Shown piece after piece: positions 1-64,000 of a stretch of DNA of 64,000 nt. The DNA comes from Hydrogenophaga sp. (GTDB taxonomy: Bacteria; Pseudomonadota; Gammaproteobacteria; Burkholderiales; Burkholderiaceae_C): positions 248,001 through 312,000 of the forward strand of contig NZ_JAUCZF010000004.1 in NCBI RefSeq assembly GCF_030373245.1, given 5' to 3'. The translations under genes were made by a program, and so were the position numbers. Numbering within the stretch: position 1 is the stretch's first letter; each line of letters begins with the position of its first letter. The notes under the pieces are model-generated. The model was not told the origin of the DNA. It was given only the letters and a program-made list of their open reading frames with translations, and did no database searches.

Positions 1-1
1 G

Positions 2-1168
2 GCGTTGCTGCTCTTTGGTCAGTTCTCGGTCGTGGGGCTGGCGGCCAACCTGATCGCCATTCCCTGGGTGACCTTGCTGATCACGCCGCTGGCCATGCTC
101 GGCGTCCTGCTGCCACCGCTGTGGGATCTGGCTTCGCTGGCCTTGCAAGGTCTGGGACTTGTCCTGCAGTGGCTGGGGCAATGGCCGTGGGCGGCGATTC
201 ACCGGGCGATCCCGCCGCTGCCGCTGGCGCTGGCGGCGGTGCTCGGCGGGGTGCTGCTGGTGCTGCGCTGGCCGGTGGTGGTGCGGGCTGCGGGGCTTAT
301 GCTGATGGTGCCCGCGCTGTTCTGGAGCCCGCAACGGCCACCGCCCGGCGCATTCGAGGTGCTGGCGATCGACGTCGGGCAGGGCAGCGCGGTGCTGGTG
401 CGCACCGCGGGACACAGCCTGCTGTTTGACGCTGGCCCCCGTTATTCGCCCGAGAGCGATGCGGGTCAGCGCGTGATCCTGCCACTGCTGCGCGCGCTCG
501 GTGAGCAACCCGATGCCGTGATGATCAGCCACCGCGATAGCGATCATGCTGGCGGCGCCGATGCGGTGCGGGTCGCCTGGCCGCAGGCGCGCTGGCTGTC
601 GTCTTACGACCCTGACCCGAATCAGCGCTGCCTGGCGGGGCAGCGCTGGCAGTGGGATGGGGTGGACTTCGAGGTGTTGCACCCCATGCCCGAGCACTAT
701 CGGTCCGATGGCAGCGGCCTGCTCAGCAGCAACGCCATGTCGTGCACGCTGCTGATCCGCGCCGGTGAACAGGCCGCCTGGCTCAGCGGCGACCTGGATG
801 CCGAGCGCGAAACCCGGCTGGCGCTGGCGCGGCCCGACCTGCGTGCCTCGCTGATGCTGGCTCCTCACCATGGCAGCCGCAGCTCCAGCAGTCCGGTGCT
901 GCTCAATACGCTCAAGCCACGCTGGGTGCTGGTGCAGTCGGGCTATCGCAACCGCTTTGGGCACCCGGCGCCCGAGGTGCTGGCGCGTTACCGGGAGCGC
1001 GACCTGAGCTGGGTCACTTCGCCCGACTGTGGCGCCGCCACCTGGCGCAGCCACCAGCCCGATCGGGTGCTGTGTGAACGCGAGCGGGGGCGGCGCTATT
1101 GGCACCACCTGTCGCCCAACCTCAGCGGTGGGGAGCCCCGCGAAGGACCCGCGCCAGACCCGGACTGA
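2..1168 (+). CDS. comEC: ComEC/Rec2 DNA uptake protein, C-terminal part (5' end outside window)
   Basis: This is the C-terminal 388 residues of the inner-membrane channel that carries single-stranded DNA into the cytoplasm during natural transformation. The reading frame is open from the left edge, so the start and the ComEC core lie outside the window. Hydrophobic helices fill about the first 110 visible residues. A metallo-beta-lactamase-fold domain follows, with the motif SHRDSDHAGG near residue 178 and a later APHHGS histidine segment. Both are typical of the ComEC nuclease-like domain. No regulatory signal is visible. The identification is solid; only the completeness of the gene cannot be judged here. 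Confidence 0.93.
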   Translation, partial: ALLLFGQFSVVGLAANLIAIPWVTLLITPLAMLGVLLPPLWDLASLALQGLGLVLQWLGQWPWAAIHRAIPPLPLALAAVLGGVLLVLRWPVVVRAAGLMLMVPALFWSPQRPPPGAFEVLAIDVGQGSAVLVRTAGHSLLFDAGPRYSPESDAGQRVILPLLRALGEQPDAVMISHRDSDHAGGADAVRVAWPQARWLSSYDPDPNQRCLAGQRWQWDGVDFEVLHPMPEHYRSDGSGLLSSNAMSCTLLIRAGEQAAWLSGDLDAERETRLALARPDLRASLMLAPHHGSRSSSSPVLLNTLKPRWVLVQSGYRNRFGHPAPEVLARYRERDLSWVTSPDCGAATWRSHQPDRVLCERERGRRYWHHLSPNLSGGEPREGPAPDPD

Positions 1169-1256
1169 GCGCCGCGCCGGGCGCTGAGAGCCGCACCCTT
1201 GCGGCAATCAATGCAGTGGCCTGGCGCGGACCTTGCTATGCTGCCTGGAGGAGAAA

Positions 1257-2708
1257 ATGCCCATGACCCGACCGATGTTCGACGAAATGTATGCCTCGCC
1301 TGACGAGGTCCGTGCCCATTACGAAGGTTACGCACGCTGGCTTGCCCAGCAACCGCCCGAGGTGATGGCAGACCGGCGTGAAGAGGCTGAAGTCATCTTC
1401 CGGCGGGTAGGTATCACCTTCGCGGTGTATGGCGACAAAGACGAAGACGCCGCGGGCATGGAGCGGCTGATTCCCTTTGACGTGATCCCGCGCATCATCC
1501 CGAACGACGAGTGGCGGAACATGAAGGCGGGCCTGGTGCAGCGCGTGACCGCACTCAACCGCTTCCTGCACGACATCTACCACGACCAGGAGATCATCCA
1601 GGCTGGACACATCCCGTCCGAGCAGATCCTGAACAACGCCCAGTACCGACCCGAGATGAAGGGGGTTGACCTGTTCAATGGTGTGTACGCGCACATCTCG
1701 GGGGTCGACATGGTGCGCGCGCCCAATGCTGATGGCGTGGGCGAGTATTTCGTGCTGGAAGACAACCTGCGCGTGCCCAGCGGCGTGAGCTACATGCTGG
1801 AAGACCGCAAGATGATGGTGCGGCTGTTCCCTGAGCTGTTCAGGCAGAACCGCGTGGCGCCGGTGGCGCATTACCCCGACCTGCTGCTGGAAACGCTGCG
1901 CGCCGTGGCGCCGCCCGCGGCTGCCGGCTCGCCAACGGTGGTCGTGCTCACGCCGGGCATGTACAACAGCGCCTACTTCGAACACGCCTTTCTGGCTCAG
2001 CAAATGGGCGTGGAGCTGGTGGAAGGGCAGGACCTCTTCGTCAAGGACAGCTTTGTCTTCATGCGCACTACCAAGGGCCCGCAGCGCGTGGATGTGATCT
2101 ACCGCCGGGTCGATGACGACTTCCTGGACCCCAAGGTGTTTCGCCCCAGCTCCACGCTGGGTTGCGCGGGCCTCATGGAAGCCTACCGCGCCGGCAATGT
2201 GAACATCTGCAACGCGGTAGGCACTGGCGTGGCCGACGACAAGTCGATCTACCCCTACGTGCCCAAGATGATCGAGTTCTACCTGGGCGAAAAACCCATT
2301 CTGAACAACGTGCCCACCTTCATGGGCCGCAAACCCGACGAGTTGAAATACATCCTGGACAACCTGAAGGACCTGGTCGTCAAGGAAGTGCACGGCGCCG
2401 GCGGCTACGGCATGCTGGTGGGGCCCGCCTCGACCAAGGCCGAGATCGAAGATTTCCGCAAAGCCATCCTCGCCAAACCCGACGGCTACATCGGCCAGCC
2501 CACGTTGTCGTTGTCCACCTGCCCCACCTACGTCAAGGAAGGTATCGCGCCACGCCACATCGACCTGCGCCCCTTCGTGCTCTCGGGTACCGAGGTGCAG
2601 ATGGTGCCCGGCGGCCTCACCCGGGTCGCTCTCAAGCAAGGCTCGCTGGTGGTCAACTCGTCGCAAGGCGGTGGAACCAAGGACACCTGGATCATGGAAG
2701 GTCGCTGA
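1257..2708 (+). CDS. Circularly permuted ATP-grasp protein (DUF404/DUF407, COG2308)
   Basis: This protein of about 483 residues belongs to the circularly permuted ATP-grasp family, which is predicted to form amide or peptide bonds on an unknown substrate. The N-terminal FDEMY segment, the LEDNLRVPSGVSYMLEDR block and the C-terminal SSQGGGTKDTW ending are family hallmarks. A strong GGAGGAG ribosome site at 1247-1253 supports a start at ATG 1257 or ATG 1263. Forty-seven bases downstream lies an alpha-E gene, its usual partner. The family often sits with a transglutaminase-like protease and the Anbu proteasome homologue. Neither is adjacent here, although an Anbu gene is present at 48950-49777. 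Confidence 0.9.
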   Translation: MPMTRPMFDEMYASPDEVRAHYEGYARWLAQQPPEVMADRREEAEVIFRRVGITFAVYGDKDEDAAGMERLIPFDVIPRIIPNDEWRNMKAGLVQRVTALNRFLHDIYHDQEIIQAGHIPSEQILNNAQYRPEMKGVDLFNGVYAHISGVDMVRAPNADGVGEYFVLEDNLRVPSGVSYMLEDRKMMVRLFPELFRQNRVAPVAHYPDLLLETLRAVAPPAAAGSPTVVVLTPGMYNSAYFEHAFLAQQMGVELVEGQDLFVKDSFVFMRTTKGPQRVDVIYRRVDDDFLDPKVFRPSSTLGCAGLMEAYRAGNVNICNAVGTGVADDKSIYPYVPKMIEFYLGEKPILNNVPTFMGRKPDELKYILDNLKDLVVKEVHGAGGYGMLVGPASTKAEIEDFRKAILAKPDGYIGQPTLSLSTCPTYVKEGIAPRHIDLRPFVLSGTEVQMVPGGLTRVALKQGSLVVNSSQGGGTKDTWIMEGR

Positions 2709-2755
2709 GCGCGACAGCCGCGCCGCCCATCGCCTTCCGCCCAATAGGAAACACC

Positions 2756-3718
2756 ATGATGCTGTCAAGAACTGCCGATCATCTTTTCTGGATGTCCCGC
2801 TACACCGAGCGTGCGGAAAACACCGCGCGCCTGCTGGATGTGAACTACGACACCTCGCTCATGCCGCAGTCCAGCGAGGAAGCTCAGGCCGCCTGGGCTG
2901 GCCTGCTGCGCATCAGCGAGCTGACGCCCGCATACACCGAAAAATACGGTCCCGAAATTGTTGCTTCCAACGTGCTCGATTTCATGGTGCGCGACGAGCG
3001 CAACCCTTCCAGCATCGCCTCGTGCCTGCGCGGCGCCCGCGAAAACGCACGCGCTGTGCGCGGCACCCTCACCACCGAATTCTGGGAAACCCAGAACCAG
3101 ACCTGGCTGGAGCTCTCGCGCATGCTCAAGGGCAATGCCTTCGAGCGCGACCCGAGCCAGTTTTTCGAGTGGGTCAAATTCCGATCCCACCTGTCGCGCG
3201 GCGTGGCCATCGGCACCATGCTGCGCGACGAGGCCTTCCACTTCTACCGCATGGGTACCTTCCTGGAGCGTGCCGACAACACCGCTCGCCTGCTCGACGT
3301 GAAGTACCACGCGGCGTACCAGGACCACACCAGCGACGCAGCGGCGATGGAAGAAGACTTCGACTTCTACCAGTGGAGTGCCATCCTGCGCAGCGTGAGC
3401 GCCTTCGAGGTCTACCGCAAGGTCTACCGCGATGTGATCACGCCGCTGAAGGTGGCCGAGTTGCTGGTGCTGAACCCGGCCATGCCGCGCAGCATGGCCA
3501 CCTGCATCAACGAGGTGGTTGACCGCCTCGGCATCGTGGCCAATGACATGTCGGGTGAGACCCAGCGACGCGCGGGCAAGCTCAAGGCCGAACTGCAGTA
3601 CGCGCGCATCGACGAAATCCTCGCCACCGGTCTGCACGCCTACCTCACCCAGTTCCTCGACCGCGTCAACGAGCTGGGTATGAGCATCAGCAAAGACTTC
3701 CTGGTGCCGACCAACTGA
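2756..3718 (+). CDS. Alpha-E domain protein (DUF403, COG2307)
   Basis: This 320-residue, mostly helical protein is of the alpha-E family, which nearly always accompanies circularly permuted ATP-grasp proteins and is thought to act with them in an uncharacterised peptide-modifying pathway. The conserved N-terminus LSRTADHLFWMSRYTERAEN and a second FLERADNTARLLDVKYH block are diagnostic. Two adjacent ATG codons exist (2756 and 2759). The first is taken, with AGGAA just upstream. It forms an operon with the preceding ATP-grasp gene. The next gene is convergent, so the transglutaminase that often ends this operon is missing at this locus. Confidence 0.9.
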   Translation: MMLSRTADHLFWMSRYTERAENTARLLDVNYDTSLMPQSSEEAQAAWAGLLRISELTPAYTEKYGPEIVASNVLDFMVRDERNPSSIASCLRGARENARAVRGTLTTEFWETQNQTWLELSRMLKGNAFERDPSQFFEWVKFRSHLSRGVAIGTMLRDEAFHFYRMGTFLERADNTARLLDVKYHAAYQDHTSDAAAMEEDFDFYQWSAILRSVSAFEVYRKVYRDVITPLKVAELLVLNPAMPRSMATCINEVVDRLGIVANDMSGETQRRAGKLKAELQYARIDEILATGLHAYLTQFLDRVNELGMSISKDFLVPTN

Positions 3719-3849
3719 TGTGAAGTGGCCCCGCCCGGCGCGCAGCCCGTGCAAGGGTCAAGCGCCCTGGGGTGGGAACAGGCCCTGATCGCCATCCCCA
3801 CTGCGTCCGCCAGCTCTGATGCAACCCAGCAGCGCCGGGCCCCTGGCGC

Positions 3850-4278
3850 TCAGGAGTGGATGTAGCTCTCCAGCTGCTCGATGGTGGACTGCTGGTCGGC
3901 AATGATGGCGTCGAGGATGTCGCGGATGGACAGCATGCCGACCAGGCGATCGCCGTCCACCACCGGCAGGTGCCGAATCTTCCTTGAGCTCATCAGCGCC
4001 ATGCATTCCCTGGCGCGTGAGGTGGGTTTCACCACCAAGACCTCGCGGGTCATGATGTCGGCCACCCGGGCCTCCCGCGAGTTCTTGCCTTCCAGTGCGA
4101 TCTTGCGGGTGTAGTCACGCTCTGACACGACCCCGATCAACTTGTCGCCCTCTACCACCGGCAATGCACCCACGCCGTGTTTGGCCAGAATCTGCAAGGC
4201 TTCGAACACCGACGCATCGGGCGACACCGTGCACAGCGGTGAGTTTCGGGCGGCGAGCAGTTCGGCAACAGACTTCAT
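3850..4278 (-). CDS. Two-CBS-domain protein
   Basis: This 142-residue protein consists of two CBS motifs, which usually bind adenosyl ligands such as AMP, ATP or SAM and act as energy or ligand sensors. The first spans roughly residues 10-60 (with GALPVVEGDKLIGVVSERDY) and the second roughly 75-130 (with RHLPVVDGDRLVGMLSIRD). There is no attached enzymatic or membrane domain. A good AGGAG ribosome site lies 7 bases before the ATG. The gene is convergent with the alpha-E gene and appears monocistronic. Its regulated partner is unknown. Confidence 0.9.
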   Translation of the reverse strand: MKSVAELLAARNSPLCTVSPDASVFEALQILAKHGVGALPVVEGDKLIGVVSERDYTRKIALEGKNSREARVADIMTREVLVVKPTSRARECMALMSSRKIRHLPVVDGDRLVGMLSIRDILDAIIADQQSTIEQLESYIHS

Positions 4279-4746
4279 GGCGGTGTCTCCTGGAGGTCGG
4301 GGTGGTTGGGTGGCGTTCGGCTGAGCGTCAGCTCAGCCCCATTGTGATGCGTTCGCTCATCACCTTCGAATGGTCGGGAATGGGATCAGATCACCAGCCA
4401 TCGCCGCGTGCAGGGCGGGCAACGCTACATGCCGATGGCCCAAGCTGGGCGAGCATGAGCGCATGTGTACCAGGGCCTGCCTGGTGGCGTCGGGCGGCAC
4501 CAACAAGGAATAAAAGGTATTCACCGCAGGTCTCCACTGCAACGGGTTTTGGAGTTCCTAAGCATACGCAGCAGCGCAGTTTTGTCGAGTCCCTTGGCCT
4601 ACCGCCCCAGGCGGTCGTGCCGTCCGTGGATGCGCATCCAGGCTCTGCAGGTGGACGCAGCGTCCACACCCAGGGTTTTTCGCTGCTGGCCTTGGGTGGT
4701 GTGGAGTTCTTTCGACCCGACGTTCCACCGCTGCAGGAGACACGAG
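4279..4746. other. Intergenic stretch with a 17-bp palindrome
   Basis: About 470 bases separate the CBS gene from the next start. I see no convincing coding region. A perfect palindrome, GTGGACGC-A-GCGTCCAC, sits at 4651-4667, some 80 bases upstream of ATG 4747, and could be an operator. A GGAGA ribosome site at 4737-4741 precedes that ATG. Confidence 0.5.
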
Positions 4747-5286
4747 ATGTACCACCCACTCGGAGCTGATGCGCCCGGCTCCCCGCATGAATCCCCAGAA
4801 TAGGCCCTGGACGAACCGGCGCCAACACCCTCGACGGTCGTCGTCAGGAAGAATGCGCGCGTCAAACTGCGCAACGCCGACGACCGCTGCATCGCTGCTT
4901 CCGAAACGGCTGCGTGTCACTACTGCGCCAAGGTGGGCAACCAGGCGCTGACGCTTCTGCTCGATGGCGGCAACCGGCCGTTGACCCACGGCATTTCGCT
5001 CAGCATCAAGACCACGGAAGTCTGGAAAGGCAAGTGGAAGGCGCGCACCTTTCTGGGCGCGTTTGGCGATGTGCATCAACTCTATTACTGGGACGACTAC
5101 GGCTCCAAAACCAACTGGATCGTTGAAAAACCCAAAGGCCGAACGGGCGAAGCCATTCACTGCGGCGACGAGGTGTGGATCCGCAACGAGGCCTACGCCG
5201 ACCAGTACCTCCGCACCGACAAGGACAACTGCCTCAGCACCGACAAGACCCAGCGCCAAACCTGGACGTTCGAACCCGGGGGTTAG
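4747..5286 (+). pseudogene. Small beta-rich protein gene interrupted by an in-frame amber codon
   Basis: A reading frame starts at ATG 4747 behind a GGAGA site, runs 18 codons to TAG at 4801-4803, and then stays open in the same frame to TGA... end at 5286 (179 codon positions in all). The part after the TAG has alternating beta-strand patterns, four early or late cysteines, and repeated blocks ending in aromatic residues (KTNWIVEK, DEVWIRNE, QTWTFEPGG), suggesting a beta-trefoil or lectin-like fold. That fold is inferred from pattern only. No ATG exists after the TAG. The only later start, GTG 4933, would cut into the domain. Hence this is either a recent nonsense mutation (one base from CAG or GAG) or a readthrough product. 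Confidence 0.6.
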
Positions 5287-5298
5287 CGTTGGTGTCGC

Positions 5299-5706
5299 TC
5301 ACAGCCAGCCGGTGCCAGCTCCCGGGCTGGTCTGGATGGTGAACTCCGGCGTGCCACCCAGCACAAAAGCCCCCAGCACCACGCTCAGGAGGGTGATGAA
5401 CAGACTGGCCCAGAACGCGGTCCAGAACCCTTCGACCTTGAAGCCCTCCACCAGCTTGGCCACCAGCAACAGCATCAGCGCGTTGATCACCAGCAGGAAC
5501 ACGCCAAACGACAGCACCGTCAGCGGCAGCGTCAGCAGCACCAGCAAGGGCCGAACCACCGCGTTGGCCAGACCCAGCAGCAGGGCCGCGACCGCCAGCG
5601 CCCCCGAGCTGCTGAAACGGATGCCCTTGAACAGATGGCTGGCCACCCAGAGCGACAGGGCGGTGATGCCCCAGTGGAGCAGGAACGGGGTGAGATTGGC
5701 CAGCAT
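5299..5706 (-). CDS. Phage-holin-4-like membrane protein (YvlD type)
   Basis: This 135-residue protein has four hydrophobic helices and almost no soluble part, matching the 'mycobacterial 4 TMS phage holin' family (Pfam PF04020, YvlD). The block GLANAVVRPLLVLLTLPLTVLSFG between the second and third helices is characteristic. Despite the family name there is no surrounding prophage and no lysis gene, so a general envelope role is more likely than lysis. It is convergent with the preceding interrupted gene, with only 12 bases between them. Confidence 0.88.
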   Translation of the reverse strand: MLANLTPFLLHWGITALSLWVASHLFKGIRFSSSGALAVAALLLGLANAVVRPLLVLLTLPLTVLSFGVFLLVINALMLLLVAKLVEGFKVEGFWTAFWASLFITLLSVVLGAFVLGGTPEFTIQTSPGAGTGWL

Positions 5707-5809
5707 GAAGGGACGCCTTGAAGGCAGGTGATGGGTCGGCGAGACGCGGCGCGCACGAGGCGCAGGCCCTGCGGTCTGATTCTGATCTTACGGGGCAAAG
5801 AGCATGGGT

Positions 5810-6073
5810 TCAGCCTCGGGCCGGCATCAGCGCGGCGTTGACCGCATCTGGGTCGAGGTGCGCGAAGACCGTGTTGTGCCGGTCGGTCAGCGGTCCGCCG
5901 CCGGGTTCGATCGCGCCATTGGTGTCAAAACCGACCGCCTTGAATTTCCACACCGCGCCCACCCGCTTGAGGTTGCCCACGAGCAGGCCGTCGGCCCGCA
6001 GCACCCGCACCACGGCTTCGTTGACCGCCACGAGCGTGAACGGGCCAGCGGCTGGGGGCGGTGAGGTTGACAT
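5810..6073 (-). CDS. Conserved small hypothetical protein
   Basis: This is an 87-residue soluble protein with no signal peptide, transmembrane helix or motif that I recognise. It is predicted to be mostly beta (FTLVAVNEAVVRVL, VWKFKAVGFD) with a proline-rich start. Codon use matches the neighbours, which supports a real gene. It reads in the same direction as the holin-like gene about 100 bases away. The function is unknown and the start at 6073 is uncertain. Confidence 0.55.
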   Translation of the reverse strand: MSTSPPPAAGPFTLVAVNEAVVRVLRADGLLVGNLKRVGAVWKFKAVGFDTNGAIEPGGGPLTDRHNTVFAHLDPDAVNAALMPARG

Positions 6074-6275
6074 GCCGTGAGTGTGGCAGAGGCCACTGCG
6101 TCGCGTCCCCAGCCGGCGTCGCTGTCCGATGCGGGACAGCTCTGGGGGTATTCGCCCTGCGGGTTTACACCAGCAGGGCTGGCGCTTTGCGCACCATCGG
6201 CCTATAAAACACCGTGCGATTGTTCACAACAAAGGGCCGCCCGGTCGGGACAGGCCTCACATCTGGAGACAAGCC

Positions 6276-8450
6276 ATGAGCCGATTTTTTGTCCGAGGGC
6301 TGGCCGCAGCCCTGACCGCCGCCGTGCTGCCTGTGGCCGCGCTGGCCGACGGCGTCTCGGTGCGATTCGACGACCAGGCCAGCCCGTTCCCGAGCAACCG
6401 GCTCACCGTGCTGGACTTCTCCAACGCCACCTACCGCCGCGTCAACCTGCCCAAGCCCGACTGTGCGGTGCGCGTGAGCGACTGCGCAGACATCGACGTC
6501 ATCAACACGCTCGACGGCTTTTCCACCCAGCCGCGCATCACCGTGCCGTTCACCGGTGACATCGACGTGTCCACCGTCAACAGCGACACCGTTTTCCTCG
6601 TCAACCTGGGCGACACGCAGACCCTGCGCGGCTTTGGCGAGAAAGTGGGCATCAACCAGATCCTCTGGGACCCGGCCAGCAAGACCCTGGTGTTTGAACC
6701 GGACGAGCTGCTCGCCGAGCGGTCGCGCTATGTGCTCGCGGTGACCAACGGCGTGCGCGATGCGCGCGGCAAACGCATCAAGACCAGCGACTACCTGCAA
6801 GACGATGTGCGCGACCGCTGGGACCGCCGCTTTGCCTTTGGTCACCACTTCCTTCGCCACCGCGACGACCAGGCCTACCAGCGCGAACTGCGCGACGGCC
6901 TGCGCCACATCCGCGGGCGCACCCAGGTGGTGGCCGGTGCGCTGTTCACCACGCAGACCAGCACCAGTGATCTGGTCAAGGTCATGCGCCAGATCAAGCA
7001 CGCCCGGCCGGCTCCCGCCGATTTCATGATCGGCAGCTCAGACGCTGGCCCGGTGCGTGCCGTATTCCCGCTGACCGGTCTGGCCGCCATGCAGTTCACG
7101 CGCCAGATCTCCACCGCGCCCAGCTTCACCACCACCTTCCTGCCCACGCCCGCGCTGCAGATCGTGCCCGGTGCCATCGACCAGGTGGCCTACGGCCGCT
7201 ACACCTCGCCCGACTACCAGACCTCGGCGCAGTTCATTCCCCCGGTGGGCTCGCTGCTGGGCTGGCCGCGTGCTCAGGGGCACAAAGAACTCGTGTTCCA
7301 GCTGTTCGTGCCAGCCGGGGAGAAGCCGGCTTCGGGCTGGCCAGTGGCGATCTTCGGCCACGGCTTCACCGACAGCATGTACGGCGCCCCCTGGACCGTC
7401 GCCTCGGTGATGGCCTCGCGCGGCATCGCGACGCTGTCCATCAACGTGGTCGGCCATGGCGGTGGCGCTGCCGGCTCGCTCCGGATCACGTCATTGGCCG
7501 GTGCGCCGGTGACCATCCCCGCGGGCGGTCGTGGCATCGACCAGGATGGCAACGGCGCCATCGACTCCACCGAAGGCGTGAACGCCGCGCCACCGCGCGA
7601 GTCCATCGGCAGCCGCGACGGCTTGCGCCAGACCGTGATCGACCTCATGCAGCTGGTGCGCCAGGTCGAGGTGGGCATGGATGTGGACGGTGACGGCGGT
7701 GCCGACCTTGACGCCGGCCGCATTTATTACGCAGGCCAGTCGTTCGGCGGCATCTACGGCACGATCCTGCTCGGCGTGGAGCCCAACATCCAGGCCGGCG
7801 TGCCCAACGTGGCGGGCGGCTCCATCACCGAAGTGGCCCGGCTCGGCGCATTCAGGTTCCTGACCGCGGCCGCGCTGGCCACGCGCCAGCCCCAGCTGCT
7901 CAACTTGCCGCCCACACCCGGCGTGCCGGTGCCGTTCAACCTGAACTTCAACGAAAACATGCCGCTGCGCGACCTGCCGCCGGTGGTCAATGCGGTGCCC
8001 GGCGCACTGGCCATTGCCGAGGTGCTGGATCGCTTCGAGTGGGTGCAGCAATCGGGCAACCCGGTGTCGTATGCGCCGCTGATCCGCAAGCAGCCGCTGC
8101 GGGGTCATGCGGCCAAGCCGGTGATCGTGCAATTCGCCAAGGGCGACAGCACCGTGCCCAACCCGAGCAGCAGCGCCCTGGTGCGCGCAGGCGCTCTGCA
8201 GGACCGCACGACCTACTTCCGAAACGACCTCGCCGTGGCCGCCAACGCCGCCGTGCCCAAGAACCCGCACACCTTCCTGACCAACATCGGCGGCGGCGCC
8301 ACCGTGGGCTACGCGGTGCAGGGCCAGACTCAGATCGCCGAGTTCTTCCGCAGCAACGGCGCGCTGACCATCGACCCCGATGGCGCAGACCCGTTCTTCG
8401 AGGTGCCGATCAGCCTGCCGCTGCCCGAGGGGCTGAACTACCTGCCCTGA
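6276..8450 (+). CDS. Secreted alpha/beta-hydrolase lipase of the VolA/Pla-1 type
   Basis: This 724-residue exported hydrolase likely cleaves lipids or phospholipids. A Sec signal peptide (hydrophobic residues about 8-22, cleavage after ALA) is followed by a bacterial-lipase N-terminal domain with strands typical of the Lipase_bact_N family. A catalytic alpha/beta-hydrolase core then has an oxyanion-type GHGFTDS segment and a nucleophile elbow GQSFGG with Ser489. Between them lie two acidic Asp-Gly loops (DQDGNGAIDSTE and DVDGDGGADLD) that resemble calcium sites. TGGAG upstream of ATG 6276 supports the start over longer options. A strong terminator follows directly. Confidence 0.88.
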   Translation: MSRFFVRGLAAALTAAVLPVAALADGVSVRFDDQASPFPSNRLTVLDFSNATYRRVNLPKPDCAVRVSDCADIDVINTLDGFSTQPRITVPFTGDIDVSTVNSDTVFLVNLGDTQTLRGFGEKVGINQILWDPASKTLVFEPDELLAERSRYVLAVTNGVRDARGKRIKTSDYLQDDVRDRWDRRFAFGHHFLRHRDDQAYQRELRDGLRHIRGRTQVVAGALFTTQTSTSDLVKVMRQIKHARPAPADFMIGSSDAGPVRAVFPLTGLAAMQFTRQISTAPSFTTTFLPTPALQIVPGAIDQVAYGRYTSPDYQTSAQFIPPVGSLLGWPRAQGHKELVFQLFVPAGEKPASGWPVAIFGHGFTDSMYGAPWTVASVMASRGIATLSINVVGHGGGAAGSLRITSLAGAPVTIPAGGRGIDQDGNGAIDSTEGVNAAPPRESIGSRDGLRQTVIDLMQLVRQVEVGMDVDGDGGADLDAGRIYYAGQSFGGIYGTILLGVEPNIQAGVPNVAGGSITEVARLGAFRFLTAAALATRQPQLLNLPPTPGVPVPFNLNFNENMPLRDLPPVVNAVPGALAIAEVLDRFEWVQQSGNPVSYAPLIRKQPLRGHAAKPVIVQFAKGDSTVPNPSSSALVRAGALQDRTTYFRNDLAVAANAAVPKNPHTFLTNIGGGATVGYAVQGQTQIAEFFRSNGALTIDPDGADPFFEVPISLPLPEGLNYLP

Positions 8451-8476
8451 GTGCGCGTGCCCCAGCGGATCTGAGC

Positions 8477-8509
8477 AAAAGAGCGCGGCGTTTGCCGCGC
8501 TCTTTTTTT
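8477..8509 (+). terminator. Rho-independent terminator after the lipase gene
   Basis: A 9-bp GC-rich stem (GAGCGCGGC paired with GCCGCGCTC) with a GTTT loop is preceded by AAAA and followed by seven T residues, 26 bases after the lipase stop codon. The A/T symmetry means it could also stop transcription coming from the convergent gene. Confidence 0.92.
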
Positions 8510-8545
8510 GGCGGTATCCAGATTCGTTCGCTGCCCGGGGCCGTG

Positions 8546-8929
8546 CTACAGGTCGAAGCTCGTGGTCCGCTCGGGCAACACGCTCAGGTCCAGCGGACGC
8601 ACCGCGCCCATCCAGATCGCGCGATCGCGGTGGTCGATCAGGTCTTGCCCGGTGAGCGGGTGGATGAACACCACCAGGCCTTCGCGGTGCAGCGCCAGCC
8701 AGGGCACCACGTCGGGGAACAGCGCTGCCTTGAAGGCCAGCTGGCAGCTCCTGTCCGGGTGAGGGCCGACCGGTTTTTCGTGCATCCGCCCCAGCTTCAG
8801 CGGGAACCGCGCCGCCGCAGCCTCGCACAGCGCGCGGGCCTGGGGCAGGGTGTCGGCGTTGAAGTACACATGGGCGTGATAGCCGTGGATGACGGGGTCT
8901 GGGGTGGTCGCGTGGTTCATGGGTGCCAT
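8546..8929 (-). CDS. DOPA 4,5-dioxygenase family protein
   Basis: This 127-residue protein belongs to the small DOPA 4,5-dioxygenase family of ring-cleaving, metal-dependent enzymes. The N-terminal HGYHAHVYF motif contains the two conserved histidines, followed later by HPDRSCQL and FIHPLTG blocks seen in the family. The physiological substrate in bacteria is usually unknown. Two ATGs are possible (8929 and 8920) with no clear ribosome site, so the first is reported with reservation. It is convergent with the lipase gene and shares its terminator region. Confidence 0.85.
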   Translation of the reverse strand: MAPMNHATTPDPVIHGYHAHVYFNADTLPQARALCEAAAARFPLKLGRMHEKPVGPHPDRSCQLAFKAALFPDVVPWLALHREGLVVFIHPLTGQDLIDHRDRAIWMGAVRPLDLSVLPERTTSFDL

Positions 8930-9034
8930 GGTGCCAGCCCGGTGCCGCCTAGGGCGTGCCGGTGGTCGGCTGCTGGTCGCCTCTTCAAGGGCATACAGTC
9001 CCTGCATGCCCTCAGCCGTCCACTGCCCCTCGCC

Positions 9035-9802
9035 ATGCCGCCCGTTGTAATGCCCCACGCCGTCGCGCGACAGCGAGCCGAGCGACTGGCTGCGAGCTCC
9101 AAACCGTATGTGGCGCGCGGCTCGGGTGGCGGGCGTTGCCCCGGTTGCCGGCTGGTGGTCAGCCATTGCCTGTGTGCCCTGCGCCCCAGGGTCGAGACGC
9201 ACGCCGGGGTGTGCCTGATCCTGGGCGACATCGAGGCCCTCAAACCCAGCAACACCGGCTGGCTGGTGGCCGACCTGGTGGCCGACACCTGGGCTTTCGG
9301 CTGGTCGCGCACCGCAGTCGACCCGGGCCTGCTGGCGCTGCTTTCCGATCCGCAATGGCAGCCCTGCCTGGTCTTTCCTGGCGAGTTCGCCGATCCGGCG
9401 CGTGTGATGCACGCGCTGCCAGTGGCTGATCCGCCGCTTTCCGGTGAAACAGCCAGCGCTCGCCGCCCGCTCTTCGTGCTGCTCGACGGCACCTGGTCCG
9501 AAGCGCGCAAGATGTTCCGCAAAAGTCCGTACCTGGATGCTCTGCCGGTGCTCAGCCTGCAGCCCGGTCAAAGCTCCAATTACCGCCTGCGTCGCTCCAC
9601 CCGGGACGACCATTTCTGCACCGCCGAAGTGGCCGCGCTGTGCCTGGCGCTGGCGGGTGAAAGCCACGCTGCCGACACCCTGGCCGCCTGGCTCGACGTC
9701 TTCACCACCCACTACCTCAGCGCCAGGTGCAGCCTGCCGCTGGACCGCGACAGCCAGGCGCACCAGCGGCTGCTGGCCTTGCGCATGTCCAGCGTGCTCT
9801 GA
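9035..9802 (+). CDS. DTW-domain tRNA-uridine aminocarboxypropyltransferase
   Basis: This 255-residue DTW protein is predicted to place a 3-amino-3-carboxypropyl group from SAM onto tRNA uridine-47 (acp3U), as TapT/YfiP does in Escherichia coli. Near residue 35 are paired cysteines CPGC and HCLC, a probable zinc site. The family DxTW motif appears as LLDGTWSEARKMFRKSPYL around residue 155, followed by a basic YRLRRSTRDDHFCTAE block. ATG 9035 is chosen; ATG 9050 is in the same frame. It is divergent from the dioxygenase-like gene and convergent with the SRPBCC gene. Confidence 0.88.
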   Translation: MPPVVMPHAVARQRAERLAASSKPYVARGSGGGRCPGCRLVVSHCLCALRPRVETHAGVCLILGDIEALKPSNTGWLVADLVADTWAFGWSRTAVDPGLLALLSDPQWQPCLVFPGEFADPARVMHALPVADPPLSGETASARRPLFVLLDGTWSEARKMFRKSPYLDALPVLSLQPGQSSNYRLRRSTRDDHFCTAEVAALCLALAGESHAADTLAAWLDVFTTHYLSARCSLPLDRDSQAHQRLLALRMSSVL

Positions 9803-9814
9803 GGCGTCTTCTGA

Positions 9815-10273
9815 TCAGCCTGCCACCGGCGCCTCGACCAGCAGGGCGAGCAGCTGAAGGGTTTGCTGCCAGCCCAGGTAGCAGGCCTCGGTGGGAATCA
9901 TGGCCGGAATGCCGGTCTGCTCGATGTGGATGTCGGTGCCCACCGACACCGCCTTGAGTGTGATGGTGGTTCTCATCTCGCCAGGCAGGTTGCTGTCTTC
10001 GAACACATCGCTGTTCAAGATGCGCTCGTTGGGCACCAGCTCCAGGTATTGCCCGCCGAAGGCGTGCGCCTGGCCGGTGGCCAGCTGGGTGAACTGCATG
10101 CGGTAGCGCCCACCCACGCGCGCATCGAGTTCAAACACGTGGCAGGTGAAACCGTGCGGTGGCATGAACTTGGCGCAGGCGTCTGCGTCGAGAAAAGCGC
10201 GGTAGATGCGCTCGGGTGGCGCCGCGAAAACGCGGTGCAGGGTGACGGTTCCGGTGGTCATGACAGCTGTCAT
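9815..10273 (-). CDS. SRPBCC / AHSA1-like family protein
   Basis: This 152-residue protein has the START/SRPBCC helix-grip fold, AHSA1-like subgroup, used for binding hydrophobic ligands. Diagnostic features are the opening VTLHRVFAAPPERIYRAFLD, the FMPPHGFTCHV segment and the long C-terminal helix beginning ACYLGWQQTLQLLALLVEAP. A nearer start at the second methionine (10261) is also possible. It lies 12 bases from the convergent DTW gene. The ligand is unknown. Confidence 0.87.
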   Translation of the reverse strand: MTAVMTTGTVTLHRVFAAPPERIYRAFLDADACAKFMPPHGFTCHVFELDARVGGRYRMQFTQLATGQAHAFGGQYLELVPNERILNSDVFEDSNLPGEMRTTITLKAVSVGTDIHIEQTGIPAMIPTEACYLGWQQTLQLLALLVEAPVAG

Positions 10274-10337
10274 TTCGGTGAGCCCGGTTGGATGGTTGCG
10301 CAGCGCTGCATCGGGCCGGGGCAGCGGCTGCGTTTCG

Positions 10338-10991
10338 TCAGGCAGGGGAAGGTGAGTCTTCGGGCAGCACCTTCGCGTCCACCTCGATCACGCCTTCAAA
10401 TAAGTCGATCGCCGTGGCCGCTACCTGCGCCGTGTCGTAGTAAGCGTAAGCGCCGACACCGACCGCGCCTACGATGGGCAGCCAGCGCGCCACGCCTTTG
10501 CCCAGTGCGCGCTGCGCCAGCCTGGCGCCGATGCGGCGCGTGAGTGTGCGGATCAGCAGCGGTGATGCGCGGCGCACGATGGTGCGCTGGCCCACACGCA
10601 CCACCAGGTCGCGCACCCCGGCCGCCGCCGTGTGCTGAAACAGGCAATACACCACCTGCTCGGGCGTGAGCTGGGCGTGTTTCCCATAAAGCGCGGCAAT
10701 GTCGGCCACCAGCTGTTTCTGGATCTTCCAGACGCCCATCATCTCCGGCAGGATCGTCAGCCAGCCCAGTGGCCCCGGCGGCAAGGCCAGCGCGCCGGCG
10801 GCCATCGCAGCCCTGGCGGCCGCCGCGTTGGCCTTCTTGCGCGCGGCGTCCAACGGTACCTTGTGCTTGCGCTCTTTCGATGCCGGGATCTTGCCCACCA
10901 ACGGCAGCAACGCCTGCTCAAACAGCGAAGGGCCATCGACCTGGGCGTCGCTGGCCTGGGAGTGAATCGTCTGGGCCTTTCTCGTGGGCAT
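10338..10991 (-). CDS. EcsC-family-like protein
   Basis: This 217-residue protein has a helical hydrophobic core: an alanine-rich helix pair followed by LPEMMGVWKIQKQLVADIAALYGKHAQLTPEQ, a pattern seen in EcsC-type proteins. The later glycine-rich WLPIVGAVGVGAYAYYDT segment probably associates with membrane. The start at 10991 is chosen because AGGAG lies five bases upstream; a 33-base longer reading lacks a ribosome site. It is separated by 64 bases from the SRPBCC gene on the same strand. The molecular role of the family is unknown. Confidence 0.72.
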   Translation of the reverse strand: MPTRKAQTIHSQASDAQVDGPSLFEQALLPLVGKIPASKERKHKVPLDAARKKANAAAARAAMAAGALALPPGPLGWLTILPEMMGVWKIQKQLVADIAALYGKHAQLTPEQVVYCLFQHTAAAGVRDLVVRVGQRTIVRRASPLLIRTLTRRIGARLAQRALGKGVARWLPIVGAVGVGAYAYYDTAQVAATAIDLFEGVIEVDAKVLPEDSPSPA

Positions 10992-11078
10992 CGGGGCTCC
11001 TGGTTCGCAAACGGCAGCGTTCAAGGTTAGCGCGCATTCGGCGCATCCGGATCACCGCTGCTGAGGTAAATTGCGCCG

Positions 11079-11753
11079 ATGTCCCCACGCCCGCGTTCAG
11101 CCATCACCCAGCCCGCCCGCAAGGTCTTGCTCACCGGGTTTGATGCCTTTGGAGGCGCGTCCATCAATCCCAGCGGGCTGGCCGTGAAGGCGCTGCACGG
11201 CCGACAGATTGCCGGCCACCGCGTGGTCGCCGCGCAGTTGCCCACCGTGTTTGGGGAATCGCTGCAGGCGTTGCGCGCCTTGCTGGCGCGGCACCAGCCT
11301 GCGCTGGTCATCTGCGTGGGGCAGGCCGGTGAGCGCGGCGCCCTGTCGCTGGAGCGCGTGGCGATCAATGTGAACGACGCGCCGCTGGCCGACAACGCCG
11401 ACGCCCAGCCAGTGGACACCCCGGTGGTGCCCGGCGCACCCGTGGCCTATTTCAGCAGCTTGCCCATCAAGGCCATGCTGGCCACGCTGCAGCGCGAAGG
11501 CATCGCTGCCGAGGTCTCGCAGACCGCCGGCACTTTTGTCTGCAACCACGTGTTCTTCGGCCTGATGCACGAACTCAACCAGCGCCAAGCGCTGCGCCAC
11601 ACCCGCGGTGGCTTTGTGCATGTGCCGTGGCTGCCCAAGCAGGGCACGCCCAGCATGGCGCTTGATGAGGTGGTGCGCGGCCTCTCGCTGGCTGTGCGCT
11701 GCGCTTTGCAGGCGCAGCAGGATGCTTCGCTGGGCGCAGGCGCGTCGCACTGA
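11079..11753 (+). CDS. pcp: Pyroglutamyl-peptidase I
   Basis: This 224-residue cytoplasmic cysteine peptidase (family C15) removes N-terminal pyroglutamate from peptides. The catalytic triad is visible as Glu92 (LSLERVAINV), Cys155 (TAGTFVCNHVFFGLMH) and His181 (FVHVPWLPKQ). The N-terminal LLTGFDAFGG is also typical. The length agrees with the family. It stands alone, divergent from the EcsC-like gene. Confidence 0.94.
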   Translation: MSPRPRSAITQPARKVLLTGFDAFGGASINPSGLAVKALHGRQIAGHRVVAAQLPTVFGESLQALRALLARHQPALVICVGQAGERGALSLERVAINVNDAPLADNADAQPVDTPVVPGAPVAYFSSLPIKAMLATLQREGIAAEVSQTAGTFVCNHVFFGLMHELNQRQALRHTRGGFVHVPWLPKQGTPSMALDEVVRGLSLAVRCALQAQQDASLGAGASH

Positions 11754-11859
11754 GCGGGCTTGTCTGCGCCGCCAGCAAGCCTGGCGCGCAGCGCATACGA
11801 TGAGGGGTCTGCCCAGCGCCTTGGCGCGGCGAGCCCCTTCCTCCAACCAACGCTCACCC

Positions 11860-12684
11860 ATGACCGACAAGACCCCCTACACCCCGCCCACCGTCTGGAC
11901 CTGGGACCAGGCCAGCGGCGGCAAGTTTGCCAACATCAACCGCCCCATCGCCGGTCCCACGAGCGACAAGGCGCTGCCGGTGGGCAAACACCCCTTGCAG
12001 CTCTATTCGCTGGCCACACCCAACGGCGTGAAGGTCACGATCATGCTGGAGGAACTGCTCGCCCTGGGCCACACCGGTGCCGAGTACGACGGCTGGCTCA
12101 TCAAGATCAACGAAGGCGACCAGTTCACCAGCGGCTTTGTCGAGGTCAACCCCAACTCCAAGATCCCGGCCCTGCTTGACCGCAGCACCGAGCCGCCCAC
12201 GCGCGTCTTCGAGTCCGGCTCCATCCTGGTCTACCTGGCCGAGAAGTTTGGCGCCTTTCTGCCCCAGCAAGGTGCGAAACGCACCGAAGTGATGAATTGG
12301 CTGTTCTGGCAAATGGGTTCTGCACCGTATCTGGGCGGTGGCTTCGGCCACTTCTATGCCTACGCACCCGAAAAGTTCGAATACCCGATCAACCGCTTCG
12401 CCATGGAGACCAAGCGACAGCTCGATGTGCTCAACCGCAACCTGGCCGAGCGCCCCTACATGGCCGGCGACGACTACACCATCGCCGACATCGCCATCTA
12501 CCCCTGGTACGGTGCCCTGGTCGAAGGCAAGCTCTACAGCGCAGGCGAATTTCTTTCGGTGCACGAGTACACCCACGTGCAGCGCTGGGCCGCCGCCATC
12601 GCCGCGCGCCCCGCGGTGCAGCGTGGGCGCAGCATCAACCGCGTCTGGGGTGACGAAGCGGAGCAGGTGCCCGAGCGCCACTGA
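11860..12684 (+). CDS. yghU: Glutathione S-transferase-like disulfide-bond oxidoreductase YghU
   Basis: This 274-residue GST-fold protein of the YghU/Nu class binds two glutathiones and shows disulfide reductase and peroxide activity in the Escherichia coli homologue. It has the extended N-terminus typical of the subgroup (PPTVWTWDQASGGKFANINRPIAGPT) before the thioredoxin-like domain. Also present are a FVEVNPNSKIPALLD segment with the cis-proline, FESGSILVYLAEKFG, and an all-helical C-terminal domain with YTIADIAIYPWYG. It is 106 bases downstream of pcp on the same strand. Confidence 0.93.
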   Translation: MTDKTPYTPPTVWTWDQASGGKFANINRPIAGPTSDKALPVGKHPLQLYSLATPNGVKVTIMLEELLALGHTGAEYDGWLIKINEGDQFTSGFVEVNPNSKIPALLDRSTEPPTRVFESGSILVYLAEKFGAFLPQQGAKRTEVMNWLFWQMGSAPYLGGGFGHFYAYAPEKFEYPINRFAMETKRQLDVLNRNLAERPYMAGDDYTIADIAIYPWYGALVEGKLYSAGEFLSVHEYTHVQRWAAAIAARPAVQRGRSINRVWGDEAEQVPERH

Positions 12685-12860
12685 GCTGCAGATTTCGGCG
12701 AAATCCGACCTCTCGCCGCGAGTCCGTCTGGGTTGCCGGTCGCGCCGTTCGCGCGCTGGCTGAACCCGCAAACAGCAGCGTTTTCGTGGCGCTGTTGCAC
12801 CGTTGGCGCCAGGGTCCAGGAGCCTATCCTGAGCGAATCCCTCCAACTCTGGCATGCCAC

Positions 12861-13814
12861 ATGACCAATCTGCAACAAGAAGCCGACCCGCGCACCCAGC
12901 TCACGGGCAACAACAAGTTCGAACTGATGCTGTTCCGGCTCGGAGAAGCGCAGGGGTCAGACCGCCGGGAGCTGTTCGGCATCAACGTCTTCAAGGTGCG
13001 CGAAATCCTGGTCATGCCCAAGATCACGGCCATGGCCAGCGCCCCGGCCCACGTGCTCGGTGTGGCCAACATCCGCGGCCAGATCATCCCGGTGATCGAC
13101 CTGCCCGCGGTCGTTGGCTGCGTTCCCAAGCGCGGGCTCACCATCCTCATGGTCACCGAATTCGCCCGCACCACCCAGGCGTTTGCCGTGGAAGAGGTGG
13201 ATGAAATCGTGCAGATGGAGTGGGGCGACGTGCTGGCCGCTGAAGGCCATGGCGGCAATCTGGTCACCAGCATCGCCAAGCTGGACGACGACAACGGCCA
13301 GTCGCGGCTGGTCCAGGTGCTTGATGTCGAGCAGATCCTGCGCAATGTCATGCCGGCACCCGAGGAGGCCATCTCACCGAAGTCGGTCGGCGCCACGGTG
13401 AGCCTGCCGGCGGGGTCCATCATCCTCGCGGCGGACGACTCCCCTGTGGCGCGCATGATGATCGAACAAGGCCTGACCGCCATGGGCACGCCCTACGTCA
13501 TGACCAAGACCGGTCAGGAAGCCTGGGACTACCTGCACACCCTCGAAGCCGAGGCCCGAGCCGAGGGCAAGACCGTGCAGGACAAGGTGGCGCTGGTGCT
13601 GAGCGATCTGGAAATGCCGGTGATGGACGGCTTCACGCTCACGCGCAACATCAAGCAGGACGCGCGCTTCAATTTGATCCCGGTGGTGATCCATTCTTCG
13701 CTCACCGGCACGGCCAACGAAGCCCATGTGAGATCGGTCGGAGCCGATGGCTATGTGGCGAAGTTCGTGGCCGCGGAGCTGGCCGCGACCATTCGCGGCG
13801 TGCTCAGGCAGTGA
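12861..13814 (+). CDS. cheV: CheV-type chemotaxis coupling protein (CheW domain plus receiver)
   Basis: This 317-residue protein couples chemoreceptors to CheA and carries its own phosphorylatable receiver, allowing adaptation. The CheW-like domain covers about residues 18-165 (FGINVFKVREIL, ANIRGQIIPVIDL). The receiver begins near residue 187 with the acidic pair Asp192-Asp193 and has the phospho-acceptor Asp249 in LVLSDLEMPVMDG. No other chemotaxis or flagellar gene lies in the window, so it is an orphan here. Confidence 0.92.
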   Translation: MTNLQQEADPRTQLTGNNKFELMLFRLGEAQGSDRRELFGINVFKVREILVMPKITAMASAPAHVLGVANIRGQIIPVIDLPAVVGCVPKRGLTILMVTEFARTTQAFAVEEVDEIVQMEWGDVLAAEGHGGNLVTSIAKLDDDNGQSRLVQVLDVEQILRNVMPAPEEAISPKSVGATVSLPAGSIILAADDSPVARMMIEQGLTAMGTPYVMTKTGQEAWDYLHTLEAEARAEGKTVQDKVALVLSDLEMPVMDGFTLTRNIKQDARFNLIPVVIHSSLTGTANEAHVRSVGADGYVAKFVAAELAATIRGVLRQ

Positions 13815-13961
13815 ACGCGAGCGCCCGCGCCGCCTCAGTGCGACGCGAGCGGGCCTCCCCGGGCGCTGAGCCATATGCGCATCCAACGCCGAGGCGTCCA
13901 TGGCCTGCCACGCCGATGGCTCAGCGCGCCAACCCACTTTGACATTGAGCCAGCGCTGTGC

Positions 13962-14294
13962 TCAGGCCTGCCACACTCCGAAGCCCGCTGAACGCAGGTC
14001 GATGCCAACCTCGATTTCCTTGTCCACCGCCGCTTCGTAGCTCATGGGGTTGAAGCCCTCGTACAGATCCGGCAGCAGGCGCAGCCCGTACTTCTGCACA
14101 TAGGCGTTGGCCTGGATGCCCGCCTTGTGCTTGTCGAAGCGCACATCCGGGTCCAGCCCGGTCATGCCCACGTACACGCAGGGCTTGCCGTCGATGTAGC
14201 CCGGGTTGTTCTTGCGGAAGCGGCCTTCGAGCAACACGTCCTGGCGCAGCTCGATCACATAGACGTTGTGGTGCAGTCGTGGGCGGCGGGTCAT
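13962..14294 (-). CDS. Stand-alone GIY-YIG-like nuclease domain protein
   Basis: This 110-residue protein matches the minimal GIY-YIG nuclease layout. A first strand VYVIEL pairs with VYVGMTG, the equivalent of the YIG strand. Next is an arginine in DPDVRFDKHKAG, then ANAYVQKYGLRLLP and a C-terminal glutamate-bearing helix (SYEAAVDKEIEVG). There is no other domain, so it may be a small repair nuclease or a domesticated or degenerate one. It is followed on the same strand by no partner; the rhodanese gene lies 63 bases upstream. Confidence 0.75.
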   Translation of the reverse strand: MTRRPRLHHNVYVIELRQDVLLEGRFRKNNPGYIDGKPCVYVGMTGLDPDVRFDKHKAGIQANAYVQKYGLRLLPDLYEGFNPMSYEAAVDKEIEVGIDLRSAGFGVWQA

Positions 14295-14357
14295 GCGGAA
14301 TTCGTGGGAGTGTCTGCCCCCAATGGTACGGAGGCCAACGCCGATCTCCAGCCACGA

Positions 14358-14720
14358 TCAGCCCAGCAGGTTGCTCCATTTGCCGATGTTGAACACCTGC
14401 TGATAGCCGTTTTTCTTCAGGACCATCTTGGCCATGCCGCTGCGCGTGCCGCTGGCGCAGCACAGCACCACTGGCGCCGTGGTGGGGATCTCGCTGAGGC
14501 GGGAGCCCAGCTCAGGCAGCGGAATGTTGACCGAGCCCGGCGCGCTGCCACCCGCAAACTCCGCCGCGGACCGCACATCGACCACCGTGGCGCCATTCTT
14601 CACCAGCTCTGGCAACAGGGCCTTGACCCTGCGGGCGTTCCACCACTTGTATCCAAACCAGAGTGCCAGGGCCATGAGCGGCCAGTACTGCTGAGCAAAA
14701 CCTGCGATATCCATACCCAT
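14358..14720 (-). CDS. Membrane-anchored single-domain rhodanese
   Basis: This 120-residue protein has an N-terminal hydrophobic helix (about residues 10-24) followed by a rhodanese domain, predicted to handle persulfide sulfur at the membrane. The VVDVRSAAEFAGGSAPGSVNIPL block and the active-site loop Cys88-Ala-Ser-Gly-Thr-Arg93 are intact. AAGGAG lies six bases before the ATG at 14720. It reads in the same direction as the GIY-YIG gene, but the 63-base gap makes co-transcription uncertain. Confidence 0.92.
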   Translation of the reverse strand: MGMDIAGFAQQYWPLMALALWFGYKWWNARRVKALLPELVKNGATVVDVRSAAEFAGGSAPGSVNIPLPELGSRLSEIPTTAPVVLCCASGTRSGMAKMVLKKNGYQQVFNIGKWSNLLG

Positions 14721-15004
14721 GAAACTCCTTGTGGTGGCGAACGCATCGCGCGGTGTCGAGGCCGGGTGAAGCTACACCCGGGAGTATCCACCAGACAGGG
14801 CCTTTGGGTGCAAGCCCCTCTGGTCCTGCGCCAGGCAAGTGTGGGCTTTGCATTTGCTGCCGCCAAAGCCCCGAATGTCCCGATTTGAAAAATTCGCCCC
14901 AATGGTCTATGGTCAAACCGTCTGGCGATCCATCTGCCTTCCCACGCGCCGGGCCCCAAGGCAGTTGCCAGGCTGTGTTTTCAACTTCATGCAAGGAGAA
15001 CAAC

Positions 15005-15433
15005 ATGGGACTACTGGACAAGTTTCTCGGCAACAAAGTCGATTACCCTCCGCTGCCGGCGGGCAACGCGGCGATGGCCACCCTCGATGAAATCAAGGCA
15101 CCGCTGGCGGAGCTGGCGCACAAGGTGTCGGACCACCTGGAAGTCGTGCCAGCCGAGCACGAGGCCTTTGTCTTCCTCGGCAAGCCACCCAAGAAATTCG
15201 GCATAGCCTGGATTCACGACGGCAAGGTCACCGGGCTCAAGGAGTTCGCCGAAGAACACCACCTGTCGCAACTCGAGATCGGCAAACTCATCGTGCGGCT
15301 CGGCGAGGCCTACCAGCACGCCAGCGAGACACCGCGCTACTCCGCTGAATTCGGTGGCAAGCAGATGGTGATCATTCCTTCGAAGGCGCTGGAGCAAGAG
15401 GTGCACCAGATCATGTCTGACACGCTGCACTGA
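15005..15433 (+). CDS. Conserved hypothetical protein of 142 residues
   Basis: This soluble protein has no recognised domain. It has an N-terminal GLLDKFLG helix, a mixed alpha/beta middle (HEAFVFLGKPPKKFGIAWIHDGKV) and a conserved-looking C-terminus ALEQEVHQIMSDTLH. A clear AAGGAG site lies 7 bases before ATG 15005. The last 16 codons and following bases are duplicated about 4 kb away at 19388-19449 in degenerate form, implying a former paralogue or an insertion event beside this gene. The function is unknown. Confidence 0.78.
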   Translation: MGLLDKFLGNKVDYPPLPAGNAAMATLDEIKAPLAELAHKVSDHLEVVPAEHEAFVFLGKPPKKFGIAWIHDGKVTGLKEFAEEHHLSQLEIGKLIVRLGEAYQHASETPRYSAEFGGKQMVIIPSKALEQEVHQIMSDTLH

Positions 15434-15905
15434 GTGCGGCGACGATCTCGCCGATCGGGCATCTGACCGCCAACCGCGGTCTTCGCCTCCGCACAGGCTC
15501 AGACCCGAACAGACGGCATGAGTGGCGCTCAAAAGCGGTCAGCACGGCCCTGGCGAACGCTCGCCACCAGGCTGCGATTGACCAGCGGCCTGTTCTTGAT
15601 GGTTTAGCCCAGCGCGTCGAGGTTCAGGTCCATGAATGCCGGCTGCTGCGTCTGCAAACCACCAGTGGTTCTCAGGCTCGGCCTGGTGTTCGTGGTCGTT
15701 TCGTCGGCACAGGCTGCAAGCCACTGCCGTGGCCACGGTGGTCTTCACGCCGGAGTCTCGGCCCCCAGTTTTAGCGAGGGTTCGCTGCAGGCCATCACCC
15801 CGAGCGAGCATGGCCGGGTAGCCTGGGTTTGCTCCGAAGCCAAGCGTGGGTGGGTTGTCCAGGGATTGGCCCCTGCGAGGGCTTGCGGTGGATGGATTGG
15901 CCGGG
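15434..15905. other. Gene-free stretch left of the GntR cluster
   Basis: About 470 bases hold no coding region that I can support. A 90-codon minus-strand frame at 15539-15811 is composition-biased and resembles nothing known. The stretch begins right after the gene end that is duplicated near 19.4 kb, so it may be part of a mobile or rearranged segment. Confidence 0.4.
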
Positions 15906-16631
15906 CTATTCCAGCAGGTTCATGTCGACGCGGATGAAGTCGCCACGGTAGGTCAGCTCGCCCAGGTAAATGACCGTGCCATCGGGAGTGCAGAACACGC
16001 GCCGCACTTCGGCCACAGGTGCCGAGACGGAAATGTTCAGCGCTGTTGCGGCCTCTGCGCCGGCGGTGCCGATCGTCAGCACCTGATGGGCCGATCCGAT
16101 CTTCACACCCTTCAAGTCCATCAGCACCGGGATGATCAGCTCTTTGCGAAATCGCTGGGGAGCCAGCTTGAAGATTCGCTCGTCCAGATAGGCCGAAATG
16201 ACGGAGGTGGTCTGTCGTTCGCTGGCGTGCACACGGCGCAGAAACCGGTAGCGGGGCGCCAGCAGCCCTTCGTCCGGTTCCAGGCGTGGCGTTGCAAAGC
16301 CCTCATCAATGGGCAGAACGCGTGGCGCCAGTTCGCGGTACAGATCGGCCAGCTTGCTCAACGAAGTCTCCACGCGCATCTTCGGATGTATCTGGGGCTT
16401 GTTGCGAACGAAGGTGCCGCGACCTTGCTCGGCCACCACCAGATGCTCGTCTCTGAGCAGCTTCACGGCCAGGCGCACGGTGACCAGGGCCACGCCAAAC
16501 TCCTGCGCCAGTTCGGGAAGCGTCGGTATCTGGGCACCGATCGGCCAGACGTCTTTGACGATGCGCTCGCGCAGCGCATCGGCCACCTGGGCGTAGAGGG
16601 GACTCGAACTGTGTTTGAAATAGGAGGACAT
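15906..16631 (-). CDS. GntR-family (HutC/UTRA type) transcriptional regulator
   Basis: This 241-residue repressor has a winged-helix GntR domain at about residues 5-75 (PLYAQVADALRERIVKDVWPIGAQIPTLPELAQEFGVALVTVRLAVKLL and GRGTFV) and a C-terminal UTRA effector-binding domain (about 95-240). ATG 16631 is preferred to the upstream TTG. It is divergent from the Bug receptor and sulfatase genes, which it probably controls in response to a small organic ligand. No DNA-binding residues look damaged. Confidence 0.9.
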   Translation of the reverse strand: MSSYFKHSSSPLYAQVADALRERIVKDVWPIGAQIPTLPELAQEFGVALVTVRLAVKLLRDEHLVVAEQGRGTFVRNKPQIHPKMRVETSLSKLADLYRELAPRVLPIDEGFATPRLEPDEGLLAPRYRFLRRVHASERQTTSVISAYLDERIFKLAPQRFRKELIIPVLMDLKGVKIGSAHQVLTIGTAGAEAATALNISVSAPVAEVRRVFCTPDGTVIYLGELTYRGDFIRVDMNLLE

Positions 16632-16755
16632 GCAACGCAATGTCGCGCCAGGGCATGCGCATCAGGGTCCGCCCTAGGTTGACCAGTCTGATTAACTATA
16701 GAACGATAGGACCTATGCCTCGATGATGGGCATCGAGACACACGAAGGAACGATC
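16632..16755. promoter_or_regulatory. Divergent promoter region with CTAT/ATAG palindrome, candidate GntR operator
   Basis: Between the divergent regulator and receptor genes, 16696-16718 contains overlapping inverted repeats built from CTAT and ATAG (CTAT-AGAACG-ATAG, then ATAG-GAC-CTAT). This is the size and symmetry expected of a GntR-type operator. The 11-mer TAGAACGATAG (16699-16709) recurs as TAGAACAATAG on the opposite strand at 19379-19389, at the far side of the cluster. The assignment to this regulator is inference. Confidence 0.5.
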
Positions 16756-17724
16756 ATGAGCCGAATTTTCCGCTGGACCTACATCCTGGCCCTGTGTCTT
16801 GGTCTGCCATTTGGAGCATTTGCACAAGATTACCCGAACAAGGTGGTCCGGATTCTGGTGCCTTACCCGCCCGGCGGCGTGGTCGACATCACCGCACGCG
16901 TGCTGGCCGAAGAGCTGGCGCGCACCCTGCCTGCCACGGTGATCGTTGAAAACAAGGCTGGCGCGGGCGGCACGATCGGCGCCGAGTATGTGGCGCGAGC
17001 ACCGGCCGATGGCTACACCATCCTGCTCAGCGGTGCGGCGACCCACGCCTTCGCACCCTGGGTCTACAAGCAGCTGCGCTACGACCCCGTGAAGGACTTC
17101 GTGCCCGTCACCCAGGTCAGCGAAGGGCCGCTGGCGCTCTGTGTGAACGCCTCCTCGCCGGTCAACACGCTGGCCGAGTTCCTCGCGATGGTCAAGTCTG
17201 GTGGGGCCACACTCAACTTCTCCTCCAACGGCAATGGCACCTACCCCCACCTGGCGGTGGAGCTCATGAACCAGTCGCTCGGCGTCAAGCCGCTGCACGT
17301 GCCCTATGCCGGTGGCGCACAGGCCATCACGGCCTTGCTGGGAAATCAGGTGCAGTTCACGCTGAACCACATCCCGGTGGTGCAGGGGCACGTGAAGGCG
17401 GGTCGTCTCAAGGTGTTGGCGACCACGGGCAACGAGCGATCGGTGGCGTTTCCGAACGTACCCACGCTGAAGGAGTCTGGCCTGGATGTGGTGGCCAGCG
17501 CCTGGTTTGGCCTTTTCGTTCCCGCTGGCACACCTGCCGCCGTGGTGGAGCGCATCGCCAAGGCCAGCGCCGAGGCCGCCAAGTCGCCAGCCCTGCGCGA
17601 GAAACTGGCCGCTCAGGGCGATGAACTGAAGGTGCAAGGTCCGGCGCAGTTCCAGGCTTTCCAGGCCTCGGAACTCGCCAAATGGCAACGCGTCATCACC
17701 TCCACCGGACTGAAGCTGGACTGA
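16756..17724 (+). CDS. Bug-family (TctC) periplasmic substrate-binding protein
   Basis: This 322-residue periplasmic receptor is of the Bug family, which in Burkholderiales binds carboxylates and related small acids. A signal peptide ends at AFAQ near residue 24. The mature start DYPNKVVRILVPYPPGGVVDITARVLAEEL and the downstream VENKAGAGGTIGAEYVARAPADGYT are textbook Bug motifs. No tctA or tctB membrane subunit is present, as is common for this expanded family. It is followed after only four bases by a sulfatase, suggesting the ligand is a sulfate ester or its released alcohol. Confidence 0.94.
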   Translation: MSRIFRWTYILALCLGLPFGAFAQDYPNKVVRILVPYPPGGVVDITARVLAEELARTLPATVIVENKAGAGGTIGAEYVARAPADGYTILLSGAATHAFAPWVYKQLRYDPVKDFVPVTQVSEGPLALCVNASSPVNTLAEFLAMVKSGGATLNFSSNGNGTYPHLAVELMNQSLGVKPLHVPYAGGAQAITALLGNQVQFTLNHIPVVQGHVKAGRLKVLATTGNERSVAFPNVPTLKESGLDVVASAWFGLFVPAGTPAAVVERIAKASAEAAKSPALREKLAAQGDELKVQGPAQFQAFQASELAKWQRVITSTGLKLD

Positions 17725-17728
17725 ATCC

Positions 17729-19192
17729 ATGAGCCGACCCAACATCATTCTGATCATGACCGATCAGCAGCGCGCCGACACCATCGGTGCGCTGGGAGCA
17801 CCCTGGATGCAGACGCCGCACCTCGACAGGCTGGCGACCGAGGGCGCCGCCTTCACCGAATGCTTCGTCACCTCGCCCGTGTGCGTGGGCGCGCGGGCCA
17901 GCCTCTTCACCGGCAAGTACCCGCATGGCTGCCAGGTCTTCAGCAACTTCCAGCCCTGGCAGCCCACCTGGGTGAGCTCGCTGGCCGACCATGGCTACCA
18001 CTGCGTGAACATCGGCAAGATGCACATCAACCCTTATGACGCGCCGGGTGGCTTTCACCAGCGGCTCATCATGGAGAACAAAGACCGGCCGATGTTCCTG
18101 GAGGAGCGGGACCGCGCGATCTACGACGAATGGGACAAGGCATTGCACGCGCGCAAGCTCGTCAAGCCCTCCCGCTACAACCGGCATGCGGCCGACCCGG
18201 AAGGCTACAAACGGGCGCTCGGCGCCTTTGCCTGGGATCTCGATACCGACATGCACCCGGACAACTTCATTGGCGACACCGTCTGCTGGTGGCTCGAAGA
18301 CCGCAAGAACGAAGACCCGCTGTTCCTGCAGATCGGTTTCCCCGGCCCGCATCCGCCGTACGACCCCACGCCCGACGCGCTGGCAGCCTACGCCGACGTC
18401 GACATCCCGATACCCACCATCACCGAGGCCGAGTTGAGCGCCCAGCCTGCTGCCCAGCACACGCTGCGCGACAACATGATCGATTTCAACTTCGACTCGA
18501 TCGCCTGGCGCCGCGACCTGAGCCCTGCCGACCTGCTGCGCTTGCGTCGCCACTACGCGGCCAACGTGAGCATGATCGACCACCAGGTCGGCCGCATCAT
18601 GGCCGCGCTGGATGCGCGCGGCTACCTCGACAACGCGCTGGTCATCTTCACGTCCGACCACGCCGACGCTCTCGGTGAACACGGTCACATCCAGAAATGG
18701 ACCATGTACGACTCGGTGGTGCGCGTGCCGCTGCTGTTCTGGTCGAAAAACCTGCAGATCAAACCCGGCTCGCGCGACGAACTGGTGCAGATGTTTGACG
18801 TGGCGCCCACCATCCTGGAAGCTGCCGGTTTGCCCATACCGGCCGACTTCGAAGCCCGCACCCTGTGGGGTGCGCTTTCGGAGCGCGTCGACCACCAGCC
18901 CCGCGACGCGGTCTACGCCGAGCTGGCGCGAGACCACATCCAGACCGGCAGCGAGTTCATCCTGATGCGCCGGGACCGGCGCTGGAAGATCGTGATCTAC
19001 CTAGATGACACCGCAGGCGAGCTGTACGACCTGCAGGCCGACCCGAGCGAGGTCCACAACCTGTGGCACGCGGAAGAACTTCGCACCCTGCGCGACGAAC
19101 TCGCCGCCAGCTGTCACCAGTGGCTCGAGCGCGGCGCGCTATTTGCCAACCGCCGACCCAGCCGCTCGCCGCAACGGGCCATGAAGATCTAG
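17729..19192 (+). CDS. Sulfatase-family hydrolase with a variant CVGAR active-site motif
   Basis: This 487-residue type I sulfatase or phosphonate monoester hydrolase fold lacks a signal peptide, so it acts in the cytoplasm. Metal-binding pieces are intact: NIILIMTDQQRAD at the N-terminus and FTSDHADALGEHG near residue 310. The formylglycine motif normally reads C-x-P-S/A-R, but here Cys52 is followed by V-G-A-R, losing the proline; the ASLFTGKYPHG context is otherwise canonical. GFPGPHPPYDP resembles the phosphonate monoester hydrolase group. It is translationally close to the Bug receptor and probably shares GntR control. Confidence 0.88.
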   Translation: MSRPNIILIMTDQQRADTIGALGAPWMQTPHLDRLATEGAAFTECFVTSPVCVGARASLFTGKYPHGCQVFSNFQPWQPTWVSSLADHGYHCVNIGKMHINPYDAPGGFHQRLIMENKDRPMFLEERDRAIYDEWDKALHARKLVKPSRYNRHAADPEGYKRALGAFAWDLDTDMHPDNFIGDTVCWWLEDRKNEDPLFLQIGFPGPHPPYDPTPDALAAYADVDIPIPTITEAELSAQPAAQHTLRDNMIDFNFDSIAWRRDLSPADLLRLRRHYAANVSMIDHQVGRIMAALDARGYLDNALVIFTSDHADALGEHGHIQKWTMYDSVVRVPLLFWSKNLQIKPGSRDELVQMFDVAPTILEAAGLPIPADFEARTLWGALSERVDHQPRDAVYAELARDHIQTGSEFILMRRDRRWKIVIYLDDTAGELYDLQADPSEVHNLWHAEELRTLRDELAASCHQWLERGALFANRRPSRSPQRAMKI

Positions 19193-19378
19193 GGCGGGCC
19201 CGCTAAGCCTCGCCCCCAGCCTTGCTCAACGTTGTGTGAGGTGGGCTGTGAGGCGAGGTGGGCGAGGTGCGGCACCGCCTGGGTTGGCTCTGGCGAGCAG
19301 ACGCGAGCGGTTTGTTGGGGCAACGTCTCGCGCACCGCGCTGCTGACGGGGTCATTCGCGGCTGGCCTTTAATGTTCT

Positions 19379-19449
19379 CTATTGTTCTAAAGCGCTAGAG
19401 CGGGAAGTGCACCAGATCATGTCGGACACGCTGCACGGAGTGCGGCGGC
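19379..19449 (+). pseudogene. Degenerate copy of the 3' end of the 15005-15433 gene
   Basis: Bases 19388-19449 repeat the end of the upstream 142-residue gene and the bases after it (compare 15387-15449) with about eight differences in 62. In frame they encode KALEREVHQIMSDTLH, followed by GGA where the original has its TGA stop. No upstream part of the gene exists here. The copy directly follows an inverted TAGAACAATAG motif. It marks the right edge of the segment that carries the GntR, receptor and sulfatase genes. Confidence 0.7.
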
Positions 19450-19500
19450 GCGGTCCGCTGAGCCGGGACCAGGGTGAGAGCATCGACGCGTTGATGAGGA

Positions 19501-20475
19501 TCAGGCCATCCTCATGGGCAACCGGCTCTTGCAGCGCGGGAAGTTCATGCAACCCCAGAATCCGGAGCCGTCCTTGCCTGACGTGCGCTCCGTCATCTTC
19601 ACCCCGCATCGCGCGCAGGTGGGTTTCCAATACTCGCCTTCGTAGGCCACCTCCAGCAGGCGTGCTTGCTGCTCCGGCGTGCGCTGAGCAATCAGCTTGA
19701 GCAGACCGTTCCCGTCCTGCGCGTTGATACCGTGTGCTAGAGCGAAAGCGCGAGCGTCGGCTGTGTAGCGTGAGGTGGTCGCGTAGGTGCCGCGCTTGAC
19801 GCCCTTGGACACCATCACGCCCAGAAACTCTCGCATCTCTTTCACTGTGACCGCCTTTCCCTGCCAGTGCTTGCACTGCACTACCGATATCGGGCCTTCG
19901 GCGTTTTTCGAGTGCAGCCAGATATCGACGCCACCATCGGCGCCGTGAGATTGCGAGCGCGTTTCGAAGCCCGCTTGCGCGAACAGCGTCTCTACCACCG
20001 CTTCGAAGCGTCGCCACTCGATAGCCGCGAAGACTTCGGAACTCCAGCGCGATGCCTGGTGAGGGATCGCATCTGCCAGCGTGCTCGGTTGTTTCTGCTC
20101 CGACCTCGTGCCTGCGTCGCGCAGGCCAGTAGAACGGGTCGTCGTGGAGCGGACTGGGACTATGCCCTTCCCTGACGGCTGTCTGTCCGTCGGCATGCGG
20201 CTGACGTTCACTTTCTGGGGAGCGGCATCGGTGGAGTCAGCGGCTACCCGTCTGGCGAGGAAGTGGACCGCCAGCAAACCGAGGCCGAGACACAGAGGCA
20301 GCCACAAAAGCGCCTGCAGGGTACGCGCCGCGGGGCCAAATACCGGACTTGCGCTCATGAACAGGCTCGCAAACAGAGCCATACCTGCAAAAGCCAGGGC
20401 TCGAATGCCCATATCCAGAAGTGGTTCAGAAGGGCGTTTGCGTGTGTTGCGTCTCGCGCGGTTGCGTTGGCTCAT
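19501..20475 (-). CDS. Membrane-anchored Mrr-type restriction endonuclease with C4 zinc finger
   Basis: This 324-residue protein begins with two hydrophobic helices (about residues 20-75). A basic linker follows, then an Mrr_cat PD-(D/E)xK nuclease domain (about 145-260) with GADGGVDIWLHSKNAEGPISVVQCKHW, where Asp and Gln-x-Lys form the catalytic set. It ends in a topoisomerase-type C4 zinc ribbon (CARC...C...C). GGGAG eight bases upstream supports ATG 20475. Such membrane-tethered Mrr proteins are widespread and their substrate is unknown. A role against foreign or modified DNA is inferred. Confidence 0.87.
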   Translation of the reverse strand: MSQRNRARRNTRKRPSEPLLDMGIRALAFAGMALFASLFMSASPVFGPAARTLQALLWLPLCLGLGLLAVHFLARRVAADSTDAAPQKVNVSRMPTDRQPSGKGIVPVRSTTTRSTGLRDAGTRSEQKQPSTLADAIPHQASRWSSEVFAAIEWRRFEAVVETLFAQAGFETRSQSHGADGGVDIWLHSKNAEGPISVVQCKHWQGKAVTVKEMREFLGVMVSKGVKRGTYATTSRYTADARAFALAHGINAQDGNGLLKLIAQRTPEQQARLLEVAYEGEYWKPTCARCGVKMTERTSGKDGSGFWGCMNFPRCKSRLPMRMA

Positions 20476-20536
20476 TGGTATGCTCCCTGCCGTGTTTGCT
20501 GCCGATGATGCCGCAGACGCAGAAAGGGAGGATTCC

Positions 20537-21010
20537 ATGAAAACAAGATACCGCGAAACGGCGCACTTGATTGGACTGTGCGCGGGACTTTTGGGGTGCG
20601 TACCTTCGGTCGCCCAGGGCCAGCCTGTGTACCGATGCGAATCGGCGAAAGGCCAGGTGAGCTATTCCAACGAGCCTTGTCTTGGCGCCACCGTCGTCGA
20701 CACCACCCCAACGCAAGGCCTGGACAAGTCCAGTGGTGTGAGCCGCAAGGGGCCAGACGTTCAACGGGAGCAAACCAGGAAAGCGCTGAACGATGCGATG
20801 CGCCCCTTGACTGGCATGTCACACGAGGAAAAGAAGATTTTTGAGCGCCGGTTCAAGCTACCTGCCAGTGTGAAGCTCGAATGCAAATGGCTGGATGCGC
20901 GGCTGCCATCCCAAGAAGCTGCGGTAAAGAATGGTGATGCCAAGAGCCTAGGGGAAGCTGAAACACGGTTGTTTCTGACTCGGAATCGATTCCGCACTCT
21001 GGGCTGTTGA
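20537..21010 (+). CDS. DUF4124-domain exported protein
   Basis: This 157-residue protein has an N-terminal signal sequence (hydrophobic residues about 10-26, possibly a lipobox LLGC) and the short DUF4124 motif VYRCESAKGQVSYSNEPC, seen in many proteobacterial envelope proteins. The C-terminal half is helical and charged and ends in a cysteine. GGAGG lies nine bases before ATG 20537. It is divergent from the Mrr gene with about 60 bases between. The function is unknown. Confidence 0.8.
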   Translation: MKTRYRETAHLIGLCAGLLGCVPSVAQGQPVYRCESAKGQVSYSNEPCLGATVVDTTPTQGLDKSSGVSRKGPDVQREQTRKALNDAMRPLTGMSHEEKKIFERRFKLPASVKLECKWLDARLPSQEAAVKNGDAKSLGEAETRLFLTRNRFRTLGC

Positions 21011-21012
21011 AC

Positions 21013-21624
21013 ATGCAAACATCCGCCACCCGGTTCAACGGCACGCTCAAGAAATGGAACGCTGAGCGAGGCTTTGGCTTTGTGGTGGCCGAGCAGGGCG
21101 GTCAGGAGCTGTTTTTGCATGTGTCCGCCATGCCTCGTGATGGGTGGATACCCGTCATCGGCGAGCCGCTGTCGTTCGAGATCGAACTGGACAAGGAGGG
21201 GCGCAAGCGGGCGGTGATGGTCCGCCGGCCTGGCGTGCCACTCCTCGTCAAGGCGAACCGCAAGGAACAGGCGCGGCACCCAACCCGGCGACCCGATCAG
21301 CGCACCTCTTCAAGTTCTGTAGTCTTCGGCTTAGTGGTGTTGCTGCTGGCTGCCGGCGTGGGCTGGTACGTCTATGGTGAGTACACCAATCGGGCTGAAG
21401 CATCGCGTGCGGCGGCACCCCAGGGCCTGATGAGCGCGAAGTCTGCTGCAACAACGCAGCATATTCAGCAGCAGCCCGCCTTCCATTGCGATGGGCGCCG
21501 GTACTGCTCGCAAATGACGTCCTGCGGCGAAGCCAAGCTGTTCCTGAAGAACTGCCCCGGCATGGAGATGGATGGTGATGGGGACGGCGTGCCTTGCGAG
21601 CAGCAGTGGTGCGTTGGGGGCTGA
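21013..21624 (+). CDS. Cold-shock-domain / transmembrane / Excalibur fusion protein
   Basis: This 203-residue protein joins three parts: an N-terminal cold-shock nucleic-acid-binding domain (residues 5-65, TLKKWNAERGFGFVVAEQGGQELFLHVSAM), one transmembrane helix (about 97-117) and a C-terminal Excalibur calcium-binding domain (about 150-203, CSEMTSC-like CSQMTSCGEAKLFLKNCPGMEMDGDGDGVPCE). The layout puts the cold-shock domain in the cytoplasm and Excalibur outside. ATG 21013 is chosen over the overlapping TTG 21007. The gene overlaps or touches the preceding DUF4124 gene and is followed at its stop codon by repeat copy R1. A fragment of a second such gene lies at 26748-26852. Confidence 0.87.
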   Translation: MQTSATRFNGTLKKWNAERGFGFVVAEQGGQELFLHVSAMPRDGWIPVIGEPLSFEIELDKEGRKRAVMVRRPGVPLLVKANRKEQARHPTRRPDQRTSSSSVVFGLVVLLLAAGVGWYVYGEYTNRAEASRAAAPQGLMSAKSAATTQHIQQQPAFHCDGRRYCSQMTSCGEAKLFLKNCPGMEMDGDGDGVPCEQQWCVGG

Positions 21625-21660
21625 TTGGAATCAGACCCTGAATACGCCGAATACCCTGGG
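21624..21660 (+). repeat. Dispersed repeat copy R1
   Basis: This is a variant copy of the AATTGGAATCTGACCCC repeat family, beginning on the last base of the preceding stop codon (ATTGGAATCAGACCCTG), with two GAATAC-type tail units. It shares orientation with all the other copies. Confidence 0.7.
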
Positions 21661-21704
21661 ATTTCAGTTCACATGCCGCTGGTTTGTGGGCCTGCGACAT
21701 AAGC

Positions 21705-21733
21705 GATTCTTTGGAGTCTTACTCCAAAGAATC
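21705..21733. other. Perfect 13-bp hairpin
   Basis: GATTCTTTGGAGT and its exact reverse complement are separated by CTT. The stem lies between the ends of two convergent genes and could act as a transcription end signal or an element terminus; no T-run follows. Confidence 0.7.
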
Positions 21734-21795
21734 TAAAGGCACTGGCTCAAGGGGCCCATGACCCCTGAAGTGCCCAAGGCGGCCCCAGGACGACT

Positions 21796-22518
21796 CTATT
21801 TGCTGGGCACCACCGGAGCGGGCTGCGTCGTCGGAGCTGGCGACGTGCCCCCTTCCCACCAACGCTGCACCGCCGCACGGTCGAAAGGCGGGAGAGGCGC
21901 GTTGTCAATGGTGGCCGAGGCGAGCGCGGGGAAGTGGGTGCGGTAAAGCGCCAGGTCCTTCTGCGAGAGGTTCTCCGTGGTCACATCCCATGTGCCGCCT
22001 GACAGGCCGGTCACCGACTGGTCAATCAGAGGAACCACCGGCCCGGCGCGAAACTCCTCTCCTTGCCTGGGCCGCAGCTTGGCCGTTACCCGCCCGATGT
22101 AGGTGATGGAGTTCGGCTTCACGTCAAGGTCCATCAACAAAGGCACAACGAAGGTCCCGACAAAAGGGAACGCATTGGCCAGGCCCGTCACATCGCCCAG
22201 CTTGTATTTGCCGGGTTTCAAAGCCATGCGCGTCAGGTAGACGATGCGATCCCCGTCTGCCACCGTGTCTTTGTCCGCATCGAGTTTGAAGTTTTGCCGC
22301 TCTTCCTTGCTTTGGGCATTCGGCAGCTCAAGCTTGACGGCAATAGGCTTCGGGACGTAGCGGCTGTCGTCGGATCGAGAGACCTCAACGGCCATCAGCA
22401 CAACGGACTTTTCGCTGGTGTCGATGGACTTGGCACCCTTGTCAAATGCCATTGGGTTGACGGTTGCGCACCCTGCAAGGGCAACACAGATGGCCATGGC
22501 TCCCAGAAATCGATTCAT
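21796..22518 (-). CDS. Putative lipoprotein of unknown function
   Basis: This 240-residue envelope protein has a lipoprotein signal (hydrophobic stretch then LAGC, lipidated Cys17). The mature part is beta-rich, with an Asp-rich loop (LDADKDTVADGDRIVYLTRMALKPGKYKLGDVTG) and a proline-rich tail. GGAGA precedes the ATG at 22518. It lies between repeat copies R1 and R2. I recognise no domain. Confidence 0.8.
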   Translation of the reverse strand: MNRFLGAMAICVALAGCATVNPMAFDKGAKSIDTSEKSVVLMAVEVSRSDDSRYVPKPIAVKLELPNAQSKEERQNFKLDADKDTVADGDRIVYLTRMALKPGKYKLGDVTGLANAFPFVGTFVVPLLMDLDVKPNSITYIGRVTAKLRPRQGEEFRAGPVVPLIDQSVTGLSGGTWDVTTENLSQKDLALYRTHFPALASATIDNAPLPPFDRAAVQRWWEGGTSPAPTTQPAPVVPSK

Positions 22519-22826
22519 TTTTTCTCCGATGGATGGATCAGGTTGTGACAGAAAAAGACGCTCAGGTTGTTCAGCAAGCCCGAGAGCCGCGACGTTATCA
22601 CTTCAAAACAGCCCTTCCGCCGACACACCGTGCGCAGGCCAAGCGCAGCAGATCAGCGGTCGTCGCCGCCGCCGGACGGCTGGCCGACGATGGCGCGCAG
22701 GTCACGCAACGCCGCGCGCAGGCCATGCAGGTGTTGCGAAGCCGAACCGAAGAGCCGACTTTTGCCCGAAAACAAGTCTCCAAAGCGAGCCAAAACGACA
22801 CGGTTGTTCGTGTGATTTCGCGACCG
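22519..22826. other. Gene-free stretch between lipoprotein gene and repeat R2
   Basis: No supported gene is present. On the minus strand a frame ending QHLHGLRAALRDLRAIVGQPSG looks like the tail of a helical protein whose upstream part is replaced by repeat R2. This could be a truncated gene, but I cannot identify it. Confidence 0.3.
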
Positions 22827-22896
22827 AATTGGAATCTGACCCCAAATAGCCCCAAATAGCCGTGTGACCCCAAATAGCCGGACCCCAAATAGCCGG
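22827..22896 (+). repeat. Dispersed repeat copy R2 with four CCCCAAATAGCC tail units
   Basis: The leader AATTGGAATCTGACCCC is followed by four copies of the 12-mer CCCCAAATAGCC within 60 bases. The tail word AAATAGCC is unique to this copy. Confidence 0.9.
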
Positions 22897-22998
22897 TCGG
22901 TCAACGTCGCGCGAAGCGGTCACCGCCATCAGAGGGAAAACGGAATAACCGCCGCCGCGGTCCGTTGTCAAGGTTCCTTCCCCTTTTCAGGAGCCTTC

Positions 22999-23475
22999 AT
23001 GTTCATTCTGAACACACCACCCCTCGAGCATTCCAAGTTGCGCGGCAGCCGACGGTCATCGGCCCTGTGCAGCGGCGCCGCTGTGCTGGCCATGCTCACG
23101 CTGGCGGGCTGCAGCCACCTCCCGCCTGCTTTCCAGGCGGGTCGCCAACTTCCCGCCACCGAAGTCCGACAGCTGTTTGCCGGGAAAACCGTGACCTCCA
23201 AGAACCTTTCCAACGGCGTGGTTTCAGTGTCCCGCTATGCGCCCAATGGGCAAGTGCGGCAACAGCGACAGGGCCAGCAACGCACAGGCACCTGGCGCGT
23301 CATGCCCGACGGACGCATGTGCCTGCGCATGGAAAACAACAACGAGTCGTGCCGCTGGATCCGGCAAGAGGCCGATGGCCGCTACCAAAAGTACAGCCAG
23401 ACCCATGCCTTTGCTCGCCCGGTCATCACCTACGTCGGACTGACCGCACCCAGAGCGCGTACCAAACCTCTTTGA
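22999..23475 (+). CDS. Small putative lipoprotein
   Basis: This 158-residue protein has a lipobox LAGC (Cys about residue 38), preceded by an unusually long charged N-terminal region. The mature part reads like an SH3- or lipocalin-like strand set (KTVTSKNLSNGVVSVSRYAPNGQV, TGTWRVMPDGRMCLRMENNNESCRWIRQEADGRYQKY) with two cysteines, similar in pattern to DUF995-type proteins. AGGAG lies five bases before ATG 22999. It is flanked by repeat copies R2 and R3. The function is unknown. Confidence 0.78.
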   Translation: MFILNTPPLEHSKLRGSRRSSALCSGAAVLAMLTLAGCSHLPPAFQAGRQLPATEVRQLFAGKTVTSKNLSNGVVSVSRYAPNGQVRQQRQGQQRTGTWRVMPDGRMCLRMENNNESCRWIRQEADGRYQKYSQTHAFARPVITYVGLTAPRARTKPL

Positions 23476-23609
23476 CCTTGGTCATCGTTGCCCATCGGCT
23501 CGCCCCAAGCGTCGGGGCTGGGCTTCTGCCACTTCCGCAGGTTCGGAATCTTCCAGAACGACGCTGTTGAGCGAGGCGGCCGGGCGAAGGCATACAGATG
23601 TGCGTTCTC

Positions 23610-23774
23610 TCAGCCCCTGCCGGCCTGAATCACCGTGAGATCAATTGGAATCTGACCCCGAATTCCACCGACCCCGAATTCCACCGAATTCCAGACCCCG
23701 AATTCCACAATGTTGTCGATCGCCTCAGCGATGTGGCGCAGGTAGTCCGCGGTGCGCAGCGGCTTGCTGCGCAT
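23610..23774 (-). pseudogene. HEPN-type toxin gene truncated by a repeat
   Basis: The frame starts at an ATG overlapping the TGA stop of the MNT gene (TGATG). It encodes MRSKPLRTADYLRHIAEAIDNI, the expected beginning of a DUF86/HEPN (HepT-like) RNase toxin. After about 22 codons the sequence becomes the reverse complement of repeat copy R3, and the frame ends at 23610 after 54 codons. The catalytic R-x4-6-H region of HEPN proteins, normally near the C-terminus, is therefore absent. Confidence 0.72.
23643..23708 (+). repeat. Dispersed repeat copy R3 with CCCCGAATTCCA tail units
   Basis: The leader AATTGGAATCTGACCCC is followed by three CCCCGAATTCCA units and one partial unit. It lies inside the truncated HEPN reading frame. 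Confidence 0.9.
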
Positions 23775-24082
23775 CACAGGCGCACCGCCTCGCGCAGCAC
23801 CTGCTCGCGAAAGCTGGCTGGCAGGCCGTTGGGCGTCAACACATCCACCTCCATGCCCAACAGCGCCTTGAGTTCATGGCGAATGGCGCCAATGTCGAGC
23901 AGCGTGGTCGCTGGTGTGGGTTCCACCAGCAAGTCCAGGTCGCTGCCTTCCACGTCGTCCCCGTGGATCGCCGAGCCAAACACGCTCACGCCCGCCACGC
24001 GGTGACGCAGCGCGATCTCGCGAATCTGCGAGCGGTGTCGGGCAAGTGCGAGGGAGGGACGCATGAGGTCGAGTTTAGCCAT
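23774..24082 (-). CDS. MNT-type nucleotidyltransferase antitoxin
   Basis: This 102-residue minimal nucleotidyltransferase of the MNT class acts, in MntA/HepT-type modules, by AMPylating and silencing the HEPN RNase partner. The motif VFGSAIHGDDVEGSDLDLLVE carries the GSxxxG and the two metal-binding aspartates, and the third acidic residue is in MEVDVLT. The start at 24082 is chosen, and Met 24064 is an alternative. Its partner toxin immediately follows with a TGATG overlap but is truncated, so the antitoxin is orphaned. It lies between repeat copies R3 and R4. Confidence 0.87.
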   Translation of the reverse strand: MAKLDLMRPSLALARHRSQIREIALRHRVAGVSVFGSAIHGDDVEGSDLDLLVEPTPATTLLDIGAIRHELKALLGMEVDVLTPNGLPASFREQVLREAVRL

Positions 24083-24143
24083 TCGGTGGCATTTGCAGTG
24101 CGCGCAGCGACACGCGATTTGCAGGCTCGGGACATAGGCGATC

Positions 24144-24211
24144 AATTGGAATCCGACCCCGAAGTTTCCGAATTCGCGAATTCTGCGAATCCTGTGACCC
24201 CGAATCCCGTC
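24144..24211 (+). repeat. Dispersed repeat copy R4
   Basis: The leader AATTGGAATCCGACCCC is followed by irregular GAATTC and CGAAT units and GACCCCGAATCCC, ending exactly on the stop codon of the adjacent regulator gene. A related GACATAGGCGAT word precedes it; a similar word (GACATAAGCGAT) stands beside the hairpin at 21.7 kb. Confidence 0.8.
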
Positions 24212-25076
24212 ACCGGCCGGTGTCGCTTCCGCTCTTCGCCGAACCATCTCCCAGCCCATCGGCCATCTCGCGCAAGGCGCGGGCGGTCGCTTCATCGCCT
24301 GGGAAGAATGTCTCCAGGGCCAGCTCTTGCAGGGTGATGTCCACCGGCGAACCGAACACCGTGGTGGTGCTGATCAGGTGCAGCATGCCGTCCGGTGTCT
24401 GGTACAGAAAGGGCATGAGCACGCCGGGGTGTTCGCCGTCCAGGCGCTGCGCGGTGTTGGCGGGTTGTGCCGGGTAGGCGATCAGCTCGGTCAGCAGGTC
24501 GGCCAGCGCTTCGTCGCCGGTCTGGTGGATCTGTTGCCGCAGGCGGGCAAACAGGTGTTCGCGCCACTGGTTGAGGTTGGCGATGCGCGGCGCCAGGCCG
24601 CCCGGGTGCAGGCTGATGCGCAGCAGGTTGACACGGCCCTGCAGCAGCTCGGGCGCCACGCCCACCAGCAGCGGCGCGACCATGCGGTTGGCCATCACCA
24701 TGTTCCAGTGGCGGTCGAATGCAACCGCGGGCCAGGGGTGGTGGCTGTCCAGAATGTGCTGCACGGCGCGGCGCGCGGCCTGCATGCTGGGGTCGTCCAT
24801 CGCGTGCTCCCGGTACATCGGCGCATAGCCCGCCGCCACCAGCCAGGCATTGCGCTCGCGCAGCGGCACCGCCAGCCGCTCGCACAGCCTGAGCACCAGC
24901 TCGCGGCTCGGGCTGGCCTTGCCGGTTTCCACGCAGCTCAGGTGGCGGGTCGACATCTCGGCCTCACTGGCGAGATCGAGCTGGCTCAGGCGGCGCAGCT
25001 GGCGCCAGTGGCGCAGGTGATCGCCGACGCTGGCGCGGCGAGAGGGGGGAGCGGCGAGGGCAGGGGCGGCGTGCAT
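24210..25076 (-). CDS. XRE-family regulator with MmyB-like ligand-binding domain
   Basis: This 288-residue regulator has an N-terminal helix-turn-helix (residues 15-75, VGDHLRHWRQLRRLSQLDLASEAEMSTRHLSCVETGKASPSRELVLRLCERLAVPL) followed by a PAS-like MmyB domain (about 105-280; PAVAFDRHWNMVMANRMVAPLL and WREHLFARLRQQ) that binds fatty-acid-like ligands in related proteins. The gene is divergent from a four-helix membrane protein, its probable target. Its stop codon is the edge of repeat R4. Confidence 0.9.
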   Translation of the reverse strand: MHAAPALAAPPSRRASVGDHLRHWRQLRRLSQLDLASEAEMSTRHLSCVETGKASPSRELVLRLCERLAVPLRERNAWLVAAGYAPMYREHAMDDPSMQAARRAVQHILDSHHPWPAVAFDRHWNMVMANRMVAPLLVGVAPELLQGRVNLLRISLHPGGLAPRIANLNQWREHLFARLRQQIHQTGDEALADLLTELIAYPAQPANTAQRLDGEHPGVLMPFLYQTPDGMLHLISTTTVFGSPVDITLQELALETFFPGDEATARALREMADGLGDGSAKSGSDTGR

Positions 25077-25206
25077 GCGCACATGGTAGAGCCCACTCGC
25101 CGGCCTTCCATGACCTGCGGGGTCATGGACCCGCTGCGGGCGCGCGCCGAGCATGGCGGCTCCGCTTCCCTCTTTACAACTTTTCCAACTTTTCAAGGAG
25201 TTCACC

Positions 25207-25608
25207 ATGTTGAATCTGTCTGTCCCCGCCTTGCGTCGTGTGCTTTGGCTGGATGCCGCCGGTGCCCTGGGCATGGCCGTGGCCCATTTCGGGTTTCCCG
25301 GTCTGTTGTCCGATTGGCTTGGCCTGCCCTTGGTCTGGCTGCAGGTGTCGGGCGTGATTGGCTGTGGCACGGTGCTGCTGTCGGGCGCGCTGGCGTCGCG
25401 CGCGCTTCCCCCGGCGGCGGGCGTGCGCCTGCTCGCGGCGGGCAACTTTGTGTGGGTGGCTGCCAGCGTGTGGGCGGTGTGGGGCGCTGGCCTGCCGCTC
25501 ACCAGCCTGGGCGTGGCCTGGGTGCTGCTGCAGGCGGTGTTTGTGTTCGTTCTGGCCGAGCTGGAGTGGGCAGGCAGCCGCCAGCCCCAGCCACTGGCGG
25601 TGGCCTGA
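25207..25608 (+). CDS. Four-helix integral membrane protein
   Basis: This 133-residue protein consists of four hydrophobic helices with short loops and no charged catalytic residues that I recognise. AAGGAG lies seven bases before ATG 25207. It is transcribed divergently from the MmyB-type regulator with 130 bases between, an arrangement common for these regulators and a small membrane or oxidoreductase target. A terminator follows. Both genes lie between repeats R4 and R5. Confidence 0.82.
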   Translation: MLNLSVPALRRVLWLDAAGALGMAVAHFGFPGLLSDWLGLPLVWLQVSGVIGCGTVLLSGALASRALPPAAGVRLLAAGNFVWVAASVWAVWGAGLPLTSLGVAWVLLQAVFVFVLAELEWAGSRQPQPLAVA

Positions 25609-25635
25609 TTGAGCGGGGCTCGCCAGCGCTGCTTG

Positions 25636-25663
25636 AGGGCGCGCGACCAGCGCGCCCTTTCTC
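25636..25663 (+). terminator. Terminator-like hairpin after the four-helix membrane protein
   Basis: AGGGCGCGC pairs with GCGCGCCCT around a five-base loop and is followed by TTTCTCT, 27 bases after the stop codon. The T-run is short but the stem is strong. Confidence 0.75.
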
Positions 25664-25815
25664 TGAGCTCACACCCAGGGGCCCCTGGCCGTGGTCAGTG
25701 CCTCAGGGCACCCCTGGGTTCGATTCAACTTCGGTGCCCTGAAGCGCCGTTTGGTGTTCGGCGCCAGATGGCTTGGGGACTCGGTGGACTTTCAAGACGG
25801 TGTCTGACTCCGGTG

Positions 25816-25930
25816 CGTGACCCCGATGCGGATGCGGTTTGCGGACTCAATAATTGGAATCTGACCCCGAATACCGACCCCGAATACCGACCCAGTGCAG
25901 TGACCCCGATGCAGCGATGCAGTGCAGAGT
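25816..25930 (+). repeat. Dispersed repeat copy R5 with CCCCGAATACCGA and GATGC tail units
   Basis: The leader AATTGGAATCTGACCCC starts at 25852 and is followed by tandem CCCCGAATACCGA units, then GACCCCGATGCAG and GCAG/TGCAG words. A detached GACCCCGATGCGG unit stands before the leader at 25818. The stretch 25609-25971 holds only this repeat, the terminator and R6. Confidence 0.85.
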
Positions 25931-25958
25931 GTTACCCCTGCGACTATGGTGACCAAGT

Positions 25959-25982
25959 AAAGAATCTGACCTCAAACTTTCC
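25959..25982 (+). repeat. Degenerate repeat copy R6
   Basis: AAGAATCTGACCTCAAAC is a weak match to the repeat leader. It contributes the stop codon of the adjacent minus-strand membrane gene (TCA at 25972). Confidence 0.5.
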
Positions 25983-26331
25983 TATCTAAAGAATCGGCAA
26001 AAGCGTGAGAAATGCCAGCAAAAATAAGACCAACAACCATTAGTCCAAGAGATGCCGGTATTGAATCAAACATATTGTAAAAACCAATCCAGTCAGACGG
26101 TTGATGTGCCCAATCAATATTGATATATTTAAGTACATCAATTATAGAGTATGACACCCGAAAACCAGAGCGAAAATAAACATAGATTTGCCAACCAAAA
26201 ATAAAAAGGCCAATCGTAAAAAGAATACCCAAAAGCGATAATCCGATAATGACTAAAAATGAAAGGACGCCCACCACAAATCTGTAGACCAATAAAAAAC
26301 ATTGTTTGCAGAAACGGGCGAAACCTGACAT
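25972..26331 (-). CDS. AT-rich small membrane protein
   Basis: This 119-residue protein has two strongly hydrophobic segments near the N-terminus (about residues 12-50) and a further helix near the C-terminus. AAGGAGAG six bases upstream supports ATG 26331 rather than longer readings. Base composition is far lower in GC than in flanking genes, which indicates recent transfer. It lies between repeats R6 and R7, near the AT-rich KAP NTPase gene. I recognise no family. Confidence 0.65.
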   Translation of the reverse strand: MSGFARFCKQCFLLVYRFVVGVLSFLVIIGLSLLGILFTIGLFIFGWQIYVYFRSGFRVSYSIIDVLKYINIDWAHQPSDWIGFYNMFDSIPASLGLMVVGLIFAGISHAFADSLDRKV

Positions 26332-26724
26332 AAAGCTCTCCTTTGAGATTTCAGGCAATACGATATTTCTCAAGACTACCATCCCCTTTGCTGCGACAAC
26401 CCAGTTAGGGGGGGCGTCCCTTACCGCTCCATTTCTGACCATCTTTTTCATATACCGCTACTGTGAGGGTTTTACGGGCCTTATCATCTTTTGGCAGTCG
26501 AGATGCCTTACGCTAAAAAATGTCATTCTGGGAAAAGTTGAACTCCTGAATGATGTATTTCACCTCTTCAAGCTTACTTGCTCGTCCCTCTACAGGCAAC
26601 AGTCAAGACCTGCCCCCGATGTTGTTGACAGGAGCTAAGTTGAGCACGAGTAAGCGCCTCTGCTCTGTGTGGAGGCCCGGCTTCGATGCAGTGGCTGGTA
26701 ATTGGGGCAAGTGGAGCGGGGGTT
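26332..26724. other. Gene-free, partly AT-rich stretch
   Basis: No supported coding region is present. The left half continues the low-GC composition of the preceding gene, and the right half returns to the genome average before repeat R7. It probably contains a composition junction of acquired DNA. Confidence 0.4.
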
Positions 26725-26747
26725 AATTGGAATCTGACCCCGAATAC
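26725..26747 (+). repeat. Dispersed repeat copy R7
   Basis: AATTGGAATCTGACCCC followed by GAATAC is an exact match to the leader. It joins without a gap to the Excalibur gene fragment. Confidence 0.9.
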
Positions 26748-26852
26748 AAGGCGAAGCTGTTTCTGAAGAACTGCCCGGGCATGGAAATGGACGGGGATGG
26801 CGACGGGATTCCGTGCGAGCAGCAGTGGTGCGCGGGGCTGTTCGGTGGATAA
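26748..26852 (+). pseudogene. Excalibur-domain gene fragment
   Basis: The bases encode KAKLFLKNCPGMEMDGDGDG, then IPCEQQWCAGLFGG and a stop, closely matching the C-terminus of the cold-shock/Excalibur protein at 21013-21624 (AKLFLKNC through CEQQWC). Everything upstream is missing and is replaced by repeat R7, whose frame happens to be open into the fragment. Repeat R8 starts four bases after the stop. This is the debris of a second Excalibur gene. Confidence 0.85.
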
Positions 26853-26856
26853 GTGG

Positions 26857-26896
26857 AATTGGAATCTACCCCCAATATCTTGACCCCCGAATATCC
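26857..26896 (+). repeat. Dispersed repeat copy R8
   Basis: AATTGGAATCTACCCCCAAT is followed by TTGACCCCCGAATATCC. It lies between the end of the Excalibur fragment and the stop codon of the KAP NTPase gene. Confidence 0.8.
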
Positions 26897-28815
26897 TAAT
26901 TTCCCGGCTTCTTTGAAATCTCGTTTTTGAAATTCTCTAGTGAGCTAATATACTCATCTAGTTTTGGTGAAAACCATGCTCTTGCTGTGTAGTGGGAAAG
27001 ATGTCTCGGAGTTTTTCTGTTCAGCAAAGAATTTTTGGACATTTCACCTTTTAGCTTCACGAGAAATGGTAACTCCAAGATCAACCATTCTGCGTAAAGG
27101 TTGGGATGTGTAAATCTTTCAGTGAAAGAATCTTGAACTAGTTCTTGTTCAGATACCTGTAGATTGATAAACTTTCTATGAAACTGAAGTGCAGATACGT
27201 GATGAAATACAGGATCATCAGAAAACCATACTTGTTCTTCTGAGTTTCTCGCAATTTGCTTGGCCCACCGTGCCACATCGGTATCAAGCATCGCAAGCCA
27301 AGGGGTGATCTGCCGCCGAATCCATGAGCGTCTGGCGGTTGTGATTATCGCCTTCGCGTTATTAATAAATTTTCGGAATTCAATTGAGTCACGAGCTGTG
27401 AATCCAAGACCGAACGCACTCCCGTGCCTTAGTAATTCATTGAGCTCTCGTTGAGATGGTGGCTTCATTGCGCCCTTGGAGATGGCAACTTTTATCGATT
27501 TAAGTGCAACAATCTCAATTTGACGCATTGATTGGCGAATCAATTTGATTCTTGATAAATTTAGAAGAATCGCTGCTGAGTGGATCAACTCCGCAAGATC
27601 AAAATTCTTCACTGACTTCATTCCAGCAAAAGTTTCACTTGCTAGTTTTTCAAAATCACTGTTGCTGAGCGAGCGAAGATACCAAAGCCGTCTCCATGCT
27701 GGAGTTGATTCGTCTGCAAGAAGATGGCTGTCGCGCAGAGCATCGGTTGCAGAAACCACGGATAAGTTTCCGGTCTCAAAAAACTCACGAAATGCCGATG
27801 GAGGAAGAGCTAAAGGTTGAGCGTATTCAAGTCCATGTCGCTTCAGTACTTTATCTTTCTCGCGCTCAGGCACTGATTGATCGCTGCTGCTCTTCAGCTC
27901 AAGGTATGCGGACCAATTTGTTTCGCCAAGTTCTCCTATGTCCTCGCTTGTTAGGCTGCCTGATCGATACTCGATTGATAATGTGATGCAGTCATTGATA
28001 AGTTGCTTTTGAAATTTTTCATTTGTACTAATCTGTTTTTTATCAAGACTATCCCAAAGATCGCAAAAGTCAAAAATCGCTTGTCGCAGTTGGCGAAGAT
28101 TTTGGTATCCGGCTCGATTGAAAATGGCCAGCAGTTGAGTTTTGTTTTTGTCTAGAAATTCATTACCTGCACGACTGCTGGTCTCGGTCAGAAAGTGCTG
28201 AATGGCGCCATCCGCATCAGGTTGTATCTGAAAGGTTCTTCCAATTACTTTTTCTTTTATTTTTTTGAAGCCAATCTCGGGAGTAGATAGTTGCGATGAC
28301 TCGTTTGCAAGGATGATGACTCTGTATCCGTCATGTTCTACAAACTGATTGATGAAGCCCAGCGCATCTTCAATCTTCATGCTTGATCTCTCTAGATCGT
28401 CAAAAACTAAAATGGCACCCTCGGTTGAAGCCCATTTTTCAATCTCTGGTAATGAGATTTGCCAGCTACCTTCGTCTGATCCGTCTCCGTTTAAATCAAT
28501 TTTTATAGTACCCTTGATGAGGCTTTTAGTTATGCCCCAAGCTCGCTTCGCTGTTTGGCTAGCTAGCCGCGGATGAATTTGTGCAAAAAATTGATCTTTG
28601 ATTTCGGAGATTTTTGAGATGCCAAAGAAACTTACATAGAGTACACGTTTATCTCTCTTTTCGAGTTCCTTTCTATAATTTTCAATGAACCAGGTCTTTC
28701 CACTGCCCCAAGGCCCTCTGAGCATTACCGCGTAGCTAGGTTTGGCATCTTGATTGCAGTATCTATCTAGGAATATTTTTATTGACTCATTGTGATCTTG
28801 TGCAGTCAGAATCAT
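26896..28815 (-). CDS. KAP-family P-loop NTPase
   Basis: This is a 639-residue ATPase. A clear Walker A (GPWGSGKT, residues 34-41) lies close to the N-terminus, and Walker B (ILVFDDLER) is at about 135-143. NESSQ and a sensor-like RQLRQAIFDF follow, a pattern of the KAP P-loop family, which includes the phage-T7 exclusion protein PifA. The long C-terminal region (about 290-639) is helical, without a recognised domain or membrane segment. The gene is markedly AT-rich with different codon use from glnS beside it, indicating transfer. It stands alone, beyond repeat R8. A defence role is a reasonable inference, not shown. Confidence 0.85.
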   Translation of the reverse strand: MILTAQDHNESIKIFLDRYCNQDAKPSYAVMLRGPWGSGKTWFIENYRKELEKRDKRVLYVSFFGISKISEIKDQFFAQIHPRLASQTAKRAWGITKSLIKGTIKIDLNGDGSDEGSWQISLPEIEKWASTEGAILVFDDLERSSMKIEDALGFINQFVEHDGYRVIILANESSQLSTPEIGFKKIKEKVIGRTFQIQPDADGAIQHFLTETSSRAGNEFLDKNKTQLLAIFNRAGYQNLRQLRQAIFDFCDLWDSLDKKQISTNEKFQKQLINDCITLSIEYRSGSLTSEDIGELGETNWSAYLELKSSSDQSVPEREKDKVLKRHGLEYAQPLALPPSAFREFFETGNLSVVSATDALRDSHLLADESTPAWRRLWYLRSLSNSDFEKLASETFAGMKSVKNFDLAELIHSAAILLNLSRIKLIRQSMRQIEIVALKSIKVAISKGAMKPPSQRELNELLRHGSAFGLGFTARDSIEFRKFINNAKAIITTARRSWIRRQITPWLAMLDTDVARWAKQIARNSEEQVWFSDDPVFHHVSALQFHRKFINLQVSEQELVQDSFTERFTHPNLYAEWLILELPFLVKLKGEMSKNSLLNRKTPRHLSHYTARAWFSPKLDEYISSLENFKNEISKKPGN

Positions 28816-28889
28816 GCCACCCCCTGGGAATCATATTTTTCGCGAAGCACAAAAGTTTAAAGTTGGAGCGAAACGTAAAAATTGGACCG

Positions 28890-30755
<1,866 letters not shown>

Positions 30756-31000
30756 GGCGCGATTCTAGGGCGGGGGCGCGCGCCTCATCGCCGGGCGCCG
30801 GGTGTGGCGTGCTGCACACAGGTGGGGGCGCGGAATGCCGCGCGGGGCGTGACGCATGCCGCAGTGCGCGAGCAGGCCGACAAGGGGCGCCACAAGGCGC
30901 CTCGGCGGCAGGGTGGTGCCGCTATGGTCGGCGCATCGGGCCCGCGGCTGCGGCTGCCGGCGCGAACCAGAACAACACCGAAAAACAGCAAGGACCCACC

Positions 31001-31378
31001 ATGGACAAAGACGGACCGGCCACGATTCAGGTGGACGACGACCCCTCTCGCTGGCAAGCCACCCAGGTGGACGATGTGTTCCTGCCCGCGGTCCGGGTCT
31101 GCCTGAGCTGGCGCGATGTGGAGAAGGCGGTGGAGCTGGGCGCGGTGGTGCCGGCGCACGCGCACGCGCTGTGGGCCGGCTGGGCCGCGCCGGGCAGCCC
31201 GCTGCGCCAGAGCGCCGCCACGCAGCAAAAGCCCATCGATTTCCAGCCGACGGTTTCTGACTTTCCGGCGGTGGAAGATCGGCGCGATGCAGCGCCCTCG
31301 ATGGCCGCGCGCCTGGGCGGTCCGCTGGCGGGCGCCGCGGTCGGTGCGGTGCTGACCTGGCTGGCGGTGGGCGGCTGA
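31001..31378 (+). CDS. Small hypothetical protein with C-terminal membrane helix
   Basis: This 125-residue protein has a soluble N-terminal two-thirds and a glycine/alanine-rich hydrophobic C-terminal helix (GGPLAGAAVGAVLTWLAVGG), suggesting a tail anchor. AAGGA lies before ATG 31001. The gene is divergent from glnS, with 245 GC-rich bases between in which I see no other gene. Function and family are unknown. Confidence 0.68.
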   Translation: MDKDGPATIQVDDDPSRWQATQVDDVFLPAVRVCLSWRDVEKAVELGAVVPAHAHALWAGWAAPGSPLRQSAATQQKPIDFQPTVSDFPAVEDRRDAAPSMAARLGGPLAGAAVGAVLTWLAVGG

Positions 31379-31450
31379 GCTCAGCGCCGCTTCACAAGCG
31401 CAAAGGCTGGTGAACGGAGGCTCTGGCGCGTTTCGGGCGCGCGCTTCACT

Positions 31451-31798
31451 TCACAGCTCGCCCAGCCCGATCTGAGACAACACATCGGGCTGCATCAGCT
31501 CGTCGAGCACCGGGTCGCTCCGGTTGGCCCAGCCCAGCGCCAACGCTGCGGCCAGCACCAGGCCACCGGCCAGCAGCCACCACCCCAGCCGCCCAGCGCG
31601 GCCACCCGACAGGTTCCCACCGTGCGCTCCGGCCAGCACGGGCGCGGTGGCCGGGTGGCGCTGCTGCCATTGCGCCATGACGCGGTCTTGCAGCGCGGTG
31701 TGGTCGGCGGCGGGCGTGTCGTGAAGCGACTGCTGCAGGGCCTGGCGCAGGGTGGCGTCGGCGTCGGCAGGGTTGGTGCGGGGCTGTTGCGAATTCAT
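31451..31798 (-). CDS. Anti-sigma-like small membrane protein
   Basis: This 115-residue protein has a soluble helical N-terminus and one transmembrane helix (about residues 72-93), followed by a short periplasmic tail. Its ATG overlaps the sigma-factor stop by four bases (ATGA), so the two are translationally coupled. It lacks the HxxxCxxC zinc motif. Its position and topology indicate an anti-sigma factor or a regulatory subunit of one (DUF3619-like in Burkholderiales). The function is inferred from context. Confidence 0.72.
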   Translation of the reverse strand: MNSQQPRTNPADADATLRQALQQSLHDTPAADHTALQDRVMAQWQQRHPATAPVLAGAHGGNLSGGRAGRLGWWLLAGGLVLAAALALGWANRSDPVLDELMQPDVLSQIGLGEL

Positions 31799-32484
31799 GG
31801 CTGGGCCTCTTGCAGGCGCTCGCGCAGGCTGCGCTTGGCGCGAAACAGCAACTGGTGGGCGGCGTTGGTGTCGATGTCGAGCGCGGTGGCGATCTCGGGC
31901 GCTTGCGCGTCGGCGTAGGCCCACATGGCCAGGGCCATGCGCTGGCGGGCGGGCAGCGCCCCGAGCGCGGCCTGCAGGCGGGCCGGGTCGGTGCCGGGCC
32001 CGTCGCTGGCGGGGGCTTCGGCTTCCTGCTGGTGGCGGTCATGCAGCGCGGTGAGTTCGTCGGGCCCCAGGCTGAGCTCGCGCTGGCGCACCAGGTGGCT
32101 GCGGCAGCGGTTGAGCACGATGGTGTGGAAGTAGGTGGCGAGCTGGGCGCCGGCGTCATCGCTCGGGCGCGCACTCCAGAGCCGCAGGAAAGACTCCTGC
32201 ACCACGTCTTCAGCGTCTTCCTGGCGGCCGAGCATCTGGCGCGCCAGGGTGAGCGCGGTGGGCGTGAGCTGCTGCACCAGGCGCCGCGCGCTCTGCGGAT
32301 CGCCGCCGCTGGCCGCGCGCCAGAGCGCCCAGCTGTCGGCGCGCACGCCGAGCGCGCGCTGCGTGGCGTCGAGCAGGCGGGTGGCGGTGCTGAGCATCCA
32401 CATGCCTGGAGTTTGCCGGGTGGTAAGGCCTGTGCGCCAGACCAGGGCAGGCAGTCTGGAGTCGGTGCGGTGGTGGGCGCTCAT
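31795..32484 (-). CDS. ECF-type RNA polymerase sigma factor
   Basis: This 229-residue ECF sigma factor contains region 2 (LARQMLGRQEDAEDVVQESFLRLW, about residues 75-110) and region 4 (LPARQRMALAMWAYADAQAPEIATALDIDTNAAHQLLFRAKRSLRERL, about 175-222). The 45-residue extension before region 2 is unusual; ATG 32403 is a possible shorter start. As drawn, its ATG overlaps the stop of the upstream periplasmic protein. It is the middle gene of a three-gene operon with a DUF3106 protein and a membrane anti-sigma-like protein. Confidence 0.9.
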   Translation of the reverse strand: MSAHHRTDSRLPALVWRTGLTTRQTPGMWMLSTATRLLDATQRALGVRADSWALWRAASGGDPQSARRLVQQLTPTALTLARQMLGRQEDAEDVVQESFLRLWSARPSDDAGAQLATYFHTIVLNRCRSHLVRQRELSLGPDELTALHDRHQQEAEAPASDGPGTDPARLQAALGALPARQRMALAMWAYADAQAPEIATALDIDTNAAHQLLFRAKRSLRERLQEAQP

Positions 32485-32927
32485 CGGACGGGCAGTTTCT
32501 CGCGCAGGGTGGCGCGTTCTTCGGGGCTCAGAGACTCCAGCACGGCGCGGCGCTCGCGCAGCATCTGGCGGCGTTCGGCCGGACTCATGGCGCGCAGGCG
32601 TTCGCGGCGCTCGTCGGCGAGGCGCTCGCGCTGCGCTGGCGGCAGGGCCTGCCAGCGCTCGCGGGTGCGGTCGACGAGCGCTTCGCGCTGCTCTGGGGTC
32701 AGGCTCTGAAGCCGCTCGCGCAGCGCGCTGCGAAAGGCCTGGCGCTGTTCGGGTGTGCTGGCTTCGAGCTGGCGGCGCAGCGCTTCGCGGCGCTCGGTCT
32801 GCTCGGCGGGCGAGAGGCGCGACCAGGCCTGCGGGTCGGGCACATCGGGCGCGGCGTGGGCGGCGCTGGCGGCCAGACCGATCAGCGCGGCGCTCAGGGT
32901 ATGGGCAATGAGGCGGGTGGACAACAT
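32481..32927 (-). CDS. Exported DUF3106-like protein with Arg/Glu-rich helical repeats
   Basis: This 148-residue protein has a signal peptide ending AAHAA near residue 25. The mature chain is almost entirely charged helix, built from repeated units such as LTPEQREAL, LPPAQRERL, MSPAERRQM and LSPEERATL. The repeats recall the LTxxQ periplasmic sensors of the Spy/CpxP group. It overlaps the downstream sigma gene by four bases, which suggests it is the periplasmic sensor arm of that operon (inference). Confidence 0.8.
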   Translation of the reverse strand: MLSTRLIAHTLSAALIGLAASAAHAAPDVPDPQAWSRLSPAEQTERREALRRQLEASTPEQRQAFRSALRERLQSLTPEQREALVDRTRERWQALPPAQRERLADERRERLRAMSPAERRQMLRERRAVLESLSPEERATLREKLPVR

Positions 32928-33149
32928 GACGAGGCGAAGCAAAAAACCTTTTGAACGCTGGTTGAACCCGGCAGCCGACCGGCTCTTACGCGGCGGCCTG
33001 CACAACCCTTCGCGGCACTGGGGCATGGCCTTGGGCGCCGTAAGCGCAGGGGATGGCGCAGGTTCAAACGGTACACGGCCTGCGGTGCCCGGTCCAGTGA
33101 CCGGCGATGCAGGTGGTGCGCTGTTCAACCCACGACCCAAGGAGTTTCC

Positions 33150-33539
33150 ATGAGCGCTTCCCATTCTTCTGCTTTTCCGTTCGGCGCCGCGGGCCTGCGC
33201 CGCGTTCGCCAGCTGTTGCTGGTGACGGGCTTGGCCGCTGCCTCGCTGGCCCAGGCCCAGGTCGTGATGGGCGAGGCCCAAGAGGACCGCGTGGACAACC
33301 GACAGGATCGGCAGGCGGCGCGCATCGGCCAGGGCGTGGCCTCGGGCGAACTCACCCGCCACGAGACGGCTTCGCTGATGCGCCAACAGCGCCACATTCA
33401 CCGCCTGGAACGCCGCACCGAGGCCGACGGCGTGGTGACCGGGCACGAGGCGCATCGCGTGGAGGCCGCGCAGGACCGCGCCAGCGCCCGCATCTACCGC
33501 CAGAAGCACGACCGCCAGGCTCGGCCGCACGCGCATTGA
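33150..33539 (+). CDS. Exported small basic helical protein
   Basis: This 129-residue protein has a signal peptide (cleavage near AQAQ, residue 36) and a mature part of charged helices with GVASGELTRHETASLMRQQRHIHRLERR and GVVTGHEAHRVEAAQDRASARIYRQKHD, two related units. These resemble small EF-hand-like or coiled repeats common in Burkholderiales envelope proteins. AAGGAG lies six bases before the ATG. It is divergent from the DUF3106/sigma operon with about 220 bases between, so it may be a target of that sigma factor. Confidence 0.8.
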   Translation: MSASHSSAFPFGAAGLRRVRQLLLVTGLAAASLAQAQVVMGEAQEDRVDNRQDRQAARIGQGVASGELTRHETASLMRQQRHIHRLERRTEADGVVTGHEAHRVEAAQDRASARIYRQKHDRQARPHAH

Positions 33540-33569
33540 GCGCGCACCGAAGGCGAGCGGAACCGGCGC

Positions 33570-35378
33570 TCAGGCGCCCGGGGTCCAGCCGGTGTCGGTG
33601 CTGCGGTGCGTCTGGCGTGCCAGGTCGAGCTGCATCTGCCGCTCGAATTGTTCGCGGGCCTCGCGGGCGCGCTGCACGAAGTCGTCTTCGTTGCTGCGCT
33701 GGTCGCGCTGGGTGGCGAGGAAGTTTTCGGAGTGGCGGCGGAAGTCGTCGGCCAGCTGGCGCGCGTGTGAGCGGTCAAAGCCGAGCAGCTCCAGCGTGGC
33801 GCGCGCGCTCCTGAGCGAGCTCTCCAGCAGCTCGCGCTGCACGTGGTGCACCTGCGCATCGAGCAGCTCCATGGCGTGCACCGCGTCGCGCGCGCGGGCC
33901 ACGATGGGCAGGTGTGGGTGGCGTTGACGAAGTTCCTTGACCAGCTGGTTGCTCTGGGCCGGGTCATCGATGGCGATCACGATGGCGCGGGCCTTGGCCA
34001 CGCCGGCGGCCTGCAGCAGGTCGGGCTGGGTGGCGTCGCCGAAGTAGACCTTGTAGCCAAAGCGGCGCGCCATGTCGACGGTGTCGGCGTTGTGGTCGAT
34101 CACGGTGGGTTTGATGCCCGCGCTCAGCAGCGTGCGCGCCACGATCTGGCCGTAGCGGCCGAAGCCGGCGAGCATGACCGGGGCTTCGGGCTCGTCCACC
34201 GTGTCGGGCGCGCGCTCGCTGCCCTCGTCGCGGGCGATGCGGTCAAACGCCATCAGCAGCAGCGGCGTGGTGGCCATGGAGAGGGCGGCGATCAGGGTGA
34301 GCAGGTCGGCATCGGCCGCGGGCAACACGCCCGAGAGCTTGCCGGCGGCCAGCACCACAAAGGCGAATTCGCCCACCTGCGAGAGCAGCACCGCCATGAG
34401 CGTGCGCGGCGAGCCGTGCAGCCCGATCCAGCGCGCCACCAGCCACATGCCGAGCAGCTTGAGCGACACCACCAGCAGCAGGCCGAGCAGCACGTGCAAC
34501 GGATCGCTCACCAGCAGACCCAGCTGCATGCTCATGCCCACTGCGATGAAAAACAAACCGAGCAGCAACCCCTTGAACGGCAGGATGTCGCTCTCCAGCG
34601 CGTGGCGGTATTCCGAGCTGGCCAGCAGCACGCCGGCCAGGAACGCGCCCAGCCCCATCGACAGGCCGACACGGTGCATCAGCGCCGCGACCCCCAGCAC
34701 CAGCAGCAGGGCCACGGCGGTGAAGAGCTCGCGCGCGGGCTGGCGCGCGATGATGCGCATGACCGGGTAGGCGACAAAGCGCCCCACCAGCACCACCGCG
34801 AGCACCGCGCCGATCTGCGCCCAGGGGCTGGTGAACGGGTCGTCGGCCGCGTGCGCACCGGGCGCCGCCGCGACCGCCGCCGTGCCCAGCACCGCGGCCA
34901 GGGCCAGCAGCGGGATGGCCGCAATGTCTTCGAACAGCAGCATGGCAAACGCCTTCTGCCCCATGGGCGTGCCCATGAGGTTGCGCTCCTGCAGCAGGCC
35001 GACCACGATGGCGGTGCTGGACAGCGCCATGGCCAGCGCGGCCACCAGCGAGGCCTGCCAGCTCCAGCCCAGCAGCAGACCGATCGGCATGAGCAGCGCT
35101 GCGCCGACCAGCATTTCCAGCGCGCCGCCGCCGAACACCGCGCCGCGCATCGCCCACAGGCGCCGAGGCTCCAGCTCCAGACCGATCACAAAGAGCATCA
35201 GCACCACGCCCAGCTCGGACACCTGCAGGATCGCCGCCGGGTCGTTCACCAGCGCCAGCCCCACCGGGCCGATCACCACACCCGCCAGCAAATAGCCCAG
35301 CACCGAGCCCAGACCCAGGCGCAGCGCGATCGGCACGATGACCAGCGCCGCCAGCAGAAACAGGATGGCCTGAGTCAT
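33570..35378 (-). CDS. kefC: Glutathione-gated-type potassium/proton antiporter (KefB/KefC family)
   Basis: This 602-residue CPA2 transporter has about 12 membrane helices in its first 380 residues, including the exchange-site motif GLELEPRRLW, then a cytosolic TrkA-N/RCK domain (MLAGFGRYGQIVARTLL, about residue 405). A charged C-terminal helix follows. The length is close to KefB (601) and KefC (620). The ATG overlaps the stop of the upstream quinone-reductase-like gene by four bases, the KefF-KefC arrangement, which supports electrophile-triggered potassium efflux. KefB versus KefC cannot be separated from sequence alone. Confidence 0.88.
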   Translation of the reverse strand: MTQAILFLLAALVIVPIALRLGLGSVLGYLLAGVVIGPVGLALVNDPAAILQVSELGVVLMLFVIGLELEPRRLWAMRGAVFGGGALEMLVGAALLMPIGLLLGWSWQASLVAALAMALSSTAIVVGLLQERNLMGTPMGQKAFAMLLFEDIAAIPLLALAAVLGTAAVAAAPGAHAADDPFTSPWAQIGAVLAVVLVGRFVAYPVMRIIARQPARELFTAVALLLVLGVAALMHRVGLSMGLGAFLAGVLLASSEYRHALESDILPFKGLLLGLFFIAVGMSMQLGLLVSDPLHVLLGLLLVVSLKLLGMWLVARWIGLHGSPRTLMAVLLSQVGEFAFVVLAAGKLSGVLPAADADLLTLIAALSMATTPLLLMAFDRIARDEGSERAPDTVDEPEAPVMLAGFGRYGQIVARTLLSAGIKPTVIDHNADTVDMARRFGYKVYFGDATQPDLLQAAGVAKARAIVIAIDDPAQSNQLVKELRQRHPHLPIVARARDAVHAMELLDAQVHHVQRELLESSLRSARATLELLGFDRSHARQLADDFRRHSENFLATQRDQRSNEDDFVQRAREAREQFERQMQLDLARQTHRSTDTGWTPGA

Positions 35379-35932
35379 GCGGCCGCCTGATCGCTGGGCT
35401 GGGCTGCGCGGTGGCGCGCGAACTGGGCTGCCAGGTCGTCGGTGCAGGCGGCAAGCTGCGCACCCGTGTGGCTGTGTCCTCCGTACTCGATGTGGGGCGG
35501 CAGCCAGCGCATGCCGCAAAAGCGCGCGGTCTGCTCGATGGGCGCCACGAAGTCGGTAAACGGGCGCTGGTGAGCGCCGCCAGGCAAGTAGTCGTTCATC
35601 GAACCGCCCGCGCTGGCGACCCACCAGGCGGCCTTGCCGCGCAGCGCGTCACCACCCGGGCCAAAGGCCCAGCCGTGCGCCAGCACCTGGTCAAACCAGT
35701 GCTTGAGCAGCGCGGGCACGCTGTACCAGTGGATCGGCGCCAGCCACACCACCAGGTCGGCACGGGCGAGTGCCTGCTGTTCTGACGAGACGTGGATGTC
35801 GAAGTCGGGGTAGAGGTCGTAGAGGCTGCGGATCTCGGTGTGTGCATCGCCCTCGAACACCGCTTGCATGGCCTTGATCACCAGGGACTGGCTGGGCCGG
35901 GGATGGGCATGGACGACGAGAGTACGGGGCAT
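35375..35932 (-). CDS. kefF: KefF-like NAD(P)H oxidoreductase, ancillary to the Kef antiporter
   Basis: This 185-residue flavodoxin-fold oxidoreductase of the NQO1/KefF family has the nucleotide loop VVHAHPRPSQSLVIKAM, WLAPIHWYSVPALLKHWFDQVL and the GGSMNDYLPGGAHQRPF segment. KefF-type proteins bind the antiporter and raise its activity. Start 35932 is preferred to an in-frame ATG 51 bases upstream. It overlaps the antiporter gene by four bases, the strongest evidence for its role. Confidence 0.88.
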   Translation of the reverse strand: MPRTLVVHAHPRPSQSLVIKAMQAVFEGDAHTEIRSLYDLYPDFDIHVSSEQQALARADLVVWLAPIHWYSVPALLKHWFDQVLAHGWAFGPGGDALRGKAAWWVASAGGSMNDYLPGGAHQRPFTDFVAPIEQTARFCGMRWLPPHIEYGGHSHTGAQLAACTDDLAAQFARHRAAQPSDQAAA

Positions 35933-36086
35933 GGGGCGCAGGACATTGACCGGTGGGGTGGCCGGGTCAGCGCACGATATCACCTGCCGGATGGGCGCGT
36001 GGGCCGCGCAGGCGCGCCCAAGGGAAAGCCGGGCGCCGGAGAATCACCCCCGGGCCCGGCTCGATGCGGGTCAGCGCCTGTTGCTT

Positions 36087-36354
36087 AGGGCCTGCTCACG
36101 CCATTTTTCTGTGATGCGTTGCGGATCAAAAAAGCCATGCGCAATGCGCGAAACGCTGCCGGGGTATCCCCCCGGCAAGGCTTCGCAACGCGGCGCATGG
36201 CTTTTTTGGCCGCAACCCGGAGGGAACAAGGTGCAAAAGGCGCCACTCGTCGTTGCCCTCCTAGGCCAGACGTCCAGTCTGGCCGTCGTCAGGCGCCTAG
36301 ATTGGCACCCTTTGCACCTCGTTCGCACTCAGAAAAATGGCGTGAACAGGCCCT
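36087..36354. mobile_element. Fold-back (MITE-like) element of 268 bp
   Basis: Near-perfect 25-bp inverted termini (36087-36111 and 36330-36354, one mismatch) begin AGGGCCTG and end in TTTTTCTG. Inside are two further palindromes. One pairs TTGCGG...AAAAAAGCCATGCGC with GCGCATGGCTTTTTT...CCGCAA around a GCCGGGG/CCCCGGC core. The other pairs GGTGCAAA with TTTGCACC around the hairpin GGCCAGAC-GTCCA-GTCTGGCC. No transposase is encoded. It lies between convergently ending or unrelated genes. Confidence 0.75.
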
Positions 36355-36396
36355 TACCTGACCAACGCGCTGACTGGCGTGGTTGCCCGCGGGCGC

Positions 36397-38271
36397 TCAG
36401 AAGGCCAGGTTGATCTGCAGGATGGCGGTGGTGCCGCTCACTTCGTTGCCCACCACCAGCAGCGGCCGGCCGTTGGGCGACTGGGCGGCGGGAATGAACA
36501 CCAGGCCTTCGGGGCCGAGGTCACCGACGGTGGCCAGGCTCGGTGGGTCGGTGACCCACTCGTCCCGGGTGTTGAGGTAGTCCACGCGCGTGGGTGCAGC
36601 GGGGTTGGTGATGTCGTACACCAGCACGCCACCCATGCGCTCCAGGCCGATGAAGGCAAAGGTCTTGTCGCCGATCTTGCCCAACGCCAGACCCTCGGGC
36701 TCTGGACCCTTGGCGTCGCTGCGGCTGTCTAGTGCGTTGCCCTCGTTGTGGCCGGAGTTGAAATAGGTCGCGCAGGGAATGCTGCGGTTTGAGCCGAGCC
36801 TGCAGTCGGCGCTGTTCAGGAACTGTTCGATGGCAGCGCCCGAGTCCCAGACCAGCGCGCCGTTGGCGTCCCAGATGCTGAACGAGCGGGCGCCGTAGCT
36901 GTGGAGCCGGTCGTACATCAGGCGGTCGCCGTTGGCGTCTTCCACACCTGCACTGGTGTAGCGCAGCGGTGCGCCCATGGCATCGGTCTTGTAGCCCTGG
37001 ACCCAGCTGATGTTGAGGCGTCCCAGTTCGCCTGCGGCGCTGCAGGTGCCCGGGCTACCTGCAGCAGCGCCACAGTAGCCGAACACTGTCGGGTCGAGCA
37101 GGGCGCCTGCCAAGGGGGTGCCACCCGCCAGGCTGCGCAACTGCGGCGGCACCACCTGCCACCCTGCCGCCCGAACCAGGGCCGAGACCCGCAGCTCCTC
37201 AATGAAGCCCAGCGAGGGGTTCTGGGTGCCCAGGTAGTCGGGGTTGTCTTCGCCCCAGGCGCGCGCGTCGCCTTCGTTGGCGGTCACCAGGTAGGTCTGG
37301 CCGCCTGCGCTGTAAGAGGCCATGCTGTCGGGCAGGTACATGCCGACCACGCCTGCCCAGGTTCTGATGTTGATGGCGTTGTCCCGGTCGGACACGTCGA
37401 GTTCGTTGCCCGCCACGCCGTAGTTCTTCAAGCCCAGCGGCAGGATGTCGGTGACGACAGCCGTGGCGATGTCGACCTTGGCCAGCGCATTGTTCTCCTG
37501 CAGCGTGACCCAGGCGGTGCGGCTGTCGGCCGAGATGGCGATGTACTCGGGTTCAAGGTCCTGCGCAACCGTGGCGCCAGGGCCGTAGATGCGAACGCCG
37601 CTGGCGCGCAAAGTGGCTGCCTGGGCATTGAACGCGGTGAAGCTGGCGCTGCGGACCACGGGTGCAGCGAGGTTGCGCACGTCGATCACGCTCACGCTGC
37701 CTTCGGGGTCGGTCTGGTAGTCGTCGCTGGGCTCGCCTTCGTTGGCCACCAGCACGCTGCTGCCGTCGGGGGTGAAGGTGATCATGTCGGGCTGGGCGCC
37801 GATGGTCACCGAGCTGATGAGGCTGAGGTCGCTGGCGCGGTAGAGCGCCATGCGGCCCGGGTCGGTTTTCACCGGGGCCTGAATCGCCACGGCCACCGTG
37901 CCGTTGAACACCGCCACGCTGTTGATTTCAGCGCCGACGAGCACGGCGGTGGCGTCGAGCGTGCCGATTTTCACCGGGTTGGCCGGGTCGGCCAGGTTGA
38001 GCACGTCGACCGCGCCCAGCTGGGCGTTGACCACGAACAGGCGCTGGCTGGCGGCGTCAAACGCGGGAATCTCGGCGGCACTCACCTCGAACTGGCCGGT
38101 GCTGTAACCACCGATTTTCTCTAGGGTGAGGCTGCTGGGTGTGGGCTCGGGTGCCGGCGGCGGCGGCGTCGGTGCGGGATCGTCGCTGCCGCCACAGGCG
38201 GTGAGTGCGGCGCTCAGCAGCAGGGACAGGGCGAAAGCGTGGGCGCGAGGGCGGCGGACAGGGAACAACAT
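36397..38271 (-). CDS. Choice-of-anchor-I / phytase-esterase-like lipoprotein
   Basis: This 624-residue exported protein has a lipobox LTACGG (Cys26) followed by a proline-rich linker. The beta-propeller-like body has motifs of the choice-of-anchor I and esterase-like phytase families (QLGAVDVLNLADPANPVKIGTLD, LVANEGEPSDDY, LEPEYIAIS, VTANEGDARAW, KGPEPEGLALGKIGDKTFAFIGLER). It likely acts at the outer surface on phosphate esters. Pho-box-like repeats lie 55-95 bases upstream, consistent with phosphate-starvation control. Enzyme activity is inferred from family. Confidence 0.87.
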   Translation of the reverse strand: MLFPVRRPRAHAFALSLLLSAALTACGGSDDPAPTPPPPAPEPTPSSLTLEKIGGYSTGQFEVSAAEIPAFDAASQRLFVVNAQLGAVDVLNLADPANPVKIGTLDATAVLVGAEINSVAVFNGTVAVAIQAPVKTDPGRMALYRASDLSLISSVTIGAQPDMITFTPDGSSVLVANEGEPSDDYQTDPEGSVSVIDVRNLAAPVVRSASFTAFNAQAATLRASGVRIYGPGATVAQDLEPEYIAISADSRTAWVTLQENNALAKVDIATAVVTDILPLGLKNYGVAGNELDVSDRDNAINIRTWAGVVGMYLPDSMASYSAGGQTYLVTANEGDARAWGEDNPDYLGTQNPSLGFIEELRVSALVRAAGWQVVPPQLRSLAGGTPLAGALLDPTVFGYCGAAAGSPGTCSAAGELGRLNISWVQGYKTDAMGAPLRYTSAGVEDANGDRLMYDRLHSYGARSFSIWDANGALVWDSGAAIEQFLNSADCRLGSNRSIPCATYFNSGHNEGNALDSRSDAKGPEPEGLALGKIGDKTFAFIGLERMGGVLVYDITNPAAPTRVDYLNTRDEWVTDPPSLATVGDLGPEGLVFIPAAQSPNGRPLLVVGNEVSGTTAILQINLAF

Positions 38272-38325
38272 GCGAGCGGGTCTCCAGACGGAACAGGGGT
38301 GAAGACCTGTTTATCGGCGGCGCGT

Positions 38326-38365
38326 GTGACGTTGCTGTGACGGGTTGATGAGGTTGGTGTGACAG
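38326..38365 (-). promoter_or_regulatory. Tandem Pho-box-like array
   Basis: Read toward the phytase-like gene, four 7-mers CTGTCAC, ACCTCAT, CCGTCAC and ACGTCAC recur every 11 bases with four-base spacers. This is the geometry of PhoB sites (consensus CTGTCAT with 4-base spacer). GATAAA, a possible -10, follows ten bases later. Binding by PhoB is inference. Confidence 0.7.
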
Positions 38366-38377
38366 CTGGCTGGGCGA

Positions 38378-38992
38378 TCACTGCCCGAAGCGCGGCCCGT
38401 CTTTCAGGAACACGGCTTCTTCCACCGTGGTGGTGCGACCCAGCGCGGCGTTGCGGTGGGGAAAGCGGCCGAAGCGCTTCACGATGTCGCAGTGCTGCTC
38501 GGCAAAGCCCAGGTTGCTGGCCAGCTTTTCGCGCAGCTCGGGCGGACTTTCCGCGTGCAAGTGCGTGAAGCGCTCCACGCAGCGGTCTTGCAGGGCGAGG
38601 TCTTCGGCATGCATCAGCGGCATGTAGAGGAACACGCGCCCGACGCGCGCCAGCGACTCGTCTTCGCCCGCTTGCAGCGTGCGCAACACCAGCTGCTGGG
38701 CGCGCGCGTCGCCAGCAAACGCGCGAGCCTGGCCGCGGTAGATGTTGCGACTGAACTGGTCGAGCAGGATCACCAGCGCCAGCCGCGCGGGCAGGCGGCT
38801 TTCCCAATGGGTCAGGTCGCCTTCTAGCGCGGCGTCCACGCCGGCGCTGAAGCGGTCGCGGATGAGCTGGTCTTGCTCGGCGCCACCGCCGAACCAGAGC
38901 GCTTTGTGTTCGGTGCTGGGCCAGTCGTTGCGCAGACCGTCGCCGAACCAGAAATCGAGCACCTCGGAGACTGAGTCGGGGTGGTGGGACAT
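38378..38992 (-). CDS. DUF924 family protein
   Basis: This 204-residue all-helical cytoplasmic protein of the DUF924 family is related to TPR-like folds. The family signatures are the N-terminal VLDFWFGDG, LVILLDQFSRNIYRGQARAFA, FLYMPLMHAEDLALQD and the C-terminal RFPHRNAALGRTTT. CCAGGAG lies before the ATG. The role is unknown. The Pho-box-like array begins 13 bases after... its stop, so the following lipoprotein gene has its own promoter. Confidence 0.9.
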   Translation of the reverse strand: MSHHPDSVSEVLDFWFGDGLRNDWPSTEHKALWFGGGAEQDQLIRDRFSAGVDAALEGDLTHWESRLPARLALVILLDQFSRNIYRGQARAFAGDARAQQLVLRTLQAGEDESLARVGRVFLYMPLMHAEDLALQDRCVERFTHLHAESPPELREKLASNLGFAEQHCDIVKRFGRFPHRNAALGRTTTVEEAVFLKDGPRFGQ

Positions 38993-39112
38993 GCGTGCTC
39001 CTGGAGGTTGTTACGTCTGGCAACGTGTTTGACGCTGCGTGCGGTACAGGTTACTGCGGAATTCTCTGTAATGCCCTCACGGGATCAGCAGATTCCGCAA
39101 CAGGAGTGCCTC

Positions 39113-39598
39113 ATGAAATCCAAGTCCTTGAATACCCCCTGGCAACGCAGCTCGGTCTGGTTCCGTGGTCTGGCCCTGGTGTCGCTGGCAGCAGGCGCCT
39201 GGGCCTTGACGGCCGGCGCGGCGCATGCCCGCGGCGGCAGCGATGTGTACTGGTCGATTGGCATCAACCAGCCTGGCGTGAGCGTGGGCGTGTCAAATGC
39301 GCCGCCCGTGATCTACCGCGAGCCGCGGGTCGTGTACCGGGAGCCGGTGGTGGTGTACCGTGAGCCGCGGGTGGTGTATCGCGAGCCGCAGGTGGTGTAT
39401 CGGGAGCCCAGGGTGGTTTACCAGCGCCCTGTGGTGGTGGCGCCCGCGCCGGTGATTTATCAGAGCTGGGGCCATCCGCGTTTTGATGACCGCCGCGCTT
39501 ACAAGAAGCACAAGCGCGAGAAATGGCACCGCCACAGCCACCGCGGTTGGGACGACGACGATGGTGGCCGCCGCGGTGGCCGCGGCCGCGACGACTGA
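39113..39598 (+). CDS. Exported repeat protein with V-Y-R-E-P units
   Basis: This 161-residue protein has a signal peptide cleaved near AAHAR (residue 39). The middle (about 68-120) is seven imperfect repeats of the hexad V-V-Y-R-E-P/x. The tail is rich in His, Arg, Lys, Asp and Gly. Such proline- and tyrosine-rich low-complexity proteins are usually envelope-associated and of unknown function. AGGAG lies before ATG 39113. Repeats at DNA level (GTGTACCGGGAGCC-like) suggest slippage-driven length variation. Confidence 0.8.
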   Translation: MKSKSLNTPWQRSSVWFRGLALVSLAAGAWALTAGAAHARGGSDVYWSIGINQPGVSVGVSNAPPVIYREPRVVYREPVVVYREPRVVYREPQVVYREPRVVYQRPVVVAPAPVIYQSWGHPRFDDRRAYKKHKREKWHRHSHRGWDDDDGGRRGGRGRDD

Positions 39599-39606
39599 GC
39601 CGCGGC

Positions 39607-40404
39607 TCACATGGCGCGAAAGCGCTGTGCGTAAAGCCGGCTGACCGGCAGGCTTTCCGGGCGCTGTCGCAAGCGCAGGGAAAGCTTGCCGGCTTCGTCG
39701 CGGTTCACACTGTCGATGGCCGATGCGCGCACCACGGTGCCGCGGTGGATCTGCCAGAACTCGGCAGTATCGAGCCGCGGCAGCAGCTCACGCAGCGCGG
39801 TGCGGATCAGGTACTCGTGACCGGCGGTGAGCACGCGCAGGTATTTGTCCGCCGCCTCGAACACCAGCACTTCGCTCAGCGGCACCATGCGGATGCTGTT
39901 GCCCACGCTGGCCTGGATCACGGTCAGCGGCGGATCGGCGGCGCTGGCTGCCGGGGCCAGCAACAGGCGCAACTGGTTCATGGCTTCATCCAGTTGCTGC
40001 GGCGCGGGCCTTGAGGCCTGCAAGCGTTGCTGCAGGCGCGCCACGGTGCGCGCCAGCCGCTCGGGCGTGACCGGCTTGAGCAGGTAATCCACCGCCTGCG
40101 CTTCAAACGCCTGCACCGCGTACTGGTCGTAGGCGGTCACGAACACCAGGGCGGGGAACGGGCGATGCTCGGGCCACTGGTCGGCCAGGTCGGCTGCGGC
40201 CTCCAGCCCCGTCTGGCCGGGCATGCGGATGTCCAGGAACAGCACATCGGGCGCCTGCGCCAGCGCCTCGCGCACAGCGGCGGCACCGTCACCCACCGTG
40301 CCCAGCAATTGCAACGCCGGCCAGGCCTGGGCCAGCTCGGCGCGCAGGGCGGCGGCGAGCAGCGGCTCGTCTTCGGCGATCAGGGCGGTGGGGGTTGGGC
40401 TCAT
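39607..40404 (-). CDS. LytTR-type response regulator (AlgR-like)
   Basis: This 265-residue response regulator has a receiver domain (residues 5-125, with EDE near 11-13 and phospho-acceptor Asp in DVLFLDIRMPGQTG) and a LytTR DNA-binding domain (about 165-262, FEAADKYLRVLTAGHEYLIRTALRELLPRLDTAEFWQIHRGTVV). The ATG overlaps the stop of the upstream kinase by four bases. It is the last gene of a five-gene operon and ends eight bases from the convergent repeat-protein gene. Confidence 0.92.
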   Translation of the reverse strand: MSPTPTALIAEDEPLLAAALRAELAQAWPALQLLGTVGDGAAAVREALAQAPDVLFLDIRMPGQTGLEAAADLADQWPEHRPFPALVFVTAYDQYAVQAFEAQAVDYLLKPVTPERLARTVARLQQRLQASRPAPQQLDEAMNQLRLLLAPAASAADPPLTVIQASVGNSIRMVPLSEVLVFEAADKYLRVLTAGHEYLIRTALRELLPRLDTAEFWQIHRGTVVRASAIDSVNRDEAGKLSLRLRQRPESLPVSRLYAQRFRAM

Positions 40405-41531
40405 GTTTGACTGGGTGCTAGGGCTTGCCGTGGCAGGCGCAGCGTGATGTGGGTGCCCTGGCCCGCTTCGCTGCGCCACCGCAGGCGTTCGGGCCCACCC
40501 CCGAACGCGCTGGCCAGGCGCTCGCGCACCTGGCTCAGCCCAAAGCCGGGCTGCGGCGTGCCGGCGCAGCCGGCGCCTGTGTCGCTCACGGTGAGCAGCA
40601 GCTCGGCGCCGCTGGCCAAGGCCTCCACGCGAATCTCGCCGCCGGCCAGGTGCGGCTCCAGGCCGTGTCGAATGGCGTTTTCCACCAGCGGTTGCAGCAG
40701 CAGGGGCGGCAGCGGGTGCTGCGCCAGGTCGTCGGGCAGCGTGAGCGTGAAGCGCAGGCGCGGGCCCATGCGCACCGCCATGAGCTCTAGGTAGTCGCGC
40801 AGGCGCGCAAATTCGAGCGCCAGCGTGTGCGGCTGCTCGGTGGTTTCGCTGCGCGAGGCGCGCAGGGTGGCGCGCAGGTAGTCGTTGAGCCGGTCGAGCA
40901 TGGTGACGGCGCGCGGCGCGTCGGTGGTGATGAGCGCGCGCAGCGTGGCCAGGGTGTTGAACAGCATGTGCGGCTCGAGCTGGGTTTCCAGAAGGCGTAG
41001 CTGGGCTTCCGAGGCCTGGCGCTGCAGCGCCTGCGCCTTCTCGCGCTGGTAGAAGAAAAACAGAAAACCGAAGCTGATGCCCAGCGAGCTGAGCCAGAAA
41101 CCCCAGAAACGCTGCGGCGACTGCGACAGCAGGTCCCAGGTGGACACGCCGGCGTAAAGGTCGCCCACGGTGACGCCCATGGCGTAGCCCAGCACGATGG
41201 CCAGCAGCAGCCAGCCCACCGCGCGCGGGTTGAGCGCCCAGTAGTGCGGCGGCTCGGTGTGCAGCCAGGGGTGCAGCGCAATGCGCACCGGATCGGTCAG
41301 AAACCAGATGCTGGTGCTGATGGCGTAGCTGTAGACCAGCGAGTGGGACAGTGCGGTGGTCTGCGACTTGCTCAGCCACTGCGCCAGCGCGATCAGCAGC
41401 GCCACCGCCCACACGATAGCCAGACGACGCAGCAGGCCGGCGTGGGTGGCGGAGGGCAGCCAGTGCAAAAGCGGCTTCAGGGCAGAGGGCATGGGCGGGC
41501 GATGCGAGGGCATCGGCGTCGATTCTGGCAT
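40401..41531 (-). CDS. LytS/AlgZ-type sensor histidine kinase
   Basis: This 376-residue membrane kinase of the His_kinase (PF06580) class has four hydrophobic helices in the first 150 residues with no large sensor domain. A coiled segment leads into LLETQLEPHMLFNTLATLRALI, in which the histidine is the phosphorylation site. The ATPase domain has PLVENAIRHGLEPH and GFGLSQVRERL. It is partnered with the overlapping LytTR regulator and follows a 2TM protein gene after nine bases. Confidence 0.92.
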   Translation of the reverse strand: MPESTPMPSHRPPMPSALKPLLHWLPSATHAGLLRRLAIVWAVALLIALAQWLSKSQTTALSHSLVYSYAISTSIWFLTDPVRIALHPWLHTEPPHYWALNPRAVGWLLLAIVLGYAMGVTVGDLYAGVSTWDLLSQSPQRFWGFWLSSLGISFGFLFFFYQREKAQALQRQASEAQLRLLETQLEPHMLFNTLATLRALITTDAPRAVTMLDRLNDYLRATLRASRSETTEQPHTLALEFARLRDYLELMAVRMGPRLRFTLTLPDDLAQHPLPPLLLQPLVENAIRHGLEPHLAGGEIRVEALASGAELLLTVSDTGAGCAGTPQPGFGLSQVRERLASAFGGGPERLRWRSEAGQGTHITLRLPRQALAPSQT

Positions 41532-41540
41532 GGGCCTGGT

Positions 41541-41840
41541 TCAGTGATTGGGCGGCGGTTGACGCATCAGCCGCTCGCGCTCGCGCCGCACCATGCGCTC
41601 CTGCAGGTCCGAGCCCTGGCCCCAGACGAACACGGCCAGCCCGTGCATCAGCAGCCCCAGGCCCCAGCCCAGGGCAGGCGCGACGGGCCAGAGGCGGCCT
41701 TGCCAGAGACCCAGCAGCGCCAGGCCGCCGATGACCAGCAGGTAGACGGTGGCGTGTGTGTACCAGCCCAGACGCGCCTTCACGCGTCGCCGGGCCAGAC
41801 GCTCGAGTTCGGATGCCTGGGGAAAAGCGTTTGGGGTCAT
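41541..41840 (-). CDS. 2TM-domain protein
   Basis: This 99-residue protein consists of the 2TM domain: an N-terminal helix with RVKARLGWYTHATVYLLVIGGLALL, a second hydrophobic helix (APALGWGLGLLMHGLAVFVWG) and a basic RRERERLM tail. These domains are frequently found next to or fused with LytS-type kinases, as here (nine bases upstream of the kinase gene), and may modulate the kinase. Confidence 0.88.
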   Translation of the reverse strand: MTPNAFPQASELERLARRRVKARLGWYTHATVYLLVIGGLALLGLWQGRLWPVAPALGWGLGLLMHGLAVFVWGQGSDLQERMVRRERERLMRQPPPNH

Positions 41841-41849
41841 GGTGAACTT

Positions 41850-42407
41850 TCAGACAACAGCAGGGTGAAGGGGCTTGCGCGAGGTCAGGCGCCACAGGGC
41901 CAGTGCCCTCGCGGCAAACAGGCCGCTGAGGGCGCCGTAGACGGCGCAGACTGGCAGGGCAAAGGCGGCGTCCTGGCTGGCCTGGGGACGCAGCGCGAGC
42001 TCGATGCCCACGGCGTACTTGAGGCAGAAGATCGCTAGGATCAGCAGCAAGGGCAGCCAGCTGCCTGGCAGGTGCAGGCGGCGGGAGGCGGCGTCGTAGC
42101 CGCTGCCGCGTGCTAGGGCACGGTGACGCAAGGCCAGCAGCACCGCGGCAGCGCCGGCGGCCCAGGCGGCCAGCGTCGGGGCCAGCAGGCCGGTCCGGCC
42201 AAAGTCGCCCATCGCGCCCAGCAGGGAGAGCGACAGCATGGCAGCGGACAGCAGGCTCACCCGCCAGAGACTCGCCTGGCGGGCGCGGGCCTGACTCAGA
42301 CCCAGCGCCACCAGGGCGGCCAGCAGGCCCCAGACCCAGACGGGGGTGTTCTGCGCGATGCGTGCCAGCGCCTGCGGCTGGGCGATGAGCAATTCAATCA
42401 AGGCCAT
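41850..42407 (-). CDS. DUF6622-like integral membrane protein
   Basis: This 185-residue protein has five or six hydrophobic helices, starting MALIELLIAQPQALARIAQNTPVWVWGLLAALVALGLSQAR, a layout seen in a conserved Burkholderiales membrane family. AAGGAAA lies before ATG 42407. The next gene in the operon (2TM) starts nine bases after its stop. The function is unknown, and the operon position suggests envelope sensing with the kinase pair. Confidence 0.75.
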   Translation of the reverse strand: MALIELLIAQPQALARIAQNTPVWVWGLLAALVALGLSQARARQASLWRVSLLSAAMLSLSLLGAMGDFGRTGLLAPTLAAWAAGAAAVLLALRHRALARGSGYDAASRRLHLPGSWLPLLLILAIFCLKYAVGIELALRPQASQDAAFALPVCAVYGALSGLFAARALALWRLTSRKPLHPAVV

Positions 42408-42433
42408 GTTGTTTCCTTTTTGGGTGGTTGCAT

Positions 42434-42865
42434 TCAGACCAGACCGAGCCACTGGCCCCAGACCAGCTGGCCGAGGAAGCGGGTGGGCAGCAGCGTGAAC
42501 GCGCCGGCGATGACACAGGCGCCCACGTAGAGTTGCACCATGGCCTGGCGATGGCCCGCGATGTTGCCGCGCAGCAGGTGGCGGAACGCCACGAACAGGC
42601 CGCCGAGGGTGTAGGGCACAAAGAGGTGGATGGGCGTGTAGCCGGCGATGTTGGGCAGGTCGTGGTCGCGGATGAAGAGGGCCGAGAGGGCGGCGGCGAG
42701 CATCAGCGTGACCCAGGCATAGCCCACGGCGCGGTGCAGCCGGGGATGCTGCGTGTGGGCCACCCGCGCGGCATGGCCGCGTCGCGCCCACAGCGCCAGC
42801 GGACCGAGCGCCAGCGCGCCCAGGGCGGCGCTGAGGTGGATGGCGATGACGGGGGTGAGCTGCAT
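42434..42865 (-). CDS. DUF2306 membrane protein
   Basis: This 143-residue protein has four membrane helices and two conserved histidines (IAIHLSAALGALALGPLALWARRGHAARVAHTQHPRLHRAVGYAWV and HRQAMVQLYVGACVIAGAFTLLPTRFLG), matching the DUF2306 family, whose layout recalls small heme-containing membrane proteins. It is the first gene of the operon that ends with the LytTR regulator, 26 bases from the following gene. Confidence 0.85.
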   Translation of the reverse strand: MQLTPVIAIHLSAALGALALGPLALWARRGHAARVAHTQHPRLHRAVGYAWVTLMLAAALSALFIRDHDLPNIAGYTPIHLFVPYTLGGLFVAFRHLLRGNIAGHRQAMVQLYVGACVIAGAFTLLPTRFLGQLVWGQWLGLV

Positions 42866-43098
42866 GGTTTTCTCGCGTCGTGGGGTCTGGGCTCGACTGT
42901 GCCGGCCCGCCCTGGGCAGAGCCAGCCGTTTGCGACGACCCGTCCAGCCGGTGGCGCGAAACGCTGCCCTGGCGGCGTGAAATGCAGCCGGTGGGTGGCG
43001 GCGGAGGCGCTCGGCGCAACGCCCTCGGCCGGGCGGTTTCCTACAATGGGCGCAGATCGCCCGACCGCCGTGGTCGGGTGGCTGCCAGGGAGCACACC

Positions 43099-43677
43099 AT
43101 GGGGGATATCCGTTCGCGCCGCCGCCTGCTGACCATGGCCGTCGCCAGCTCGATGCTGACGCTGGTCGGCTGTGCGCTGGTGCAGCCTGGCGCACGCACC
43201 ATCGACATCTCCGAAGCCCGGCTGGTGGAGCTCATCAACGGCCAGTTTCCGTTCAACAACCGCTACCTGGAGCTGTTCGATGTGTCACTGGCCTCGCCGA
43301 GGGTGCGCCTGATCCCCGGGGAAAACCGCATCGGCACCGAGCTGGGCTACAAGCTGGGCTCGTTCCTGCTCGGTTCGCGCGAATACCAGGGCAAGCTCAA
43401 CCTGAGCTACGGACTGCGCTTCGAGCCCAGCGACAACACGGTGCGACTGAGCCAGGTGCGGGTGGAGGACTTCGAGGTGCCGGGTGTGCCGCAGGCTTAC
43501 ACCTCGCGGGCGAACCGCCTCGGCGCTCTGCTGGCGGAGAACCTGCTCAAGGACTTCGTGATCCACAGCCTCAAGCCCGAAGACCTGGAGATCGCTCGCG
43601 GCTGGGGCTACCAGCCGGGTCTGCTCAACGTGGTGCCTGGCGGCTTGCGGCTGCAGCTGGATCCGGTGCAGCGCTGA
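43099..43677 (+). CDS. DUF1439 (YceB-like) lipoprotein
   Basis: This 192-residue outer-membrane-type lipoprotein has a lipobox VGCA (Cys25) after a twin-arginine-like RSRRRLL start, then a DUF1439 body (SEARLVELINGQFPFNNRYLELFDVSLASPRVRLIPGENRIGTELGYKLG). This fold is related to lipid-binding BPI-like or SMP domains. GGGAG lies before ATG 43099. A clear terminator follows the gene. It is divergent from the DUF2306 operon. Confidence 0.85.
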   Translation: MGDIRSRRRLLTMAVASSMLTLVGCALVQPGARTIDISEARLVELINGQFPFNNRYLELFDVSLASPRVRLIPGENRIGTELGYKLGSFLLGSREYQGKLNLSYGLRFEPSDNTVRLSQVRVEDFEVPGVPQAYTSRANRLGALLAENLLKDFVIHSLKPEDLEIARGWGYQPGLLNVVPGGLRLQLDPVQR

Positions 43678-43718
43678 GACTGGACACGTCAGACCAGCAG
43701 GTAACATCTGCTCCCATC

Positions 43719-43749
43719 ACAGGCCGGCATCTGGCCTGTTCTTTTTTTT
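43719..43749 (+). terminator. Rho-independent terminator after the DUF1439 gene
   Basis: ACAGGCC pairs with GGCCTGT around a seven-base loop and is followed by TCTTTTTTTT, placed 42 bases after the stop codon and just before uppP. Confidence 0.9.
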
Positions 43750-43773
43750 AGCCGCTGCACAGGCGGACGACAC

Positions 43774-44604
43774 ATGGATATCACCCTGCTGATCAAGGCC
43801 GCCGTCATGGGCGTGGTGGAGGGCTTGACCGAGTTTCTGCCCATTTCCTCCACCGGTCACCTGATCCTGACCGCCGCCCTGCTTGACATGCCGGGCGAAA
43901 AAATCAAGCTGTTTGAGGTGGTGATTCAGACCGGTGCCATCATGGCCATCGTCTCGCTGTATGCCGCCAAGCTTTGGCAAACACTGGTGAGCCTGCCCAC
44001 CGAGCGCCAGGCGCAGCGCTTCACGCTCAATGTGCTGGTGGGGTTTTTCCCGGCGGCGCTGGCCGGTGTGCTGTTCATCGACTTCATCAAAGGTGTCTTG
44101 TTCAGCCCGCTGGTGGTGGCGTTGGGGTTCATCGTGGGCGGGGTGGTCATCTTGTGGGCTGAGCACCTGCAGGCCCGCGGCGTCCCTGCGCGTGTTGACG
44201 ATGTGGACAGCGTGCGCTGGCAAGACGCGCTGAAGGTGGGCCTGATCCAGTGCACCGCGCTCGTTCCCGGAGTGAGCCGCTCGGGCGCCACGATCATTGG
44301 CGCCATGTTGCTGGGCTTCAACCGCAAGGCGGCTACGGAATTCAGTTTCTTTCTCGCCATCCCCATGCTGTTTGGCGCAGCGACCTACGACATCTACAAA
44401 AATCGCGATCTGCTGAGCGCCGCAGACATCCCGTTTTTTGCTGTAGGCCTGGTGATGTCGTACCTGTCGGCCTGGGTGTGCGTGAAGTGGTTGCTGCGCT
44501 TTGTGGGCAACCACACCTTCGTGCCCTTCGCCTGGTACCGCATCGCCTTCGGAGGCTTGATTCTGATCACCGCTTACACGGGTTGGGTGGACTGGACTGC
44601 TTGA
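43774..44604 (+). CDS. uppP: Undecaprenyl-diphosphatase
   Basis: This 276-residue integral membrane enzyme (BacA/UppP) dephosphorylates undecaprenyl diphosphate so that the lipid carrier can be reused in peptidoglycan synthesis; extra copies raise bacitracin resistance. Both catalytic signatures are present: [16 protein letters not shown] (residues 10-25) and [11 protein letters not shown] (about 165-175). Hydrophobic helices fill the rest. An MFS transporter gene follows after 19 bases, on the same strand. Confidence 0.96.
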
Positions 44605-44623
44605 TCTTGTTAGGGTCAGGCGC

Positions 44624-45904
44624 ATGAATGATTCCGCCATGGGCCCTTTGCTGTGGCGCCTGTCCACACTGCTGAGCGGCGTGGCGCTGCTGATCGTGGG
44701 CGTGGGCCTGCTGTTTTCGGTGCTTGGCCTGCGCGCTGGTCTGGCCGATTTTTCCAGCATCACGCTGGGTCTGGTGACCTCAGCCTATTTCGCCGGTTTT
44801 GTGCTGGGCACCTATTTGTGCCCGGTGATCATCGGGCGCGTGGGCCACATCCGCGCGTTTGCGGCCATGGCCTCGCTGGCGTCGACCATGCCCATCCTGC
44901 ACGCGCTGTGGATCGACCCCTGGTTCTGGGGCCTGTTGCGACTGATCACCGGCGTCTGCATGGTCGGCCTCTACATCGTGATCGAAAGCTGGCTCAACGC
45001 GCTGGCGCCCAACGCCCTGCGTGGCCGGCTTTTTGCGGTGTACATGGCGGTCAACTTCGTGGCGCTGGCCGTGGGTCAGTGGCTGATTCTGGTGGGCGAC
45101 CGGCTGGGCTTTGTGCCGTTTGCCATGGTGTCGGTGATGTTTTCGTTTGCGCTGCTGCCCATCACCATGACGCCGGTGGCCGAACCAGAGCCGGTGCAGG
45201 CACCGCGCCTGAGCCTGCGCGACCTGTACGACGCCTCCCCCATGGGCATGGCCGCCGCCATGGCCTCGGGTCTGATCACCGGTGCCTTCTACGGCATGGC
45301 GGCCCTGTTTGCTCAAGGGGTGGGCTTCACGGATGCGCAGGTCGCCAGCTTCGTGGCCGCAGCCATCCTGGGCGGCGCCTTTTTCCAGTGGCCGGTGGGC
45401 CACTATTCCGACAGCCACGACCGCCGCCTGGTGCTGTTGTGGGTCTGTGTCTTCGGGACCGCGGTGTGTGTGATGGGCTACATGCTGGCAACGGTCTCAC
45501 CTGATTCGCTGATCCCTCTGGCGGTGCTGTTTGGTGGTCTGATCTTTGCCATTTATGGCCTGTGCGTGGCACACGTGAACGATGTGATCGATTCGACCCG
45601 GCTGGTGGAATTCAGCGGCGGCTTGCTGCTCATTCACGGCATCGGCGCCGCCATCGGACCGACGCTGGCCGGAGCGGTGATGGATGGCGTGGGATCGAAC
45701 AGCCTGATGCTGTATTTCGCGGTGGTGATGGCTTCGCTGGCGGTCTACAGCGCCAAGCGGCTCAAGGCCGCCAAGCCGGTGCCGACCGAAGAAAAATCCA
45801 GTTTCGTGGTCATGGGTGCCGGCTCCCAGGCTGTGCTGCAGATGGACCCGCGCAGCCTGGCCGATGACGCCTCTGCGCCTTCGGATGCGCCACAGGCACC
45901 CTAA
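44624..45904 (+). CDS. Major facilitator superfamily transporter (YcaD-like)
   Basis: This 426-residue transporter has 12 hydrophobic helices and a hydrophilic C-terminal tail of about 45 residues. The first-loop signature appears as GTYLCPVIIGRVGHIRAFA, and the VESWLNALAP-like segment (IVIESWLNALAPNALRGRLFAVYM) is typical of the YcaD/COG0477 subgroup. The substrate cannot be told. It may be co-transcribed with uppP. Confidence 0.88.
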   Translation: MNDSAMGPLLWRLSTLLSGVALLIVGVGLLFSVLGLRAGLADFSSITLGLVTSAYFAGFVLGTYLCPVIIGRVGHIRAFAAMASLASTMPILHALWIDPWFWGLLRLITGVCMVGLYIVIESWLNALAPNALRGRLFAVYMAVNFVALAVGQWLILVGDRLGFVPFAMVSVMFSFALLPITMTPVAEPEPVQAPRLSLRDLYDASPMGMAAAMASGLITGAFYGMAALFAQGVGFTDAQVASFVAAAILGGAFFQWPVGHYSDSHDRRLVLLWVCVFGTAVCVMGYMLATVSPDSLIPLAVLFGGLIFAIYGLCVAHVNDVIDSTRLVEFSGGLLLIHGIGAAIGPTLAGAVMDGVGSNSLMLYFAVVMASLAVYSAKRLKAAKPVPTEEKSSFVVMGAGSQAVLQMDPRSLADDASAPSDAPQAP

Positions 45905-45926
45905 GCGCCGCGCTGAGCACCTGAGC

Positions 45927-47870
45927 TCAGTGGCCTGAGGGGGGTGTCGAGTTCGGCTCGTCCGGGATGGTGAAGCAGAAGGTCGCGCCCGCGTCTGGCG
46001 CGCTCTCGGCCTTCAAGGTGCCCCCATGCCGCAGCACGATGCGCCGCACCGTGGCCAGGCCAATGCCCAGACCGCTGAATTCGTGGGGCAGGTGCAGGCG
46101 ATGAAATGGCTGGAACAGCTTGCTGGCGCGCGCCATGTCAAAGCCGGCGCCGTTGTCGCTGACGCAGTAGTGGGTCTGGCCATCGGCGACGCGGGCAAAC
46201 ACCCGGATGTGCGCATCCTTTCTCAGGGCGCTGTATTTCCAGGCGTTGTGCAGCAGGTTTTGCATCAATGCGTCCATCAGGGCGGGATCGGCCTGCACCA
46301 GCAAACCTGGCTCGATGTCCCACGTTACCGAGCGCCCGGGTTCTGCGCTCGACCACTCTTCGAGCATGTGGCGGGCCAGCGCACCCAGGTCCACCGGCTT
46401 TCGCTGCATTTCCCCGCGACCGTATTGCGCCAGCTCCAGCAAACCATCAATCAACTGGCCCATCTTGAGGCTGGCACCCCTGATGCGATCCAGATGCGCG
46501 CGGCTGGACGGCGTGAGCGCCTCGCTGTCCTCCTCCAGCGCCTGCGCAAAACCATTGATGATGCGCAGCGGGGAACGCAGGTCGTGTGCCACGGCGTAGG
46601 AATAGCTTTCCAGCTCGTCGTAGGCATCTTTGAGCTCGCGCGTTCGCTCCTGAATGCGGTATTCCAGAGAAGCGTTCAGGCGGCGGATTTCGAGCTCGGA
46701 CCGTTTGCGTTCGGTGATGTCCTGGCTGACGCCGAAAGCCCGAATCGCCCGGCCCTCGGCGTCGCGCTCGAACTCGGCGCGCACGCTGAACCAGCGCTCC
46801 TGGCCGGTGATGCGGGTGCGGTAGGTGATGTTGTAGGGGCGTATGCCTCGCAACGCGTCCAGCCAGTCTGCGGTCATGCGCTCCCGATCAGCGGGGTGGG
46901 CCACGGCGAGCAGATCGTCGCCGCTGAACTCGGCTCGCGGCAGCCCGAGGCGATGGTGGGAGTTGCCCAGCGTGCGGAAGTGATTCTCTTTGACGTTGGC
47001 CTCAAAGCTGGCAAAGCCAGCCAGCGTCTGCGCCTGGCGCATGAGCCGTTCGCTGGTGCGCAAAGCAGTTTCTGCTTTCTTGAGCGCGCTCAGGTCTTGC
47101 ACCACGGAGATGAAGTAGTCCGGCACGCCGCCGGGCCCGCGCACGAGTGCCACCGTGAGGTGGGCCCAGACCAGATGCCCGTCTTTGTGGATGTAGCGCT
47201 TTTCGAGTGAATAGCGGTCGATCTCGCCGGCGAGGGTCCTGGCCAGCAGGGCTTCGTCGGGGGCCACATCGTCTGCAACGGTGAAGTCCCGGAATCGCAT
47301 GCGCAGCAGTTCGGCTTCGCTGTACCCGACGAGCTGGCAGAAAGTCTTGTTCACGCGCAGCATCTGGCCTTCAAGCGAGACGTGGGACATACCGGCTGCT
47401 GCGAACTCGAAGGTGTCGAGGAACCGCTGCTGACTGCTTGCAGCGAGTTTGCCGACCTGGCGCAGCCTGAGGTTTTGCCGCTGCATCCATCCGATGGCGC
47501 CCACCACCACCACTTGCCCAATCAGAAACCAGAGGTTGAGCCAGAAGGCTTCGACCGGGTCGTCAATGGCGAAGCTGAACAGGGGCGGAATCAGCAGGAA
47601 ATTGACCAGCACCAGGCTGAGGACCGTGCTCAACAGCCCAGCTGGCACCCCGCCGTAAATGGCGGAAAACGCCACCGCCATCGAGAGCGTGACGTAGCGG
47701 CCACCCGATTCGGCAGGCGCCAGCTCCACCCGCAACCAGGCGGCGAGCAGCGTCAGCACCACGGCCACGACCAGCCGGCGCCACAGGCTTCGCTGTTCAG
47801 GCTGCCAGTCGAGCAGCCGAGACCACAGACTTTCGTCCGCGTGGCGCGCGCTGGGTTGGGTTGGGTTCAT
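45927..47870 (-). CDS. PAS-domain sensor histidine kinase with KdpD-like membrane region
   Basis: This 647-residue membrane kinase starts with about four helices of the DUF4118 type (residues 25-125). Two PAS domains follow (about 150-265, SSQQRFLDTFEFAAAGMSHVSLEGQMLRVN, and 280-395). A coiled linker leads to the H-box SYAVAHDLRSPLRII near residue 425 and an HATPase domain (NLLHNAWKYSA, SDNGAGFDMA, GLGIGLATVRRIV). There is no receiver domain and no adjacent response regulator, so it is an orphan kinase. The C-terminal half resembles the kinase at 52490-55807. Confidence 0.92.
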   Translation of the reverse strand: MNPTQPSARHADESLWSRLLDWQPEQRSLWRRLVVAVVLTLLAAWLRVELAPAESGGRYVTLSMAVAFSAIYGGVPAGLLSTVLSLVLVNFLLIPPLFSFAIDDPVEAFWLNLWFLIGQVVVVGAIGWMQRQNLRLRQVGKLAASSQQRFLDTFEFAAAGMSHVSLEGQMLRVNKTFCQLVGYSEAELLRMRFRDFTVADDVAPDEALLARTLAGEIDRYSLEKRYIHKDGHLVWAHLTVALVRGPGGVPDYFISVVQDLSALKKAETALRTSERLMRQAQTLAGFASFEANVKENHFRTLGNSHHRLGLPRAEFSGDDLLAVAHPADRERMTADWLDALRGIRPYNITYRTRITGQERWFSVRAEFERDAEGRAIRAFGVSQDITERKRSELEIRRLNASLEYRIQERTRELKDAYDELESYSYAVAHDLRSPLRIINGFAQALEEDSEALTPSSRAHLDRIRGASLKMGQLIDGLLELAQYGRGEMQRKPVDLGALARHMLEEWSSAEPGRSVTWDIEPGLLVQADPALMDALMQNLLHNAWKYSALRKDAHIRVFARVADGQTHYCVSDNGAGFDMARASKLFQPFHRLHLPHEFSGLGIGLATVRRIVLRHGGTLKAESAPDAGATFCFTIPDEPNSTPPSGH

Positions 47871-47994
47871 GGGTACTTTGTGACGTGGCCACCTTGCTGT
47901 TTATAACCACGTGTGACCAGGGTGGCGAGCACAACAGGACGGCCTTTCCCCCGCTTTTGCCGCATGAGCGAAACGGCTGCGGCAAAAGCAGCAC

Positions 47995-48834
47995 TTAAGT
48001 CTTCAGTGCCTGCAATGTGTCCGCAATCACCGAAGCGGTCTGCGCCGGCCGTTCCATCGGAAACAGGTGGGTGCCCTCGACCATTTGCAGTCGCTGCGGG
48101 TGCCGGGTGCCCACCAACTTGTGCGTCATGTGCATGCCGACCTGCTGCATCTCCAGCGATGCCGTGCCGCCGATGAAGCCCACCGGGCATGGAAGTGGGT
48201 GGCGGCGCAACAGGCGGTCCAGGTTGTGGGGCAGGGTGTTGTAGATCGCGGTTTCCACGGCGCGCTCGAAGCTCAGCACGCGGCGTGGTCCGTGCGGGGT
48301 GTCGGCGTCGTGCGTGCCAAGCTCGATGTAGTCCTGCAGCACCTGCGGCTCCCAGCGGGCAAAGGCTGTCTTGCCCTGGAAATGGGCCAGTGCGCTGGCC
48401 GCGTCGACCCAGGTGTCGCGCCGGTAGCGGCTGATCTTGCCGGGCAGGATCGAGCCCACGAGCTGGGTGCGCTTGATCAGCTCCAGCGCACGCGCGCGCC
48501 AGCCGCCGATGACAGGCGCGTCGAGCAGCAGCACACCGCGCACCGCATGTCCGCCGAGCTGAGGGTGTCGGGCGGCGCACATCAGGCTCAGGAAGCCGCC
48601 CAGCGAATGACCCACCAACCAGGCGCCCTCGCCGTGCTGTTCGATCTCGGGCGCAGCGAAGTCGGCCAGCTGCTGCAAGAGATGCGGCCAGTTGCTGGTG
48701 ACCGGGTAGCGGGGATCGTGTCCGAATTTTTCCAGCGCACGCACCGAGAAGCCGCGTGCGCGCAGCGAACGGAACATCACGTTGTAGGTGCTGGCGGGAA
48801 AGCTGTTGGCGTGAGAAAAGACGATGAGGGACAT
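47995..48834 (-). CDS. Alpha/beta hydrolase
   Basis: This 279-residue cytoplasmic alpha/beta hydrolase begins with an oxyanion-type SHANSFPASTYNVMF segment. The nucleophile elbow is GHSLGG with Ser about residue 75, an acid is in LLDAPVIGG/TWVD, and the catalytic histidine is likely in EGTHLFPME near the C-terminus. Start 48834 is preferred to 48873 because strand beta-1 begins there. The substrate is unknown. Confidence 0.88.
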   Translation of the reverse strand: MSLIVFSHANSFPASTYNVMFRSLRARGFSVRALEKFGHDPRYPVTSNWPHLLQQLADFAAPEIEQHGEGAWLVGHSLGGFLSLMCAARHPQLGGHAVRGVLLLDAPVIGGWRARALELIKRTQLVGSILPGKISRYRRDTWVDAASALAHFQGKTAFARWEPQVLQDYIELGTHDADTPHGPRRVLSFERAVETAIYNTLPHNLDRLLRRHPLPCPVGFIGGTASLEMQQVGMHMTHKLVGTRHPQRLQMVEGTHLFPMERPAQTASVIADTLQALKT

Positions 48835-48949
48835 GGAGACCAGGAAACCAGGGTGTGCATCAGCACGGGCCAAAATGCGCTGCCATGTGATCAGAGAGGG
48901 GGCTCCCCATCGCCGACCCTGGGCCAGTCTGGCAGCGCGTCCCGATGGC

Positions 48950-49777
48950 TCAGATCAATTTTTCGCGCTCGTTGGTGATCTTGCGCAGCGGCTGCGCCCG
49001 TTCGCTGCCGGCCATCAGCGGCACTTCGGTTGGCGTGCCGTCCCAGGTCGGGTCTTCGATGCTGTCGAACACCTCGCGCAGCTTCTGGCCCCAGGTGTCG
49101 TGCAGCATGCGGAAGTAGGGGTTGTGCTCGTCGATGCAGGTGATTCTTTCGGTCTGCAGCCGGTCGGCTTCGTAGACCGCCAGGTCCAGGGGCAGACCGA
49201 CCGAGAGGTTGGACTTGAGCGTGGAGTCCATCGATACGAGCACGCACTTGGCCGCCTCGTCCAGCGGCGTGTCGGGCGTGATCACGCGATCGAGCACCGG
49301 CTTGCCGTACTTGGATTCGCCGATCTGGAAGAACGGGGTGTCGGGCGTGGCCTCGATGAAATTGCCGGCCGAATAGACCTGAAACAGGCGCATGCCTTCG
49401 CACGCGATCTGGCCACCGAAGATCATCGACACGTTGAAATCCACCCCGGCGCGTTTGAGCGATTCGCCGTCGCGTTCGTAGACATGGCGCACCGCCGAGC
49501 CGAGCACGCGCACCGCGTCGAACATGCTGCGCGCGTTCCAGATCGTGATCGGATCGCCACCCTCGTGGTCAGGCAGCTTCTCGACCTGCAGGATCTCGCG
49601 CACCGATTGCGAAATGCTCAGGTTACCCGCCGAAAGCAGGCACATGAAGCGGTCGCCCGGGCGCTCGTAGACCAGCATCTTGCGAAAGGTGCTGATCTGG
49701 TCGAGCCCGGCATTGGTGCGGGAGTCAGAAAGAAAAACCAGGCCAGCTTTGAGCTTGGCGGCAACGCAGTAGGTCAT
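48950..49777 (-). CDS. Anbu-type proteasome-like protease (COG3484)
   Basis: This 275-residue protein of the Anbu (ancestral beta-subunit) family is an Ntn-hydrolase homologue of proteasome beta subunits that forms helical or ring assemblies. Removal of Met1 would expose the nucleophile Thr2 ([34 protein letters not shown]). The aspartate and lysine equivalents are in SDSR and FRKM. Its ATG overlaps the mutS stop by four bases, so it is coupled to mutS. The ATP-grasp and alpha-E genes usually found with Anbu lie 46 kb away at 1257-3718. Confidence 0.92.
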
Positions 49778-52407
49778 TGGGTCTGAGCAAGTTTCTTGAG
49801 TTGGTAAAGCTGGTCCAGCGCTTCGCGCGGCGACAGGGCGTCGGGGTCGATTTGCTGCAAGGCCTGCTGCAGCGGGTGGGGTTCGGCGTCGTTGCTGACG
49901 GGAGGGGGGGCAAACAGGTCGACCTGGTGCCGGTGCTGTTCACCTTGCGATTCGAGGGCGGCGAGCGCAGCGCGGGCCTGCTGCACCACGGCACTGGGCA
50001 CACCCGCCAGCCGCGCCACCTGGATGCCGTAGCTGCGACTGGCTGGGCCGGGCTCGATCTGGTGCAGGAAGACGATGCCGTGCTTGCCACCCGCTTCAAC
50101 CGCGCTCACGTGCACATTGAGCGCGGCGTGGTGCCGGGCGGGGAACTCGGTGAGTTCGAAATAGTGGGTGGCGAACAGGGTGAAGCAGTGCACCTTGTCG
50201 TGCAGGTGGGCGGCGATGCCGCCGGCCAGCGCCAGGCCATCGAAGGTGGAGGTGCCTCGGCCAATCTCATCCATCAGCACCAGGCTTTGTGGCGTGGCTG
50301 CGTTCAGGATCTGAGCTGCTTCGGTCATTTCGACCATGAAGGTGGACTGCGCATTCGCCAGATCGTCGGCGGCGCCGATGCGGGTGTGGATGGCGTCGAT
50401 CGGGCCCAGACGGCAGGCCTCGGCCGGCACGTAGCTGCCCATGCTGGCCAGCAGAACGATCACCGCGACCTGGCGCATGTAGGTGCTTTTGCCGCCCATG
50501 TTGGGTCCGGTGATGACCTGCATGCGCTGCTTTGCGCCCAGCACGGTGTCGTTGGCGATGAAACTGCCGCCACTGGTCTGGTTCAACCGCGCTTCCACCA
50601 CGGGGTGGCGCCCGCCGCGGATCTCGATGCAGGGCTCGGCGGCAAACTGAGGTTCGGACCAGTTCAACGTCAGCGAGCGCTCGGCCAGCGCACACAGGGC
50701 GTCGAGTGCAGCGATGGCGCGGGCCACGCGGGTCAGTTCGGGAATGTGGGGCTGCAGCTGGTCGAGCAGGGATTCGTACAGCTGCTTCTCGCGCGACAGG
50801 GCGCGCTCCTGTGCCGACAGCGCCTTGTCTTCAAAGGCCTTGAGCTCGGGCGTGATGAAGCGCTCGGCGTTCTTGAGCGTCTGGCGGCGGCGGTAGTCGT
50901 CCGGCACCTTGTCCACCTGGCCCTGCGTGACCTCGATGTAAAAACCGTGCACCTTATTGAACTGCACGCGCAGGTTGGCAATCCCGGTGCGCTCGCGCTC
51001 TCGGCCTTCGAGTGCAATGAGAAAGTCGTCGCAGTTGTTCTGGATGGCGCGCAGCTCGTCGAGATCGGCGTCAAAACCGTCGGCGATCACGCCGCCATCG
51101 CGCACCAGGGCGGCCGGCTCGGGGCGCAGCGCGGCTTGCAGCAGTGCCGCGCAACCTTCCGGTGGCATCAGGTCGGCGCGCAGGCCGATGAGCAATTCCG
51201 GTGCTGCGCCTGCTGGCGATTTCGCCTGCAGCAGGTCGGCGAGTTGGTGCGCACGCATCAGCGTGAGTCCGAGTCCGACCAGCTCACGCGGACGCACCTG
51301 GCGCAGGGCGGTGCGTGCGGTGATGCGCTCCACGTCGCTGGCGCCCTTGAGTGAGCCGCGCAGCCGCTCGCCCAGGCCGTCGCGCAAGACCTGGATCGCC
51401 GCCAGTCGCGCACGCGCCTCGGTGCGGTCGCGCGAGGGCTCGAGCAACCAGCTGCGCAGCTGACGGCTGCCCATGCCGGTGGTGCAGGTGTCGATCAGCG
51501 ACAGCAGCGTGGGCTGGGTTTCGCCGCGCAGCGTCTGGGTGAGCTCCAGGTTGCGGCGCGTGTTGGGCGGCAGGTTGATGAGTGCGTCGCTGCGCGCCAC
51601 GCGCAGGCTGCGCACGTGGGTGAGCGCGCGCCCCTGGGTGTGCTCGGCGTATTCGAGCAGGGCGGCGGCTGCGGCGTGGGCATCCCCCAGGTCTTGTGCG
51701 TCCCAGGCCGACAGGCTGGCGGCTTGCAGCTGGGCCAGCAGCTTGCGCTCGCCCAGGGCGGCGTCAAACGCCCAGGCTGGTCGAATCACGGCCACCGTGC
51801 GGGCGCCGCCAGCAACGGGCTGCTCGGCCACCGCCAGCAGGGATTTTTCGAATGCCGGGCTGGCATCGGCGCTGTAGAGCAGTTCGCTCGGCGCCACACG
51901 GGCCACCCAGTCGGGCAGCTCGTCGCTGGCGCACTGGGCGAGGAACACGATCCCCTGAGTCACCGACAACCAGGCCAGCCCCAGACCGGTGCGCTGGCCT
52001 GGGTGCACCACCATCAGCACCGCTTCGCTTTTGTCCGACATCAGCTCGGTGTCGGTGAGGGTACCGGGGGTGACCACGCGCACCACTTTGCGCTCCACGG
52101 GTCCCTTGGCGGTGGCCACATCGCCCACCTGCTCGCAGATGGCGACCGACTCGCCGAGCTTGATGAGGCGCGCCAGGTAGGTGTCAACCGAATGAAAGGG
52201 CACGCCAGCCATCACGACCGGTGCGCCCCCCGACTGGCCGCGCTGAGTCAGTGTGATGTCCAGCAGGCGGGCGGCCTTTTCGGCGTCGGCAAAGAACAGC
52301 TCGTAGAAATCGCCCATGCGGTAGAACACCAGCGTATGCGGATATCCGGCTTTGATCGCCAGATACTGTTGCATCATCGGGGTGTGTTTTTCCAGCGGGG
52401 CGTTCAA
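49774..52407 (-). CDS. mutS: DNA mismatch repair protein MutS
   Basis: This 877-residue mismatch-recognition ATPase is complete. The mismatch-probing Phe-x-Glu is Phe34-Tyr35-Glu36 in MGDFYELF. The Walker A is GPNMGGKST near residue 634, followed by [15 protein letters not shown] (Walker B) and an FATHYFELT motif. The length is normal for the family. The downstream Anbu gene overlaps its stop codon, an unusual operon partner. Confidence 0.97.
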
Positions 52408-52489
52408 AGCATGCTCAGGAAGCGATCAGAATGGCCGATAACTGTAGCAGTTCGTTTCAGCTGCTTGTCAGGGAGTCATCGACATCCGC

Positions 52490-55400
52490 ATGGGTCGTCC
52501 TGGCCGATCTGTTCACCACTGCCTCATGGAATCTGACCCTGCCGGCCCGACCCACCCTTCGCCTTCCATGACAGCGGAGTCCTCTTCCTTTTTCGAAGGC
52601 CTATTCCTTCACGCGCCTATGGCGGCTGTACTCAGCCGGTTGGAGGATGGCGAAATACTCGCCGTCAACGACGCCTGGGTCCAGACCATGGATATCCCGC
52701 GTGAGCGGGCGGTGGGGCAAACCACCTATTCGCTGGGCATCTGGCGCACGCGCGAGCAGCGAAATGACGCGATACGCATTTCGTCATCACAGGGCGCGGC
52801 CGTGGAGCATGAGTTTGCGCTGCCCGGCCAGTCTGCGAAGACATTGCGCCTGCACACGAAAGTCCTGTCCCAATACACGCCGCCCCTGCTGCTGACCTAC
52901 CTGACCGACATCACCCGCGAAGTGTTGGCCGAGCGTGAGCTCAGGGAGGCCTACCAATCGATGGAGCGGCGCCTTGAACTGCACGCGGCGACCGAGAAGC
53001 TGGCCCGTGTCGGGCATTGGACCAACGCTTCTCACGATGAGGTGGTGCATTGGTCTCCCGGCCTATACGACATCACGGGGTTGCCTGCGGGCAAGCCGCT
53101 GACACGCCCAGAGACGCGAAGCTACCTGCACCCGGATGATCAGGCGCGCTGGCTTGAGGCACGCGCCGCCTGCGACGAGCGGGAGATCGACTTCCGCTGG
53201 CTGCATCCCGATGGACAGCTGCGCTGGTTCAGAACCCGAATGGGCAGAACTGCGGTCCCAGGTAATCCGCAGACCGACTTCGGCGTGGTGCAGGACATCA
53301 CCGCTGAGCGCTCGGGCAGCGATCGTCTGGCGGAGCAGCTCAGCCTGATCAAGGGGATCGCCGCGAGTCTTCCGGGCTTGATGTACCGCGGCAGCCTGTC
53401 GCCGAGCGGGCGAGGTGCCTTCACTTTTGTGAACGACCGCGCCTGGGATATGTTGGAGCTGGAGCCTTCTGAGTTGGAGAAGGATGGCCGCGCGCTGATC
53501 AAACGTGTGCATCCAGACGACCGCGAGGAGTTGCTGCGAACGCTGACCTTGGCCACGAGCTCTTTGTCGGTCTGGCGCAATACGCATCGAGTCTGTCTGT
53601 CGCAGGGTCGAGTGCGCTGGCACAGTGCAGAGGCGGTGCCGCAGGTCGGAGCCGACGGTGCGGTGGTGTGGCACGGATTTACCACGGACGTGACTGAGTC
53701 CCGGATGGCGTCGCAGCAGCTTGAGCGCCAGCACCGCATGCTGGATGCGGTTCGTCGGGCTCAGGCGGCGTTCATCGAAGCCCAGGATCAGCGGCAATCG
53801 TTCGAGCAGCTGCTGGACGCCTTCCTGTCCGTCACCGGCAGCGCCCGTGGTTTTGTGGGTGAGGTGCTGCGAGACGAGCATGACCGGTCTTTCGTCAAGA
53901 TGCACGCGGTCAACGACCTGTCGTGGGACATTGATTCGGCGCGCACGTACGATGCGCAGAATCAGTGGGGCAGAGAGGTTGACAGCCTTGACGCCTTGTT
54001 TGGCCATGTGATGGCCTCCGGCGAGGTGGTGATCGCCAACCAGCCTGTCCTCGACGCCCGCTCAGGTGGGTTGCCGCCAGGCCGGCCGCCCATGGCCAGT
54101 TTCCTGGGCTTGCCCATCACCGCGGGTGACAAGATGATCGCCATCGTCGGCCTGTCCAACCAGAGTGGCGGTTACAGCGATGCCGATGTGGACTTCCTTC
54201 AGCCTCTGCTGGGGACGGTGCGACAGCTGGTGATGGCTCAGCGCGCTTCGCAGGAGCGGCGGCGCTCGCGCGAACAGCTGCAGCGTACCGGTGCCCTTCT
54301 GGCGGAGAAGTCCAGCGCCCTCCAGCTCACGCTAGACAGCATGGCCCAGGGCCTGGCACTGATGGACGCTGAAGGCCGCATCCGGGTCTACAACCGACGC
54401 TTTCTGGAGCTGCTCGATCTGCCCGAGTCGTTGATGTCCGGGCACCCCACCCACAACGAGGTGGTGGCGTTTCAGATGTCTCGGGGTGATTTGGGTGAGG
54501 ATTTGCAGCTCCTCGACCCTTCTCTCAGGCCTTATCTCTACTACCAGCCCGAGCTCATGCCGCCCGAGGCGTACCTGCGCTCCACCCACCTGGGCACGAT
54601 GATCGAGGTCACGACCCGCCTCCTGCCTGGGGGCGGTTGGGTGCGCACCTACACCGACATGACGCCGTACGTGCAGGCGCAGCAGGCACTGGATGCTGAG
54701 CGCCAGCGCCTTCAGTGGGTGCTGGAGGCCACACGGCCGGGCATCTGGGAATGCAATCTGGATACCGGCACGCTGTCCATCGATGCACGCTGGGCAGACA
54801 TGGCGGGCTACACGCTGGAGGAACTCAGCCCGGTGTCGCTGGACACCTGGATCGGGCTGGTCCATCCCGATGACCTCGCCAGCGCCAAAGGGCAGCTGAT
54901 GGCGCACTGGCGGGGAGAGACAGCGCATGTCGACCTGGACCTGCGGTTGCGCCATCGATCCGGCCACTGGGTCTGGGTGAACAAGCGGGGTCGGGTGCAC
55001 CGGCGCGACGACGCAGGCAAGGCTTTGTTCATGTCGGGCACCCACCTGGATATCCACGAGCGGGTAGTGGCCCAGGAGCAGGTGCGCCAGCTCAACGCCA
55101 GCCTGGAGCTGCGCGTGGCCGAGCGCACCGCCGAGCTCGAGCGCTCCATGAAAGACATGGAGGCGATTTCATACTCGATTGCCCACGACCTGCGGGCTCC
55201 GCTGCGCTCAGTCAATGGATTTGCCGCCCTCATCGAAGAGGAAGGCGGCGATCAGCTCAGCCCGACGGTGCGCGACATGTACGCGCGCATCCACCGCTCT
55301 TCTCGCAACATGGGCCAGATGATCACCGATATGCTGGAGTTGCTGCGCGTGGTGCGGGTGGACCTGGATGCGATGCCAGTGGACATGGGTGTGCTGGCGC

Positions 55401-55807
55401 ATGCGGTGGTGGACCAGCTGGCGCACGACCTGCCCGGAGCGCGGATCCAGGTGGGCGCGTTGCCGAGCGTGATGGGCGACGCCACCCTGCTGCGCCAGGT
55501 GTTGCTCAACCTGATGGACAACGCGCTGAAGTATTCGCGACACCGCAGCGAGCCAGTGATCACCCTTGAATTTGATCCAGGGCAACAGGCATTTTGTCTG
55601 CGTGACAACGGCATGGGCTTTGACATGGCGCGTGCGCAGAAGCTGTTTGGTCTGTTTCAGCGCCTGCACGCAGGCTCGGACGTGCCAGGTACGGGCGTGG
55701 GGTTGGCCATCGTGGCGCGCATCGTCGAGCGCCACGGGGGCCGCATCTGGGCCGAAGCCTCACCCGATGCGGGCGCCGTCTTCTGGTGGACATTGCCGAC
55801 CGCCTGA
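52490..55807 (+). CDS. Multi-PAS/GAF sensor histidine kinase
   Basis: This soluble kinase of up to 1105 residues has no membrane segment. It contains several PAS domains (about residues 25-140, 165-270, 290-410, 630-740 and 750-865), a GAF domain in the middle (about 425-590, FEQLLDAFLSVTGSARGFVGEVL to LPITAGDKMIAIVGLSNQSGGYS), then the H-box SYSIAHDLRAPLRSV near residue 895 and an HATPase domain. There is no receiver or cognate regulator nearby. In-frame ATGs at 52526 and 52568 are alternative starts. It is divergent from mutS. Confidence 0.9.
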   Translation: MGRPGRSVHHCLMESDPAGPTHPSPSMTAESSSFFEGLFLHAPMAAVLSRLEDGEILAVNDAWVQTMDIPRERAVGQTTYSLGIWRTREQRNDAIRISSSQGAAVEHEFALPGQSAKTLRLHTKVLSQYTPPLLLTYLTDITREVLAERELREAYQSMERRLELHAATEKLARVGHWTNASHDEVVHWSPGLYDITGLPAGKPLTRPETRSYLHPDDQARWLEARAACDEREIDFRWLHPDGQLRWFRTRMGRTAVPGNPQTDFGVVQDITAERSGSDRLAEQLSLIKGIAASLPGLMYRGSLSPSGRGAFTFVNDRAWDMLELEPSELEKDGRALIKRVHPDDREELLRTLTLATSSLSVWRNTHRVCLSQGRVRWHSAEAVPQVGADGAVVWHGFTTDVTESRMASQQLERQHRMLDAVRRAQAAFIEAQDQRQSFEQLLDAFLSVTGSARGFVGEVLRDEHDRSFVKMHAVNDLSWDIDSARTYDAQNQWGREVDSLDALFGHVMASGEVVIANQPVLDARSGGLPPGRPPMASFLGLPITAGDKMIAIVGLSNQSGGYSDADVDFLQPLLGTVRQLVMAQRASQERRRSREQLQRTGALLAEKSSALQLTLDSMAQGLALMDAEGRIRVYNRRFLELLDLPESLMSGHPTHNEVVAFQMSRGDLGEDLQLLDPSLRPYLYYQPELMPPEAYLRSTHLGTMIEVTTRLLPGGGWVRTYTDMTPYVQAQQALDAERQRLQWVLEATRPGIWECNLDTGTLSIDARWADMAGYTLEELSPVSLDTWIGLVHPDDLASAKGQLMAHWRGETAHVDLDLRLRHRSGHWVWVNKRGRVHRRDDAGKALFMSGTHLDIHERVVAQEQVRQLNASLELRVAERTAELERSMKDMEAISYSIAHDLRAPLRSVNGFAALIEEEGGDQLSPTVRDMYARIHRSSRNMGQMITDMLELLRVVRVDLDAMPVDMGVLAHAVVDQLAHDLPGARIQVGALPSVMGDATLLRQVLLNLMDNALKYSRHRSEPVITLEFDPGQQAFCLRDNGMGFDMARAQKLFGLFQRLHAGSDVPGTGVGLAIVARIVERHGGRIWAEASPDAGAVFWWTLPTA

Positions 55808-55818
55808 GCGGCCCTGGC

Positions 55819-56748
55819 TCAGAAGGGCGGGGGTGCCACTTCGGTGGGGGTGAAATCGTCACCGCCCGCGGCTTCGGAGCCATCACCGGCAGGCTGTGCC
55901 GGCAAGCTCTGGCGCAGTTTGGCCTTTTCGCCTGCCGAGGCGAACTTGCTGTACTTGCCGACCACGCTGACCAGCTGACCGTAGATCTTCGGATTGGCGG
56001 CCAGGCATTCCTTTTGTTCGAGGAAGTTGGATTCGCCAGTGAAGTTGCCCACCAGACCGCCCGCTTCGGTCACCAGCAAGGCGCCAGCAGCCACGTCCCA
56101 GGGTGAGAGGCCCATCTCGAAGAAGCCATCGGTGAAGCCCGCAGCCACATAGGCCAGGTCGAGCGCGGCCGAGCCGGGGCGGCGCAGGCCAGCACAGCGC
56201 GGCATCACGTCGCCCATCATCTGCAAGTAGGTCTGGAAGGCGTCGCCGGGGCGAAACGGAAAGCCGGTCGAGAGCAGGCTCTCGCGCAGGCCAATGCGTT
56301 TGGCGACGCGGATGCGCCGGTCGTTCATGTAGGCGCCGCGGCCACGGGTGGCGCAGAAAAGGTCGTTGCGGGAAGGGTCGTAGATCACCGCCTGCTCCAG
56401 CCGGTTGCCCACCAGGAGCGCGATGCTCACGCAGTAGACCGGGAAGCCATGAATGAAGTTGGTGGTGCCGTCCAGCGGGTCGATGATCCAGACATGGTCG
56501 GCGCCGCCATGGCGCCCGGGTGTCTTGCCCGACTCCTCGGCCCAGATCGCGTGATCGGGGTAGGCGGTGAGCAGGGTGTCGATGATCGCGGCCTCGGATG
56601 CGTGATCGACCTCGGTCACGAAATCGTTGGTCTGCTTGACCGACACCCGCACAGACTCCACGTCCAGCGCGGCGCGGTTGATGATGGTGCCGGCGGTACG
56701 AGCGGCCTTGATGGCCACGTTGAGCATGGGGTGGAGGGTGGACGACAT
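55819..56748 (-). CDS. suhB: Inositol-1-monophosphatase SuhB-like
   Basis: This 309-residue lithium-sensitive phosphatase-fold protein hydrolyses inositol phosphates; SuhB also associates with rRNA transcription complexes in Escherichia coli. Metal-binding motifs [20 protein letters not shown] and [15 protein letters not shown] are intact. A C-terminal extension of about 45 residues (lysine-rich, then acidic) goes beyond the usual length of about 267. It is divergent from trmJ with 157 bases between. Confidence 0.93.
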
Positions 56749-56905
56749 GAATTGTGACCTTGACGCGGCGTTTGAGCGCCGAGCGACAGTGGATGAGCGG
56801 AGGCGGGCTGCCATCGACGATGGGGGCAGCGACAATCGACGATTTTAACGGCTGAGTCGTTTGTCCTGATCGACCTCGCCCGCGAACCGCCCAATTCATC
56901 ACACC

Positions 56906-57652
56906 ATGCTCACCCGTTTCGTCCTCATCCAGACCAGCCACGCCGGCAATGTGGGCGGTGCCGCGCGCGCCATGAAGGTCATGGGGTTCGACGACCTGGT
57001 GCTGGTGGCGCCGCGCTGGCCCAACGTGCTGCGGCGCGAGGAAACCATCCAGCGCGCCAGCGGCGCGCTGGATGTGCTCGAGCGCGCCCGCATCGTCGAC
57101 ACGCTGGACGAGGCGCTGCATGGCGTGAGCCACCTTTGCGCCACGGCCATGACACCGCGTGATTTCGGCCCGCCCACGCGCGCGCCGCGCCCCCACTTCG
57201 ATGGCCTGGTCGGACCGTCTGCCAATAAGGCCGAGGCGCCGACGGGCGTGGCCTTCCTGTTTGGCTCGGAGCGTTTTGGCATGCGCAACGAGGATGTATA
57301 CCGCTGTCACGCCTGCCTGAGCATCCCGACCGATCCGCACTTCGGTTCACTCAATCTCGCCGCGGCGGTGCAGCTGATCGCGTACGACTGGCGCCAGGCC
57401 TTGGGGGGATTCGGGGCTGCCCAGTTGGATGCGCCGCGGGCAGCGGCCGACGCGCAGTCGGTCGCGGGGATGCTGGCGCACCTGGAGCAGGCGCTGGTGG
57501 CCATCGATTTTCTCGACCCAGACGCACCCAAGAAGCTCATGCCACGGCTCAACCAGCTGTTCAACCGCGCCGAGCCCAGCGACGAAGAGATTCACATCCT
57601 GCGCGGCATCGCCAAGGCCATGCTGCAAGCAGCGCAACGGGCGAAACGCTAG
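56906..57652 (+). CDS. trmJ: tRNA (cytidine/uridine-2'-O-)-methyltransferase TrmJ
   Basis: This 248-residue SPOUT-class methyltransferase modifies the ribose of position 32 in several tRNAs. The opening [31 protein letters not shown], the [15 protein letters not shown] block and the trefoil-knot ending [23 protein letters not shown] are diagnostic. A helical C-terminal domain completes it. It is followed ten bases later by cysE on the same strand. Confidence 0.95.
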
Positions 57653-57662
57653 ACTTCAATCC

Positions 57663-58433
57663 ATGTTTGCCCGTCTCCGATCCGACATCCAGTGCGTGCT
57701 CGAACGCGATCCCGCCGCCCGCAGCGTCTGGGAGGTGGTTACCTGCTACCCCGGCCTGCATGCGGTCTGGCTGCACCGCCCGGCGCACTGGTGCTGGAAT
57801 CACGGGCTCAAATGGCCCGGCCGTTTCATTTCCCATGTGGCGCGCTGGCTTACCGGCATTGAGATCCATCCGGGTGCCAAGGTGGGCGAACGGGTGTTTT
57901 TTGATCACGCCATGGGTGTGGTGGTGGGCGAGACCGCCGAGATCGGTGACGGTTGCACCATCTACCAGGGTGTGACGCTGGGTGGAACGTCGCTGTACAA
58001 AGGCACCAAGCGCCACCCCACGCTGGGTCGTGACGTGGTGGTGAGCGCCGGCGCCAAGGTGCTGGGCGGATTTGAAGTGGGCGACGGGGCCAAGATCGGC
58101 AGCAACGCTGTGGTCATCAAACCGGTACCAGCCGGCGCGACCGCGGTCGGCATTCCCGCCCGCATCATCCCGAGCAAAACCGGCGAAAGCGCCGATGTGA
58201 CGGAGCACAGACCGAAGTTCGAGGCCTACGGCATCACGCAGGATGACGACCCTTTGTCACAGGCCATGCGCGGCCTGATCGACACCACTGCGAGCCAGGA
58301 ACATCAGATCGCTTTGCTGTGGTGCGCCATCGAAAAACTGGCTACCGCGCAGACCGGTGACTGCGTGCCCGAGGACGCTGCGCGCAAAGAGTGCTTCGAG
58401 GCGGACAAGCTGAATCAGCTGGTCGGCAAGTAG
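57663..58433 (+). CDS. cysE: Serine O-acetyltransferase
   Basis: This 256-residue enzyme makes O-acetylserine, the first step of cysteine synthesis. A helical N-terminal part precedes left-handed beta-helix hexapeptide repeats ([44 protein letters not shown]), with the catalytic His in DHAMG. The C-terminal tail of about 70 residues is longer than in many short CysE proteins of Gram-positive type. It is co-directional with trmJ after ten bases, a pairing seen in other betaproteobacteria. Confidence 0.95.
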
Positions 58434-58436
58434 TTT

Positions 58437-58580
58437 CCCCCCGCGCCGGCTTCGCCGTCACCCCCTGAGGGGGAGGCACTGGCGCCCCGGCAAAGCCGGA
58501 GGCGCGGTGCCCCTGGTCAGTTCCCCCTCACGCCCAAGGTACCAATCTTCGGGATCCCGCGACGCCGGCGCGGGGCAAGC
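58437..58580. repeat. REP-like palindromic element, copy 1
   Basis: CCCCGCGCCGGC at 58439-58450 has an inverted partner (GCCGGCGCGGGG) at about 58564-58575. Inside is a CACCCCCTGAGGGGG hairpin and a CCCCGGCAAAGCCGG hairpin. It lies between the convergent ends of cysE and slyD, so it may stop transcription from both sides. The same words recur at 61893-62099. Confidence 0.75.
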
Positions 58581-58581
58581 T

Positions 58582-59058
58582 TCAGTGATGATGCCCATGC
58601 GCGCCGTGCGCGTGGCCGTGGGCGATTTCTTCGGCTGATGCGGGCTGCACATCGAGCACCTTGACCGCGAAGCGCAGGGTTTGGCCGGCCAGCGGGTGGT
58701 TGCCGTCGAGGTGCACCGTGTCGCCCTTGATCTTCATCACCGTGAAGACCTGTTCCTGGCCTTGTTCGTTGGTACCTTGCATCTGGCCACCGACCTTCAC
58801 ACCGGGCGGGAAGTCGCGCTTGGGTATCGTGGTCACCAGCGTCTCGTCGCGCGGCCCGAACGCGTCTTCTGGCGGAAGCACCAGCGTACCCGCGAACCCT
58901 TTTTCCTGGCCTTCCAGCGCCTTCTCGATACCAAGCAAGGTGTTGCCGTAACCGCCGTGCAGGTAGGAGCGGGGCTCTTTGCCCTCATCGAGCAGCTTGC
59001 CCTGCGCATCGCTGGCGCGGAAAGTGAGGGTGACGACGGTGTCTTTGGTGATTTTCAT
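58582..59058 (-). CDS. slyD: SlyD-type FKBP peptidyl-prolyl isomerase
   Basis: This 158-residue prolyl isomerase and chaperone has the FKBP half-domain start VTLTFRASDAQGKLLDEG, the FGPRDETLVTTIPKRDFP IF-domain insert, and GNHPLAGQTLRFAVKVLDV at the end. The C-terminus is histidine-rich (HGHAHGAHGHHH), which in SlyD binds nickel and other metals. It is the last gene of the darP-mogA-slyD operon, starting 17 bases after mogA. Confidence 0.93.
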   Translation of the reverse strand: MKITKDTVVTLTFRASDAQGKLLDEGKEPRSYLHGGYGNTLLGIEKALEGQEKGFAGTLVLPPEDAFGPRDETLVTTIPKRDFPPGVKVGGQMQGTNEQGQEQVFTVMKIKGDTVHLDGNHPLAGQTLRFAVKVLDVQPASAEEIAHGHAHGAHGHHH

Positions 59059-59075
59059 CAGGGGCTTTCAAAGAA

Positions 59076-59675
59076 TCAGCGGGCAGGGCGAACGGCCGAC
59101 TTGGGGCGGAAGGCTTTGCAGACCTCGTCGCGGGTTTCCAGATACGGCCCACCGATCAGGTCAATGCAATAAGGCACCGCGGCGAAGATGCCGTTGATGC
59201 GGGTGGAGCCGTCGGCGTGTTTCAGGCCTTCGAGTGTCTCGGCAATCGCCTTCGGCTGACCGGGCAGGTTGATGATCAGACTCTGAGCGCGGATGACCGC
59301 AACCTGCCGGGACAGGATGGCGGTCGGCACGAAGGCAAGGCTGATCTGGCGCATCTGTTCGCCAAAGCCTGGCATGGTCTTGTGGGCGACGGCCAGCGTG
59401 GCCTCGGGTGTCACATCGCGCAGGGCCGGGCCTGTTCCGCCGGTGGTGAGCACCAGCGAGCAGCCGGCGTCGACCAGCTCGATCAGGGTGGCACTGATGC
59501 GATCCTGCTCGTCGGGGATCAGACGGGGCTCGAAGGTGACGGGGTTGAGCAGTGCGCGTGTGAGCCAGTCTTTCAGAGCGGGCAAACCTTTGTCTTCGTA
59601 GACACCGGTGCTGGCCCGGTCGCTGATGGAGACGATGCCGATGCGCACCGGCTCGTGTGCGGTGGGGGAGGTCAT
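59076..59675 (-). CDS. mogA: Molybdopterin adenylyltransferase
   Basis: This 199-residue MogA/MoaB-fold enzyme adenylates molybdopterin before molybdate insertion. The motifs IGIVSISDRASTGVYEDKG, LVLTTGGTGPALRDVTPEATLAV and INLPGQPKAIAETL are present in order. The start at 59675 lies seven bases after the darP stop. No other molybdenum cofactor gene is in the window. Confidence 0.93.
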   Translation of the reverse strand: MTSPTAHEPVRIGIVSISDRASTGVYEDKGLPALKDWLTRALLNPVTFEPRLIPDEQDRISATLIELVDAGCSLVLTTGGTGPALRDVTPEATLAVAHKTMPGFGEQMRQISLAFVPTAILSRQVAVIRAQSLIINLPGQPKAIAETLEGLKHADGSTRINGIFAAVPYCIDLIGGPYLETRDEVCKAFRPKSAVRPAR

Positions 59676-59682
59676 AAGCGGA

Positions 59683-60339
59683 TCACTCGGAGTCGGTGGC
59701 TGGGGTGGCGGCATCGGGGTCGTCGCGGCCCAGGGCCTCGCGAACGATCTGGAAAATCTCGCGAAAGGCCTTGCCGTGCCGCAAGGCTTCGCCTGGACGC
59801 TCTTTGACATCCTGCGCGTCCTTGCGCGCCTGACGGATCAGGGCGCGAAGGTGCTGCACATCGGCTTGCGCGTCCAACGCCAGCCAGCGGGTGAGCGCGT
59901 CATCGTCGGCAATCAGCTGGTCGCGCCACTGCTCGGCCTGGTGCAGCGCCAGCGTCGCCTGGGCCGAGGGGCGGCGCTGCTCGTCCAGCGCTGCCTCGAT
60001 AGCAGCCACGCTGTCGTCAGTGAGCTTGCGCATCAGCTTGCCGATGAACTGCATCTGCCGGCGGCGACCCTCGAAGTTGCTGATGCGCTTGGCTTCGTTC
60101 ACCGCGTCGAGCAGTTTTTCGGGCAGATGCTCGGTTTCAACGAGCCTCGCAGTGGCGCCTGCGCCCAGCGTGAGCAGGCTCTCGCCCAGGGTTTGCAGGC
60201 GGTCGCTTGCTTTCTTGAGGTCGGTCTTGCTCTGGTCGACCGAGCCCTTGAGCTCGCGCTTGAGTTCAAGGTCGAGTTCGCTGCCTTCGGCAACAAACTG
60301 TCCTCGGACGTAATAGCCTTTGGTGGGTTTGCGGGACAT
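59683..60339 (-). CDS. darP: Ribosome-associated protein DarP (YjgA)
   Basis: This 218-residue DUF615 protein assists late 50S ribosomal subunit assembly. The family block ISNFEGRRRQMQFIGKLMRKL is present near residue 86, followed by WRDQLIADDDALTRWL and the C-terminal GKAFREIFQIVREAL. It heads an operon with mogA and slyD and is divergent from pmbA, an arrangement typical of betaproteobacteria. Confidence 0.94.
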   Translation of the reverse strand: MSRKPTKGYYVRGQFVAEGSELDLELKRELKGSVDQSKTDLKKASDRLQTLGESLLTLGAGATARLVETEHLPEKLLDAVNEAKRISNFEGRRRQMQFIGKLMRKLTDDSVAAIEAALDEQRRPSAQATLALHQAEQWRDQLIADDDALTRWLALDAQADVQHLRALIRQARKDAQDVKERPGEALRHGKAFREIFQIVREALGRDDPDAATPATDSE

Positions 60340-60446
60340 GAGACGGTGGTTGGGGAGGCGGGGCAGGACGCCGGCCCGGCCTGCACAGGGGCTTAGTCGC
60401 CTGGGCAGGAGACACGGGGTGGTCGGCCAGTATCATAGCCCTCGAC

Positions 60447-61892
60447 ATGAAAAAACCTGCTCCCACCTTGGCGCCCGCCGCTCCCGCTCCCTCCCGCTCC
60501 GCCACCGATCCCGGCAAACCCTTGCCGGGATTTCAGTACGAGCGTCGACAGTTCGAGGACCTGGTCGACATGGCCCTGGACCACGCGCTCAAGCTCGGCG
60601 CATCCGATGCGGCCGCTGAGGTGTCCGAAGGCTCGGGGTTGAGCGTCTCGGTGCGCAAGGGTGAGCTGGAGAACGTGGAGCGCAACCGCGACAAGTCGCT
60701 CGGCGTCACCGTGTACCTGGGCAAGAAGCGCGGCAATGCGTCCACTTCCGATTTTTCCCCCGCTGCGGTGTGCCAGACGGTGCAAGCGGCCTACGACATC
60801 GCGCGCTTCACCGCCGAAGATCCGGCGGCTGGCCTGCCGGATGCGGCTGACGTGGCCGACAGCTACCCCGATCTGGATCTGTTCCACCCGTGGGCGCTGA
60901 GCTCTGAGGCCGCGCTGGAGCTTGCGCTCGCCTGCGAAGCCGCCGCGTTCGCTGTAAGCAAGAAGATCGCCAACAGCGAAGGCGCTGGCGTCTCAGCCCA
61001 ACAATCGCACTTTTTCTCTGCGCACATGCGCGGCGGCGAGCGAGGCCAGCCCGGTATCTTCCGCGGCGGTTACGCGAGTTCGCGCCACAGTCTGTCGGTG
61101 GCGCCGATCGCGGGCAAGGGCGCCCACATGCAGCGCGACTACTGGTACAGCTCGCAGCGCGCGCCAGAAGACCTGGCCGGCCCGGAGGCCATCGGCCGCT
61201 ACGCGGCGCAGCGCGCGCTGTCGCGACTGGGCTCGCGCAAGATCGCCACCACCGAATGCCCGGTGCTGTTTGAATCGCCACTGGCCGCTGGCCTGCTGGG
61301 GGCCTATGTGCAGGCCACCAGCGGCGGCGCGCTGTACCGCAAGACCACCTTTCTGGCCGAAAGTCTGGGCAAGGCGGTGATGGCCAAGCACCTGGACATC
61401 GAGGAGGATGCGCACCTCCTGGGTGGCAAGGGCAGCGCACCTTTTGACGACGAAGGCGTGCGCACCACCCGCCGCAAGGTCCTGAGCGCCGGCAAGGTAC
61501 AAGGCTACTTCCTCTCCACCTACTCGGCGCGAAAACTGGGCATGCGCACCACCGGCAATGCCGGCGGCTCGCACAACCTCATCCTCAGCAGCCGGCTGAC
61601 CCAGCCGGGTGACGATCTGAGCGCGATGCTCAGAAAGCTGGGGCGTGGCCTGTTCGTCACCGAGCTTATGGGGCAAGGCGTCAACTACGTCACTGGCGAC
61701 TATTCCCGGGGCGCCTCAGGCTACTGGGTGGAAAACGGCGAAATCGCCTACCCAGTCCAGGAAATCACCATCGCCGGCAACATGAAAGACATGTTCAAGG
61801 GCATCGAGGCGGTGGGGGCCGACGCCTACAGCTACGGCGCCAAGACCGTGGGCTCTATCCTGATCAACCGCATGAAGGTCGCTGGCTCTTAG
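60447..61892 (+). CDS. pmbA: Metalloprotease subunit PmbA (TldE)
   Basis: This 481-residue partner of TldD forms with it a protease that unfolds and cuts small peptides such as microcin precursors. PmbA itself lacks the zinc HExxxH motif, as here. Recognisable blocks include GLSVSVRKGELENVERNRDKSLGVTVYLGKKRGNASTSD, PVLFESPLAAGLLGAYVQATSGGALYRKTTFL and GYWVENGEIAYPVQEITIAGNMKDMF. The start follows 107 bases from divergent darP. tldD is not in the window. Confidence 0.95.
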   Translation: MKKPAPTLAPAAPAPSRSATDPGKPLPGFQYERRQFEDLVDMALDHALKLGASDAAAEVSEGSGLSVSVRKGELENVERNRDKSLGVTVYLGKKRGNASTSDFSPAAVCQTVQAAYDIARFTAEDPAAGLPDAADVADSYPDLDLFHPWALSSEAALELALACEAAAFAVSKKIANSEGAGVSAQQSHFFSAHMRGGERGQPGIFRGGYASSRHSLSVAPIAGKGAHMQRDYWYSSQRAPEDLAGPEAIGRYAAQRALSRLGSRKIATTECPVLFESPLAAGLLGAYVQATSGGALYRKTTFLAESLGKAVMAKHLDIEEDAHLLGGKGSAPFDDEGVRTTRRKVLSAGKVQGYFLSTYSARKLGMRTTGNAGGSHNLILSSRLTQPGDDLSAMLRKLGRGLFVTELMGQGVNYVTGDYSRGASGYWVENGEIAYPVQEITIAGNMKDMFKGIEAVGADAYSYGAKTVGSILINRMKVAGS

Positions 61893-62099
61893 CCCACCCC
61901 CGCGCCGCGCCTGCGGCGCGTCACCCCCTCAAGGGGGCGATGCGAGTGGCCCGGCAAAGCCGGTTCCACCGCATCCTGGGTTGAAGACACGCGGCGCTGG
62001 CGCTGGAGTGGGAGTTGTTCCAGGGCACCGCGGAACCGGCTTTGCCGGGCCGACAGTGCCGTTCCCTGGAGGGGGTGACGGCGAAGCCGGCGCGGGGGG
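61893..62099. repeat. REP-like composite inverted repeat, copy 2
   Basis: The outer arms resemble CCCCGCGCC...CACCCCCTCAAGGGGG on the left and its inverse (GGGGGTGACGGCGAAGCCGG, then CGCGGGG) at 62071-62097 on the right. The inner arms are a perfect 18-bp inverted pair, CCCGGCAAAGCCGGTTCC at 61950-61967 and its complement at 62032-62049. It sits between the convergent ends of pmbA and the receptor gene and shares its words with copy 1 at 58437-58580. Confidence 0.8.
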
Positions 62100-62181
62100 A
62101 GCCGATTCGACGCCGGGCCGCCCCAAGCCGAATCAGCCCCCCGGGGGGCAGCGACCCGCGCAGAGGCGGAGTGTGGGGGCC

Positions 62182-63390
62182 CTACTTCTTCCGCTGCACA
62201 AACAGGTTGCGGCGCGCGTCTTCCGGGTAGGCGAATGTCACCCGACCGGCCTTGACCTTGCCCATCACCAGCATGTTCTGTGTCACGGCGTCTTTGTCGT
62301 CGATGCTGAACGGCTTTTCGTAGGTGGCGACGATGCCGTAGTACACACGGGGAATGTTCTCCAGCGCCGCCTTCACCGCCGGGCCGCTGAACTGGCCGTT
62401 GCGGATCGAGAACAGGGCGTAGGTCAGCAGGTAGGCGGTGTCGTAGGCCTGCGCGGCGGCCATGGGCACGCCCATGGGTTCCTTGTACTTGCGGGCGTAG
62501 GCGCTGAGGAAGGCCGCCCGGCGTTCGTTGCTCGGCTCGGCGATGAAGGTTTGCGCCATCAGCGCGTCGTCTGCTGCCTGCTTCGCGCCATTGATGAAAA
62601 ACGGAAACGACAGGGGCCAGGCGCCCACCTGCGGCACGTCCCACTGCAGCGTGCGGCGGCCCAGCGCGATCGTCGCGTTTTCCGGCCCCACGGTGTAGCT
62701 GAACACCACGTTGGCGCCTGCCTGGCGCGCGGCCTTGAGCTCCTCGGTCAAGTCCTTCACCCCCAGGCCGAAGCGCGCGACGTGCACCGCTTTCAGACCT
62801 TTGGCGGCCAGTGCCTTCTCGACGTCCTTGAGGCCGGCTTCGCCGTAGCCGGTCGAGTCGGCAAAGATGGCCACCCTGGTCCAGCCGCGCTTGACCAGAT
62901 CATCGACCACAAACGGTGCCTGGATCGCGTCGCGCGCCGAGGTGCGGAAGATGTAGCTCTCGGGCGCCGGGTACTTGCTGGTGATGGGGGAGCCGGTCGA
63001 GCAGGGCACGATCAGCGGCGACTTGGCATCCTGGAACACCTCAATGGACTTGAGCGCCACACCCGTGTTGCAGAATCCGATGGTGGCGATCACGCCTTCG
63101 CCCATCAGCTCTTTGGATCGCGCCAGGCCCACGTCTGGCTTGCCTTCATCGTCCCTGATCACCAGCTCCAGCGGGCGACCGAGGTAGCCACCTACCGCAT
63201 TGATCTCTTCCACCGCGAGCTGCACGCCGCGCAACATGGGAGTACCAAAGTCGGACGAGGGGCCGGTGAAGGGCCCGATCATGCCGATGCGCACGGGCTG
63301 CACAGCTGGCTTGGCCTGAGCCAGGGCCTGGGCAGTGGGCAGGAGCGCGGCCAAGGCCAGCGTCAACACAGCAGATGTCAGTCGGATCAT
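62182..63390 (-). CDS. ABC transporter branched-chain amino acid-type substrate-binding protein
   Basis: This 402-residue periplasmic receptor of the LivJ family (Peripla_BP_6) has a signal peptide cleaved at ALAQ (residue 25). The opening PVRIGMIGPFTGPSSDFGTPMLRGVQLAVEEINAVGGYLGRPLELVIRDDEGKPDVG is typical. Ligands of such proteins in Burkholderiales range from amino acids to aromatic acids and cannot be told here. The permease and ATPase genes are absent from the window. AGGA precedes the ATG at 63390. Confidence 0.93.
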   Translation of the reverse strand: MIRLTSAVLTLALAALLPTAQALAQAKPAVQPVRIGMIGPFTGPSSDFGTPMLRGVQLAVEEINAVGGYLGRPLELVIRDDEGKPDVGLARSKELMGEGVIATIGFCNTGVALKSIEVFQDAKSPLIVPCSTGSPITSKYPAPESYIFRTSARDAIQAPFVVDDLVKRGWTRVAIFADSTGYGEAGLKDVEKALAAKGLKAVHVARFGLGVKDLTEELKAARQAGANVVFSYTVGPENATIALGRRTLQWDVPQVGAWPLSFPFFINGAKQAADDALMAQTFIAEPSNERRAAFLSAYARKYKEPMGVPMAAAQAYDTAYLLTYALFSIRNGQFSGPAVKAALENIPRVYYGIVATYEKPFSIDDKDAVTQNMLVMGKVKAGRVTFAYPEDARRNLFVQRKK

Positions 63391-63552
63391 GGAGGGTCCT
63401 TTGGGGGGCATATGGAGGCAGAGCAGGTCGCTGCACGCATCCTTTGAGTGTCGCCCGGTTTGGAACAGGCTCCCACGGAGCGCCGCGTGAAGCCCGACAC
63501 GCGGCGGCTGTTTCTCTACGAACGGCGCGATGGCGGACGATCCGCTGGTGGC

Positions 63553-63999
63553 TCAGCGGCTGAGGGCGGCCTTCACCGCCGCCGACACCTGGCCCATGTC
63601 GGCTTTGCCCGCCAATTGCGCCTTGGCCGCGCCCATGACCTTGCCCATGTCGCCAGGGCCGTTCGCGCCCAGCTGGATGACGATGGCCTGCACCGCCTCA
63701 GCCACCGCCTCAGCCGAGAGGCGTTCGGGCAGATAGGTTTGCAGCACCGCCAGCTCGGCCTGCTCCTGGTCCACCAGGTCCTGGCGACCGGCTTGTTCAA
63801 AGGCGGCAATGGAGTCCTTGCGCTGCTTGACGAGTTTGTCCAGCACCGCGACCACACCGGCGTCATCCAGTTCGACGCGTTCGTCCACCTCCCGTTGCTT
63901 CACCGCCGCTTGCAGCAGGCGCAGCGTGTCGCGCGTCTGGTGGTCTTTGGCCAGCATGGCGGCCTTCACGGCCTGGGCGACGTGTTCCTTGATCGGCAT
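63553..63999 (-). CDS. GatB/YqeY domain protein
   Basis: This 148-residue protein is a stand-alone YqeY domain, related to the tRNA-binding tail of GatB amidotransferase. The start MPIKEHVAQAVKAAMLAKDHQTRDTLRLLQAAVKQREVDERVEL and ending MGKVMGAAKAQLAGKADMGQVSAAVKAAL match the family. The ATG lies at the right edge of the window. Next to it normally stand rpsU, dnaG and rpoD in betaproteobacteria, which would lie beyond the edge. Confidence 0.93.
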   Translation of the reverse strand: MPIKEHVAQAVKAAMLAKDHQTRDTLRLLQAAVKQREVDERVELDDAGVVAVLDKLVKQRKDSIAAFEQAGRQDLVDQEQAELAVLQTYLPERLSAEAVAEAVQAIVIQLGANGPGDMGKVMGAAKAQLAGKADMGQVSAAVKAALSR

Positions 64000-64000
64000 A

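Follow-up and report, generated by a model that had tools for sequence, protein, structure and literature searches.

RAYT-type transposases are generally regarded as domesticated enzymes that disperse tiny repeats alone, a view also expressed in the abstracts of PMC8049555 and PMC8266576. In the TIRYT/TIRtron system, as described in excerpts of PMC3733652 and PMC6006769, the gene of a Y1 HUH transposase (TIR-associated tyrosine transposase) lies between inverted repeats, and copies of these terminal inverted repeats (TIRs) are found elsewhere singly, as dimers or in groups; TIRYT falls mostly in TnpA_REP subclass 2.1, matching RAYT group 1. TIRs of the pattern GGGGWSAS were already known (Di Nocera 2013).

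The system described here resembles the TIRYT/TIRtron in that its Y1 HUH gene is flanked by inverted repeats containing GGGGTCAG, which fits GGGGWSAS. The excerpted TIRYT/TIRtron accounts treat repeat families, whereas here we find gene blocks, co-directional arrays and duplications that straddle the junctions. Like REPIN/RAYT systems, it almost always comes with a single transposase gene in each genome and shows its end repeat in short inverted pairs (27), but this repeat lacks the GTAG tag, is present in few copies (16) and, among the copies folded, forms a stable hairpin only at the right end of the transposase. Rows of small unrelated genes, many of toxin–antitoxin type, delimited by copies of a single repeat that all point the same way, recall integron cassette arrays; in contrast to these, there is no attC and no nearby integrase, the block genes point both ways, and the blocks cut genes. 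The HUH enzyme and the proposed combination of one exact and one arbitrary end are shared with IS200/IS605 and with one-ended transposition (IS91/ISCR), from which the system differs in that the ends of the transposase are the same sequence inverted and the gene seems stationary. None of the literature matches listed treats, in its excerpt, gene blocks delimited by TIRYT repeats, and in these searches no printed account of TIRs bounding gene blocks was found.

The array 17-mer is the TIR of a resident transposase

The window, the whole 64-kb stretch of Hydrogenophaga sp. DNA that was analysed and to which positions refer, was scanned for AATTGGAATCTGACCCC at ≤3 mismatches. Seven copies were found, all on the + strand, starting at 21623, 22827, 23643, 24144, 25852, 26725 and 26857, with 3, 0, 0, 1, 0, 0 and 2 mismatches, respectively. 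They span 5.3 kb, and 100 shuffles of the window gave a mean of 0.10 copies (maximum 3), so the array reported in an earlier sequence-only reading is real. That reading had counted seven clear copies and one weak one. The count holds, with a partial copy (GAATCTGACCTC) at 25962-25976, while "clear" was generous for a set of four exact and three degenerate copies. It had also noticed no full copies elsewhere in the window, and at ≤3 mismatches there are none outside the array. The genome-wide search for the 17-mer and for a transposase that it proposed returned 16 copies at ≤2 mismatches (12 exact; none for the reversed-sequence control at ≤2 mismatches) and a single Y1 gene.

This Y1 transposase gene (RAYT/TIRYT) lies beside gltB on a contig other than that of the array, and is the only one found in the 91%-complete assembly. 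It is flanked by outward-facing exact 17-mers, one at C2:131375 reading GGGGTCAGATTCCAATT and the other, inverted, at 132223, and its ends fit the GGGGWSAS TIR pattern. The array 17-mer is the TIR of this resident RAYT/TIRYT (HUH, Y1) transposase, and the earlier suggestion of a Y1/RAYT transposase located elsewhere is strongly supported. The protein scored 46.8 bits against the Y1_Tnp profile (cut-off 23) and 83.7 against the NF047646 REP-associated tyrosine transposase profile (cut-off 80), carries its HUH motif as HFH at residue 60, and matched TnpArep (PDB 4er8) weakly (E 0.0089). Members of TnpA_REP subclass 2.1 (RAYT group 1) have a C-terminal extension resembling a helix-turn-helix; the protein studied here reaches about 90 residues beyond the NF047646 core, with Y1_Tnp as its sole Pfam match at E ≤0.01.

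Of 67 genus genomes, 61 have the transposase gene, two of them with a second, partial match, giving 63 matches in all. Thirty of these loci were examined, and in 19 the gene has an outward TIR (≤4 mismatches) on either side; counted by side, 47 of 60 sides carry an outward TIR and 3 of 60 one in the wrong orientation. The gene appears to stay in place, since gltB-like upstream sequence adjoins it in 22 of the 30 loci. Five oligonucleotides were folded. That of the right end of the transposase gave a hairpin of 8 bp (z −2.5), whereas for three array copies folding was weak or absent; the fifth was an idealised form.

Blocks between the repeats

Ahead of the array lies a gene with cold-shock and Excalibur domains (Pfam CSD and Excalibur; 21007..21624, + strand), whose stop codon overlaps the start of TIR copy 1 (21623..21639, +, 3 mismatches); at the same junction in a relative (G030), the Excalibur gene encodes a 91% identical protein. 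Block 1 holds an ORF on the − strand (21796..22518) without Pfam or NCBIfam match, called lipoprotein-like in the sequence-only reading; the relative of this block in G066 (84% DNA identity) has no TIR (≤3 mismatches) within 1.5 kb. TIR copy 2 (exact; 22827..22843, +) is followed by a tail of four AAATAGCC units reaching 22895, and then by block 2, a DUF995 gene (22999..23475, +, start codon inferred; PF06191, 2.2e-05).

TIR copy 3 (exact; 23643..23659, +) carries a tail of repeated GACCCC+GAATTCCACC reaching 23709. Here begins block 3a (23709..23774, −), identified by reading frame and homology as a HepT-like (HEPN) gene that breaks off after 22 codons, at the TIR tail. Homology to this block starts at 23710 (G016, G108), 23719 (G014) or 23731 (G049), and its full-length counterpart in G108 is HepT-like (PF01934, 1e-28). 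Block 3b encodes an MNT nucleotidyltransferase (23774..24064, −, start codon inferred; PF18765/PF01909). The MNT half of the MNT/HEPN module previously read at this place is confirmed, the HEPN half being only this truncated start.

TIR copy 4 (one mismatch; 24144..24160, +), with a degenerate tail to about 24201, is followed by an MmyB-like (MLTR) regulator (block 4a; 24210..25076, −, start codon inferred; PF17765) and a small membrane protein (block 4b; 25207..25608, +, start codon inferred; an ORF without Pfam match). Past TIR copy 5 (exact; 25852..25868, +) and its tail of repeated GACCCC+GAATACC lies block 5, an AT-rich ORF (25972..26451, −) without Pfam or NCBIfam match, for which "membrane protein" is the label of the sequence-only reading. 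Between TIR copies 6 (exact; 26725..26741, +) and 7 (2 mismatches; 26857..26873, +), both from the 17-mer scan like copy 1, block 6 (26749..26852, +) had been called a gene fragment; from its homology to G015 and to the 21007 gene, it is the 3′ end of a second Excalibur-domain gene like the one ahead of the array. We rejected the idea that it was recently copied from the Excalibur gene ahead of the array, as it is more like G015 (92.6% over 26749-26895) than the window's 21007 gene (85%). The KAP-family NTPase gene (26896..28815, −; PF07693), previously placed between repeats, in fact lies beyond the last TIR. It adjoins an ORF (28890..30755, −) that we take from its sequence to be glnS, which borders the variable interval on the right and is conserved, with matches in 52 of 67 genus genomes.

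Apart from a few partial repeats, array blocks are mutually unrelated. Toxin–antitoxin-type genes were recognised in 13 of 28 blocks between co-directional TIRs, a count that is our own reading of hand-picked ORFs without a matched control. One of the 13 was assigned from a sub-cut-off match (the L098 MNT) and another, also in L098, from its DNA similarity to a block with AbiEii; DUF3368 and DUF6036 are presumed to be of toxin–antitoxin type. DUF2442 (L045) and the L098 PIN gene, which lies just ahead of the first TIR and outside the block, were excluded. For lone TIRs, 100 of 190 near and 100 of 310 far eligible proteins were compared. The near proteins are mostly ordinary, with little toxin–antitoxin excess over TIR-distant ones: among the 25 commonest families listed, HTH_3 (5), PemK (2) and PIN (2) occur near TIRs and PIN (2) far from them. 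Enrichment at all lone TIRs is unsupported, and the claim is restricted to blocks between co-directional TIRs.

Orientation of TIR pairs and comparison with relatives

Pairs of TIRs separated by no more than 4 kb were tallied across the collected loci. Divergent pairs comprised 27 REPIN-like ones at <150 bp (26-125 bp apart), 26 at 600-1000 bp, enclosing the transposase in all but one (L196, 630 bp), and 3 others, one of which (L059) encloses the transposase. Co-directional pairs numbered 29 at 150-4000 bp, one (L223) enclosing the transposase, and 11 at <150 bp; a single pair was convergent. The arrays are mostly co-directional: among the 32 transposase-free pairs between 150 bp and 4 kb, 28 are co-directional and 4 opposed (binomial p 2e-05), and by locus co-directional pairs occur in 16 and opposed pairs in 4, with two loci in both (p 0.012), both p values being computed by hand from the pair tallies. 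An additional opposed pair, slightly more than 4 kb apart, was seen at G008:C100, outside the tallied loci. For distant TIRs within 300 kb on the same contig, a by-eye count that leaves out miniatures, transposase ends and a mixed cluster on C4 gave 2 concordant pairs and 5 discordant ones, so that these few TIRs show no evident general strand bias.

Homology to relatives ends preferentially near TIRs, with 86 of 1047 ends at ≤60 bp compared with a mean of 19 and a maximum of 37 in 38 shifted controls (4.5-fold). Part of this excess is plain insertion of a single TIR or REPIN-like pair, and TIR self-matching may add to it. Tails that repeat ACCCC and the next 5 bases were found at 18 of 222 unique exact sites (one of them, L270, being a second complete TIR), against 2.2 and at most 7 in 200 permutations. 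TIR flanks are more alike within than between arrays (22 arrays; none of 5000 permutations reached the observed value), a likeness to which genus-specific repeats contribute.

The 1.6-kb block 24202-25812 recurs between TIRs in a second species (G062; 88.8%) in another gap, which measures 2428 bp there and 91 bp in G015; the left edge of the insert is 169 bp from a TIR. This gap differs from that of the window while the wider neighbourhood is the same, so the shared MLTR block is no proof of long-range movement. In a close relative, gene content differs directly after the repeat. In two Extensimonas species, mazEF and the adjacent block occur in swapped order; in E. perlucida, a TIR precedes three of the four edges by 7-29 bp, and none is near the fourth. 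One-ended copying in Extensimonas, considered for a 336-bp block with a 94.8% match at the end of one of 3 kb, was rejected because the 320-bp TIR-ended piece is a dispersed genus repeat. Relatives of block genes in other genomes had no TIR nearby, and no clear empty site turned up in the search around C7:144765.

Assembly of the arrays

Our leading proposal, to which we give somewhat less than an even chance, is that the arrays are built by TIRYT through one-ended joining of TIR-ended DNA beside existing TIRs. TIRYT would nick TIRs in single-stranded DNA, immediately 3′ of ...GACCCC; a segment ending in the cut TIR, with an arbitrary 5′ end, would be joined beside an existing TIR, and its other side closed by repair. 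Every block would then end in a TIR of one orientation, opposite block ends would cut through genes, as with the HepT-like gene and the Excalibur fragment, and short duplications (TGACCCC+X, GACCCC+X) would be left straddling the TIR junction. Blocks that aid persistence, such as toxin–antitoxin pairs, would accumulate. The view of the sequence-only reading, that a common sequence was the site of repeated insertion or recombination, gains indirect support from the co-directional arrays, the homology ends, the shared block and the content change after a repeat. Against gene movement by the enzyme, no movement was observed, relatives of the block genes lack nearby TIRs, such genes occupy these gaps in other relatives without TIRs, and proteins beside lone TIRs are mostly ordinary.

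The main rival holds that TIRs are ordinary miniature insertions in permissive gaps, where toxin–antitoxin and defence genes gather by other routes, as two independent processes. We consider this possible and somewhat less likely than the leading proposal. The Excalibur–glnS gap is gene-variable without a TIR (≤3 mismatches) in six relatives (G016, G048, G049, G012, G014, G044), and in several relatives the same gaps carry defence- or toxin–antitoxin-type genes without TIRs (≤3 mismatches): in G052, helix-turn-helix and AbiEii genes lie, without a TIR, between the holin-like and NERD-helicase genes, the gap that is the array site in G062. A 48-bp REPIN-like pair inserted into otherwise aligned sequence (L271 versus L181) is such an insertion. 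Yet independent insertions should occur in both orientations, which the predominance of co-directional pairs contradicts, and no general strand bias is evident among the few distant TIRs counted. The HepT-like gene ending exactly at a TIR tail, and one block lying between TIRs in two species, also speak against this rival.

Growth by homologous or illegitimate recombination between TIRs (tandem duplication, ectopic exchange), with TIRYT only spreading the repeats, strikes us as improbable. The Excalibur 3′ ends at both array ends and the tails of short tandem duplications do resemble recombination or slippage, and the likeness of flanks within arrays points the same way; but the blocks are unrelated bar the few partial repeats, and 17 bp is short for RecA-type recombination. 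That the array is an intact or remnant integron cassette array is extremely unlikely, and we rejected this reading. Chromosomal integrons typically carry toxin–antitoxin cargo, and the genome has two matches above the integron-integrase cut-off (one with an internal stop), with attC-like folded sites near both. These matches are confined to C9 and C1, away from the window, and the two stretches of integron sequence examined contain no TIR (≤3 mismatches). The simple attC scan, for which these sites are a positive control, found none at 21000-29000 of the window or in arrays L098, L099, L196 and L246. The absence of attC and of a nearby integrase in the sequence-only reading is thereby upheld.

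Returning to one-ended joining, our comparisons suggest that a supposedly tame RAYT/TIRYT may help assemble accessory genes. It is a more doubtful proposition that a usually single-copy, domesticated RAYT/TIRYT acts as an integron-like capture system across the Comamonadaceae, its end repeats serving as fixed joining sites for TIR-ended DNA of arbitrary 5′ extent and one orientation, and so building arrays of toxin–antitoxin and other accessory genes. If the end repeats also join accessory genes, the host would gain a reason to keep the enzyme, which is present in nearly every genome of the genus, and cassette-like capture of genes would have a second route beside integrons.

The repeat and its transposase

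A scan of the 64-kb window found seven copies of the 17-mer AATTGGAATCTGACCCC at ≤3 mismatches between 21623 and 26873, all on the + strand, and no further copy anywhere else in the window at that threshold; 0.1 copies are expected in shuffled window sequence. The sequence-only reading had described a same-orientation repeat confined to this array, which the scan bears out; its "at least seven clear copies" holds at ≤3 mismatches, but just four of the copies are exact. Across the whole source assembly (3.86 Mb, 10 contigs, completeness ~91%), in which the window corresponds to C4:248001-312000, the 17-mer occurs in 16 copies at ≤2 mismatches, 12 of them exact, and a reversed control gave 0 copies.

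The assembly contains one Y1_Tnp gene (C2:131433-132131), adjoining gltB and encoding a 232-aa protein with an HFH motif, the NCBIfam name of which is REP-associated tyrosine transposase. The gene is flanked by GGGGTCAGATTCCAATT (131375) and AATTGGAATCTGACCCC (132223). Because the 17-mers are inverted on both sides of this gene, the repeat in the window is its terminal inverted repeat (TIR), and the Y1/RAYT-type transposase suspected from the sequence to reside elsewhere in the genome was found, bounded by the same 17-mer. Folding of the right end of the transposase gave an 8-bp hairpin (z −2.5), and three TIR copies of the array folded weakly or not at all.

The transposase gene is present in 61 of the 67 genus genomes (E ≤1e-10), including all 44 that are ≥90% complete and ≤5% contaminated; 59 genomes have a single match, and two have an extra partial match. 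Thirty transposase loci (of 63 matches) were examined, of which 19 carry outward TIRs on both sides at ≤4 mismatches. Counted by sides, the orientation was as expected in 47/60 and the wrong way in 3/60, and sequence resembling the gltB upstream region adjoins 22 of the 30 loci. Both the enzyme and its end repeats are in line with the TIRYT/TIRtron class (PMC3733652, PMC6006769, PMC8266576), within which it may belong to subclass 2.1. A literature search, with subscription papers and preprints mostly outside its scope, met the term TIRYT in two papers only, and none of the publications it listed dealt with gene blocks that have TIRYT-type repeats at their borders.

The exact 17-mer is present in 25 of the 67 genus genomes, and in at least 118 loci in a scan of named genomes. 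Among the matches listed, all but two loci are filed under Comamonadaceae, other Burkholderiales or uncultured betaproteobacteria. Contigs labelled as an Oscillospiraceae MAG (L255) and a Rickettsia typhi MAG (L269) carry the 17-mer and are possibly mis-binned betaproteobacterial DNA. Near a contig end of the source genome (C7:915, L020), a TIR breaks up what we take to be an RHS-repeat-like stretch. Degenerate TIRs form an inverted pair within a gene, presumably uvrA, at C6:256142-256224 of the source genome (L023) and at L109:14123-14183, with similar surroundings in both genomes.

Arrangement and gene content of the blocks

TIR pairs ≤4 kb apart, across the collected loci, comprised 27 divergent pairs of <150 bp (REPIN-like), 26 divergent pairs of 600-1000 bp (25 enclosing the transposase), three other divergent pairs, one convergent pair, and co-directional pairs of 150-4000 bp (29) and <150 bp (11). 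With pairs of <150 bp and transposase-enclosing ones excluded, those at L223 and L059 among the latter, 28 of 32 pairs were co-directional (p = 2e-05 by pairs); by locus, 16 were co-directional vs 4 opposed, with two loci in both (p = 0.012). In three genomes (G015, G029, G049; loci L111, L113, L116), a TIR or REPIN-like pair occupies approximately the same place in similar sequence.

Of the blocks in the window, one contains a lipoprotein-like gene, one a DUF995 gene and one an MNT gene; the remaining ones hold an MmyB-like regulator together with a small membrane protein, an AT-rich ORF, and the 3′ end of an Excalibur gene. The MNT gene had been read as part of an MNT/HEPN module, but of the HepT-like gene following it just the first 22 codons are present. 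An array in another species (L246) contains hipBA, an MNT gene and ccdAB in succession, and others contain an MNT block and an AbiEii-like block coming after a PIN gene (L098), AbiEii and a helix-turn-helix gene (L101), DUF6036 (L102), brnA (L199), mazEF (L196), hipA and DUF3368 (L258), or an antidote/Gp49 pair (L279). On our own assessment, toxin-antitoxin-type genes are present in 13 of the 28 co-directional blocks. A second TIR cluster in the source genome (C4:43893-44921) is flanked by hicAB and an antidote/Gp49 pair. Proteins beside lone TIRs overall showed no clear toxin-antitoxin excess.

An integron cassette array was considered and rejected. Two integron integrase matches in the source genome exceed the model cut-off, C9:112-1068 and C1:86259-87215 (L330, L331), one at a contig end and the C1 one with an internal stop. 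A simple attC search found attC-like folded sites near both, and none in the window array, in agreement with the sequence-only reading, or in four other TIR arrays. The two integron stretches contain no TIR at ≤3 mismatches.

Block boundaries in relatives

The array is flanked on the left by the Excalibur gene (21007..21624, +). In the relative G030, the Excalibur protein is 91% identical, and its stop codon merges into AGTTGGATTCTGACCCC, followed by an FRG-domain gene and then glnS, an interval of ~1.1 kb vs 7.3 kb in the window. At the same place, G015 has two TIRs with GAATATC tails and then an AAA_15-type gene. In G032, a 3′ fragment of an Excalibur gene comes after a TIR. The Excalibur-glnS gap (window 21625-28889) is an accessory-gene hot spot of ~1-13 kb in 11-12 genus members (L110, L118-L128); single genomes carry FRG, AAA_15/AAA_21, nSTAND-like or DNA-methylase genes there, and the window carries a KAP NTPase.

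The block at 24202-25812 recurs between TIRs in G062 (88.8%), where it sits between Phage_holin_4_2-type and NERD/UvrD-helicase-type genes (family names taken from relatives). In G015 this gap is 91 bp long, and in G062 it measures 2428 bp; the left edge of the G062 insert is 169 bp away from the TIR. In G102, G225, G007 and G014, no TIR at ≤3 mismatches lay within 1.5 kb of the same gene pair. Between Extensimonas perlucida and E. vulgaris, the order of the mazEF block and its neighbour is swapped; in E. perlucida, a TIR precedes three of the four edges by 7-29 bp, and no TIR is near the fourth. A 2.6-kb E. perlucida block beginning 9 bp past a TIR is found elsewhere in E. vulgaris, without TIRs. 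Extensimonas genomes (L196, G461, G462) also contain dispersed repeat families of ~184 bp and ~320 bp in many copies, the latter ending in a TIR.

Over 76 loci with lone TIRs, homology ended ≤60 bp from a TIR in 86/1047 cases (shifted positions: mean 19, maximum 37). TIR self-matching may add to this excess, and some of these ends reflect plain insertion of a TIR or REPIN-like pair.

The TIRs might be mere passengers in gaps that gather accessory genes anyway. The gene content of the Excalibur-glnS gap varies in six relatives that have no TIR there at ≤3 mismatches, and the gap beside the holin-type gene in G052 holds helix-turn-helix and AbiEii genes, likewise without a TIR; therefore, accessory genes gather at these places regardless. 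Passenger TIRs poorly explain three observations: the co-directional arrangement, the truncation of the HepT-like gene at a TIR tail, and the block swap in Extensimonas.

Sequence following the repeat

The four letters past CCCC, which can pair with AATT on the opposite side of the repeat, are AATT at 98, GATT at 42 and CATT at 25 of 222 unique exact sites. The TIR end and the next bases are repeated at 18 of the 222 sites (permuted tails: mean 2.2, maximum 7), as in TGACCCC GAATATC, GACCCC GAATTCCACC and CCC GATTATCC; the 18 include L270, which is a complete second TIR. On visual inspection, most linkers are TIR suffixes, as would be expected for duplications straddling the junction, and a few have 1-3 extra letters. 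Such tail duplications may have originated through cutting of the junction followed by faulty repair.
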